A model generated the notes under the pieces. That model searched no databases and was not told the origin of the DNA. It worked only from the letters and a program-made list of their open reading frames with translations. Both the position numbers and the translations under genes were made by a program. From a virus: 33,514 nt of DNA. The stretch lies in IMG/VR virus record IMGVR_UViG_3300030061_004579, positions 1 through 33,514 of that record. One strand, 5' to 3'. Shown one piece after another: positions 1 to 33,514 of the stretch (the first letter of the stretch is position 1; every line of letters starts with the position of its first letter).

Positions 1-1980
1 TTATGTAATGTCGGTTATTAATCCATCTTCAACGGTAACAGTCTCTCCTGAGCTTGCAGTAAAGCTTCCACTCGCTCCACCTGCAATTTGATACCAATCA
101 CTCCATACCGCCCCTGAATCAAAAGTTCTTCTGTACACATTTTTTGAGTTACGAACGTGATATTCCTGATAGGACAACGTGTAATCTGATAGCCTGTTTA
201 TATAGGTTACAAGGCTTCCAAGGCTTGACTCTGGTAGCCCTGTAGTATCTGAACCAGTCCAAATGTTTGTAACGAATATTTTACCCGCATCAGGATAATT
301 CGTAGCTAAAAGAGCATTAGGGTTTGCTGCCCCGCCTGAATAATCATTGCCTAAGTTTATTATTTCTTGACTATTTTCTTCCCAATCAGACCAAGCACCA
401 GCTTGATCATCATAGTAGCGCAAAAATTTACGATGAGACCTAAAAACATAATACTCTTGAAAAGCATTAAACGTGCTTCCTCGAGTATAGCTGATAAGTG
501 TACCTGATTTACCTTCAGGCATACTATTATCAGATGCAGTTGTCGAATTAAAAGCCTGAACGACGAAAGCATGTTTAAAATCTGTGGGGGCAGCATTTGG
601 AGAAACGCCACCTAAACTATTTGTATCATCAATTCGAATCCAACCATCCCAATCATTTGTATCATCATCCCAAACCCTGAAATATATGTGCTTGTTTTGA
701 ATAGAATAAAACTTCTGATATCCAAAGTCAGCAGTTCTATAATGTGTCTCAAGAACTCCAAAGCTACCGCCTGATGGTAATCCTGATTGATTGTCACCTG
801 ACTGAATTAATGAAGATGTAATTTTTTGATCTCTAAAATCAGTTATTGGAGATTCGGCATCAAAACCTCTTTTTAACACATAACCAATTCCACTTGAATC
901 AATTTCTCCATTATTATCAATTCTTGTGTAATTATTCAATGTCTGATCTCCAACATCAAGGTAATTACCAACTATATTTAACGCATCATTTGGGTTGACG
1001 ATATCAACTGGCAACCCTTGTATATAGTCTATTAAGTCTCTTAGGACTTGTTGTTGGGTTGAATCAAATCCAGCGTATTGAGAATGAATTGAAAAAACAA
1101 CCCAACCTGTCTCACTAACCGCTTCGTCAACAAAGGCCTTCAATTCGCTTAAAGTTGGATTATCGACTGCATTTGGCTCTACAAAATTAATTCTCTTTAT
1201 ACTAAATGTATTAATCGGATATGTATTAATCGCCCCCTGAGTAATAAAAGCAGATCTATAATATTGGCGAGTCAATCTCCTGCCTGCCGCACCCCCATCT
1301 TCTCCAAAAGGAGGAACTAAACTAAACACGTCTAAATTTTCGGCTTCTAAAGCATCACGAGAATCTTTCAATCTTGCCTCTTGAATAGATTCTGTCTGAC
1401 TGCCAAGACCGCCAGTTGTAAGGTGAGATAGTGCTTCCCATCCGTCTGCCTGCAACTCTCTAAGCTGTGTATAGCTCATGTTACCTGAATTTCCAACCGC
1501 ATCGGTAGGTATAGCCATTCCTGCCGTAACACCCTTAGCATCAAGAATAGGTTTTAAAATATTATAACATTCAATGCGTCCATCATCATCAAAGAATGTA
1601 ACTAAAGGCTTTTCATCCCTGCCATCATCCATACTCATACCGCCCCAAACATTTAATTCCGATCTTTTCGGTGATGAGAATGAGGCCTTATCGTCAAGCG
1701 CTTGCTTCGTTACAAGCGGCTCCCCAACATCAACCCAAGACCCACTTTGAAGCTCCAGCTTCTGAAGCAAACCATCAGAAGTAAAGTAAGCCCCAATAGT
1801 GCCTTCAGTAGCCCCCGAAGTGGAAGGCTTCGTCCCTACGGTGTAGGAGATATAGTTTGCATCCACATCAGAGTTTGTTAACGCCTCATCGATAGCACTC
1901 TGTACCTGGGCATCATTCGTCTGTAATGCATCCACTACATCCTGAAACGAAGATTTCTTAATTACATCAAAAGTTGCCAT
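1..1980 (-). CDS. tail fibre / receptor-binding protein with polysaccharide deacetylase-like domain
   Basis: 659 aa, last late gene in the window, most likely the receptor-binding fibre or tailspike. Residues 1-100 look like an attachment region. Residues 120-340 resemble the NodB polysaccharide deacetylase fold: TFFDDDG at 128-134 corresponds to the TFDDG motif, SH at 185-186 to the metal His motif, PPFG at 223-226 to the RPPFG/RPPYG motif, and SIHS with H299 to the final catalytic His. The second His of the usual H-xxx-H pair is not visible (SHLTTGG), so activity is uncertain. The C-terminal half holds about three repeats of roughly 80 aa with a YQ..Y...YxR..D....W..W pattern, like the pyocin-knob domains of tail fibres. 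Inference: it binds and perhaps trims host surface polysaccharide. The ATG at 1980 follows the preceding fibre gene closely. Confidence 0.7.
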   Translation of the reverse strand: MATFDVIKKSSFQDVVDALQTNDAQVQSAIDEALTNSDVDANYISYTVGTKPSTSGATEGTIGAYFTSDGLLQKLELQSGSWVDVGEPLVTKQALDDKASFSSPKRSELNVWGGMSMDDGRDEKPLVTFFDDDGRIECYNILKPILDAKGVTAGMAIPTDAVGNSGNMSYTQLRELQADGWEALSHLTTGGLGSQTESIQEARLKDSRDALEAENLDVFSLVPPFGEDGGAAGRRLTRQYYRSAFITQGAINTYPINTFSIKRINFVEPNAVDNPTLSELKAFVDEAVSETGWVVFSIHSQYAGFDSTQQQVLRDLIDYIQGLPVDIVNPNDALNIVGNYLDVGDQTLNNYTRIDNNGEIDSSGIGYVLKRGFDAESPITDFRDQKITSSLIQSGDNQSGLPSGGSFGVLETHYRTADFGYQKFYSIQNKHIYFRVWDDDTNDWDGWIRIDDTNSLGGVSPNAAPTDFKHAFVVQAFNSTTASDNSMPEGKSGTLISYTRGSTFNAFQEYYVFRSHRKFLRYYDDQAGAWSDWEENSQEIINLGNDYSGGAANPNALLATNYPDAGKIFVTNIWTGSDTTGLPESSLGSLVTYINRLSDYTLSYQEYHVRNSKNVYRRTFDSGAVWSDWYQIAGGASGSFTASSGETVTVEDGLITDIT

Positions 1981-1992
1981 AGTCTTATCCTT

Positions 1993-2865
1993 TTATGTTG
2001 TTATTCTTAAAACGTCTATTGAAATGCCACCGGCAGTAGTACTTACATCCTGCAAATTTGAAGCACCATCCACAGCACTTAATCGCACATAATCATCACC
2101 CTCACTAAGCACAAATACCTGTCCGCCCAAATTGCTTGCTGCTTGCTGTAACAGCTCTGGAGTCTTAACATCAAAATAATCCCCAACTGTCTTCCCCGTC
2201 TGCAGCTTCTCCGTATCCGAAGCATCAAGTTCACTTGCTGTTTTATCGTTCAGGTAATCCCCAATACCACCGCCAGCCACCGGAAACACATAATCCTGCG
2301 GATCCACAGAAGCGGCTACCTCACTATCCACCTTTAACCAATACCCATTGCCATCATCCCACACATACTGACCGTTATTAACCCGTTTCACCGTATGCGT
2401 ACCGCCCCCGCCCGAGGTTATATTTACAGCGCTACCGCCTGGTGTGGTAGAAACCTTAAAAGAACCCAGCACCGCCGTAAGTACATAATAGTCCACGCCC
2501 ACACTTAACCCTCCAGGCAAGGTCCCTGTAGAAGAAAAACGAAGCACATCACCGGGATTTATCTCCCCGGCGGCCTCATCGATGCTATCGGTACCCGTAT
2601 CCACATCCGAGGAAGTGAACTCATAGACATAGCCTGTATCATTATACACCTGCCCCGGTGTCTTATCATCCTGCGAGGTATCCGCTGCTAATTCAGTCCG
2701 TGTCTCATAACGAACAATATTGCCACTGGCCTTCACGGCCGCATCAATCTCCTTCAGCAGATCCTTCTTAGATATATTGATAGACTGCCCGGATTTCGTA
2801 ACCGCCCGGACCAGTTCTAAGCTTTCAAGCGCCGCCTTCTTCGTTAACCCTGATTCACCTGGCAT
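1993..2865 (-). CDS. tail fibre / baseplate-associated structural protein
   Basis: 290 aa, located between the tail hub and the terminal fibre. The N-terminal 45 residues are helical and Lys-rich. The middle holds a beta-rich module (GDVLRFSSTGTLPGGL, then YYVL, then GTHTV, about residues 103-160) of a kind common in phage hub and fibre proteins. It is followed by a short W/Y-rich segment and a C-terminal half without a recognisable domain. No catalytic motif is visible. Position and composition support a structural tail-tip role; whether it is a fibre shaft or a connector is not decidable from sequence. It is followed after 12 nt by the deacetylase-like fibre gene, so the two are probably co-translated. 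Confidence 0.55.
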   Translation of the reverse strand: MPGESGLTKKAALESLELVRAVTKSGQSINISKKDLLKEIDAAVKASGNIVRYETRTELAADTSQDDKTPGQVYNDTGYVYEFTSSDVDTGTDSIDEAAGEINPGDVLRFSSTGTLPGGLSVGVDYYVLTAVLGSFKVSTTPGGSAVNITSGGGGTHTVKRVNNGQYVWDDGNGYWLKVDSEVAASVDPQDYVFPVAGGGIGDYLNDKTASELDASDTEKLQTGKTVGDYFDVKTPELLQQAASNLGGQVFVLSEGDDYVRLSAVDGASNLQDVSTTAGGISIDVLRITT

Positions 2866-2867
2866 AA

Positions 2868-3092
2868 TTACTCACCTTCTTTCTTTTTTGATTTCTTCTC
2901 AATTTCCTTCTTCATTTCATCCGCGCGCGCCTTGATCTGATCAAGCTCCTTACGTGCCTTCACAAATTCCGCCAGCACCTGTTCCAACACCCCCACATCA
3001 CCCGAAAGCGCCTCCCGCTCCGCTCTCGATAACGGTGTCCGGTTCACCAATTGCTCTAAATTCTGTAACGATTTATGTGCGTTTCTTTCCAT
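2868..3092 (-). CDS. small coiled-coil tail-region protein
   Basis: 74 aa, highly charged and almost entirely helical, with a Lys/Glu heptad-like C-terminus (EMKKEIEKKSKKKEGE) that suggests a coiled coil. Its ATG overlaps the stop of the hub gene (TAATG at 3090-3094), which supports translational coupling. I do not recognise a family. Its place between hub and fibre genes suggests a minor tail-tip component or fibre chaperone, but that is inference only. Confidence 0.5.
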   Translation of the reverse strand: MERNAHKSLQNLEQLVNRTPLSRAEREALSGDVGVLEQVLAEFVKARKELDQIKARADEMKKEIEKKSKKKEGE

Positions 3093-6000
3093 TATGAATA
3101 AAGTCTTAAGTATTTAGTTGCTCCTGCTACATTTACCTGTAGATAATTACCATCATCTGTAACACCAGCCCCTGCCGTTTGATAGTTAGAGCCTACAGAA
3201 ATAAAGGGTTGATTAGATGTGGATGAAGGGCTTAAGGATATATTTGAATCACCGCCCAATCCATCATTTACATCCATAAATATACCATCCGCCTCAATCT
3301 TAGAAACAGCATCCTTACCTAATGGGCTAATAAGCCTGTTTAAACTTATTTTTGGATTTATAGACGAGTTGTAACCAATTTCAATGCCCCTACTTCTCGG
3401 AGATCCTGAAACATTTATACCAACCGTTATAACTCCATTTTTAAACGCTGTTTCTATTTCGTAATCAGAAGAATCAAAAGTCTCTTCTGCTGTAGCGACA
3501 ACCTCCCCATCCGTTACCGTTATCGTCCCGGTAACTTCTAAATTATTCAGCTTTAGATTGTTAATAGAACCAGTACCATCACCCGATAAAGCGTTTACTT
3601 TATTAGCCCATATATTACCAAACCGATCCACGCGGAAAGGAGCATCACCACTCCCTTCTCCATCATCAATAGCAGTAGCATTACCGGCCCATATTCTATA
3701 ATCATTTTCCTCGCCAGATAGAACCACCACATTATCCCCACTCCCCACAGTGATTCGCGTATCCGCCTTTATCTTACCCCCATCTATCTCCGTCTCCGTA
3801 CCATTATCCGCATTGATAGCAGAGACCAAGCCCTCCAAATTTATAGCAGGTGCGTTCAGCTTTATTTCTTCCTGAGCATTAAGCGTAGTCACAACGGATT
3901 CAAGGTTTATATTATCCGCCTTCAAAAGAATCGTAGAACTCTGTTCCTCTACATCCACACTCAGCTTCGCGAGGGCAAGCAAGCCGCCTGCTGTCACCTT
4001 GGCGACTAACTCATCTTTCAGGATATCCAGAAAAGCGCCGGGATCGCTTTCACCGTTTATAATAGCATCTCCATTCTCATCCGTCAGGTATTCCCCAGTC
4101 TCACTGTCCTGCAGATACTCTACATTCGTAACACCCAGCCGGATAGCTTGATCACTTCTCGTTAAACGACTCGTAATGATACCCCCGGTAAATACGATCC
4201 AGCTGCCGTTCGTGATCTCATCAGACACCGACTTACCCTGCACCGTTAAGCTGGTTGAATCGGGGAACATAGGAGCATCCAATACAAAGGAGATTAGATC
4301 TGCAGTTACAATATCAAATACATAGAATACATCCCCCTTTTGAAGGAATACACCACCTACCGACTCAATAGGGATTTCAGTAACTGTACCGCTTAGAGCA
4401 GAGGTTATTGTGGTGATCTTCTGGGATTCATCAAATCTTTGGCTTTGAAGTATCGCCCCATCCCTGGCAGAGTCTCCGACTATACCCGATGTTGATGAAT
4501 CAAGGTCGATCACATCCTCAAATGTATCCGATCCGCTCTCCACTGTTATCTCAATAAAGAACGCATCCCATACATTACCCGGATCTCCGGCTGCCGTTAA
4601 GCTACCCCCCAGGAAAAACAAATTCTGTGATCCCTTCACCGGTATTTGACTCGGAGAATACTCACCAAGAAGCTGCCCCTTGTAGTTTTCAGACAGTGAG
4701 CGCTGAACATCCATATCTTCTTTCAGCCTGTTTTCATGGAAATTCCTATAATTCCCGGTAGCCCCACGGAATTGCCAGATATCAGCCGTAGTATTACTGT
4801 CCTGTTCACCGTAACGTAACGCAGAGTCCGCGTAAGCAGTAGGCCCATCACCAAACCAGGTATCTTCAATTTCCTTTATTACGCTAAAGGTGCCGGTTTG
4901 AGTGAGCTCATAATTTATAGAAGTAGAATTCTCACTTAAAAGACTGTTCTTGATATTAAAAGACAGGTTACTGTACTCTGTAACGTCTGCGAAATCAATA
5001 TTACCGGTGGCTCCCGCATATATCAGTTCCAGTGTGCCATCTGCATCAGCCGGTACTGATATTTGCGGTAATGAGAAATACCCGGTCCATATATTACTTC
5101 CCGGAATATTCTTCGCATTAAGCATCTCTACTTCATAGTAATTATTTACATCCGTGGAAAGAGTGCCATCATCCTGCAGATAATAATTCCCGATTTTAAG
5201 TCGAAACCTGGCATTCATGGAGCTTTGAGTCTCGGAAGTTTCCGCATATACATCAAACCCCAGAGAGATAGTCTGAGTGCCGCTGCTTAGAAAAAACTGA
5301 CTATATGATTCCGTCTGAGAATCTTCCAGATCGATCTGCACCGGTAGTGTTATTCCAGAGGTCTTAGCCCGGTGATTAAATCTGTTCTTAACCTGCTTTA
5401 GGGCTTTAAGTCGCTTATTCTTCCCACCCGGAAGTATGAATTTACTAATACGGTCTACATCCACAGTGAGATCGGTATCGGCGCCGGATTTCTTTACCCC
5501 GCTGCTGTTATAAATAAACTCCTTAACACTGGCAGGATCACTAAGCGTTGTGAGTTGATAGACTCTCCACGCGTTACCGGTTTGCCGTAATATCAACCCA
5601 TAGTTATTCAAAAAGATATTCAGCGCTTTTTCTATGGTGATTTTTTGATCTATCTCATCGCCATTACTTGCATAGGAGCGGAACGCCTTCCGCTCATTGT
5701 ATATCTGATTCAGGAAATCATCCGTATCAGTAGTTTCTGAGGTGATCCAGCTTGTATAAGAGTATATATCCAACCCAAGCCCCAGCTCATCCAAGAAATC
5801 AGCCAAGGTTACGATTAGTTTTTTTCGATCATTTGTAAGAGGAAAGTATAGACCTGAAAGCCGTGTAAAATCCTTCGCAACGATCTCACCTGAATAGGTA
5901 AAGGCTCCATCCGTTGAATCCCCAAGATCAGTAAGCACCCAACCGGTCCACTCTACATCTCCGTTTATTTTGAGGCGCATTTTAAACTCTTCCTCATCTC

Positions 6001-6292
6001 CGGAAAAGATCTCATTCAATATAGATAAGCCATCGTAGTTCAGTACGGGATCAGTACCGGTGCCTCGGATTTGTAAGTGAAAAGTCAACCGGCCCTTTTG
6101 GACTCGCTCTTCAAAGAGATCAGCTGGATTCAGGTTATCATAACTTAATTCAACCACACCATTTCCAACATTACCCTTCACATCCGTGACAGCGCCAGAG
6201 TAATCCTTTTTAAGCAGCTCAACCACGTAGGTTGTAATAGTAGCATTTGTCTTCTGCTTATGGGTACATCTATATTTAACTCCGTAAGCCAT
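3092..6292 (-). CDS. tail hub / tip protein with fibre-like C-terminus
   Basis: 1066 aa, directly downstream of the tape measure gene and overlapping it by one base. This is the position of distal tail and tail-associated (hub) proteins in siphoviruses. The N-terminal 150 residues are beta-rich with W/Y motifs, as in distal-tail or hub adaptor domains. The middle part is long and beta-rich. From about residue 760 to the end there is a shaft-like region with repeated asparagine/valine-rich segments and a motif of the type YRIWAG...APFRV...G.IWA, as found in fibre and receptor-binding modules. No peptidase motif is obvious. The gene most likely fuses baseplate hub and central fibre. Confidence in 'tail tip protein' is high; confidence in a specific role is low. 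Confidence 0.7.
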   Translation of the reverse strand: MAYGVKYRCTHKQKTNATITTYVVELLKKDYSGAVTDVKGNVGNGVVELSYDNLNPADLFEERVQKGRLTFHLQIRGTGTDPVLNYDGLSILNEIFSGDEEEFKMRLKINGDVEWTGWVLTDLGDSTDGAFTYSGEIVAKDFTRLSGLYFPLTNDRKKLIVTLADFLDELGLGLDIYSYTSWITSETTDTDDFLNQIYNERKAFRSYASNGDEIDQKITIEKALNIFLNNYGLILRQTGNAWRVYQLTTLSDPASVKEFIYNSSGVKKSGADTDLTVDVDRISKFILPGGKNKRLKALKQVKNRFNHRAKTSGITLPVQIDLEDSQTESYSQFFLSSGTQTISLGFDVYAETSETQSSMNARFRLKIGNYYLQDDGTLSTDVNNYYEVEMLNAKNIPGSNIWTGYFSLPQISVPADADGTLELIYAGATGNIDFADVTEYSNLSFNIKNSLLSENSTSINYELTQTGTFSVIKEIEDTWFGDGPTAYADSALRYGEQDSNTTADIWQFRGATGNYRNFHENRLKEDMDVQRSLSENYKGQLLGEYSPSQIPVKGSQNLFFLGGSLTAAGDPGNVWDAFFIEITVESGSDTFEDVIDLDSSTSGIVGDSARDGAILQSQRFDESQKITTITSALSGTVTEIPIESVGGVFLQKGDVFYVFDIVTADLISFVLDAPMFPDSTSLTVQGKSVSDEITNGSWIVFTGGIITSRLTRSDQAIRLGVTNVEYLQDSETGEYLTDENGDAIINGESDPGAFLDILKDELVAKVTAGGLLALAKLSVDVEEQSSTILLKADNINLESVVTTLNAQEEIKLNAPAINLEGLVSAINADNGTETEIDGGKIKADTRITVGSGDNVVVLSGEENDYRIWAGNATAIDDGEGSGDAPFRVDRFGNIWANKVNALSGDGTGSINNLKLNNLEVTGTITVTDGEVVATAEETFDSSDYEIETAFKNGVITVGINVSGSPRSRGIEIGYNSSINPKISLNRLISPLGKDAVSKIEADGIFMDVNDGLGGDSNISLSPSSTSNQPFISVGSNYQTAGAGVTDDGNYLQVNVAGATKYLRLYS

Positions 6293-8814
6293 TATCTACC
6301 CGCCCCTCCCTGGTAGTCGTTGATCATTAATAACAGATCTTTACCAGTGGCCGCCCGAAATGCTTTTTGCATTCCATTCATAACCGCTTTTTCCATTCCC
6401 TCACCATTATAAGATCCACCAGCAACCTGCCCAGCTAAATACCCCGGATTCTTAGTAGCTATCAAATAATCTTCAGGATGCGTAGTGATCACATTACCGT
6501 TAGGAGAGATAATAGCATCATTTACGCTTCTGCTACTTTGAGCGTTCTCCCTTTTCTGATCTATATTCTTTTGAATGGCGGCTGATCCTCCGGCAGCAAG
6601 CATAGTTAATGCCGAACCACCTGCTATATACAAACCCGCCGGACCTTGAAGCCCTGGAATGAAAGCGATAGCAGTACCGATCGCGGTAAGGATACCACCC
6701 AGTTTCTTAGCAAAATCGAGCACTAACAACATTACTTCCTGTAAACCAGAAGAGAACTCGTTGCCTGCGCCGGCCATCATTTCACCAACACCTTCAGCAA
6801 AACTTGATATAGCGCCGGCCACCTCAGAGGAAAGGAAGTTCACGAAATCAAAACCAGCCTCCTTAGCTTTCATAGTAAATTTCTGCCAAGAACTCAGGCT
6901 CATCTTACTGCCCATATCAATATTCTTGAAAGAAGAAGTGATCTGATTATCCAGCTCTTCCCAGCTATGGATTACCTCATCATCAACTTTGGGCATATCA
7001 ATAATAGGTTTAGTAGGTGCTGACTGCTGAGCAGATCCACTACTGGCCCCAGTACTAACACCACCGCCACCCATTTTTAACATCTTCTCTTCTATCTGAG
7101 AAATAATGGAAGCGATCTCCGAATCTTTTAGAATATTTTTCAACCCATTCTTTAAAGCCTGCTTAGTTAAGTCCAAAGCGTTTTGAGCAGACTCGCTTAA
7201 ACTACCCCAGGCAGTGTCAGTATATTTTTTAATTCCTGCTGCCAGCTCCTTTTCATTCTTTTCTATCTTAGTTGTTAAACCGCCAATAGCACCACTAACC
7301 CCAGCCACATCATTAACCCATCCAGACAGGTCCCATCCAAATACATCAGCTACAAATCCGGGACCGGTTCTATTTACTACAAAGTCTATGATCTCCCGAA
7401 TGGCTTCCATTATACCCCGCGCCATTTTTTGGAAGGCTATTACATAACTATCTGTGATGTTCTCTATACCCTGGCTCATTTTATCCCAGTTATCAACGAA
7501 CCATTGCCCCGTTACAACAACTCCTGCAACTGCAGCACTTATTGCAGCAAACTTGATCATAAACGTACTTGCCAATAACCCAACAACCTTCATCACTCCT
7601 CCAAAAGCCACAAGTAAAGGCCCACTGGCAGCAAGAAGCCCGGCAATAACCAATATTCTCTTTTTGGTTTCATCCTCCATATCCTCAAACACCTGGGCAA
7701 GTGCTTTACCATAATCTGTGAAGCGTTTAATCGCTGGGCTTATTACATCCTGAAAACTCGCTGCGGCCGCCTTAAAACTGTTAAACATCTCACTAAGGTC
7801 GGAAGCCATGGTCTCATACCGCTGTTGTGCCTCCTTCGTTAACGCATTATTCTCCTCCCATGCAGATCTCCCCGTTTCAATAGTTCTGTTGAGTAGATCA
7901 CCGCTATTCGCCAGAGATAAGAAAGCCGCACGGGTACGCTCGCTTTGAAGTCCTACATCCTCCAGCACCTGAGTAGCATTATCTCCTTCACTCCCCAATC
8001 CCTGAATGAATTGAGAAAAAGCCAGTCCTGCGTCTTGCCTCCATGATTCCCTGAACTGATGGGCACTCATACCGGATGTTTTAGCAAACGTCTCCAAAGC
8101 TTCCCCGCCACGCGCCACAGCATCATTAATAGCAAGGATTCCTTTCTGTGCAGCAGTACCCCCGCTTTCCGCATTCACACCAACCGAACTTAAAGCAGTA
8201 GAGATCGCAAAGATATCCGAAGCGCTCATCTTAGCAATGTTACCTGCAGCCGCGATCCGTGTACTCATATCCACGATCTCGGATTCTGTAGTAGCAAAAT
8301 TGTTACCGAGATCTACAATAGTGGACCCCATCTCATCAAATCGATCCTGTGGAAGCTGAAGGATGTTTGCTACCCGGGCAAGGGCTTTAGCTGCATCATT
8401 TGCTACAATATCCGTAGTGTCCCCAAGCATTACCATGGTTTTTGTAAACTCCAGGATAGCATCACTCTTAATACCAAGCTGACCTGCGGCCTCCGCTACT
8501 CCGGCGATCTCATTGGCACTGGTAGGCAGTTCCTTGCTCATATCAAGGATACCCTGCCGTAGCCTGCCGAACTCTTCTTCCGTGGCATCTACGGTCTTTC
8601 GTACTCCGGCAAAGGCACTTTCAAAGTCAATAGCCGTTTTACCCACCGCAGCACCCAAACCAAGTATAGGAAGCGTAACTTTCTGCGAGAGGTCAGAACC
8701 AATGCGCTGCATCTTCTTGCCCATTCGCTCAAATCGCTTTTGTACCTTCCCCATCCCGTCAACAAAGTTCTTGACGTTGGCACCTACAACAAATGTGACT
8801 CTGCGATCTGACAT
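6292..8814 (-). CDS. tail tape measure protein
   Basis: 840 aa. The N-terminal region (about 30-330) matches the TP901-type tape measure core, with signatures such as DFESAFAGVRKTVDAT, ELPTSANEIAGVAEAAGQLG and the Ala/Gly-rich stretch SSVGVNAESGGTAAQKG. Hydrophobic segments around residues 385-440 and 680-720 fit the membrane-active parts of tape measures. Tape measure length scales with tail length at roughly 0.15 nm per residue, so about 125 nm of tail would be expected (inference). The order chaperone pair, gp10-like protein, tape measure, hub is close to standard for siphophages. Confidence 0.95.
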   Translation of the reverse strand: MSDRRVTFVVGANVKNFVDGMGKVQKRFERMGKKMQRIGSDLSQKVTLPILGLGAAVGKTAIDFESAFAGVRKTVDATEEEFGRLRQGILDMSKELPTSANEIAGVAEAAGQLGIKSDAILEFTKTMVMLGDTTDIVANDAAKALARVANILQLPQDRFDEMGSTIVDLGNNFATTESEIVDMSTRIAAAGNIAKMSASDIFAISTALSSVGVNAESGGTAAQKGILAINDAVARGGEALETFAKTSGMSAHQFRESWRQDAGLAFSQFIQGLGSEGDNATQVLEDVGLQSERTRAAFLSLANSGDLLNRTIETGRSAWEENNALTKEAQQRYETMASDLSEMFNSFKAAAASFQDVISPAIKRFTDYGKALAQVFEDMEDETKKRILVIAGLLAASGPLLVAFGGVMKVVGLLASTFMIKFAAISAAVAGVVVTGQWFVDNWDKMSQGIENITDSYVIAFQKMARGIMEAIREIIDFVVNRTGPGFVADVFGWDLSGWVNDVAGVSGAIGGLTTKIEKNEKELAAGIKKYTDTAWGSLSESAQNALDLTKQALKNGLKNILKDSEIASIISQIEEKMLKMGGGGVSTGASSGSAQQSAPTKPIIDMPKVDDEVIHSWEELDNQITSSFKNIDMGSKMSLSSWQKFTMKAKEAGFDFVNFLSSEVAGAISSFAEGVGEMMAGAGNEFSSGLQEVMLLVLDFAKKLGGILTAIGTAIAFIPGLQGPAGLYIAGGSALTMLAAGGSAAIQKNIDQKRENAQSSRSVNDAIISPNGNVITTHPEDYLIATKNPGYLAGQVAGGSYNGEGMEKAVMNGMQKAFRAATGKDLLLMINDYQGGAGR

Positions 8815-8815
8815 A

Positions 8816-9307
8816 TCACTTCTCCTTTAACACTTTGCGTTCAATGCTTTCTTGTACCTTATTCATGAACTGATTTACGTTTTCATCCCAGGCAGGTCTC
8901 AAGAATGGCATGGCAGGAGCGCGGCCGGTACTTTTCCGTCCGGTGACAACCACTCCTTTTTTAAGGGTACGGTATCGTTCGTCCGTACCATACTCCAACA
9001 CAGAGGCAAGCGCCGGAGCAGAGAAGTCAGGGAAAAGGACGGGATCATTCTTAACTACCCCTACTTTTGCGCCCCAGTCTCCAGTCCTGCTTTTGGCAGC
9101 AGTAATGCCGATCATCTTCGCTATACGCGTTGACTTCAGATAGCCTTCCGCATTTCTGCGCATACTGTTTTCTATAGGCCGGGCGCGGCGGCGCAACGTA
9201 GACTTCATCCACTCAGGATCAATAGAGCTTTCCATGCGTTGAATCTCCTTCAACGACTCACGGAACTCCCGCTGATCCATCTTAAACTCTATCGCATTAG
9301 CCGCCAT
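8816..9307 (-). CDS. HK97 gp10-like head-tail joining / tail completion protein
   Basis: 163 aa. The pattern fits the HK97 gp10 family: a basic helical N-terminus, then the typical LEYGTD motif (about residues 104-109) and a C-terminal APAMPFLRPAWDE motif. These proteins complete the neck or tail end during joining. In most HK97-like genomes the gene lies upstream of the tail tube gene; here it lies downstream of the tail chaperone pair and immediately before the tape measure, with a short overlap with the preceding reading frame (9297-9307). Confidence 0.75.
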   Translation of the reverse strand: MAANAIEFKMDQREFRESLKEIQRMESSIDPEWMKSTLRRRARPIENSMRRNAEGYLKSTRIAKMIGITAAKSRTGDWGAKVGVVKNDPVLFPDFSAPALASVLEYGTDERYRTLKKGVVVTGRKSTGRAPAMPFLRPAWDENVNQFMNKVQESIERKVLKEK

Positions 9308-9689
9308 CTTTATACTTTTCTCCTATGCGTTTATACTTATCAAGAACTTGCTCAGCACGCTGCTCAAATCGCTCTTCTGCTTTCGCCCGGTGTTTCTTAA
9401 TGATCTTATCGATCTCTGGGATCTGCCAGATATCCAGCACATCAACAGGCTCCGGGTTTTTAGAAAACGATTGCCCTAAATTCTGAATGGTTGCTGATAT
9501 AGTCCGAAGCAGATGAAGTTGCTCTATCACCATACTCCTATCATTCTCACGCACCATTAAATTCCCTTCCACCATTAGGGTAAACTCCTTTGGCAGTAGT
9601 TTCCAGAACTCCCAGGGCTTAAGCCTTAGCGGACCGTAAGCAATGCGCTGCCATTCCTGCCAGTCTATGCCGGACGACCCGCCTTTGCT
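9297..9689 (-). CDS. tail assembly chaperone, -1 frameshift extension (GT-type product)
   Basis: This reading frame is open from the slippery site at 9689-9695 down to 9297. Read as a continuation of the upstream chaperone it adds 130 aa, starting SKGGSSGIDWQEWQRIAYG and including PWEFWKLLPKEF, a pattern typical of the downstream part of siphophage tail chaperones. An internal ATG at 9575 exists but would discard this conserved segment. The geometry is a -1 shift, as in lambda G/GT. The predicted fusion is 107 aa from the upstream frame plus 130 aa, about 237 aa. Such proteins coat the tape measure and recruit the tail tube protein and are absent from mature tails. Confidence 0.75.
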   Translation of the reverse strand, partial: SKGGSSGIDWQEWQRIAYGPLRLKPWEFWKLLPKEFTLMVEGNLMVRENDRSMVIEQLHLLRTISATIQNLGQSFSKNPEPVDVLDIWQIPEIDKIIKKHRAKAEERFEQRAEQVLDKYKRIGEKYKDGG

Positions 9690-10009
9690 TTTTTTACCGC
9701 TTTTGCCTTTGCTTTTTTATCGAGCCCAAGCGCATCTTCAAGAGACTTAATTACTACCTTAACCACTCCCTCAAAATCATCTGCAGGCACAAGGTCTATC
9801 ACTTCATCAATAGATGGAGCATCTTCCTTATGGATCAAACCAGCCCACACTAAGTGCGTAATGGCTCTGAACCCAATATTACCGGAACTCATCACCCGCA
9901 TAGCGGTTTCTCCATGAATGCCCTCAAACTCGTACAAAGCACGGTTATCGTAAAGCAATTCATGAGAGTCACCGTCTTTCAACTTGATGTTAAATGTGCG
10001 TTCGCTCAT
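9665..10009 (-). CDS. tail assembly chaperone (G-type, short product)
   Basis: 114 aa, between the tail tube and tape measure genes. The N-terminal part (FNIKLKDGDSHELLYDNRALYEFE) matches small tail-assembly chaperones of siphophages and gene transfer agents. The C-terminus is a Lys/Ala-rich tail that contains the slippery A run. It is the non-shifted product; ribosomes that slip at 9689-9695 make the longer form. Its ATG overlaps the tail tube stop codon. Confidence 0.75.
   Translation of the reverse strand: MSERTFNIKLKDGDSHELLYDNRALYEFEGIHGETAMRVMSSGNIGFRAITHLVWAGLIHKEDAPSIDEVIDLVPADDFEGVVKVVIKSLEDALGLDKKAKAKAVKKAKAGRPA
9689..9695 (-). promoter_or_regulatory. programmed -1 frameshift slippery site
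   Basis: On the minus strand the sequence reads GTA AAA AAA GCA in the upstream chaperone frame, giving the heptamer A AAA AAA, a classic -1 slip site of the X XXY YYZ type. The zero frame ends at TAG 22 bases further on (9665-9667). The -1 frame remains open to 9297 and encodes conserved tail-chaperone residues directly after the shift. Confidence 0.7.
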
Positions 10010-10428
10010 TATGCTGTGATATTAGTTTCAGTTACATCGCCCGTCTTCTGGAAGGTGTAATTGATCGTTGAGCTATCATTATCAGGGTCTGTTCTGCTTA
10101 AGTCACTGATGTAAGCTTCAAATGAATACTCATCATCACCAGTAGTATCATTACTGTACCGGACGGTGACTTTAGTGTCATCATTATAAGCCCCAAACAG
10201 ATCAGCCCATCCGTAACCGGCATCATACTTCACTCTGCATGAACCGATTACAGTACCATCTCCGCGCCCGGGGATATACTCTTTGCTTTTACCGGAGTCC
10301 TTGCTGGACACCTCGATCATATCTTTCGTAAGCTGAAGCTGATTATCTAAAGCAACTGCGATTAACGTATCGTCCACATAGATCCCGAAATCGGAACCTG
10401 TGACATATCCTGTGCTTGTATTCGCCAT
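10009..10428 (-). CDS. major tail tube protein
   Basis: 139 aa. It begins with the N-terminal pattern of siphophage tail tube proteins (TGSDFGIYVDDTLIA, then SKDSGKSKEYIPG), followed by YDAGYGWADLF and a C-terminal beta-rich part ending in INYTFQKTGDVTET. This fits the TP901-1 / phi13-type tail tube fold. It lies directly upstream of the tail chaperone pair, the expected place. Expected to be one of the most abundant virion proteins. Confidence 0.85.
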   Translation of the reverse strand: MANTSTGYVTGSDFGIYVDDTLIAVALDNQLQLTKDMIEVSSKDSGKSKEYIPGRGDGTVIGSCRVKYDAGYGWADLFGAYNDDTKVTVRYSNDTTGDDEYSFEAYISDLSRTDPDNDSSTINYTFQKTGDVTETNITA

Positions 10429-10429
10429 T

Positions 10430-10741
10430 TTACTCTACCTCTGTGTTTTGTTTAGTTTGAAAATACTCGTCAAGTTCTTTTGCCGTCTTTGGGCCTACAC
10501 CATTTACCTGTGTCCACTCCTCCAATACCCCCAGGCTTTGAACGCTGTCAAAACCTGCGTCCACAAAATGCTTTCTGCCGGGCAAGTCGCCGGGCAAACC
10601 TTGCTTTACTTGTCCTGCACCGGCATCCAATATCTTTTGCATCTCTTCGGAGCTTCGGGAAAACGTGATTTCGGTACCTGCATTTTTTTCCACGCCTGTT
10701 TTCAGTGTCCATGGTTCCGTAAGTATGATTGTCTCTGCCAT
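10430..10741 (-). CDS. HhH-domain protein beside tail tube gene
   Basis: 103 aa. The N-terminal half (TEPWTLKTGVEKNAGTEI, then EEMQKILDAGAG) is a small beta domain of a type found next to phage structural genes. The C-terminal half contains a helix-hairpin-helix motif, VNGVGPKTAKELDEYF. The same two-part plan is found in the gene after the major capsid protein (13537-13857). Shared residues include DLPGR, a G..(S/T)V segment, and TAKEL..YF. Function unknown; HhH motifs often bind DNA or mediate protein contacts. The gene sits between tail terminator and tail tube. Confidence 0.6.
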   Translation of the reverse strand: MAETIILTEPWTLKTGVEKNAGTEITFSRSSEEMQKILDAGAGQVKQGLPGDLPGRKHFVDAGFDSVQSLGVLEEWTQVNGVGPKTAKELDEYFQTKQNTEVE

Positions 10742-10745
10742 CGCT

Positions 10746-11162
10746 CTATGGGTTAATTCGTATTGAAATTTCTATCATGCGTTCTTTATTCTCGTTCGGC
10801 TCGTTATAACCGGAACCACCTCCATTCATCAGCCGTATGCTCCGCACATTTTCACCGGCTACCGTACTCTTATAATTGTGATACGGGGTGATCGCCGCTA
10901 TAAAAGCCTTTTCACACGCCTCCGCCTTTGCAGATGTGTCCGCATAATGATCTATCTGATATTGGAAGCTGGTTGGACCACGCTCTTCCTTGTTATTTTC
11001 CACCGGCCGTGATACAAGAGTGATCCGCGCATACGGCTTCTTTACTCCCTGGGGCACTACACTCGTGTAGATCTTAGCCCTTGAAGTACCGGATATCGTA
11101 CCTATCTCCGCCTTATAGTCAGCGGCATTATTAGCGATATGTGTGATCACACTCATGCTCAT
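10746..11162 (-). CDS. tail completion / terminator protein (DUF3168-like)
   Basis: 138 aa. The fold pattern matches tail terminator proteins: short helical N-terminus, KIYTSVVPQGVKKPYARIT strand, then a segment beginning FQYQIDHYADT and a helix with AEACEKAF. It ends in a strand with ERMIEISIRIN. Such proteins cap the tail tube and join it to the head. It lies downstream of the lysis genes and upstream of the HhH and tail tube genes. Its ATG region is within a few bases of the preceding holin-like gene stop. Confidence 0.65.
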   Translation of the reverse strand: MSMSVITHIANNAADYKAEIGTISGTSRAKIYTSVVPQGVKKPYARITLVSRPVENNKEERGPTSFQYQIDHYADTSAKAEACEKAFIAAITPYHNYKSTVAGENVRSIRLMNGGGSGYNEPNENKERMIEISIRINP

Positions 11163-11719
11163 TTAGCACTCTTTAAATTCTCAGGCACATCACCAAACGT
11201 CTTCTTAAACGCAGTGATCAGCCCGTTATAAATTTCATTCTTCGTAACCTTCCGGCCCTTCTCACTCTCCTCATCCACTGCCTTCTCCAGCTCCTCCGAA
11301 GCGATATGCAAAAACCGCTCGATCTTCACCGTAAACTTACGTGGCAGCTTAAAGTAAGCACCAGCCCAGCTAACACCCGCAACCACCAAAAAGGTGACAG
11401 CAGTGATCACTATCTCTATCAATCCCGCATCAAATAAAAACTCCATCTCTGTTCCTCCCGTTAAAGGGTTAATGATTGGTTGAATATCAAATCCCGTAAA
11501 CACACTCACCGCTCCGGCAAGCACTCCTAAGATCGTTTTACCCGTCCTATTTCTAAGCAAAACCGTCTCACCAAAAGCCGTCTCGCTGAACTTCTTCCTC
11601 GGAACCTCATGCATAAAGGCATCCATCCGCTCCTCACGGTCCATATCCCCATAAGGAACCTTCAATTCACTATCATCTAACAGGTATGGGTGCTCGCTAT
11701 GTACGTTATTATTACTCAT
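11159..11719 (-). CDS. membrane protein, holin-like
   Basis: 186 aa. The N-terminal 60 residues are soluble and charged. Two hydrophobic segments follow (about 63-80, GKTILGVLAGAVSVFTGF, and about 98-123, including IEIVITAVTFLVVAGVSWAG). The C-terminus is a charged helical tail. A two-membrane-segment protein next to a second holin-like gene and a DUF5675 protein suggests a lysis role. It overlaps the upstream gene by 8 bases. It could instead be a membrane or tail-tip protein; no family was recognised. Confidence 0.45.
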   Translation of the reverse strand: MSNNNVHSEHPYLLDDSELKVPYGDMDREERMDAFMHEVPRKKFSETAFGETVLLRNRTGKTILGVLAGAVSVFTGFDIQPIINPLTGGTEMEFLFDAGLIEIVITAVTFLVVAGVSWAGAYFKLPRKFTVKIERFLHIASEELEKAVDEESEKGRKVTKNEIYNGLITAFKKTFGDVPENLKSAK

Positions 11720-12014
11720 TCATCTTCGATATAACCTGAGTTAAAGCATCAATTGAATCCCTGAAATCCCGCCTCGTCTCAATATTCTCCTGTAAAAGCG
11801 TTTGAAACTTCTCATCCAGCTCCGCATTATCCGCCTTAGTGCCTTTATACTCCTTAAACAGCACAATCAACACGATCAACAACAGCCCAAGGCTAAACAT
11901 CTGGTCAAAAGCCGTATCAATAATTCCCCCAAACTGCTCCGCCTGGGCAAATATCCAAGCCGTCACAATCCCAATAATGGTAAATGCCTTAGTTACAATT
12001 GCATCAGTCATCAC
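11712..12014 (-). CDS. small membrane protein with coiled-coil tail, probable holin
   Basis: 100 aa. Hydrophobic segments at about 9-24 and 40-53 (SLGLLLIVLIVLFKEY) are followed by a charged, coiled-coil-like C-terminus (about 58-100). This architecture is typical of small phage holins. It sits directly after the DUF5675 gene and before a second membrane protein, which makes a lysis cassette likely. No enzymatic motif. Confidence 0.5.
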   Translation of the reverse strand: MMTDAIVTKAFTIIGIVTAWIFAQAEQFGGIIDTAFDQMFSLGLLLIVLIVLFKEYKGTKADNAELDEKFQTLLQENIETRRDFRDSIDALTQVISKMNE

Positions 12015-12023
12015 TACACCTTT

Positions 12024-12527
12024 TCATTTTTCAGCTGGTTCAAGCGTCCGCTTGGACCCGTTTAAAATTTCCGTTACATCATCCGTAACAATGATTTCCA
12101 CATCCTCACCAGCCTGAATAGCATTGATCACTTCCTCATACAAAGCCAAATAGGCTTCCGTACTTCTACCCAGGTAACCATTCGTATCACGATTAATATC
12201 CACCGTATCACCCACCAAAATGCAACCAGCCGTATGCTCCTCATTATTACCGCAATGGATCAGGATGTCCGTAAATCCCGGCACATGCTTCAATTCCAGC
12301 ATTCCTTTATGGAACTTGGTGCCGAACCGCTCCTTATACCGATTATGGAACCCACCATACTGACGAAGCTCGATCTCATACTCCCCATCAGGAATCCGAG
12401 TCTCACCTGCCACCTTCTCGGAACGCCACTCATCCTCCAGCGTAAAGCAAAAAGCCTCACCATTCAGGAACAAGATCCCCAGCGTATCATCAGCACCACT
12501 ACTAAATCGAACCAGGTAAAGAGTCAT
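12024..12527 (-). CDS. DUF5675 family protein, putative cell-wall lysis enzyme
   Basis: 167 aa. The whole protein fits DUF5675: an N-terminal beta segment (FCFTLEDEWR), IPDGEYEIELR, then the signature DILIHCGNNEEHTAGCILVG (about 105-124). The spacing of His and Cys (IHCG, then AGC) recalls the L,D-transpeptidase active site H-x(14-18)-S/A-GC, so a cell-wall role is plausible but unproven. It lies next to two holin-like membrane proteins, and no other endolysin is visible in the window. Confidence 0.6.
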   Translation of the reverse strand: MTLYLVRFSSGADDTLGILFLNGEAFCFTLEDEWRSEKVAGETRIPDGEYEIELRQYGGFHNRYKERFGTKFHKGMLELKHVPGFTDILIHCGNNEEHTAGCILVGDTVDINRDTNGYLGRSTEAYLALYEEVINAIQAGEDVEIIVTDDVTEILNGSKRTLEPAEK

Positions 12528-12530
12528 AAT

Positions 12531-12557
12531 TAATTCAACATTTAAAATTCAAAATTC
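12531..12557. repeat. AT-rich TTCAA/AATTC spacer repeat
   Basis: Short intergenic sequence (taattcaacatttaaaattc and on) made of AATTCAA-type units. It resembles the longer spacer at 17826-17924 beside the integron. Such repeats are common between genes in some FCB-group genomes. It sits between the lysis gene and the head-closure gene and may mark a module junction. Confidence 0.4.
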
Positions 12558-12559
12558 CG

Positions 12560-12907
12560 CTAAGCAGTACCATTATCCCTCCGCACCGTCTCAACCTCCA
12601 TAAACTCACGAAACCCCTTCTCCATAGGCTCGCCGATAATATCAAACAGGTTGCCATACTCATCCTTAAAGCGATAATCTCTGGCATTCAAACCCGGATA
12701 GAAATAGATCGTCCACTTTGTACGACCCGTAGCCACTATCTGACCGCCTTCCTTTTCCTCATCACCATGCTGATCCGTTTTACGAGCCCAGATAGTGCCA
12801 TCAGTACCCCAGCTTTCCACCTCTTCGTTATAATCATTGGTAGAAGTCGTTTTCTTCTCCACCGTAAGGTGCCGGTCCATTTCGCCCGGATCCATGAAAT
12901 AGCTCAT
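12560..12907 (-). CDS. head closure / head-tail adaptor protein
   Basis: 115 aa. The pattern matches SPP1 gp16-type head-tail adaptors: MDPGEMDRHLTVEKK at the start, EEVESWGTDGTIWARK, a central strand region (TKWTIYFYPGLNARDYRF), GNLFDIIG and a C-terminal strand with FMEVETVRR. Its ATG overlaps the stop of the connector gene. These proteins close the head after DNA packaging. Confidence 0.75.
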   Translation of the reverse strand: MSYFMDPGEMDRHLTVEKKTTSTNDYNEEVESWGTDGTIWARKTDQHGDEEKEGGQIVATGRTKWTIYFYPGLNARDYRFKDEYGNLFDIIGEPMEKGFREFMEVETVRRDNGTA

Positions 12908-13530
12908 CCGAACCTCCGCCCTGCATTATGAGGAGCCTTCAAACGCCCCATCTGCTGAACAAGCTGGACAACCTCTGCCGAACTCCTCGCTACTATCTGC
13001 GTCTTACGATTCTGCCATAAGTCACCGATCACATTCATACCCCACAAACGAATGTTTGCTGGAACCTGAAGATGTGTGCTATTCCCTTCTGAATCAGAAT
13101 ACCCGGCCACGTAGGTAATACGCACCGGATACTCTTCATCACCCAGGAGAGCAGGAAACGAATAATCATCACTGAACCGGATAAAGCCCGGATCGGCATC
13201 ACTATTCACTTCATAATTATCAGTCGCAACCGTCTGCCAGGTGCCATCCTTATCCCGGTACTCCACCGAACTAACCGACTGCAATGGTGGACGGGGCAAC
13301 TCCAGCTTTCGCTTAAAATCCGAAAGCGTAAAAACAATCGTAGCCTCTATAAGCTGACGTTTGAAAGCCCACTGAAGCATATTATTAACATCCAGCTCCT
13401 CAGCCAGTGCCTCAATACATAAATTCAGATAGTCATCATACGCCGTACTACTCCCGATCCGCAGATGGTCTTTCAACTCATCCAGGTCCAGAGGTTTAGT
13501 AGCAGGCGGTGTGTCATACGTCAGCGGCAT
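12904..13530 (-). CDS. head-tail connector protein (gp6-like)
   Basis: 208 aa. The N-terminus carries the LDELKDHLRI motif and helices typical of the HK97 gp6 / SPP1 gp15 connector family. The middle contains LPRPPLQSVSSVEYRDKDG and ITYVAGYSD, also characteristic, and the C-terminal helix continues past VPANIRLWGMNVIGDLWQNR. It forms the adaptor ring below the portal. It lies between the HhH protein and the head closure gene, the usual order. Confidence 0.85.
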   Translation of the reverse strand: MPLTYDTPPATKPLDLDELKDHLRIGSSTAYDDYLNLCIEALAEELDVNNMLQWAFKRQLIEATIVFTLSDFKRKLELPRPPLQSVSSVEYRDKDGTWQTVATDNYEVNSDADPGFIRFSDDYSFPALLGDEEYPVRITYVAGYSDSEGNSTHLQVPANIRLWGMNVIGDLWQNRKTQIVARSSAEVVQLVQQMGRLKAPHNAGRRFG

Positions 13531-13536
13531 GCGATA

Positions 13537-13857
13537 TTATTTCTTGAAATACACTTCCAGTTCCTTTGCCGTAGCCGTGCCGATGTTGTCAACCGTGGTA
13601 AAATCCTCGATCTCCTTCACATCCTTCACTGTCTCACAGCCATGTTCCATCAAAGCATCACGCCCTGGTAAGTCCTCGGGTAAAGTCTTCGTTGCCTCGC
13701 GGGCAACACCCGCTTTTACAAACTCGGATGCTAGTTTTTCCGGGACCGCCTCAGTTTCTCCGGCATGATAGCCGTAGCCTTTGGGAGCCTTCAGGAAATA
13801 CAGCTTCGTTCGTTTTACGTCTTCTTCCTTAGTTCCTTCTTCTTTTTTCTTAGCCAT
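13537..13857 (-). CDS. HhH-domain protein following the major capsid gene
   Basis: 106 aa from the ATG at 13857, which has GGAG upstream; an in-frame GTG at 13884 lies inside a hairpin and is less likely. After a Lys/Glu-rich start, a small domain (KLYFLKAPKGYGYHAGE, then LASEFVKAGVA) resembles short proteins often coded next to HK97-type capsid genes. The C-terminus has a helix-hairpin-helix-like segment (VDNIGTATAKELEVYF). It is a paralogue in architecture of the protein at 10430-10741. Position suggests a head-associated role, perhaps decoration or head-neck assembly. Function not known. Confidence 0.6.
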   Translation of the reverse strand: MAKKKEEGTKEEDVKRTKLYFLKAPKGYGYHAGETEAVPEKLASEFVKAGVAREATKTLPEDLPGRDALMEHGCETVKDVKEIEDFTTVDNIGTATAKELEVYFKK

Positions 13858-13878
13858 TGGTTTTCTCCGTTTAAGAAA

Positions 13879-13899
13879 CCGCACCCATCAAGGGTGCGG
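13879..13899 (-). terminator. hairpin after major capsid gene, probable partial terminator
   Basis: CCGCACCC and GGGTGCGG form a perfect 8-bp stem with a five-base loop just after the capsid stop codon. On the minus strand it is followed by TTTCTT. Late operons often carry such a weak terminator after the capsid gene to raise capsid expression relative to downstream genes. Confidence 0.6.
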
Positions 13900-13907
13900 A
13901 ATTAGAT

Positions 13908-15293
13908 TTACGATGTGATAATGTCTTTACCTACTGAGAAGGCAGAAGCATGTCGCAATCCGCTATCGTAGAAAGTCCAGGCATTAATTCGGATTAAGCC
14001 CTCAGTGTCCTTGCTGTAAGGGTTCACTAAGAAACTGATTCCGCCCCACATGGCGATGTACAGAGAAGCCCAGTTCGCAAAGATATTTGCAGAAAGGTCT
14101 GTACCGGTTCCTTTGGTCAGATCAGAAGGAACAAGGCTGCTTACCAGCATGTCGTAGTTATTCACAGTGCCGGTTTGCAGATCATATAGATACTGTCCGG
14201 TTCCCGTCTCACGCTCGGTAGTTTTGAGCTTACCGCGAAGCTTACTATTTGTAAGCCATGCCAATCGTGGATCATCTTCCATCGCTGAATCAGAATCCAG
14301 TACATCGGTTTCATACTTCACAATAGATTCCCAGTCCTCAACACCGCCATCGGTACCGTGAGCCTGAGCATTTGTACCGGAAGCATCCAGAATAGCCTGA
14401 ATGATACCTGCATGCATAGGCTTCGCGATCTTGTAACCAAGATAGTTACGCAACCAGTTTTCGATGGCCACAGAACTCTGCATTAAGGTCTGTCGGGAGA
14501 CCTCCACAAAGGTTGGCAAGCGATTCGGAGAAAGCGTCAATTCTCCAAGAGTCGGACTCATTTCATCCCCAGCAACAGTCTCACCCTTAACAGCAGGATC
14601 ACTGGCATCTTCTTCCGCACGTGGAAAGCTAAGATCACCACTCAGATCAGTGAAGAACGTCGCACCCAGTCCGTCACGGCTAGAAGCATTACTATCCACA
14701 AAGGGAAGCTTCGCTTTCAGGATGTCGATCAATGGCATCTTATCGGTTTGAACCGTAAGTCCACCCTGATCACCACCGGAACCTCCGGTAACAGTCACAT
14801 CATTACGCATGCCGCGCCGCGCTTCCATTACAATGGTAGGTACGTGAAGATTACCGTTCAGTTTAATGCCTTTTTCCTTGGCATCATTAATAGCCTCCTG
14901 ATGCATCTCTTTCTCCAGTCCGGTCAATCCTTGTGGGCCACTTTCAATAGCCTCACGGAACATCTTCACAAAACTGAAATCAGCTATTTCTTCATGCTCA
15001 TTCTTTTTACCAGAACTGAAATCAAATCCACCGTTCATCGGCTCAAAGCTCTGAACATCATTCAGGTCAGCGATCTGATCCGTGTAATTCTCGATCATCT
15101 GCTCTGACTTCTGAATATCAGCCTTCAGATTATTGATCTCTTTCTGCTTCGCCTCGATAGCATCCTGATCAGGAGTATCGGCGTTCATAAGCGTCTCCAG
15201 TTCATTGAGCTTGGAGGCGCGGTCGTTAACGAGATTGGATTTCCGCTTCCGCGCATCTCCCAGCTTCTCGTTTAATTGCTTGAGTGTAAACAT
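13908..15293 (-). CDS. HK97-type major capsid protein with N-terminal scaffold domain
   Basis: 461 aa. The first 100 residues are a charged coiled coil (the delta or scaffold domain normally removed by the protease). The HK97 fold follows: a Gly-rich start around TVTGGSGGDQGGLTV, FVEVSRQTLMQSS, a segment ending NWLRNYLGYKIAKPMHAG, AWLTNSKLRGKLK, and a C-terminal strand region (INAWTFYDSGLRHASAFSV). It is followed by a terminator-like hairpin. The upstream protease is expected to cleave between the scaffold and capsid parts. Confidence 0.93.
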   Translation of the reverse strand: MFTLKQLNEKLGDARKRKSNLVNDRASKLNELETLMNADTPDQDAIEAKQKEINNLKADIQKSEQMIENYTDQIADLNDVQSFEPMNGGFDFSSGKKNEHEEIADFSFVKMFREAIESGPQGLTGLEKEMHQEAINDAKEKGIKLNGNLHVPTIVMEARRGMRNDVTVTGGSGGDQGGLTVQTDKMPLIDILKAKLPFVDSNASSRDGLGATFFTDLSGDLSFPRAEEDASDPAVKGETVAGDEMSPTLGELTLSPNRLPTFVEVSRQTLMQSSVAIENWLRNYLGYKIAKPMHAGIIQAILDASGTNAQAHGTDGGVEDWESIVKYETDVLDSDSAMEDDPRLAWLTNSKLRGKLKTTERETGTGQYLYDLQTGTVNNYDMLVSSLVPSDLTKGTGTDLSANIFANWASLYIAMWGGISFLVNPYSKDTEGLIRINAWTFYDSGLRHASAFSVGKDIITS

Positions 15294-15297
15294 ATGT

Positions 15298-16155
15298 TTA
15301 TACCTCTAGTTTTTGTTTTATAATTAAATTTCGGGTTCGCGCCTCTCCAGCGGAATCCGCTTCTTCTTGAAGTTCTTTTACTTTGTTACTCTTTTTCTCT
15401 GTCACTTTGCCACTTTGCAACTCTTTCCCAAAAAACGCATTCACAAACTCCTCACTACCCTTCATTCCCTGAATAGCCAGTTCTCGTACATTCCTCTTCA
15501 TATTCTCCACATCCTCACCTTCCAGGCGATCCACATCCTCATCACTCTCATCAGCCGGATCATAGATCTCATCAATAAAACCGAACTCCAGCGCATCCTC
15601 CGCCGTGATCCACCGGCCATACCCGCCACCTTCATCCATTAGGTCAGCGATCTCATCTTCCTTAAGTGAACTCTGCTTGCGGTACATCTTTATCAGCTGA
15701 GTATCTATAACCTCAGCATCCTGTATCATGTCATACATCGTATTCTGATTCAGATACCCGCAAAAACCAAACATCACCCGGTGGATAAGCATGAACGCAT
15801 TCTCACTCATTCGCCTCGTTGTACCGGCCTGCCCTATAACCGTAGCCGCACTCGCACTAAAACCCTGTATGTTAGTCACCACTTCCGCACTCTTACTCTG
15901 CAGCATCTCCATGATCACCAACCCATCATTCAGATCTCCACCTGGGGAATTGATATTCACGATCACCTTCTTAGCCGTGATCTCCCGTAGCTTATTTTTA
16001 AGGTTCTCCACCGTATTCGGGGAAGGTTTTCCGGTCATCCACTCCTCAAAAATATCCCTCCCGATAAAACCATCGATGTCAATCACCGCTGTATCATCAG
16101 CCGCATTCTTGATATTGAAATTCAGTGGTCGGTATGCTCCATTCGTATTCATCAT
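15298..16155 (-). CDS. ClpP-like prohead protease
   Basis: 285 aa. The ClpP/SppA fold is clear: VIVNINSPGGDLNDG (about 64-78), the nucleophile segment GFSASAAT with likely catalytic S102, and MLIHRVMFG with likely catalytic H125. The later part (ITAEDALEFGFIDEI) is the conserved 'AxxxGLID' segment. The C-terminal 70 residues are charged and non-conserved. It lies between portal and capsid, the standard head-maturation order, and overlaps the portal stop by four bases. Confidence 0.9.
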   Translation of the reverse strand: MMNTNGAYRPLNFNIKNAADDTAVIDIDGFIGRDIFEEWMTGKPSPNTVENLKNKLREITAKKVIVNINSPGGDLNDGLVIMEMLQSKSAEVVTNIQGFSASAATVIGQAGTTRRMSENAFMLIHRVMFGFCGYLNQNTMYDMIQDAEVIDTQLIKMYRKQSSLKEDEIADLMDEGGGYGRWITAEDALEFGFIDEIYDPADESDEDVDRLEGEDVENMKRNVRELAIQGMKGSEEFVNAFFGKELQSGKVTEKKSNKVKELQEEADSAGEARTRNLIIKQKLEV

Positions 16156-17414
16156 GCCGTCTCCGGTGTGAAATTTTGTTTATTCATGTTATCCGGCTTA
16201 AACAGCTCGCTTTCATCGGCTGGCCCAAGATCTTCCAGGTCACGGATCTCGGCCGGAGTCATAAAGCCGGGCGCATTTTTACCAAGAGCTGTACTATATG
16301 CCTCAAATCGCTCTTTCAGTGTTCCGCGCATCAGGCCGTCCAGGTTATACTTGTAGAAATAATCATCCTGTTCACTCGTCTTCAGCAGTTTAGCATCTGC
16401 CTCAGCCTCAATATTCAACGTGATTGGCATCACCCCGTCCTGCACATACTCAATTCCCTGCTGCTCAATATTGCTTTCCGTAGCCTTATCCATCTCCATA
16501 AGCTTATGCAACGGGATTCCAAGCAATCGGGCAATATCAGCCACATCAAACTTGCGGGTCTCAATGATCTTCGCCGTCTCCAGGTTTAACTTAAATTGCT
16601 CAAACTTCCACCCCGGCTCCAGGAACATCATCTCATGCCAGCTATCCGGTCCGTTTTGGTACAGCTTGCGGAAGGACTTACGCACCGCCTCCATAAACTG
16701 CTCAGACTCTTCATCCGTAGAACCCATCACTCCCTTGTACTCCTCCGGGATGTGAATAACCCCGCCGGCATGCAATCCCTTGCCAAAAGCCGAACTCTGC
16801 ATCTTCTTCGCAGCCAAACCCAAACCCAGTGTCTCCGCCGCATACTTGATCGGATTGATACCCATAACCCCATCAAGCGACAATCCATACACATGAAAGA
16901 TCTCGTTATTCGAAAAAACCTTATTGATATTCTCCCCGCGCACATGAAACTCCTTCACCCCATCCTTCCGAACCTTCGGCTCCACCATAGAAGGATAGAT
17001 CGGGCGCAAACTCACCGGCTCATAAAAAGCATCCCGGTTGATGTACGCATAAAAATTACCATGCATCAGCAGCATGGTCACCATATAGAAATGAAATTGA
17101 TAACTATTCTGAAACTGATTAGGCGTCTTACTGATAAGCTTATGCGCCCTCTTATTCCTTGCGACTTCCTTCCCATTCTCGCCCCTGAAAAACAAATGCT
17201 TCGGCTGGGTAGCAATAGAGCCGGCAAGCAAATTAATACCCCGAAGATAAGCCATATGCGTAAGCGCCGACTTCTCCGAGATATGGATACCACTGTCATT
17301 ACTCGTAAAGGTAGGCCACCATTCAGGAGGAGTCCCCTTCAGATCATACTGCCGTCCACCCAAATTCTGGATCTTAGCACTCGCCTGATTATAAACTCGA
17401 AGTAATGAAGTCAT
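16152..17414 (-). CDS. HK97-family portal protein
   Basis: 420 aa. Features of the HK97 portal family: an N-terminal region with VYNQASAKI, AYLRGINLLAGSIATQP, the HGNFYAYINRD segment, then GLSLDGVMGINPIKYA, and the crown/clip helices with FDVADIARLLGIPLHKLM. It is the first recognisable late gene. Upstream lie an unknown small gene, the integron and the early genes; in most related phages the terminase large subunit would be here. Confidence 0.92.
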   Translation of the reverse strand: MTSLLRVYNQASAKIQNLGGRQYDLKGTPPEWWPTFTSNDSGIHISEKSALTHMAYLRGINLLAGSIATQPKHLFFRGENGKEVARNKRAHKLISKTPNQFQNSYQFHFYMVTMLLMHGNFYAYINRDAFYEPVSLRPIYPSMVEPKVRKDGVKEFHVRGENINKVFSNNEIFHVYGLSLDGVMGINPIKYAAETLGLGLAAKKMQSSAFGKGLHAGGVIHIPEEYKGVMGSTDEESEQFMEAVRKSFRKLYQNGPDSWHEMMFLEPGWKFEQFKLNLETAKIIETRKFDVADIARLLGIPLHKLMEMDKATESNIEQQGIEYVQDGVMPITLNIEAEADAKLLKTSEQDDYFYKYNLDGLMRGTLKERFEAYSTALGKNAPGFMTPAEIRDLEDLGPADESELFKPDNMNKQNFTPETA

Positions 17415-17422
17415 ATCCCGTC

Positions 17423-17437
17423 TGTAAATGATTCACA
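17423..17437. promoter_or_regulatory. inverted repeat upstream of portal gene
   Basis: TGTAAATGATTCACA is a near-perfect inverted repeat with one mismatched pair, 9 bp before the portal start codon. With the perfect palindrome at 17470-17484 it may form an operator or RNA structure controlling the head operon. No clear promoter was identified here. Confidence 0.35.
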
Positions 17438-17469
17438 AACAGGCTAAGAAATAATCCCCCTAATCGTTA

Positions 17470-17484
17470 TGTAACAAGGTTACA
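17470..17484. promoter_or_regulatory. palindrome, operator-like
   Basis: TGTAAC-AAG-GTTACA is a perfect 6-bp inverted repeat with a 3-bp centre in the 75-bp gap between the portal and the gene at 17490-17825. No T-run follows on either strand that would make it a good terminator, so a protein-binding site is more likely. Confidence 0.35.
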
Positions 17485-17489
17485 CTTTT

Positions 17490-17825
17490 TCAATGGAGAT
17501 TTATGTTGAAAAGAGATCCATGTTTATACCCTGATTTTAAACCACTCTCTTTTAGTTCATTGTATAATTCAGCATGATCTGAAGCTTCAAGCATTATTTT
17601 AGCTTGTGAATTTCTGAAATACATTTTCCCATTTCTTACTAAATACAGACGGAAAGGATCATAAACTATACCCCAATCTATGTTATCATAATCTTTACCC
17701 TCCTCAATATTCAGCTCCCTAACAACATCAGCCGCAGGAGGTTTTTCACTACTAAACTCTTTTGATGTAGCAACCAAAGTATCACCAATAAATATATTCA
17801 GATCACTTCCGTTAGTGCTTCCCAT
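17490..17825 (-). CDS. hypothetical protein with tail-tube-like N-terminus
   Basis: 111 aa, lying between the integron integrase and the portal gene. The N-terminus (GSDLNIFIGDTLVATS) aligns with the start of the phage's own tail tube protein (GSDFGIYVDDTLIAVA); the rest does not. The middle (DWGIVYDPFRLYLVRNGKMY) is unrecognised. It is bordered on the right by a 99-bp AT-rich repeat spacer. It may be a phage gene, or cargo that came with the integron. Confidence 0.5.
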   Translation of the reverse strand: MGSTNGSDLNIFIGDTLVATSKEFSSEKPPAADVVRELNIEEGKDYDNIDWGIVYDPFRLYLVRNGKMYFRNSQAKIMLEASDHAELYNELKESGLKSGYKHGSLFNINLH

Positions 17826-17924
17826 AATTTTTCATTTTGAATTTATAATTTTGAATTACCCTTTCACCTTTCACTTTTCCCATTTCACCTAATTTATAAT
17901 TCAACATTCAACATTCAAAACCCC
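17826..17924. repeat. AT-rich direct-repeat spacer downstream of intI
   Basis: Non-coding, built of TTTGAATTTATAATT-like, CACTTTC/CACCTTTC-like and AATTCAACATTCAACATTC-like units. It is the left flank of the integron, and a shorter related spacer occurs at 12531-12557. It could be a recombination scar or a module boundary. No gene seen in it. Confidence 0.5.
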
Positions 17925-18899
17925 CTAAGCAACCTCACTCATCAAAGAGTCAGCCGGCGAAGCCGTCTTCTGAGGCTCCAGTACATGCGTGTACTTCATG
18001 GTAGTTTTGAGATGTTTATGCCCCAATAGTTGCTGAAGCGTTCGGATATCACACCCATTCTCCAGCGTATGCGTAGCAAAAGAATGCCGGAACGTGTGAG
18101 CCGTAACTCTCTTATCAATTTTGCACCGCCATTTTGCGCGTTTGATCGCTTTATTCACCGTACTGGAAGAAAGGTGGTGCCGGTGGGTAGTACCTTTGCG
18201 TGGGCACTGGGAAAGGTTATCCGATGGAAACAGAAACTGCCATCCAATCTCCTTATCTGCATTGGGGTATTTATCTTTCAGGGCCTTGGGAAGATTGGCT
18301 TTGCCCTCTCCTATAGCGAGATCCTTTCTGTGCTGTTCCTTCGCCCGGCCTATCTGGTTGCGCAGCATCGTGATCAATACTTTCGGCATCATAACCACCC
18401 GGTCTTTGGCTCCCTTCGCTTTCCGCACGTAGATACTCTGATTATCAAAGTCCAGATCAGTGATCCTGAGCCTAAGTACTTCATTGACACGCATCCCGGT
18501 GCCATACATCACCCACACGATCCGCTTCGCCCTTCCATCCGGCATAGCAGATATGATCTCCTTCACTTCCCGCTTGGAAAGCACCGATGGAAGCGACTTC
18601 GACTTCTTAGCATAATCCAGCTTCATATTCGATGTATCTTTACCCAACACGTCCCGAAACATCAGCACCAACGCCGAAAGCGCCTGGTTATGAGTGGAAG
18701 ATGCCACATCACGCTCATTCACCAGGTGATTCAGATATTCTTCAATCTCCTGCTTACCCATATCCGTAATTCTCGCCCCGGAATGGAACCCCGCGAACCT
18801 CCGGGCCCACTGCATATAATTCTGCTCCGTCTTATACGCCATACTTTTACGACGGATTTTGTTTTTCAATTCCCGTAAAACCTCATCATTCGTTTTCAT
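17925..18899 (-). CDS. intI: integron integrase (IntI-type tyrosine recombinase)
   Basis: 324 aa. It recombines attI with attC sites of folded single-stranded cassettes. The catalytic set is visible: R137 (YGTGMRVNE), a Lys in KAKGAKDR (160-167), H268 and R271 (HTFRHSF), H294 (LLGHKHLKTT) and Y303 (MKYTHV). Between the two Arg boxes lies the IntI-specific additional domain (about 196-245; NLPKALKDKYPNADKEIGW, then FLFPS and RHHLSSSTV), which separates integron integrases from XerC/D and phage integrases. The N-terminal SAM-like domain is also present. Length matches IntI proteins (310-340 aa). It lies in canonical orientation: intI pointing away from attI and the cassettes. It reads in the phage transcription direction and can be co-transcribed with the cassettes. 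It is the only recombinase in the window. Confidence 0.93.
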   Translation of the reverse strand: MKTNDEVLRELKNKIRRKSMAYKTEQNYMQWARRFAGFHSGARITDMGKQEIEEYLNHLVNERDVASSTHNQALSALVLMFRDVLGKDTSNMKLDYAKKSKSLPSVLSKREVKEIISAMPDGRAKRIVWVMYGTGMRVNEVLRLRITDLDFDNQSIYVRKAKGAKDRVVMMPKVLITMLRNQIGRAKEQHRKDLAIGEGKANLPKALKDKYPNADKEIGWQFLFPSDNLSQCPRKGTTHRHHLSSSTVNKAIKRAKWRCKIDKRVTAHTFRHSFATHTLENGCDIRTLQQLLGHKHLKTTMKYTHVLEPQKTASPADSLMSEVA

Positions 18900-19004
18900 G
18901 ATTCAATCATTTTTCAGTTATCGTTTATAGTAAGAGCGCTTACAGCACAATTCCTTACACTTAATTTTCGAGTTTAATCGGATCGGGTTAATGTTATGTT
19001 AGGT
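18900..19004 (+). other. putative attI site and intI control region
   Basis: The 99 bp between the intI start and the first cassette boundary. GTTAGGT at 18998-19004 fits the core-site consensus GTTRRRY; the cut would fall after G18998. The upstream part should contain the IntI binding sites. attI sites are poorly conserved, so the assignment rests on position between intI and the first cassette. Confidence 0.6.
18924..18950 (-). promoter_or_regulatory. possible intI promoter with palindrome in spacer
   Basis: On the minus strand TTGTGC (18945-18950), a 15-nt spacer and TATAAA (18924-18929) resemble a weak promoter. The spacer contains GTAAG-AGCG-CTTAC (18930-18943), an inverted repeat that could be an operator. 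In many integrons intI is LexA-controlled; I cannot match this to a known LexA box. Confidence 0.3.
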
Positions 19005-19286
19005 ACACTTGGTGCTTGCTTTAATTTTAGCGTACATCGTTGGATGAACTACCAAAGTTCCATCAGGCATTTTTATAGCTTTCGTAGATGGTTTTTTAAT
19101 CCAATTACTATCCTTCTCTCTGTAGCGCTTTCGCAACCAGTTCAAATATTTTATTCTTAAAATCCTCCAAACCTCAAATTTTCGAAGCCACTTGTAACTC
19201 CTGTACTTTGGATGATTCACCAACTTAAAATCAACTAAGTCATTAGATTGCACTATTCGGGTTCCAAATATTTCCTGTTCAAACAT
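18999..19286 (-). CDS. cassette 1 protein, unknown function
   Basis: 95 aa, strongly basic with Trp/Arg/Lys-rich segments (YKWLRKFEVWRILRIKYL, then NWLRKRYREK). A nucleic-acid or membrane contact is possible; I do not recognise a family. The start codon is 6 bp from the R'' box of attC A and the stop TAA overlaps the attI core (GTTAGGT), so the gene occupies the cassette from edge to edge. It runs opposite to attC polarity and along the phage transcript. Confidence 0.65.
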   Translation of the reverse strand: MFEQEIFGTRIVQSNDLVDFKLVNHPKYRSYKWLRKFEVWRILRIKYLNWLRKRYREKDSNWIKKPSTKAIKMPDGTLVVHPTMYAKIKASTKCT

Positions 19287-19408
19287 CGTGTACCTAACAA
19301 TTGTATCAAGCGGGACGCGGTTAAAGTCCCGTTCGATGGTTTCAGTTTTAGTTCAAAATTTTGCTTCTAAAGAGCGCCTAATCTTCCGCGCCCCTTATAC
19401 ATCACACG
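18999..19408 (+). mobile_element. integron cassette 1
   Basis: 410 bp unit from the attI core cut to the R' core of attC A. Its edges are TTAGGTACAC (18999-19008) and GTGTACCTAA (19288-19297), perfect 10-bp complements, as expected when the R'' and R' arms pair in the excised circle. It carries one gene, on the minus strand, that fills the unit; no comparable plus-strand gene is seen. Confidence 0.85.
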
Positions 19409-19414
19409 TTAAGT
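19292..19414 (+). other. attC A
   Basis: 123 bp. R'' ACCTAAC (19292-19298), 8-bp spacer, L'' CAAGCGGG (19307-19314), L' CCCCTTA (19391-19397), R' GTTAAGT (19408-19414). The left arm TAACAATTGTATCAAGC is very close to class 1 cassette arms (TAACAATTCGTTCAAGC). L'' and L' pair as GTAT-C-AAG-C-GGG against GTATAAGGGG, leaving an unpaired C at the position seen in Vibrio and class 1 attC sites. An inner hairpin CGGGAC/GTCCCG (19311-19331) resembles that of Vibrio repeats. Polarity by these asymmetric bases is plus strand. Confidence 0.9.
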
Positions 19415-19741
19415 GTACTTTTTAGGTAATACGCTCAAATCTACTGCCCCACCAGCACCCATAAATAGTTTCCAAGCTATTCTCCCATGGGGTTTTTCTT
19501 CCGGTTCCTGCTCGTTACCATATTGATCCAAGTTAATACCACAAGCCCCGCAATGCTCTATAATAGCCTGTACTAAAGTTTCCATATCATCCGCTTCTTT
19601 AATCCACGGTATAGCTATTAAATCAAGGTCAGTTACCACACTACCATGTATCGCTAATGCGTAACCGTGCTTTCTTGCTACTTCAGCAAGTCCGTTGTAA
19701 ATAACCGCATATGCTGGGGCTTTATTTGCCTTTTTCATCAT
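19409..19741 (-). CDS. cassette 2 protein, minimal nucleotidyltransferase-like
   Basis: 110 aa from the ATG at 19741. An in-frame ATG at 19831 would start inside attC B and overlap the neighbouring gene, so the shorter form is preferred. Residues 26-46 (GYALAIHGSVVTDLDLIAIPW) carry the Pol-beta superfamily signature: G-S at 33-34 and D-x-D at 38-40. Small proteins with this core are frequent in phages and annotated as hypothetical or nucleotidyltransferase-like; substrate unknown. The stop codon overlaps the R' core GTTAAGT. Start 8 bp from the R box, as in cassette 1. Confidence 0.75.
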   Translation of the reverse strand: MMKKANKAPAYAVIYNGLAEVARKHGYALAIHGSVVTDLDLIAIPWIKEADDMETLVQAIIEHCGACGINLDQYGNEQEPEEKPHGRIAWKLFMGAGGAVDLSVLPKKYT

Positions 19742-19746
19742 CGTAC

Positions 19747-19998
19747 ACTTAACAATAGTTTCAAGCGGACTTGCTTCCTGCCCGCTGTTCAAAATCATCA
19801 CAGGTTCGTCTATATCCGTAATCTGTGTCAACTGGGCTTTTCGGCCCTATAAATCTTGGCTTATGCCACTTACTACAAACAGGTGCGCACTCGCCTTTTC
19901 GGTTCGCTACAAAATGTTGGCAGTTATCACAATGTTTTACGCTCATAATCACTTAGTCTTTTCGAGTTAGCAAGCCGCTTAAACTTTCACCGTTATAA
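19747..19998 (+). other. attC B, unusually long with gene in the loop
   Basis: 252 bp. R'' ACTTAAC (19747-19753), 8-bp spacer, L'' arm GTTTCAAGCGGACTTGC (19758-19774), L' arm GCAAGCCGCTTAAAC (19970-19984), R' GTTATAA (19992-19998). The arms pair over 15 bp with only C19762 and A19769 unpaired; C19762 is the canonical extrahelical base. The 195-nt loop (19775-19969) contains most of a 61-63 aa gene. R' departs from GTTRRRY at one base but matches the neighbouring R'' of cassette 3. Confidence 0.8.
19761..19946 (-). CDS. Cys-rich small protein encoded inside attC B
   Basis: 61 aa from the ATG at 19946 (an ATG two codons upstream is possible). It has HCDNCQHF near the start, then CAPVC, then YRRTCDDFEQR, a five-Cys pattern typical of small zinc-binding phage proteins. 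The stop TGA lies within the L'' arm of attC B and 19 bp before the next cassette gene. Its coding quality suggests it is real although it occupies what should be the non-coding attC loop. Confidence 0.6.
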   Translation of the reverse strand: MSVKHCDNCQHFVANRKGECAPVCSKWHKPRFIGPKSPVDTDYGYRRTCDDFEQRAGSKSA

Positions 19999-20234
19999 AC
20001 CCTACGCTTTTAAGGCTTGTTCAATCGTGTAAAATCCATCAGTATAACCTCTGTTTACCTTTCTGGCTTTACTTTCTAAATCGCTATAGTTGGCGGCAAT
20101 TACTATATACGCACCAACTTGCTTAACAAGCATTTTTGGGTGCTTCTTTTCAAGGTTTTTTATAGCTGCAATTATTTCGTGATCTTCCATAATTAATCGG
20201 GTTTATAACAATTGTATCAAGCGGGACTGCACCG
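19993..20234 (+). mobile_element. integron cassette 3
   Basis: 242 bp. Edges TTATAAACCC (19993-20002) and GGGTTTATAA (20199-20208) are perfect 10-bp complements. It holds one minus-strand gene. Its attC is truncated and the unit abuts the stop codon of a phage gene. Confidence 0.75.
20002..20190 (-). CDS. cassette 3 protein, unknown function
   Basis: 62 aa: MEDHEIIAAIKNLEKKHP, then KQVGAYIVIAANYSDLESKARK, then a segment with YTDGFYTIEQAL. It looks like a small alpha/beta protein with alternating strands and helices. No family recognised. It starts 12 bp from the R'' box and ends in TAG 4 bp from the R' core, so like the other cassette genes it fills its unit and runs in the phage direction. 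Confidence 0.6.
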   Translation of the reverse strand: MEDHEIIAAIKNLEKKHPKMLVKQVGAYIVIAANYSDLESKARKVNRGYTDGFYTIEQALKA

Positions 20235-20240
20235 TTAAAA
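20203..20240 (+). other. attC C, truncated
   Basis: The left arm is nearly identical to attC A for 22 bp (AACAATTGTATCAAGCGGGAC), but no matching L' arm follows. Instead GTTAAAA (20234-20240), which contains the stop codon of the phage gene at 20235, follows after 14 bp. The right half has probably been lost or replaced by phage sequence. Confidence 0.65.
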
Positions 20241-20780
20241 CAAGCTAATCTGATCTTCCTGCTTCGGGTCCAGATCATACAAGCTCGATGCCGTAGCCTG
20301 AATAGTCTCATGCAGTCGCCTTGCTTCCTCGTGGCCTTCATTGTCCAGTATCTCGTAGAAATTCGAGTAGTTCGGTTTCCGCAGCTTCATAACCCAATGC
20401 TGTTCTTTGGTCTTAAAGGTAGGATCCAACTTCAGCAGCTCTTCCCAGATCAGGAAGTACTTGGTCTTATCATCCAGCATATCCCATAGTTCGCCAGACA
20501 CCTGCAGCATGTAGTCGTACCCTGTATGATGCCGAAACTCCTTGGAGGTTTTCTTGGTCTTGGCTGGTTTGCTTTTGGAAATGTTGGGGTACACCAGTGT
20601 CATCCATACCATTGCCGGACCAAGCTCAATGTTCTTATCCTTTCTAACTTTCTCAGCGATCTTCTCCATCTCCGGAGAGTCCATGAATTGCTTGTCAGTT
20701 TTAATGACAGCATCTTCGATATTTAGCGGGTCTCTTCGTTCAATTTTACCGTCGGTGTCGTGTAGTGCTAATGTGGTCAT
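20235..20780 (-). CDS. phage metallopeptidase-like protein with lost catalytic His, clamp-binding tail
   Basis: 181 aa from the ATG at 20780; a longer form from 20840 would overlap the upstream gene. The middle (YDYMLQVSGELWDMLDD, then IWEELLKL) follows the pattern of putative phage metallopeptidases, in which the second segment normally reads D-HELCH; here both His are absent, so catalysis is unlikely. The last residues are EDQISLF, a match to the bacterial sliding-clamp binding motif QLxLF. The stop TAA lies in the integron end GTTAAAA. Role unknown; a replication-associated protein is plausible. Confidence 0.5.
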   Translation of the reverse strand: MTTLALHDTDGKIERRDPLNIEDAVIKTDKQFMDSPEMEKIAEKVRKDKNIELGPAMVWMTLVYPNISKSKPAKTKKTSKEFRHHTGYDYMLQVSGELWDMLDDKTKYFLIWEELLKLDPTFKTKEQHWVMKLRKPNYSNFYEILDNEGHEEARRLHETIQATASSLYDLDPKQEDQISLF

Positions 20781-20796
20781 ACTTATTGGTTTTTGG

Positions 20797-21045
20797 TTAT
20801 TGTTGAAATTCGATATTGAGTTCCTTTTCAGACCGCTCAATCAATTTGGCCTGGTCGTACTGCCTTGGGTCTTCCCCTTTGTCAAGCTGAGTACATGCTT
20901 CTGCCCAAGTCCAGCCTACTGCCTGTGTTCTCACTGATCTCACATACTCTACCAATCTATCGTAACAATCATCAGTTGGGAAAACTCCCCCGGGGTTATC
21001 AAGTATTTCTTCAATGGTTGCTCTGTCTTCTTTTATTTCACTCAT
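20797..21045 (-). CDS. hypothetical early protein
   Basis: 82 aa, acidic, with a Trp pair in a helix (VGWTWAEACTQLDKGEDPRQ). No recognised domain. It lies in a series of short, closely packed genes between the DnaC-like loader and the integron, so it is probably an early or replication-region accessory gene. Confidence 0.55.
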   Translation of the reverse strand: MSEIKEDRATIEEILDNPGGVFPTDDCYDRLVEYVRSVRTQAVGWTWAEACTQLDKGEDPRQYDQAKLIERSEKELNIEFQQ

Positions 21046-21083
21046 GTTGTGTTTGATTTATGATTGTGCTGATTGCTCAGCGG

Positions 21084-21443
21084 TTAAAATGGTAATCCGT
21101 CATCGTCTTGTAATAAATAATCCTGCTTCGGCTTAAACTCTTCTTTCAAGCTCAAACCTGTTCCATCGCAATACTGGCACTCTCGTTGAATCGGGCAATT
21201 CGTGCAATACCCTGGATGATTGTAGCATTCATCGGAGTGATCTTCGTACCAACCCTCACCTCTACAATGAGCGCAAATATCGTACTTAGGGTGTTCTTCC
21301 AGAAGTACTTCAATTGCGATATCATTACTTCCTTTCTGACAAGGCTCGGAAATTCCATCAACGGTATCTTGGTGCCCTCGTTGATAGGCGCAGCTCATGA
21401 GCCGAATAATTTCAGCGGTATCTAAGGTTAATCCATTTTCCAT
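21084..21443 (-). CDS. zinc-finger protein with SSB-like acidic C-terminus
   Basis: 119 aa. The N-terminal third is helical. Residues about 58-97 hold Cys motifs of the DnaJ zinc-finger type: CAHCRGEGW, then CTNC, then CQYCDGTG. The C-terminus reads QDDDGLPF, very like the conserved tip of bacterial SSB (DDDIPF/DDDLPF) that recruits replication and repair proteins. No OB-fold is present, so it is not an SSB. Inference: it may bind or compete for SSB partners, or act as a zinc-finger adaptor in replication. Confidence 0.55.
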   Translation of the reverse strand: MENGLTLDTAEIIRLMSCAYQRGHQDTVDGISEPCQKGSNDIAIEVLLEEHPKYDICAHCRGEGWYEDHSDECYNHPGYCTNCPIQRECQYCDGTGLSLKEEFKPKQDYLLQDDDGLPF

Positions 21444-21462
21444 GGGTTCTTATATTTATTGA

Positions 21463-21804
21463 TTATTGAAATAGGCTAAACTGTGCGTTTGTAGCCTTTT
21501 TTTTAGGTTTTGGAGTGTAGGGAACCTTTACGGGTTTGTAGTACTTATCAGCCCACTCCATCATGCCGGGGTGCTTTGAATACTTGTAGTGTTCAGCAAT
21601 TATCTCAGCGGCCCTTTCTTGTGCATATTTTTTCGCCTTCGTTACCGTGTTGAACAGTATTACATATTCATATCTTCGGTTACTGCACGACATGGTGCCA
21701 TCGTAACTAATAGAGTAGTGTCCAGAGTACATTTTACCATGCTCTACTACTATCAAACGAACTGTGGCTTTCTTGTCCTCAAATACTGTGAATTTCTTAT
21801 CCAT
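21463..21804 (-). CDS. hypothetical protein with C-terminal clamp-binding motif
   Basis: 113 aa. The main part is a small alpha/beta protein (KTVFED-like start, VRLIVVEHGKMY, RYEYVILFNTVTKAKKYAQE). A Pro/Lys-rich linker (YTPKPKKKATN) leads to the last residues AQFSLFQ, which fit the sliding-clamp peptide QLxLF. It starts at the stop of the DnaC-like gene, so it is likely part of the replication operon. Function unknown. Confidence 0.55.
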   Translation of the reverse strand: MDKKFTVFEDKKATVRLIVVEHGKMYSGHYSISYDGTMSCSNRRYEYVILFNTVTKAKKYAQERAAEIIAEHYKYSKHPGMMEWADKYYKPVKVPYTPKPKKKATNAQFSLFQ

Positions 21805-22514
21805 TAAAGCACCTTCTTAATAGTTCGAACATCAATATCAGGGAACTTCACTACCTCACTGACTCCGATAATTCGGCTCTGTAATCTTTCATGATATGGG
21901 AGTGAGCCGATATCCATGTTAGAGGTGAAGATCGTGGGCAATCGCTTAGATATACGAGCATTTACGAGTTTATCGATCTGTTCTTCTGCCCAGCTTATAT
22001 CATGGGCATGCTCTTTCTTGTGTCGCTCCCTGCCGATATCATCCAATATCAACAAGTGGACCGTCGTTAGGTTATTGAAAATAGCTACCTCTGTCATGCC
22101 TTCACTGTCGTAGCTTTCCCTGATCATAGATAGAAACTCCACGGTGTTAATTACCTGGCTTTCAGTTCGTTTAACTTCATGAAGCTCATTAGCAAGCGCA
22201 CAGGCTAACATTGTTTTACCGCTGCCCGGGTTTTCAGAGAAGAAATAAAATCCTATTCCCCTTTGTAAATTTTCACGGGTTTCAAACTCAGCGGTTACCT
22301 GTCGCTTTATCTTCTTATGCTTGGAGTCCCGGTGTTCTTCAAAATCATCGAACATAACCCCTCGGTTAAGGCTCGCCTCTGAGGATGGGTAATGCCTCAT
22401 AAGTGGCACCCTTTTTACCGTATGTTCCGGAGGAACGAACTCGGGTGCTGGCTGTGGGTTTTCCCGAGCCTCTTTAAGCATTTTCTCGATCTTTGACATT
22501 GATTCATTCGCCAT
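21804..22514 (-). CDS. DnaC/IstB-like ATPase, helicase loader
   Basis: 236 aa from the ATG at 22514; an upstream ATG at 22565 would overlap the DUF4373 gene by 62 bases. Walker A ENPGSGKT and Walker B LLILDDIGRE are intact, and the sensor region (LPTIFTSNMD, then LQSRIIG) fits DnaC-type AAA+ ATPases. It probably loads the host replicative helicase at the phage origin, together with the upstream DUF4373-like protein. The two genes overlap, a common phage pair. Confidence 0.85.
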   Translation of the reverse strand: MANESMSKIEKMLKEARENPQPAPEFVPPEHTVKRVPLMRHYPSSEASLNRGVMFDDFEEHRDSKHKKIKRQVTAEFETRENLQRGIGFYFFSENPGSGKTMLACALANELHEVKRTESQVINTVEFLSMIRESYDSEGMTEVAIFNNLTTVHLLILDDIGRERHKKEHAHDISWAEEQIDKLVNARISKRLPTIFTSNMDIGSLPYHERLQSRIIGVSEVVKFPDIDVRTIKKVL

Positions 22515-23325
22515 GTCCTGAGTACCTTGAGTTAGTTTTTTCCTGATATGTACTGGATGACCCATTGTTCTTTGATTTTGATTCTTCTTTAAGGTTGCTC
22601 AGAAAGTTGCGTTGGTACTTGTGCATCATGTTCAGATACGAGTGCCAATTCTGAACCTCCTGGCCATGTTTGTTTTTCCACCCTCTATACAGAAGTGAGT
22701 CGTATAGGTGCCGGGCATAATCTTGGGTGTATGCCTTGCTTTGGGCTACCCTCCACCACTCTTCCCATTCCGGGATATCTATATCATTGGATAGACTGTT
22801 CTTTTCCCGGGGGCTCTCTTTTTCTTCCTTTTCATCATCGATTCTGTTCTCGACAATGTCCCCTTTGGCGGGTGGTCGTTGTTTTATGTCTGCATGTAAG
22901 AGCTTTATGTTAGCATTATCGGCTATTATGTCCGCATTGGCATCTATTACCAATAATCGGGAATCTACCTCCATGTCTGAGCTTCTTCTTTTGATCGCAT
23001 CGAAGTACTTTTCCTGAATATGTTTTGATGTCAATACGTTGAACCTGCCAAATACGGACTCATTGAAGAGCCCACGTCTGACCAACCCGTTAACCACTTC
23101 ATCGACCACGCCACCGGTTACACCGACATCACTGGCAAATAGAAGCTTTGTGTCCTCATCCCATTTCATGAAAAACCCTTCGTCTGCATAGATCTGACGA
23201 AGTAACTCAACCCAGATACCAAATCCCTTAATGCCAAATTCGGCCTTTAGTAGCTTCACCCGCTTGTCACTTGCGAGATCGGTATCCAGGGTAAAATATG
23301 GCAGACCTTTACTTACTTTCGGCAT
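22504..23325 (-). CDS. DUF4373 (Lin1244-like) replication initiator-like protein
   Basis: 273 aa. The N-terminus (GLPYFTLDTDLASDKRVKLL, then GIKGFGIWVELLRQIY, ADEGFFMKWDED) is characteristic of the DUF4373/Lin1244-Lin1753 domain found in phage replication proteins. A basic linker and a C-terminal part (WEEWWRVAQSKAY) resemble DnaD/primosome-like modules. It probably binds the phage origin and works with the DnaC-like loader coded downstream. It starts 16 bases inside the preceding gene. Confidence 0.75.
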   Translation of the reverse strand: MPKVSKGLPYFTLDTDLASDKRVKLLKAEFGIKGFGIWVELLRQIYADEGFFMKWDEDTKLLFASDVGVTGGVVDEVVNGLVRRGLFNESVFGRFNVLTSKHIQEKYFDAIKRRSSDMEVDSRLLVIDANADIIADNANIKLLHADIKQRPPAKGDIVENRIDDEKEEKESPREKNSLSNDIDIPEWEEWWRVAQSKAYTQDYARHLYDSLLYRGWKNKHGQEVQNWHSYLNMMHKYQRNFLSNLKEESKSKNNGSSSTYQEKTNSRYSGHGE

Positions 23326-24352
23326 CTACTGTAACTCCTTTAGTAGTTGGAAATTCATTGTGTTCTTGGCCATCAAGTAGTCGGCCGGCGTTCTTTTTGC
23401 CTACTTTATGAGCGTAGTTGCCATCACTCCATTTGTGAGCCCATCTATTTTTGTGTCCATGGTTTGGTTTAAAAGCCCCCCACTGCTTAAAGAAGAAAGG
23501 TACACCGGCAGTCTCACACTGATCACGAAGAGATCGAACCCAATGGGGGTGCATCGGTCTTGCATTGTGACCGGATTCACCCCCGGCTATCACCCAGTCA
23601 ATCTCTTCAATTGCCTTAACATCTCGATCATATCGTTTCTTAGGATTATGCTCACGAATACCGGAATAAACGGCATTCAAATCAACAGCCCCAATCAAAG
23701 GCTCACAGCTCAGGAACCGAACAGCAGCCGGACACTTAAGCAGGTGGGGAATCCGTTCATTTGCAGCCTCTTGATTCTCTACTGAAGTGCCAAGCCATAC
23801 ATTAGATAAAGGCCAATTAAATTTATATTCACCTTCATCATTAAAAAGGTTATCAATAAGGTTTCCCGCTTTTTTACCATCGTGATCAACAACTATCCAT
23901 GTCGCCGATTCACAAACTCTATTAAAACGATTCGATTCATACCCTCTTTTACACGGTAGCCATTTCATGTTCAAATATTCAGCCATCCGTTCAGGCCGTT
24001 TAGTAAGTACCTGGTAGGTATGCTCTGGAGTAAGCGCCATTACAGCAAATACTTTGTCTATGAAATCGAACGGTACTTCCGGATGGAAGAGGTCGCTCAT
24101 AGAGTTCACAAATACTTTTCGGGGCTTTCTCCAATGAAGAGGCTTTTCTAATTCATCGGCATGAACTCTTACCGCTCCATTGAAATGATCTTTCCCTTCA
24201 TTAACCAACCCGCCATACTTTTCCTTGGTTGATTCAATGTTGGCCAGTCGCTTGGTCATTGCTACGGCATAGCAGTTATCACATCCGGCACTGGCCCGGG
24301 TGCATCCGGTTGTCACGTTCCAGGTTTCATCAGTCCATTCGATATTACTCAT
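23309..24352 (-). CDS. Gp37/Gp68 family protein (DUF5131)
   Basis: 347 aa from the ATG at 24352; the upstream ATG adds six residues not seen in the family. It begins MSNIEWTDETWNVTTGC, followed by GCDNCYA, giving a three-Cys cluster (C17, C24, C27) reminiscent of radical SAM proteins. Other family motifs are VFVNSMSDLFHPEVPF, YQVLTKRPERM, LGTSVENQ, VRFLSCEPLIG, VIAGGESGHNARPM and PFFFKQWG. Widely distributed in phages; biochemical function is not established, though an iron-sulphur or radical SAM role has been considered. A segment with SATWIVVDHDGKK interrupts the usual spacing. Confidence 0.85.
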   Translation of the reverse strand: MSNIEWTDETWNVTTGCTRASAGCDNCYAVAMTKRLANIESTKEKYGGLVNEGKDHFNGAVRVHADELEKPLHWRKPRKVFVNSMSDLFHPEVPFDFIDKVFAVMALTPEHTYQVLTKRPERMAEYLNMKWLPCKRGYESNRFNRVCESATWIVVDHDGKKAGNLIDNLFNDEGEYKFNWPLSNVWLGTSVENQEAANERIPHLLKCPAAVRFLSCEPLIGAVDLNAVYSGIREHNPKKRYDRDVKAIEEIDWVIAGGESGHNARPMHPHWVRSLRDQCETAGVPFFFKQWGAFKPNHGHKNRWAHKWSDGNYAHKVGKKNAGRLLDGQEHNEFPTTKGVTVDAESK

Positions 24353-24389
24353 GCTCTTTATAGCCCCCAATAATTTTATACCTTGAAAA

Positions 24390-24689
24390 TCAAGATGGAT
24401 ACTCCCTCTGAAAGTCTTCTGATTTTATACCCATCACCTCTCGAACTTCTGCAGTGTTTGGTATTACATATCTTATTTTCCCTTCGTAGCTAACTTCTTG
24501 CCAAAATGGTTCGAGTACTTCAAAAGAAACTCGTTTCGTGCGATCGCTTGAATGTTGAGCGCTTCTTACTATGGAGTATCTTCCCATCCATGCTTTAAAC
24601 CAGCAATATCCTTTGGCATCGTGCCGCCAAAAAGTGATAAAATCATCGTTTTTATGAGTCCACCTAAGAGAGAGTAATGCGTATTTCAT
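24390..24689 (-). CDS. hypothetical protein
   Basis: 99 aa, Trp/Tyr-rich and beta-like (KYALLSLRWTHKND, FITFWRHDAKGYCWF). No recognisable family. It overlaps the next upstream gene by four bases (ATGA), indicating one operon. Small early phage protein of unknown role. Confidence 0.55.
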   Translation of the reverse strand: MKYALLSLRWTHKNDDFITFWRHDAKGYCWFKAWMGRYSIVRSAQHSSDRTKRVSFEVLEPFWQEVSYEGKIRYVIPNTAEVREVMGIKSEDFQREYPS

Positions 24690-24877
24690 AGATGATCCCT
24701 CTCAATTTCCTTCCACTCTTCGCCATCGGTTGAATATCTTCCGGAGTGAAGATTAAATACGGTCATACCTTCTCTCCAGTGATTTTCCTTTTCAAACCAC
24801 TGAGTCATAAAAGGCTCTTCCCCTGGCATTACAATTAAAAAGTTCTGTAGATAGACTCCTTCACTCATACCGCACAC
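24686..24877 (-). CDS. hypothetical protein
   Basis: 63 aa (start at 24877; an internal Met four codons later is also possible). Trp/Glu-rich; includes EEPFMTQWFEKENHW and a short W/H-rich beta region. No family recognised. It overlaps its neighbours on both sides, as do most genes of this early operon. Confidence 0.5.
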   Translation of the reverse strand: MCGMSEGVYLQNFLIVMPGEEPFMTQWFEKENHWREGMTVFNLHSGRYSTDGEEWKEIERDHL

Positions 24878-25224
24878 CGTTGTTTTAAAAATGAAATTTG
24901 TTCACCTGTTTGCGCTTTCGGCCTACCATATTTCGGGTTATGCCGGTACGTTCCGCAGGTTCGCCCATACGGATTGTTCTTCCGGTCGTCCTTGTCATAG
25001 ATGGCAAAAGGCCGCCCGTGTTGATCGGTCTCTTTGGTCAGCTCGCTTAAAGCTCTTTTGGTGCTATCCTGGTGAAAGCCAAGCTCATCCATTACTTCAA
25101 AGAAGGCCATAGGCTCACCACGTTCTATCAGTAGATCCTTAATTTGACTTACCTGGTCCGAATCCTTGGCTTCCAGTTCGGTTCGGTCTCGATCGGTTAG
25201 GTTGTTGTGTCGGTCATGTATCAT
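24865..25224 (-). CDS. winged-helix-like DNA-binding protein
   Basis: 119 aa. Residues about 24-70 (QIKDLLIERGEPMAFFEVMD, then STKRALSELTK) look like a small winged helix domain with a regulatory or origin-binding role. A basic tail follows (RHNPKYGRPKAQ). The C-terminus contains EQISFLKQ, a weak relative of the clamp peptide seen in two other proteins. Function inferred only. Confidence 0.5.
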   Translation of the reverse strand: MIHDRHNNLTDRDRTELEAKDSDQVSQIKDLLIERGEPMAFFEVMDELGFHQDSTKRALSELTKETDQHGRPFAIYDKDDRKNNPYGRTCGTYRHNPKYGRPKAQTGEQISFLKQRCAV

Positions 25225-25421
25225 GATTTGCCTCCGTAGTATTCTTCCGGGGTTTTGGTAAATGTGATGCCTGACTCCCGGTCTTTCCTAAGCTGATTTT
25301 CATAAATGGCCCTTGCTGTAGCATCTGCTTCTCCGGCTGCCCGGCAAAAAGCCCATATCACAAAAAGGATGAAGGCTACTATTAGCACTACAATTGCAAC
25401 TGTTATCGCTCCGCTACTCAT
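25221..25421 (-). CDS. small single-pass membrane protein
   Basis: 66 aa. One hydrophobic segment near the N-terminus (AITVAIVVLIVAFILFVIWA) and a charged cytoplasmic tail (KDRESGITF). A GGAGG ribosome site precedes the start. It overlaps the next gene by four bases. Possibly a superinfection or membrane-associated early protein; unknown. Confidence 0.55.
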   Translation of the reverse strand: MSSGAITVAIVVLIVAFILFVIWAFCRAAGEADATARAIYENQLRKDRESGITFTKTPEEYYGGKS

Positions 25422-25533
25422 GGTTGTTCCTCCAGTCGTGGATCATTAACGATCCAAGTATGCAGCACAGGAATCCAGTGCCGACAAGGAAGAAGATGAT
25501 CCAATTAGTAATTAATCCGGTTAGTGGTTCCAT
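25414..25533 (-). CDS. 39-aa membrane peptide
   Basis: Short gene with TAATG overlap to the preceding stop (25531-25535) and an 8-base overlap with the next gene. The protein has one hydrophobic segment with WIIFFLVGTGFLCCILGSLM and ends HDWRNNHE. The tight coupling at both ends supports that it is translated. Confidence 0.5.
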   Translation of the reverse strand: MEPLTGLITNWIIFFLVGTGFLCCILGSLMIHDWRNNHE

Positions 25534-25865
25534 TAGGCTTGCTCCGTTTTTAGTTTCACCACATAGCTATTAAAACCAGATGCTATGTAGGTATCTTCAC
25601 TCAGTGAAAGTCGTGTCAGGTGATAAGGGCCGCCCCAAGTTGGGTCAAATAATTCGTCAATAGGCTCGGTGCCGGATCCATCCGCTTTGATTCTTGAAAT
25701 AAATTCCAACTCATCATTTGTAGCAGTTTTCTTAGCTTTTATGACATCCACGTTTTCATAAAGAACAGACCCATCTATTTGATTTTTGTCTGCCTCAATA
25801 AGGGCTCCTGTAACCTTCTCGCCCATGCATTCAAATGCTCCAATTCGTATTACTTCCCCTTTCAT
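25533..25865 (-). CDS. hypothetical protein
   Basis: 110 aa, with repeated short beta segments (VIRIGAFECMGEKVTGALIE) and an aromatic middle (LFDPTWGGPYHLTRLSL). No recognised family. It overlaps the HNH-like gene by four bases. Early operon protein of unknown function. Confidence 0.55.
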   Translation of the reverse strand: MKGEVIRIGAFECMGEKVTGALIEADKNQIDGSVLYENVDVIKAKKTATNDELEFISRIKADGSGTEPIDELFDPTWGGPYHLTRLSLSEDTYIASGFNSYVVKLKTEQA

Positions 25866-26176
25866 ACTTCCTCCGTTTCGAGTTCTAAAATTTCAGACAC
25901 TGAGGGTTTTTCCCATCCGTGTTGCTTTGCTCTGATCCAAAATTTGTGAGGCTGAACGCTCCAAAGCTCATGACAGCCACGTCCTTCTTTTCTTGTGACA
26001 GAGCTGCACCATAGTTGAATGTTGGCTTTCACCATCTTTAGCGCGGGGTGAGCACCCTTGGTGTAAATGTGGCTAAAGTTGTGAACAACAGGACTTGGAA
26101 TAGGTTCTCCGCAGACAGCGCAAACGTGTGGGCGCTCATTCCAAATCTCCATGTATAGTTTCTTGTACTTGTTCAT
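25862..26176 (-). CDS. HNH-fold nuclease-like protein
   Basis: 104 aa. CAVCGEPIP (about 19-27), then HNFSHIYTKGAHPAL, NIQLWC and GCHELW form the Cys/His arrangement of small HNH nucleases that are common in phages of the FCB group. The asparagine and the second zinc-binding Cys/His pair are present in the expected order. It could nick DNA in recombination or packaging; in this genome it is not next to terminase genes. Confidence 0.6.
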   Translation of the reverse strand: MNKYKKLYMEIWNERPHVCAVCGEPIPSPVVHNFSHIYTKGAHPALKMVKANIQLWCSSVTRKEGRGCHELWSVQPHKFWIRAKQHGWEKPSVSEILELETEEV

Positions 26177-26382
26177 CGTTTGCTCACATCCGTTTGGGTG
26201 GTGTAATCAATGCCTTCCTTGCTGATCATTACTTTCTCCAGGATATCTTCACTCTGGAGCTCTCCGGATTGCTTTAGGCGCTCTTCCAATCGATCCCAAG
26301 ACAAAAACCCCGCTCCACGGCTTTCAATGTTTGACCGCTTCTTGCTGATATGTACTTCAAGTTTTTTGGATCTACGAGGCAT
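26173..26382 (-). CDS. small basic protein
   Basis: 69 aa from the ATG at 26382, chosen because GGGGGAA lies just upstream; a start at 26409 would overlap the neighbour by 38 bases. It is Arg/Lys-rich at the N-terminus (PRRSKKLEVHISKKRSN) and helical later. No recognised domain. Possibly a small DNA-binding protein. Confidence 0.5.
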   Translation of the reverse strand: MPRRSKKLEVHISKKRSNIESRGAGFLSWDRLEERLKQSGELQSEDILEKVMISKEGIDYTTQTDVSKR

Positions 26383-26815
26383 CACTTCCCCCTTTTTCAT
26401 ATCGGGCAATTACTTCACCAGTTTCAAAGTGGGATTGGTCAAAGGGGTACACGCCTAATTCCAAAAGCTGTAAAGTTCTAAAAGTAGATACTTGGCTTTT
26501 AGCTCCGTACAACCTTGCATTGTAAACTATGTCGTTTAAATGCCCTCTTGATGCGGCAATACCATATCTATCCAGTTCATAACCAAACATTTCAGTCGCC
26601 TCCTCATCGCTCAAATCTGAAATAGGACGGGCTATTAAAATACAAGAGTCCACCGCTTCTCTTACGGCTGTGTTATCCTTTTCAAGCAGGTAGGCAAATG
26701 AATTGAATCCATTCACCCTGCCAATCCCTTCAATGTTTAATACAACATCACTTACCATTGCCTGAAATCTACCATTCGCAAATAAATGCGGTACTTCTTT
26801 CCAACTACTCATCAC
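26372..26815 (-). CDS. hypothetical protein
   Basis: 147 aa. The middle part has repeated hydrophobic and Glu/Asp-rich helices (ISDLSDEEATEMFGYELDRYG). No known family. It overlaps the next gene by four bases (ATGA) at its start, in the pattern of this operon. Confidence 0.55.
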   Translation of the reverse strand: MMSSWKEVPHLFANGRFQAMVSDVVLNIEGIGRVNGFNSFAYLLEKDNTAVREAVDSCILIARPISDLSDEEATEMFGYELDRYGIAASRGHLNDIVYNARLYGAKSQVSTFRTLQLLELGVYPFDQSHFETGEVIARYEKGGSDAS

Positions 26816-27018
26816 TCCCCCCGGTTATACTTAACGATCTCACATTCATTCCCTGGATTGATCAGAAGCGTAGATTGTACGCCGTCCCTTAATCCGGACT
26901 CATATCCCTGCTGTTCTCCGATCACCCCACCCGCCACAAAGCCGGCTATAAAAAAGGTCAGGGTGAAGATCACCACCAGCCACCAAATTTCTTTATTGTT
27001 GTATTTTCGCTTGCTCAT
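26812..27018 (-). CDS. small membrane protein
   Basis: 68 aa with a hydrophobic stretch (WWLVVIFTLTFFIAGFVAGG, about 12-31) after a basic N-terminus, and a short polar tail. Likely single-pass inner membrane protein. Unknown role; phages often code such proteins for exclusion or lysis control. Confidence 0.55.
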   Translation of the reverse strand: MSKRKYNNKEIWWLVVIFTLTFFIAGFVAGGVIGEQQGYESGLRDGVQSTLLINPGNECEIVKYNRGE

Positions 27019-27145
27019 CTTTCATCCTGTTTAGTATCAGTTCAAATTCTACAATGATTCCGCATCCAGTATCGCACACCGGTATGAAACCATCCTTGGT
27101 TACAATCTTTTTCACCGCTTCGTGATCGCATTTAGCACACTTCAT
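26993..27145 (-). CDS. 50-aa zinc-ribbon-like protein
   Basis: Short gene with a strong AAAGGAGG ribosome site 6 nt before the ATG. The protein starts MKCAKCDHEAVKK, and has a second pair CDTGC around residues 26-30, forming a CxxC / CxxxC zinc ribbon. It overlaps both neighbours: its ATG lies in the TGA of the 41-aa gene, and its end overlaps the membrane protein start by 26 bases. Good ribosome site and coupling support translation. Confidence 0.6.
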   Translation of the reverse strand: MKCAKCDHEAVKKIVTKDGFIPVCDTGCGIIVEFELILNRMKDEQAKIQQ

Positions 27146-27267
27146 CCTTTCCTCCTTTCTTGGAACTCTGCAAATAAGATCGTAATCAGTATCATTGCGG
27201 CTATAAAGGTGATAATTTCCCCTCCAGTAAATACCGGTTCCGCGATTATTGCTTGTAGATATATCAT
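27142..27267 (-). CDS. 41-aa membrane peptide
   Basis: Its ATG overlaps the TGA of the DnaA-like gene (ATGA), and its own TGA overlaps the ATG of the zinc-ribbon gene. The protein has one hydrophobic segment (IITFIAAMILITILFAEF) and a basic end (QERRKG). Translationally coupled in the middle of the early operon. Confidence 0.55.
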   Translation of the reverse strand: MIYLQAIIAEPVFTGGEIITFIAAMILITILFAEFQERRKG

Positions 27268-27530
27268 AATTCTACTGCCTCCACTTTCTTTTTATACTCA
27301 CTGTCATGTGTCATTAACTCACGATGCCTTTTGATCTGGTAAAGCACCGTAGATCGCTCTTTGTCTATAAACCCAGCAATACTTGGCGGTAAGTGACCTT
27401 TAGTAAGTGATATGAATGAAATAGCTTTCCTTGCATCGGCTATAGGTTGCTTGCGAGAAGAACTAATGATATCAGAAGGCTTTACATCAAAGGCCTCACA
27501 TACTTTCCGAATAATTTTGCTGATGCTCAT
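27264..27530 (-). CDS. DnaA domain IV-like DNA-binding protein
   Basis: 88 aa. The protein aligns along its whole length with the C-terminal DNA-binding domain of DnaA: ADARKAISFI corresponds to the basic loop helix and the segment with DKERSTVLYQIKRH to the DHTTV signature helix (here D-KERSTV). There is no AAA+ domain. Stand-alone versions are common in FCB-group phages. It could bind DnaA boxes to steer initiation. It is the first gene after the structured region at 27545-28010. Confidence 0.7.
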   Translation of the reverse strand: MSISKIIRKVCEAFDVKPSDIISSSRKQPIADARKAISFISLTKGHLPPSIAGFIDKERSTVLYQIKRHRELMTHDSEYKKKVEAVEL

Positions 27531-27544
27531 CTTCTATGTGATTC

Positions 27545-27579
27545 TTTTTAAAAACCGGGGCAGGGCTTTCCCGCCCCGG
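27545..27579 (-). terminator. intrinsic terminator
   Basis: On the minus strand CCGGGGC-GGG / CCC-T-GCCCCGG forms a 10-bp GC-rich stem with a single bulge and a 4-nt loop, followed by TTTTTAAAAAG. It ends the transcript of the recombination module or of the structured RNA immediately upstream of the DnaA-like gene. Confidence 0.75.
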
Positions 27580-28012
27580 ATAATTACTGTTAAACTCACT
27601 CTACTGAGTTTATGTTAATTGCCGTCTTTCCGGCTGTCAAAAACAGCAAAGGTTTTAATTTTGCTTAGTGCGGTTATACTTCGCCAAGTAGCTTTATCCC
27701 CGATTTTCGGGGAGTTTCTTAAGAGTGAGGCATTTCGCATTTCCGCCTTTCTGCTTCTCGGATTGTTGGCAATTAGCAGACAGTTACTCCTCACGCTTAC
27801 AAGCATCGATCCTATTAGCCTGCTTACCTTTAGGATATTGGCGTTCTAACGTATTGCTATGCGTGTTTGCCTCACTCAAATTCAATAAGTCAAGTAATCC
27901 ACCGGTAAGGGTATCAGCCTATCCGGGGTAATCAGTTGGAGTCGTTTATGAAACGATCTTAGGTTAAACCGGATGGGAGCGATCAAACCCCCACCCAGTG
28001 GTTTCGGGGTAC
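27580..28012 (-). ncRNA. structured non-coding region, candidate RNA
   Basis: About 430 bp with no credible gene between the MBL gene and the terminator at 27545-27579. It holds many inverted repeats: TAAACTCA/TGAGTTTA (27591-27612), TACTT/AAGTA (27677-27690), CCCCGA/TCGGGG (27698-27712), TCGTTT/AAACGA (27942-27956), ACCCC/GGGGT (27987-28010). The strongest is GAGTGAGGCA (27723-27732) with TGCCTCACTC (27868-27877), a perfect 10-bp long-range pair enclosing 135 nt. Being followed by a terminator on the minus strand suggests an RNA in the operon direction. It might instead be a replication origin. It does not resemble tmRNA, RNase P or tRNA as far as I can see. Confidence 0.45.
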
Positions 28013-28021
28013 AAATGAAAA

Positions 28022-28726
28022 TCATTCAAGTACATACGTGGGGACCCCTGTTTGCTTCTGTATCTCGTTCACAAACTTTTCTGCATTCGAATTACGATCT
28101 GAAAGGTGTACAAGGTGTATCTCTTCAGCAGCACTCAGGTCACTCTCTGCAAAAAACTGCTGTAGTTTCTCAAAGCTGAAATGACTCCTTCGAATCCGCT
28201 CTTTCAGGAAGTAGGGATCTTTGCCCTCTTCCAGGATGTCTTCTGCATAATTACATTCAATCACAAAGTGGGTTATGCCTGAAAAATCATACTGCACGTA
28301 GGCACTATCGGAGATATACACCCCCTTGTCTTTCTTGCTAACCATGCTCTGGAACATGTACCCCAAAGGCTCTTCTGCATCGTGGATCAGGTCAAAGGCT
28401 TTCACGTAAAAACTGCCTACTTCTATCTGTGATCCGTGAAGGAGCACACTAAGCCCTTCCACCTTCTGCCCTTTTTCAAGCAACGCTTTACGAGTACCTG
28501 AACTGGCGTAAACTCTTTGCCCTCTGCGAAGCAGCTCTTCCACGGCTTTGCAATGATCCATATGTTCATGTGTGATAAAGAAGGCATCCACCTTAGTCAG
28601 GTCCACAAGTCGCGATAGATTCCGGTAACTAAGTCCGGCATCCATCATAATTGTGGTCTGTCCATCGGTTACAAGAATGGCGTTGCCGGAACTTCCAGAG
28701 GCTATGTGATTGATCTTCAATCCCAT
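28022..28726 (-). CDS. metallo-beta-lactamase-fold protein, YycJ/WalJ-like putative exonuclease
   Basis: 234 aa. It starts with the GSSGN motif (HIASGSSGNAILV) and has the metal-binding HEHMDH motif at 53-58, then FDLIHDAEEPLGYMF and a segment with YISDSAYVQYD, and finally HLSDRNSNAEKF. This pattern fits the YycJ/WalJ group, which includes 5'-3' DNA exonucleases. It follows recT by one base and probably supplies the exonuclease of a phage annealing system. Confidence 0.8.
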   Translation of the reverse strand: MGLKINHIASGSSGNAILVTDGQTTIMMDAGLSYRNLSRLVDLTKVDAFFITHEHMDHCKAVEELLRRGQRVYASSGTRKALLEKGQKVEGLSVLLHGSQIEVGSFYVKAFDLIHDAEEPLGYMFQSMVSKKDKGVYISDSAYVQYDFSGITHFVIECNYAEDILEEGKDPYFLKERIRRSHFSFEKLQQFFAESDLSAAEEIHLVHLSDRNSNAEKFVNEIQKQTGVPTYVLE

Positions 28727-29673
28727 TACTTACCGCCTCCATTTTGCCCAAAGTCGCTCATGTCAGGACCGGCATACTGCCCCTGTCCTTCCTGTGGTTC
28801 TTCCTCGTACTCGGCTTCTGCTTCCGGGATGTCTATATCCATAGATTGCTTTTCAGGCGGTGCATCTGTATGGATGTACTGGTCTGTGCTTATGCCATCA
28901 AACTCAGTACCCCTTCGTATAGTCTCATCTTGGCTTACTTTGTGCATCAGTTCTGCACTAATAGGCATGTATTTAGCACCCAAGCGGACGCACGTTTTAC
29001 AAGCCATTGCGTTAAAATCGGTATCCCATGGGCTCTTGTGGTTCCCCTTTTTAGTAGCTTCCCGATGATCTTCAACCTCTGTTTTGCTCATCACGTAAGC
29101 GAAGTCTTCACCGTTGGCAAACTTGGCATAGAAGTAGTAAGCATAAACATCTCCACGATCACCAAGCATCTTTGGTCGGTGCCGAAGCCCTCCATCCGTT
29201 CCTTCTGAGTATTCAAACTCATCATTAGTGAATACAGGTTTGGCAATAGCCTTCGTTACCTCTCCGGATCTCCTGAAAAGCTCCAGGTATCCTTTGTAGC
29301 CAATCATGAATTGAACCTCTTGCTGTTTCTCCCATTTACCATTCACATTTTTTGAATTATTGAACGGGATGAAATAGCAATGTCCTAATGTACCAGGTGC
29401 CAACCCAAGCTCCGCAGATTGCATAACTGCCCCTAAAAATGATTCAGTGGTACACTCCATTAACTTTGGATTGTTACTCACCTCTGTAAGTATGATCCTT
29501 GCTAATCGGTCAGGAGTGATGTATTTAGGCAACGCCTTCTTTATCTGAGGCATCATCTTGTCCATGATGCTTTTGGCTTTTTGAGCCGGATTTAATTGGC
29601 GCTGTTGCCTTTCTTCTACCGCAGGTTTGGAGTTCTGATTCTGTACTGCTGGTGTATTGTTTTGGGTACTCAT
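28726..29673 (-). CDS. recT: RecT single-strand annealing protein
   Basis: 315 aa. The RecT family signature is clear: ALPKYITPDRLARIILTEVS, AVMQSAELGLAPG, then CYFIPF, QFMIGYKGYLELFRRSG, AYYFYAKFANGEDF and MACKTCVRLGAKYMPIS. The N-terminal 35 residues are Gln/Asn-rich and the C-terminus is an acidic tail. It anneals complementary single strands produced by an exonuclease. It is flanked by the SbcC-like ATPase and the MBL-fold putative nuclease. Confidence 0.95.
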   Translation of the reverse strand: MSTQNNTPAVQNQNSKPAVEERQQRQLNPAQKAKSIMDKMMPQIKKALPKYITPDRLARIILTEVSNNPKLMECTTESFLGAVMQSAELGLAPGTLGHCYFIPFNNSKNVNGKWEKQQEVQFMIGYKGYLELFRRSGEVTKAIAKPVFTNDEFEYSEGTDGGLRHRPKMLGDRGDVYAYYFYAKFANGEDFAYVMSKTEVEDHREATKKGNHKSPWDTDFNAMACKTCVRLGAKYMPISAELMHKVSQDETIRRGTEFDGISTDQYIHTDAPPEKQSMDIDIPEAEAEYEEEPQEGQGQYAGPDMSDFGQNGGGK

Positions 29674-31802
29674 TATGCTACTGCTTTAGATTCTTGTTTC
29701 ACTTTCTCAACCCGCAACTCGGCATCATCAGGAGATACAATCAAGCTGATTACCTGCAAGTCTGTGTCCGGGATGTTCGTTACCGATTCACGGTTATCAA
29801 TCAGGATAGGAGCTGACTTCCCGTAGTACCGGGAAAGCGTCTTAATGATCTGCAAGCCTACCTGAATACGTTGGGCTTGATTCATTCCCTCGCTGAATGG
29901 AACGCCATTCTTACCCAGTGGATCGCAAGTCTCTGTCAATCCTCCATTGATTTGATCTTTGAACAATCTCCATTCAACACCTTCGAACAGGTCATTCACC
30001 TGATCAGTGATGTAGTTACTTCGGGCCCGTTCAAACTGCTCTATCACATACAACTGGTGGTCTACTTCGGAAAGCTCGTTACCGGCTGTTTTCTTCTCCT
30101 TTTGAAGCTCTTCAATACGTGCAAGGAGTTTCTGATTTTGTTCCTGCTGCAGTATCACCCTTTCAGCATTGGCAATGTCTTGCTCGTGCTTTTGAATGAT
30201 CTCGTCCAGTTTCTCAATCTGTTCAGCTTTTTCGGCCTCGTGACCTTCGATCTTATCCCGTAATTCTTGCTGATCCTCTTCAAGTAACTGATATGCTTTC
30301 GCCTTTTTGGGATCAGGGAGATCAGCCTTCATTTCTTCGAGCTTCTTGTTGGCCTTCTCAATCTGTTCGGTGATCTGATTGAGTGTTGCTTTCGCCTTCG
30401 CTCCGTCCGCGGTTTTCTCTTTCAGGCGCTCTTCCTCACGGTCAAGCATGCCCTCCAGGTTTTCCTTGTGCTCTTTCAACTCTTTCAGCTTGTCTGCTTT
30501 CTTGGCGTTGAAATCAGCCACATACTTCTCATGGTCTGCGTCGTGGTCGTGATCGTTTTCACTCTCTTGGGTATCCATGTACGCATTGATATCATCTTCG
30601 CGAATAGATCCGGTTCCTTCATCCATTGCAAAATTGTAGAAGTCATTCAGAACATCCCTGATGTAGTCAGGACCTAACTTTCGCTCACAAACCACACATT
30701 CTTCCGTACCAATATCTTCCTGCTTCGTCTTAGGCTCAGAAGACTTCACTTCTTCAATATCCTTGTCGGTCTGCTCAATTTCACCTTTCAGGCGCTTTAC
30801 TTCCCGCTCTACCTCCTTATAAGCGTCAACAGCTTCATTGTAGGTGGTTTGTGCGGCATCCTTCCGGTCTCGTAGCGTGGATATCTTTTCCCTTATATCG
30901 GAAAGCTTCTCTTCATTCTCCTCATTCAACCGATTCACCAACTGGCTTTTCTCAGCTTCAATCTCACTGATCTTTACCTTCCATTCAGCAATGCTTCCAC
31001 CGCTTTTAACCTGCGACTTCTTCTCTTCGATCTTTTCTTTTTTGGCTTTCAGAGTCGCTACTTCTTCCTTAGCCTCATCCACACCGGTCACTTCTTCAAT
31101 CTGTCGCTCGTTCTCGTCAATGCGAGAAGGAATGTTATCCAGTTGCTCGTTCAGATTCTTGCGCTTGGATTTCAGTATGCTCTTAGCATCCTCTTCGCTC
31201 TTACCATCCAGGATCGCTTCGTACTCATCAAGGCCGTCATTGGCTTCAATAATTTCCGACTGGTCGATCTCTCCGCACATATCTGTAAGAATAGCCCGTC
31301 GGTCAGTCCAGTGCATGGTCTCGGCAAAATAATCCGGAAGGGTAAGCATCTTGAATAGTTCTTCACTCATCACCTGCTCAACACGCTCCTGGTAGTCACT
31401 CTTCTTAACCTTCACCCCGTCGATAAAGTAATCAACGGTATGCCCGTCCATCGTTTCCTCAGCCTCCCCGCGCTTGCGGCTCCACTTCTCTTTGTACACT
31501 TTTTTGAGTGTGAAGCAGTTGAATTTCGCCTCCACTTCGTGATCCACTCCATGAAGCGGTTCACCATCTACCAGGGTCTTGATTCCGAACCGGTCGGCAC
31601 TGCTACCGCTCGTGTCCTTGTCATACAACAGGTAGGCAATAGCATCTGCTATCGTCGTCTTCCCTGATTCGTTGGCCCCGTATATGTTTACAGGTTGACC
31701 ATCAAAGTCAATATGCTTGCGCTTTATTCCTTTGAAGTTGGATAGTTTAAGCCAGTCCAGCTTAAGGTCAGTAGTAAGTTGTTTTTCATTTGTACTTTGC
31801 AT
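29673..31802 (-). CDS. SbcC/Rad50-like AAA ATPase
   Basis: 709 aa. The N-terminus (LKLSNFKGIKRKHIDFDG) leads to a Walker A GANESGKT at 42-49. A long coiled coil spans about 200-620, with a zinc-hook-like CVVC at 369-372 followed by an Asp/His-rich stretch near 416-424. The C-terminal Walker B (PILIDN, about 665-670) ends the split ATPase. This is the SMC/Rad50/SbcC plan; phage versions often process DNA ends with a nuclease. No SbcD-like gene is present; the MBL-fold protein two genes downstream may fill that role (inference). Confidence 0.85.
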   Translation of the reverse strand: MQSTNEKQLTTDLKLDWLKLSNFKGIKRKHIDFDGQPVNIYGANESGKTTIADAIAYLLYDKDTSGSSADRFGIKTLVDGEPLHGVDHEVEAKFNCFTLKKVYKEKWSRKRGEAEETMDGHTVDYFIDGVKVKKSDYQERVEQVMSEELFKMLTLPDYFAETMHWTDRRAILTDMCGEIDQSEIIEANDGLDEYEAILDGKSEEDAKSILKSKRKNLNEQLDNIPSRIDENERQIEEVTGVDEAKEEVATLKAKKEKIEEKKSQVKSGGSIAEWKVKISEIEAEKSQLVNRLNEENEEKLSDIREKISTLRDRKDAAQTTYNEAVDAYKEVEREVKRLKGEIEQTDKDIEEVKSSEPKTKQEDIGTEECVVCERKLGPDYIRDVLNDFYNFAMDEGTGSIREDDINAYMDTQESENDHDHDADHEKYVADFNAKKADKLKELKEHKENLEGMLDREEERLKEKTADGAKAKATLNQITEQIEKANKKLEEMKADLPDPKKAKAYQLLEEDQQELRDKIEGHEAEKAEQIEKLDEIIQKHEQDIANAERVILQQEQNQKLLARIEELQKEKKTAGNELSEVDHQLYVIEQFERARSNYITDQVNDLFEGVEWRLFKDQINGGLTETCDPLGKNGVPFSEGMNQAQRIQVGLQIIKTLSRYYGKSAPILIDNRESVTNIPDTDLQVISLIVSPDDAELRVEKVKQESKAVA

Positions 31803-31823
31803 AATATTAGTCCTCTTATATTT

Positions 31824-31861
31824 AAAAGGGCCCGGAGTGGTAGTAGCTTTCGGGCTTTTTT
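31824..31861. terminator. bidirectional terminator-like hairpin
   Basis: GCCCG and CGGGC pair around a 16-nt loop, with A-tract on the left and T-tract on the right of the plus strand (CGGGCTTTTTT) and a CCCTTTTA end on the minus strand. It lies between the early regulator at 31860-32177 and the SbcC-like gene and may separate the immediate-early from the recombination transcript. Confidence 0.55.
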
Positions 31862-32177
31862 ATTGGTTGATAGTTTTTTTGGGATCGTAAAATTCGTACA
31901 AGTCAAAAAATACAGGAGCACTGCCGGCTGATCCCTTCTTTCTTATTGATAGATCTGCGTTGTACTTGGTTAGGATTCCTTTATCCATCAGGTTTCGTAT
32001 ATGCCTGGGTGAACAGCTACACCACTTCTTAGCTTTGGATACCGGACACTTCAAGATGCCATCCACTTCCGGTAATTCGGCAAAACTTTCTTCCATAGTC
32101 TCTGTGTTTATCTCACGAAAACGAACAAATTTGATACGTCTACTAACTTTCTCAGGGGCCTTTACTGTTGTTTCCAT
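31860..32177 (-). CDS. small helix-turn-helix-like protein
   Basis: 105 aa. The basic N-terminus is followed by a segment with SKAKKWCSCSPRHIRNLMDKG (about 47-67), which looks like a helix-turn-helix for DNA binding. A GGAGGT ribosome site lies 8 bases before the ATG. It is preceded by a 56-aa gene and followed by a terminator-like hairpin. Probably an early regulator. Confidence 0.55.
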   Translation of the reverse strand: METTVKAPEKVSRRIKFVRFREINTETMEESFAELPEVDGILKCPVSKAKKWCSCSPRHIRNLMDKGILTKYNADLSIRKKGSAGSAPVFFDLYEFYDPKKTINQ

Positions 32178-32179
32178 TG

Positions 32180-32350
32180 TTATGACCTCCAGTTACTTTG
32201 CTGGGTCCGGGCTATATTGGTCCACATGGCCCGAACGATTTGCACTTGCTGTTTGCTGTGGGCTTGCACCTGATCTATCGGGAAATAATTCCGGTCAAAA
32301 GGCAGCGTATTGGCTTCAATTGCTTTGTCTTTTACTTCTTGCTGGCTCAT
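32180..32350 (-). CDS. 56-aa hypothetical protein
   Basis: Short gene starting at an ATGA overlap with the upstream gene's stop and ending just before the next ribosome site. The protein (MSQQEVKDKAIEANTLPFD, then NYFPIDQVQAHSKQQVQIVR) is Gln-rich. The junctions at both ends argue that it is real. No family recognised. Confidence 0.5.
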   Translation of the reverse strand: MSQQEVKDKAIEANTLPFDRNYFPIDQVQAHSKQQVQIVRAMWTNIARTQQSNWRS

Positions 32351-32751
32351 AGCTGCTCTATTTCTTGTTTCAAAATTTTCATTTGCTCTTCAATTTTACC
32401 GTAGGCATTCATGGCCTTGGTTTTATCTTTCGCTTCAAAGGCGCGGTGACAATCAGTACCATGCTCCATCATCTCCAGTAGCTGATCGTTTATCATCCCG
32501 TTGGTCTTTCCTCCCTTGCACACCAAAAACATCTGATAAGCAAGCCGGTAGTACCCATATTCTTTAATCAGGTATCGACTCAATCGCTTTACATCCTCAA
32601 AATCAGGTTGACTCTGCTCATTTCGGTATCCATACACCGTTTGCGTGTTTCTTCCCATCACATCTGACACCTCTCGGATCGTGCAGAGTGGGTTTATACC
32701 ACCGGTTATCTGATTTAATATTTCTGAGAATCGCATACTGTTCACCGTCAT
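32347..32751 (-). CDS. phage regulatory protein, CII-like
   Basis: 134 aa. The N-terminal 70 residues contain a helix-turn-helix (TIREVSDVMGRNTQTVYGYR, then DFEDVKRLSRYLI) and the middle and end are helical (YRLAYQMFLV, MMEHGTDCHRAF). The layout resembles the CII/CP76 group of phage regulators. A second ATG at 32736 is possible. It lies second in the early operon and could activate later promoters. Confidence 0.5.
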   Translation of the reverse strand: MTVNSMRFSEILNQITGGINPLCTIREVSDVMGRNTQTVYGYRNEQSQPDFEDVKRLSRYLIKEYGYYRLAYQMFLVCKGGKTNGMINDQLLEMMEHGTDCHRAFEAKDKTKAMNAYGKIEEQMKILKQEIEQL

Positions 32752-32763
32752 TCCTATGAGATT

Positions 32764-33024
32764 TTATAATGTAGGTTGTTTGATCTTACTTACAGTCTTT
32801 GGTGATTTAACACCAAGGCGAAAATCAATAATGCTCTCAGGCAGATTAGCTCTGTCTAGAGCTTTAACTAAATCCTTATGAGCAATTACTTTGTTGTCAC
32901 TTACTTCGCTATATGCGATCTGCCCTTCTTTGAGGCGAGTTGCAATAGTGTTGTAGGATTTACCCAAGCAATCAGCAACCTCTTGAACGGTGTACCATGT
33001 TGTATTTCCTAATTGTGATGGCAT
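32764..33024 (-). CDS. excisionase/MerR-like HTH DNA-binding protein
   Basis: 86 aa. Residues 10-50 (TWYTVQEVADCLGKSYNTIA, then RLKEGQIAYSEV) form the winged helix-turn-helix of the HTH_17/excisionase family. It is the first gene of the early operon next to the repressor, the place of a Cro-like or excisionase regulator. Confidence 0.65.
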   Translation of the reverse strand: MPSQLGNTTWYTVQEVADCLGKSYNTIATRLKEGQIAYSEVSDNKVIAHKDLVKALDRANLPESIIDFRLGVKSPKTVSKIKQPTL

Positions 33025-33064
33025 TGCTATATTGGTTTTGAATTGTTGTTTTGTTAACTCGCTT

Positions 33065-33096
33065 CAAATGTACTCACAGGTTGTGTGAATGTCAAA
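33065..33096 (-). promoter_or_regulatory. early promoter
   Basis: On the minus strand TTTG at 33093-33096 and TACATTTG at 33065-33072, 20 bp apart, fit the FCB-type TTTG / TAnnTTTG consensus. The same region also reads TTGACA - 17 bp - TACATT (33067-33095), a good sigma-70-like pair. It points at the early operon starting at 33024. Confidence 0.65.
33074..33088. promoter_or_regulatory. probable repressor operator
   Basis: TCACA-GGTTG-TGTGA, a 5-bp inverted repeat, sits exactly in the promoter spacer and immediately before the repressor ATG at 33089. A half-site CTCACAG recurs at 33103-33109. Binding here would block the early promoter. Confidence 0.55.
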
Positions 33097-33514
33097 CAAA
33101 AAACTCACAGATAGCAAAAAACCATACGAAGACCAAGTAGAGAGGCTACTTAAGGCCTCTGATTGCAATACCTTAGGGGAATTGGGTAAGAAGCTTGGTT
33201 TTAAGTCAGGAAATAACTTAACCAACTGGAAAAGCAGGGGGATTGATTTGAATATAATACTTGAGGTATATCCCACAATTAGTGTGAGATACCTCAAGAC
33301 TGGTGAGCCTCCAATGCATTATGGCCGCTCTCAAATTATGCTCGATAATGTAGAAGATCTAAAAGATCATGTAGAGATTTTAAAAGATCGATTAAATCAA
33401 GATAGACTTGAAGAGCCAGATCAGGATGAGTTGAAAAAAAATGTTCAGCTAAAAAAACAAATTGACGAATTGTCTGAATTGCTAAATCAACGGATTCATA
33501 AGCTGATTGAATAG
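33089..33514 (+). CDS. CI-like phage repressor (HTH only)
   Basis: 141 aa, the only plus-strand gene. Residues about 14-75 resemble the Phage_CI_repr HTH domain: VERLLKASDCNTLGELGKKL, FKSGNNLTNWKSRG, then ISVRYLKTGEPPM. The C-terminal 50 residues are coiled-coil-like and probably make the dimer. No S24 peptidase domain is present, so RecA-driven self-cleavage is not expected. Divergent from the early operon across 64 bp that carry the promoter and operator. Confidence 0.8.
   Translation: MSNKKLTDSKKPYEDQVERLLKASDCNTLGELGKKLGFKSGNNLTNWKSRGIDLNIILEVYPTISVRYLKTGEPPMHYGRSQIMLDNVEDLKDHVEILKDRLNQDRLEEPDQDELKKNVQLKKQIDELSELLNQRIHKLIE

Follow-up and report, generated by a model that had tools for sequence, protein, structure and literature searches.

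A 252-nt attC site with a 61-codon open reading frame in its loop, in a prophage integron array whose cassette genes run against attC polarity

Integrons carried by phages are known from Vibrio p16/p42, from Shewanella M16-3, from P1 with class 1 integrons and, as CALINs, from virulent phages, and phage attC sites have been recombined by IntI1 (Qi et al. 2023, PMC9892861). The phage integrons in the available part of that paper resemble the arrays reported here in having IntI and/or attC arrays inside phages, but neither genes in attC loops nor gene-antiparallel cassette arrays are described there. When Shewanella M16-3 and Virus Rctr41k were scanned, their genes were found mostly on the attC top strand and their attCs were 78-131 nt long, unlike in the present arrays. 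The chromosomal integrons of the same genus and family share with these arrays a related IntI (about 50% identity) and the same arm-and-bulge pattern, but their attCs are mostly 88-147 nt long, with the gene upstream of the attC and on its top strand. Translated recombination sites that aid the next gene by coupling or fusion are represented by ORF-11, a translated leader in attI1 (PMC8876359), and by the fused cassettes of class 1 integrons (PMC4670013). However, ORF-11 lies in attI, and in fused cassettes an attC has been lost from one cassette, whereas the ORF described below occupies the loop of an intact attC and moves with its cassette. A limited search of the open-access literature found no report of protein-coding attC loops or gene-antiparallel cassette arrays.

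The site of interest, attC B, was found at 19747-19998 of the window, by which we mean the whole stretch of 33,514 nt analysed here. It is 252 nt long, with its canonical top strand on the plus strand, and its boxes R'' (ACTTAAC, 19747-19753) and R' (GTTATAA, 19992-19998) conform to the attC pattern RYYYAAC...GTTRRRY. Between the boxes, the L'' arm AGTTTCAAGCGGACTTGCT (19757-19775, plus strand) pairs with the L' arm AGCAAGCCGCTTAAACT (19969-19985, plus strand), giving a stem with 17 paired bp and a loop of 193-195 nt. Both extrahelical bases, C19762 and A19769, are in L'', the 5' arm, as expected, and none is in L', which fixes the polarity of the site; the bottom strand, predicted to be the recombinogenic one, is the gene-sense strand. 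A strict attC finder, in which bulges are permitted solely in the 5' arm, gave the arms a score of 15; in 40 shuffles of the region, scores of at least 9.5-10 came up 0.05-0.075 times per 2.5 kb, and the highest was 10. (An earlier, looser hairpin score was dropped because it could not tell real sites from shuffles.) We conclude that attC B is a genuine integron-type attC site. An attC is usually about 57-145 nt long, and attC B falls outside this range. An Rfam scan of the window gave no match.

A site stretched to this extent could be a dead relic that IntI can no longer use, with the cassette copies spread via homologous recombination between phages. The 193-nt loop indeed makes extrusion from double-stranded DNA unlikely. 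Nevertheless, the arms and bulges are intact, and when all 252 nt are folded as a single strand (bottom strand, DNA parameters), the attC B stem dominates the prediction, with a mean pair probability of 0.95. Together with the boundaries of the second cassette copy discussed below, this makes a dead relic unlikely in our view.

The array around attC B comprises three small cassettes between a minus-strand intI gene and a phage metallopeptidase gene that begins at 20235. The integrase (17925-18899, minus strand) belongs to the integron-integrase family (TIGR02249, 361 bits against a cut-off of 265) and is 42% identical to IntI1-type proteins. A putative attI (18900-19000) adjoins intI, with the array on the attI side, and its motif AACATA....TTA..CCGATCC/GG.ATAA is conserved before intI or an intI remnant in four phages (P1, P2, P3 and P4; see below). 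The array then comprises the gene of cassette 1 (18999-19286, minus strand, 95 aa), attC A (19292-19414, plus strand, 123 nt, with no gene-sized ORF in its loop), the body gene of the cassette to which attC B belongs (19409-19741, minus strand, 110 aa from its ATG; PHROG 35913, function unknown), attC B itself and the gene of cassette 3 (20002-20190, minus strand, 62 aa). The stop codon of the body gene sits in R' of attC A. At the outer end of the array is a remnant, attC C (20203-20240, plus strand), in which R''-L'' is followed directly by the R'-like GTTAAAA, without a loop and without L'; the finder did not recover it as a hairpin, and it may fix the end of the array. The same GTTAAAA provides the stop codon of the adjoining phage gene. 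The cassettes are delimited by pairs of boxes that match in inverted orientation (GTTAGGTACAC...GTGTACCTAAC, GTTAAGTGTAC...GTACACTTAAC and GTTATAAACCC...GGGTTTATAAC).

To place this array, four phage arrays with 22 complete attCs were considered: those of P1 and P2, P3 (a prophage of a sister species; genome G001, locus L087) and P4 (an IMG/VR phage; L071), all from one genus or close to it and two of them within one genome. In P1-P4, the cassette genes read against attC polarity, toward intI and along with the phage genes, so that the canonical arrangement, with the gene on the attC top strand and the attC 3' of the gene, was found in none of the four. Of 56 cassettes from the host-type chromosomal arrays of relatives and from two published phages, 47 have their longest ORF on the attC top strand. 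Since the orientation of the attCs relative to intI is the usual one in the phage arrays, their antiparallel genes place the attC 5' of the gene and the R' cutting point upstream of the loop. Phylogenetically, the three phage IntIs that are intact group together (98/97 support), next to the chromosomal IntIs of the family. Other IMG/VR contigs (L062-L070) have IntI-like genes but no convincing attC array, and the finder detected no coherent attC array in Polaribacter phage P12002L. We consider it probable that attC B is a working-type attC of a phage-borne integron with back-to-front cassettes, that is, with the attC 5' of the gene.

The loop of attC B is filled by a minus-strand ORF of 61 aa with five Cys (19761-19946), whose stop codon TGA (19763-19761) lies within L''. 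The first-pass annotation of this DNA had described arms that pair with two extrahelical bases and a loop of about 195 nt with a 61-aa Cys-rich gene ending in L'', and both descriptions agree with the 17-bp stem, its score of 15 against the shuffle maximum of 10, and the ORF coordinates. An ATG-started ORF of at least 55 aa arises in 3% of shuffles of the attC B loop composition, and the ORF alone is therefore weak evidence; its conservation in a second copy is the stronger argument. The last part of the 61-aa ORF is overlapped by another open frame (MILNSGQEASPLETIVKCTMMKK...), which continues via L''-R'' into the gene that follows. Between the end of the 61-aa gene and the start of the body gene there are 19 nt. 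A Shine-Dalgarno-like sequence is present at only some of the loop starts and is absent at the 61-aa gene. Searches with the protein in phages, plasmids, viral contigs, genome contigs and 245 genomes of the class recovered only two copies, both in loops, and pattern scans of the viral and genome contigs found none as an ordinary cassette gene; a case with its own attC, which would have spoken for a plain cassette gene, was thus looked for and did not turn up. A PDB search gave no match of weight, and AlphaFold gave no confident model (pLDDT 56).

The genome encodes the loop protein once more (90% identity), where contig C12 ends, and here too it comes immediately after an L' arm, one with the same sequence as in attC B. 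The body gene likewise has a single further copy (97%), at the end of C16. Read along the genes, the window agrees with the C12 end up to GGAAGCAAGTC and with C16 from GACCTTGATTT onward, and the 137 nt between the two matches were assembled only once, the gap holding the L''-R'' half of the second copy. Judged by this succession of matches, the two contig ends are very probably halves of one second cassette copy. The second copy has different neighbours on both sides, with similarity beginning and ending at the cassette boundaries, and these different neighbours argue that the loop gene and attC moved as one unit. Across a 335-nt stretch (19532-19866), no difference from the second copy was found wherever that copy is assembled. 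This identity fits a recent gene conversion or exchange, as expected if attC B were a relic copied by homologous recombination, but the copy boundaries coincide with IntI cleavage points and are not random. The two 61-aa copies differ at 11 codons, only 5 of them synonymously, which gives weak evidence of selection.

The same duplicated cassette bears on how the window itself is to be read. The window, which consists of prophage DNA, comes from contig C2 of a bacterial genome of 4 Mb (G000) and encodes an HK97-type portal and a head protease; a terminase was sought in the window and not found. Contig C12 (L037, matched at its end) carries a terminase and then cassettes, and contig C16 (L030, matched at its right end) carries cassettes, intI, a second terminase and further head genes. 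In all nine same-genus relatives, purN and recA are 1.8 to 4.0 kb apart; in G000, purN is on C12, and recA is found beyond the window's structural half on C2. The gene queD, which in G000 is on the early-gene side of C2, lies at least about 70 kb from recA or on another contig in these nine relatives. Because of this host gene order, we assign the left part of the window to C12 (prophage P1) and the right part to C16 (prophage P2), with the switch within 19532-19866, inside the duplicated cassette. The likeliest explanation on these sequence comparisons is that the window joins two prophages by misassembly at that cassette, although a true exchange between both prophages within the cell is also conceivable. 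The position and loop of attC B are unchanged under either explanation.

A short counterpart of attC B is present in P3, where a 130-nt attC (L087:12839-12968) has the same arms (GTTTAAGGGGCTTGC / GCAAGTCCCGCTTGAAAC). Translation frames also link the two sites: the loop start MSDKEEQPNSEQVPLETIV of the P3 site is read through the arm into a YopX protein, and a related frame, ...NSGQEASPLETIV..., can be read in the window, where the 61-aa gene now overlaps it with its final part. Because a relative with the same arms has an attC of only 130 nt, the loop of attC B has most likely been enlarged. It had been proposed in the first-pass annotation that two attC sites might have fused around a former cassette, and a complete gene in the loop would fit such an origin. 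However, the arms match each other with canonical bulges, there is a single R/L set with no inner R'/R'' boxes, the loop gene and the downstream gene recur together in a second array, and the 130-nt site has the same arms. We consider a fusion very improbable. The P3 array (G001 contig C1, L087, about 10.9-13.7 kb) has the same attC types, and its intI is reduced to a start fragment (MNTSKAVEAVRREIWRRNG and stop).

Coding loops are not confined to attC B, which is the largest example. An ATG-started ORF that begins in the loop, crosses L''-R'' and extends at least 20 codons into the body was found at 14 of the 22 complete phage attCs and at 7 of 67 control attCs from host-type arrays, read on the same strand (Fisher p = 2e-6), or at 11 of 22 phage attCs if the main cassette genes alone are counted (p = 2e-4); these p values are guides only, since the phage boundaries were set by hand and the arrays are related. 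As attC A and several other phage attCs lack a loop ORF, such loops are frequent but not universal. In two cassette proteins, a known domain begins right behind the attC-coded part, namely DUF551 at residue 48 (L030:15739-16086) and YopX at residue 25 (L087:12456-12899). In addition, a leader of the type M-K/N-D-S-x-K...KDATASDVEA-I/F-V (form MKDSxKSTKDATASDVEAIV), coded by loop plus arm, fronts four different bodies in the four phages, and among three of its four copies most of the differences are silent.

These observations have to be weighed against a simpler explanation, in which attC B belongs to an ordinary two-gene cassette, the 61-aa gene was inserted by chance and makes no difference to recombination, and the leaders of other cassettes have nothing to do with it. 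Chance can produce loop ORFs, as the 3% of attC B loop shuffles and the 7 of 67 controls indicate, and apart from attC B only its second copy holds a complete gene of such size, which is missing from the short relative. On the other hand, coding loops occur in all four phage arrays, mostly with the same reading frame across the arm, and both the single leader on four bodies and the domains that begin just past R'' are hard to reconcile with chance insertion, which we hold to be quite unlikely. The suggestion in the first-pass annotation that a recombination site had gained a gene was close to the mark, since the relative's short site, for which that annotation had advised looking, points to an enlarged loop. 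It went wrong in treating attC B as a single freak, as coding loops recur in these phages, and it missed the opposite polarity of genes and attCs, which makes the loop the 5' leader of the cassette.

Returning to attC B as a working-type site, we propose the following mechanism. Cleavage by IntI would fall at R', which flanks L' on the outside, and from 5' to 3' of the gene the mobile cassette would then consist of L' - loop - L'' - R'' - body. The body would always travel with its loop, which would be free to accommodate coding sequence and a start codon with its ribosome-binding site. Every cassette would have the orientation of intI and the phage operon, and transcription of the operon together with the phage genes would pass L', loop, L'' and body in that order. 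Translation would be initiated in the unpaired loop, and ribosomes passing through L'' would open the mRNA hairpin, so that it does not obstruct the body gene. The loop of attC B would have grown to a complete 61-aa gene, with the start of the body 19 nt further on being close enough for coupling. Recombination would take place on the single-stranded bottom strand, which is the coding strand, e.g., during phage replication, and a large loop would then come at a low cost for single-strand folding.

We tentatively go one step further and suggest that this phage lineage may have turned the integron round, with antiparallel cassettes, the attC loop as a portable translation leader, the recombination site as part of the coding sequence, and complete genes storable inside it; we regard this wider reading as possible rather than established. 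Such arrays would show a way for an integron to become part of a phage operon with no need of a cassette promoter, would test the upper bound on attC loop size, and would provide an example from nature of recombination sites that are constrained by coding. They also matter for annotation: attC searches that stop at a size near 200 nt, or that expect a gene followed by its attC, will miss or misread arrays of this kind. In the IntegronFinder paper, the figure of 200 bp concerns gene distance.

Several further cassettes in these prophages deserve mention. An attC B-like site of L087 (1743-1939, gene sense) has a complete ORF of 27 aa in its loop and an overlapping start of the next gene, in a frame unlike that of the other leaders. 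At L037:14867-15220, a cassette protein starts in the loop, and its CxxC...CxxC N-terminal half is coded by a 207-nt attC. The array of P2 also includes an RtcB RNA ligase gene (L030:13246-14400) as a cassette.

Follow-up and report, generated by a model that had tools for sequence, protein, structure and literature searches.

GOLLD and ROOL are phage-associated RNAs, and put of phage HK022 is an example of the attenuator and antitermination RNAs. GOLLD, ROOL and OLE are large structured RNAs (PMC12286853), and phage-encoded tmRNAs are already known, for instance in mycobacteriophages Momo and McGee (PMC4472892, PMC9583779); an annotated Streptomyces phage tag was also among our database matches. 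When the locus studied here is set beside these systems, it resembles GOLLD and ROOL as a predicted large, highly structured non-coding RNA whose role is likewise not known, but it matches no Rfam family and no relation to either was found in sequence or fold. With phage tmRNA (RF00023, and the copy on contig C12 of the same genome), the putative RNA shares structure, similar length, the same genomic slot and a marginal similarity to the 5' domain of the C12 molecule, whereas no tRNA-like domain or T arm was seen in it, and none of its short frames ends like the C12 degradation tag. As with the attenuators and antitermination RNAs, the structured part would precede a terminator in an early operon; however, the stretch is much longer, has no alternative pairing above chance, and read-through is only hypothetical.

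The window, meaning the whole stretch of 33,514 nucleotides that was analyzed, is part of contig C2 in the 3.97-Mb genome G000 and is a prophage, with portal, head maturation protease, major head protein and integrase genes. Its early operon runs on the minus strand through SbcC-like, RecT and MBL-fold genes to a gene-free stretch and then a DnaA domain IV-like gene. The features of this locus, in the direction of the operon, are as follows.

28022-28726, minus strand: MBL-fold (metal-dependent hydrolase) gene (phrog_392, E 7e-63; PF12706)
27953-28015, minus strand: host-type RNA element found with covariance model R1, whose core UUUGUACCCCGAAA (28015-28002) is an exact match
27585-27952, minus strand: body of the putative structured RNA, about 370 nt, with no known relative
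27723-27877, minus strand: central domain closed by the 10-bp pair GAGUGAGGCA/UGCCUCACUC, then CGCAU/AUGCG and CGCC/GGCG
27747-27817, minus strand: segment colinear with the 5' domain of the C12 tmRNA (TAATAGGATCGA, CTTGTAAGCG, TGCCAACAA), suggestive only
27591-27713, minus strand: row of local hairpins at 27713-27697, 27634-27621 and 27612-27591 (pairing probability 0.85-0.96; z -4.1 on the minus strand)
27545-27579, minus strand: intrinsic terminator CCGGGGCGGG/CCTGCCCCGG, 10 bp followed by TTTTT
27264-27530, minus strand: DnaA domain IV-like (DnaA_C) gene directly after the terminator (PF08299, E 1e-11)

A structured region free of genes had been predicted at this place, and the gap between the MBL-fold and DnaA_C genes proved to be real. 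Its 63-aa (minus strand) and 76-aa (plus strand) open reading frames scored like wrong frames. The exception among the ORFs scored was a 33-aa frame with a TTG start (27784-27885, minus strand), which lies inside the central domain and has gene-like codon use (0.35 bits per codon), and this counts against an RNA gene. None of the five ORFs of the stretch that were tested, the 33-aa frame included, had a PHROG match, and the stretch is without a convincing coding signal.

The 430-nt stretch folded far better than its shuffled versions, with z values of -4.0 (minus strand) and -3.2 (plus strand), and it ranked first on both strands among about 78 tiles of 430 nt covering the whole window, which counts for an RNA gene. 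When the 5' element and the terminator were left out (27584-27964), the z was -3.85 on the minus strand versus -2.24 on the plus strand, so that the minus strand is favored; it also folded better in every domain except 27880-27964 (85 nt), where the strands were about equal. The central domain had z values of -3.3 (minus) and -2.1 (plus). The perfect 10-bp long-range pair of the original prediction (27723-27732 with 27868-27877) dominates the ensemble with a pairing probability of 0.99 and continues as helices of 5 and 4 bp with probabilities of 0.91 and 0.84. Taken singly, this pair is only about 5% unlikely, since 97 of 2000 shuffles also contained a perfect 10-bp inverted repeat, and in a permissive test of long-range helices 34 of 150 shuffles were as good. 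Overall, it is likely that a structured RNA is encoded at 27545-28021 on the minus strand, that is, in the operon direction. The region is not uniform, because its first ~60 nt are a separable element common to host genes.

The statement that no known RNA family could be recognized holds for Rfam, which gave nothing at the gathering threshold and chance-level matches below it. Relatives of the body were not found by blastn in phages, in 97 relatives or in 394 genomes sampled from the phylum, or by a scan of IMG/VR for the closing stem, and the literature on RNAs of the host group yielded nothing useful. The structure of the body therefore rests on single-sequence statistics, which counts against an RNA gene. 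Of the covariation proposed as a check, the part that could be carried through concerns the 5' element, for which the result was strongly positive.

When host relatives were compared with the stretch by blastn, one recurrent short match appeared, at the 5' end. The 14-mer TTTGTACCCCGAAA has 7 copies in genome G000 itself; across the host's order, 30 of the 129 genomes contain it, with almost none for the reversed control. The copies sit just after the stop codons of degP, histidine kinase, YceI-like and luciferase-like genes or downstream of recD (names from our own reading of the translations), and a hairpin follows (examples are L015, L016, L017, L032, L048 and L163). The host element consists of a constant UUUGUACCCCGAAAA and a 12-bp hairpin with a UGA(U/A) loop and strong covariation. 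In 35 aligned copies, 88.8% of the cells of the 12-bp stem were paired, with 151 double-changed cells versus 59 in shuffles, and the stem covariation was 0.886 versus 0.267 in shuffles and at most 0.43 in slid versions. The core ACCCCGAAAA is nearly invariant by choice of search, while the UGA(U/A) loop is conserved outside the part used for searching.

Covariance model R1 was built from host copies and one copy from the C12 prophage, and the window copy was left out. It nevertheless scored the window copy at 35.6 bits (E 4.3e-13 in the window and 5.1e-11 genome-wide), and 8 other copies in the genome exceeded 35 bits; across 296 genomes sampled from the phylum, scores above 35 bits were, among the matches listed, confined to the host's own family. 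The first ~60 nt of the stretch (28015-27953) thus belong to a host RNA element family that is absent from Rfam. In the window, the MBL-fold stop codon lies 6 nt ahead of the element, which has a 13-bp hairpin (27999-27987/27980-27968) with the loop UUGAUC, followed by UUUAACC in place of a U tract. Like intrinsic terminators and 3'-UTR-derived sRNAs, the element stands right behind a stop codon and has a strong hairpin, with a U tract at the end of most host copies; in contrast, ordinary terminators have neither its invariant 14-nt single-stranded core nor its conserved UGA(U/A) loop, and both prophage copies are without a U tract. Whatever the phage RNA turns out to be, the host element is a testable new RNA family, with a 14-nt core and a covarying hairpin after the stops of unrelated genes, and two prophages of this genome carry their own copies of it.

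Several minor observations concern the same element. Three copies without a U tract (L131, L143 and L149; G002:C37, G006:C4 and G009:C206) precede a SulP-like transporter gene by about 100-130 nt, which means that a 5' leader is another possible location of the element. Tandem copies about 160 nt apart behind degP are frequent in the host genus. The motif also occurs without its hairpin at L037 and L130, where it directly adjoins the 3' end of a tRNA-like gene encoded on the opposite strand (GGATTCGAACCC). A scan of IMG/VR for the motif gave 67 exact matches, all in unrelated context.

The copy on contig C12 also lies within a prophage, with an integrase and a terminase nearby. The next ~600 nt after this element contain no evident protein-coding gene; they are followed by a terminator, a 70-aa ORF and a DnaA_C gene that is a relative of the one in the window (E 9e-5). 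The order of phage gene, element, gene-free stretch, near-identical terminator and DnaA_C gene is the same as in the window. The terminators are 90% identical over 31 nt (E 5e-8), and element and terminator are each homologous between the two prophages (0 of 300 shuffles each), which counts for an RNA gene. From this matching arrangement, the early operon of the phage appears to contain a conserved slot that takes a non-coding RNA. The C12 stretch holds the following gene.

L230:8761-9066 (G000:C12:41760-42067): C12 prophage tmRNA, between the host-type element and the window-like terminator

This tmRNA, with the tag GKNNILPLFGGAGVKAAA, was found by both ARAGORN and RF00023 (81.9 bits), and among the matches listed for the 129 genomes of the order it is the sole second full-length tmRNA above the family cut-off. 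The host tmRNA gene itself (L236, G000:C15:3-294) runs off the end of contig C15, and the assembly accordingly lacks its 3' end. Near 19.8 kb of the window, the two prophages also have DNA in common that is 93% identical; positions 19768-19996 and 19295-19422 are 92-93% identical to the end of contig C12, and a module common to both prophages probably broke the assembly there.

On this evidence we lean towards a gene for a structured non-coding RNA that is encoded by the phage within the prophage's early operon, with a putative transcript. The RNA would come from the minus strand, at the tail of the SbcC-RecT-MBL operon, and form the 3' part of the early transcript. It would start with or after the host-type post-stop-codon element and end at the terminator ahead of the DnaA_C gene, and its body would fill the slot that holds tmRNA in the sister prophage. 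It may be released, possibly by processing, between the 5' element and the terminator, and its fold would make it stable. The molecule could then act in trans on a target in host translation or RNA metabolism, as other phage-carried structural RNAs do. The strand bias of the fold, the terminator and the syntenic C12 tmRNA all agree with the original prediction of a large RNA read along the operon; the transcript itself we infer. If the RNA is made, it would be a new phage RNA in a slot used for tmRNA by a relative, and would link phage cargo RNAs to ribosome rescue. The strong terminator foreseen at the end of the region was found on the minus strand, with its hairpin at 27579-27555, just outside the low end of the range first assigned to the region. 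Both its strand and its place are those expected for the 3' end of a minus-strand RNA, which counts for an RNA gene; on the other side, no dedicated promoter was identified upstream, which counts against one.

The position of the terminator also supports the main rival to an RNA gene, a cis-acting leader or attenuator, since ~20-30 nt separate the end of the terminator from the following start codon in either prophage (24 nt ahead of the DnaA_C ATG in the window and about equally close to the next ORF in C12). The stretch would then have no independent life and would control read-through into the DnaA_C gene, either by pairing of CCCCGGAUAG (27928-27919) with the 5' arm of the terminator or as an antitermination RNA. 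In transcripts stopping before the 3' arm of the terminator, this alternative 10-bp pairing had a predicted probability of ~0.99; however, a duplex equally strong with the GC-rich arm was obtained in 147 of 1000 shuffles, and the antiterminator pairing was rejected as not above chance. The full terminator is in addition ~5 kcal/mol better than the alternative pairing, and C12, whose stretch encodes a tmRNA, does not have the pairing partner at the corresponding position. We consider control in cis to be unlikely.

The tmRNA in the same slot, between homologous element and terminator, raises the question of whether the body is a diverged phage tmRNA or a direct descendant of one, which would work by an unrecognized variant of the tmRNA mechanism or serve as a decoy for the trans-translation machinery. 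The 71-nt segment at 27817-27747 and the 5' domain of the C12 tmRNA have two exact matches, a 10-mer that lies equally far from the element in both and a 9-mer, and under one scoring only 4 of 1500 shuffles were as good. Under two other scorings the similarity was ordinary (261 and 603 of 1500 shuffles). Two matches to the bridging pattern of window and C12 tmRNA were found in IMG/VR, with a tmRNA at neither locus; the one that was read out is coding DNA, and a similar pair of motifs can thus stand in a coding gene. No similarity was seen between the host tmRNAs and the window body. ARAGORN reported no tmRNA in the window at default settings and only an off-the-end artefact in a relaxed run, and RF00023 gave no match in the window up to E 10. 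The tRNA-like domain that a tmRNA needs (acceptor stem, UUCRANY T loop and CCA end) was not seen in the window RNA, and none of the short frames in the body has an Ala-Ala tail like the C12 tag. Given a significance that depends on the scoring and a chance pattern in a coding gene, the body is kept as a possible descendant of a tmRNA whose tRNA-like end was lost, and the RNA is not filed as a tmRNA. We regard this reading as improbable, with the proviso that our confidences overlap, because the RNA gene that we favor would include a tmRNA-derived RNA as one form.

In a broader and quite speculative version, to which we give little weight, phages of this host group would carry an exchangeable slot for RNA genes, with a captured host element on one side and a conserved terminator on the other. 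The slot would hold a tmRNA in one phage and here a tmRNA-derived RNA without a tRNA-like end or tag, which might serve as a decoy or modulator, either for trans-translation or, by way of the captured element, for host RNAs sharing that element.

The body could instead be a decayed spacer, namely the remnant of a gene, or an RNA gene that is dead, flanked by live genes on both sides, with a leftover fold and only its ends, the element and the terminator, maintained. The lack of relatives of the body, the coding-like 33-aa frame with stops around it, and a tmRNA that is intact in the C12 slot, unlike the window slot, are all in keeping with decay. Decay should nevertheless let z drift to about 0, and on the expected strand both the middle and the ends of the stretch fold far better than shuffles, which speaks against decay; we find this account doubtful. 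An origin of phage replication whose hairpins would act as DNA, which the original prediction had named as the main alternative, is very unlikely, since, although a DnaA domain IV-like gene is adjacent and the plus strand folds well too, one-mismatch DnaA boxes are not enriched (61 in the window versus 72 expected, with 1 near-box inside the region), there are no iterons, the GC skew makes no turn, a replication-initiation gene lies elsewhere (22504-23325), and the fold is strand-biased.

The whole stretch is flanked by an imperfect 26-nt inverted repeat (73%; window 27374-27399 and 28137-28162), which is probably due to chance. Searches by way of the neighboring MBL, RecT, SbcC and DnaA_C genes found no close phage. 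In genome G048, an MBL gene 50-53% identical to that of the window occurs in a similar cassette, with no comparable gene-free stretch directly behind it. The SbcC-like gene of the window has relatives in Listeria and other Bacillota. The MBL hydrolase adjoins RecT in Bacillus phages too, as it does at window positions 28022-31802, and its gene seems to be conserved as a partner of the recombination genes.
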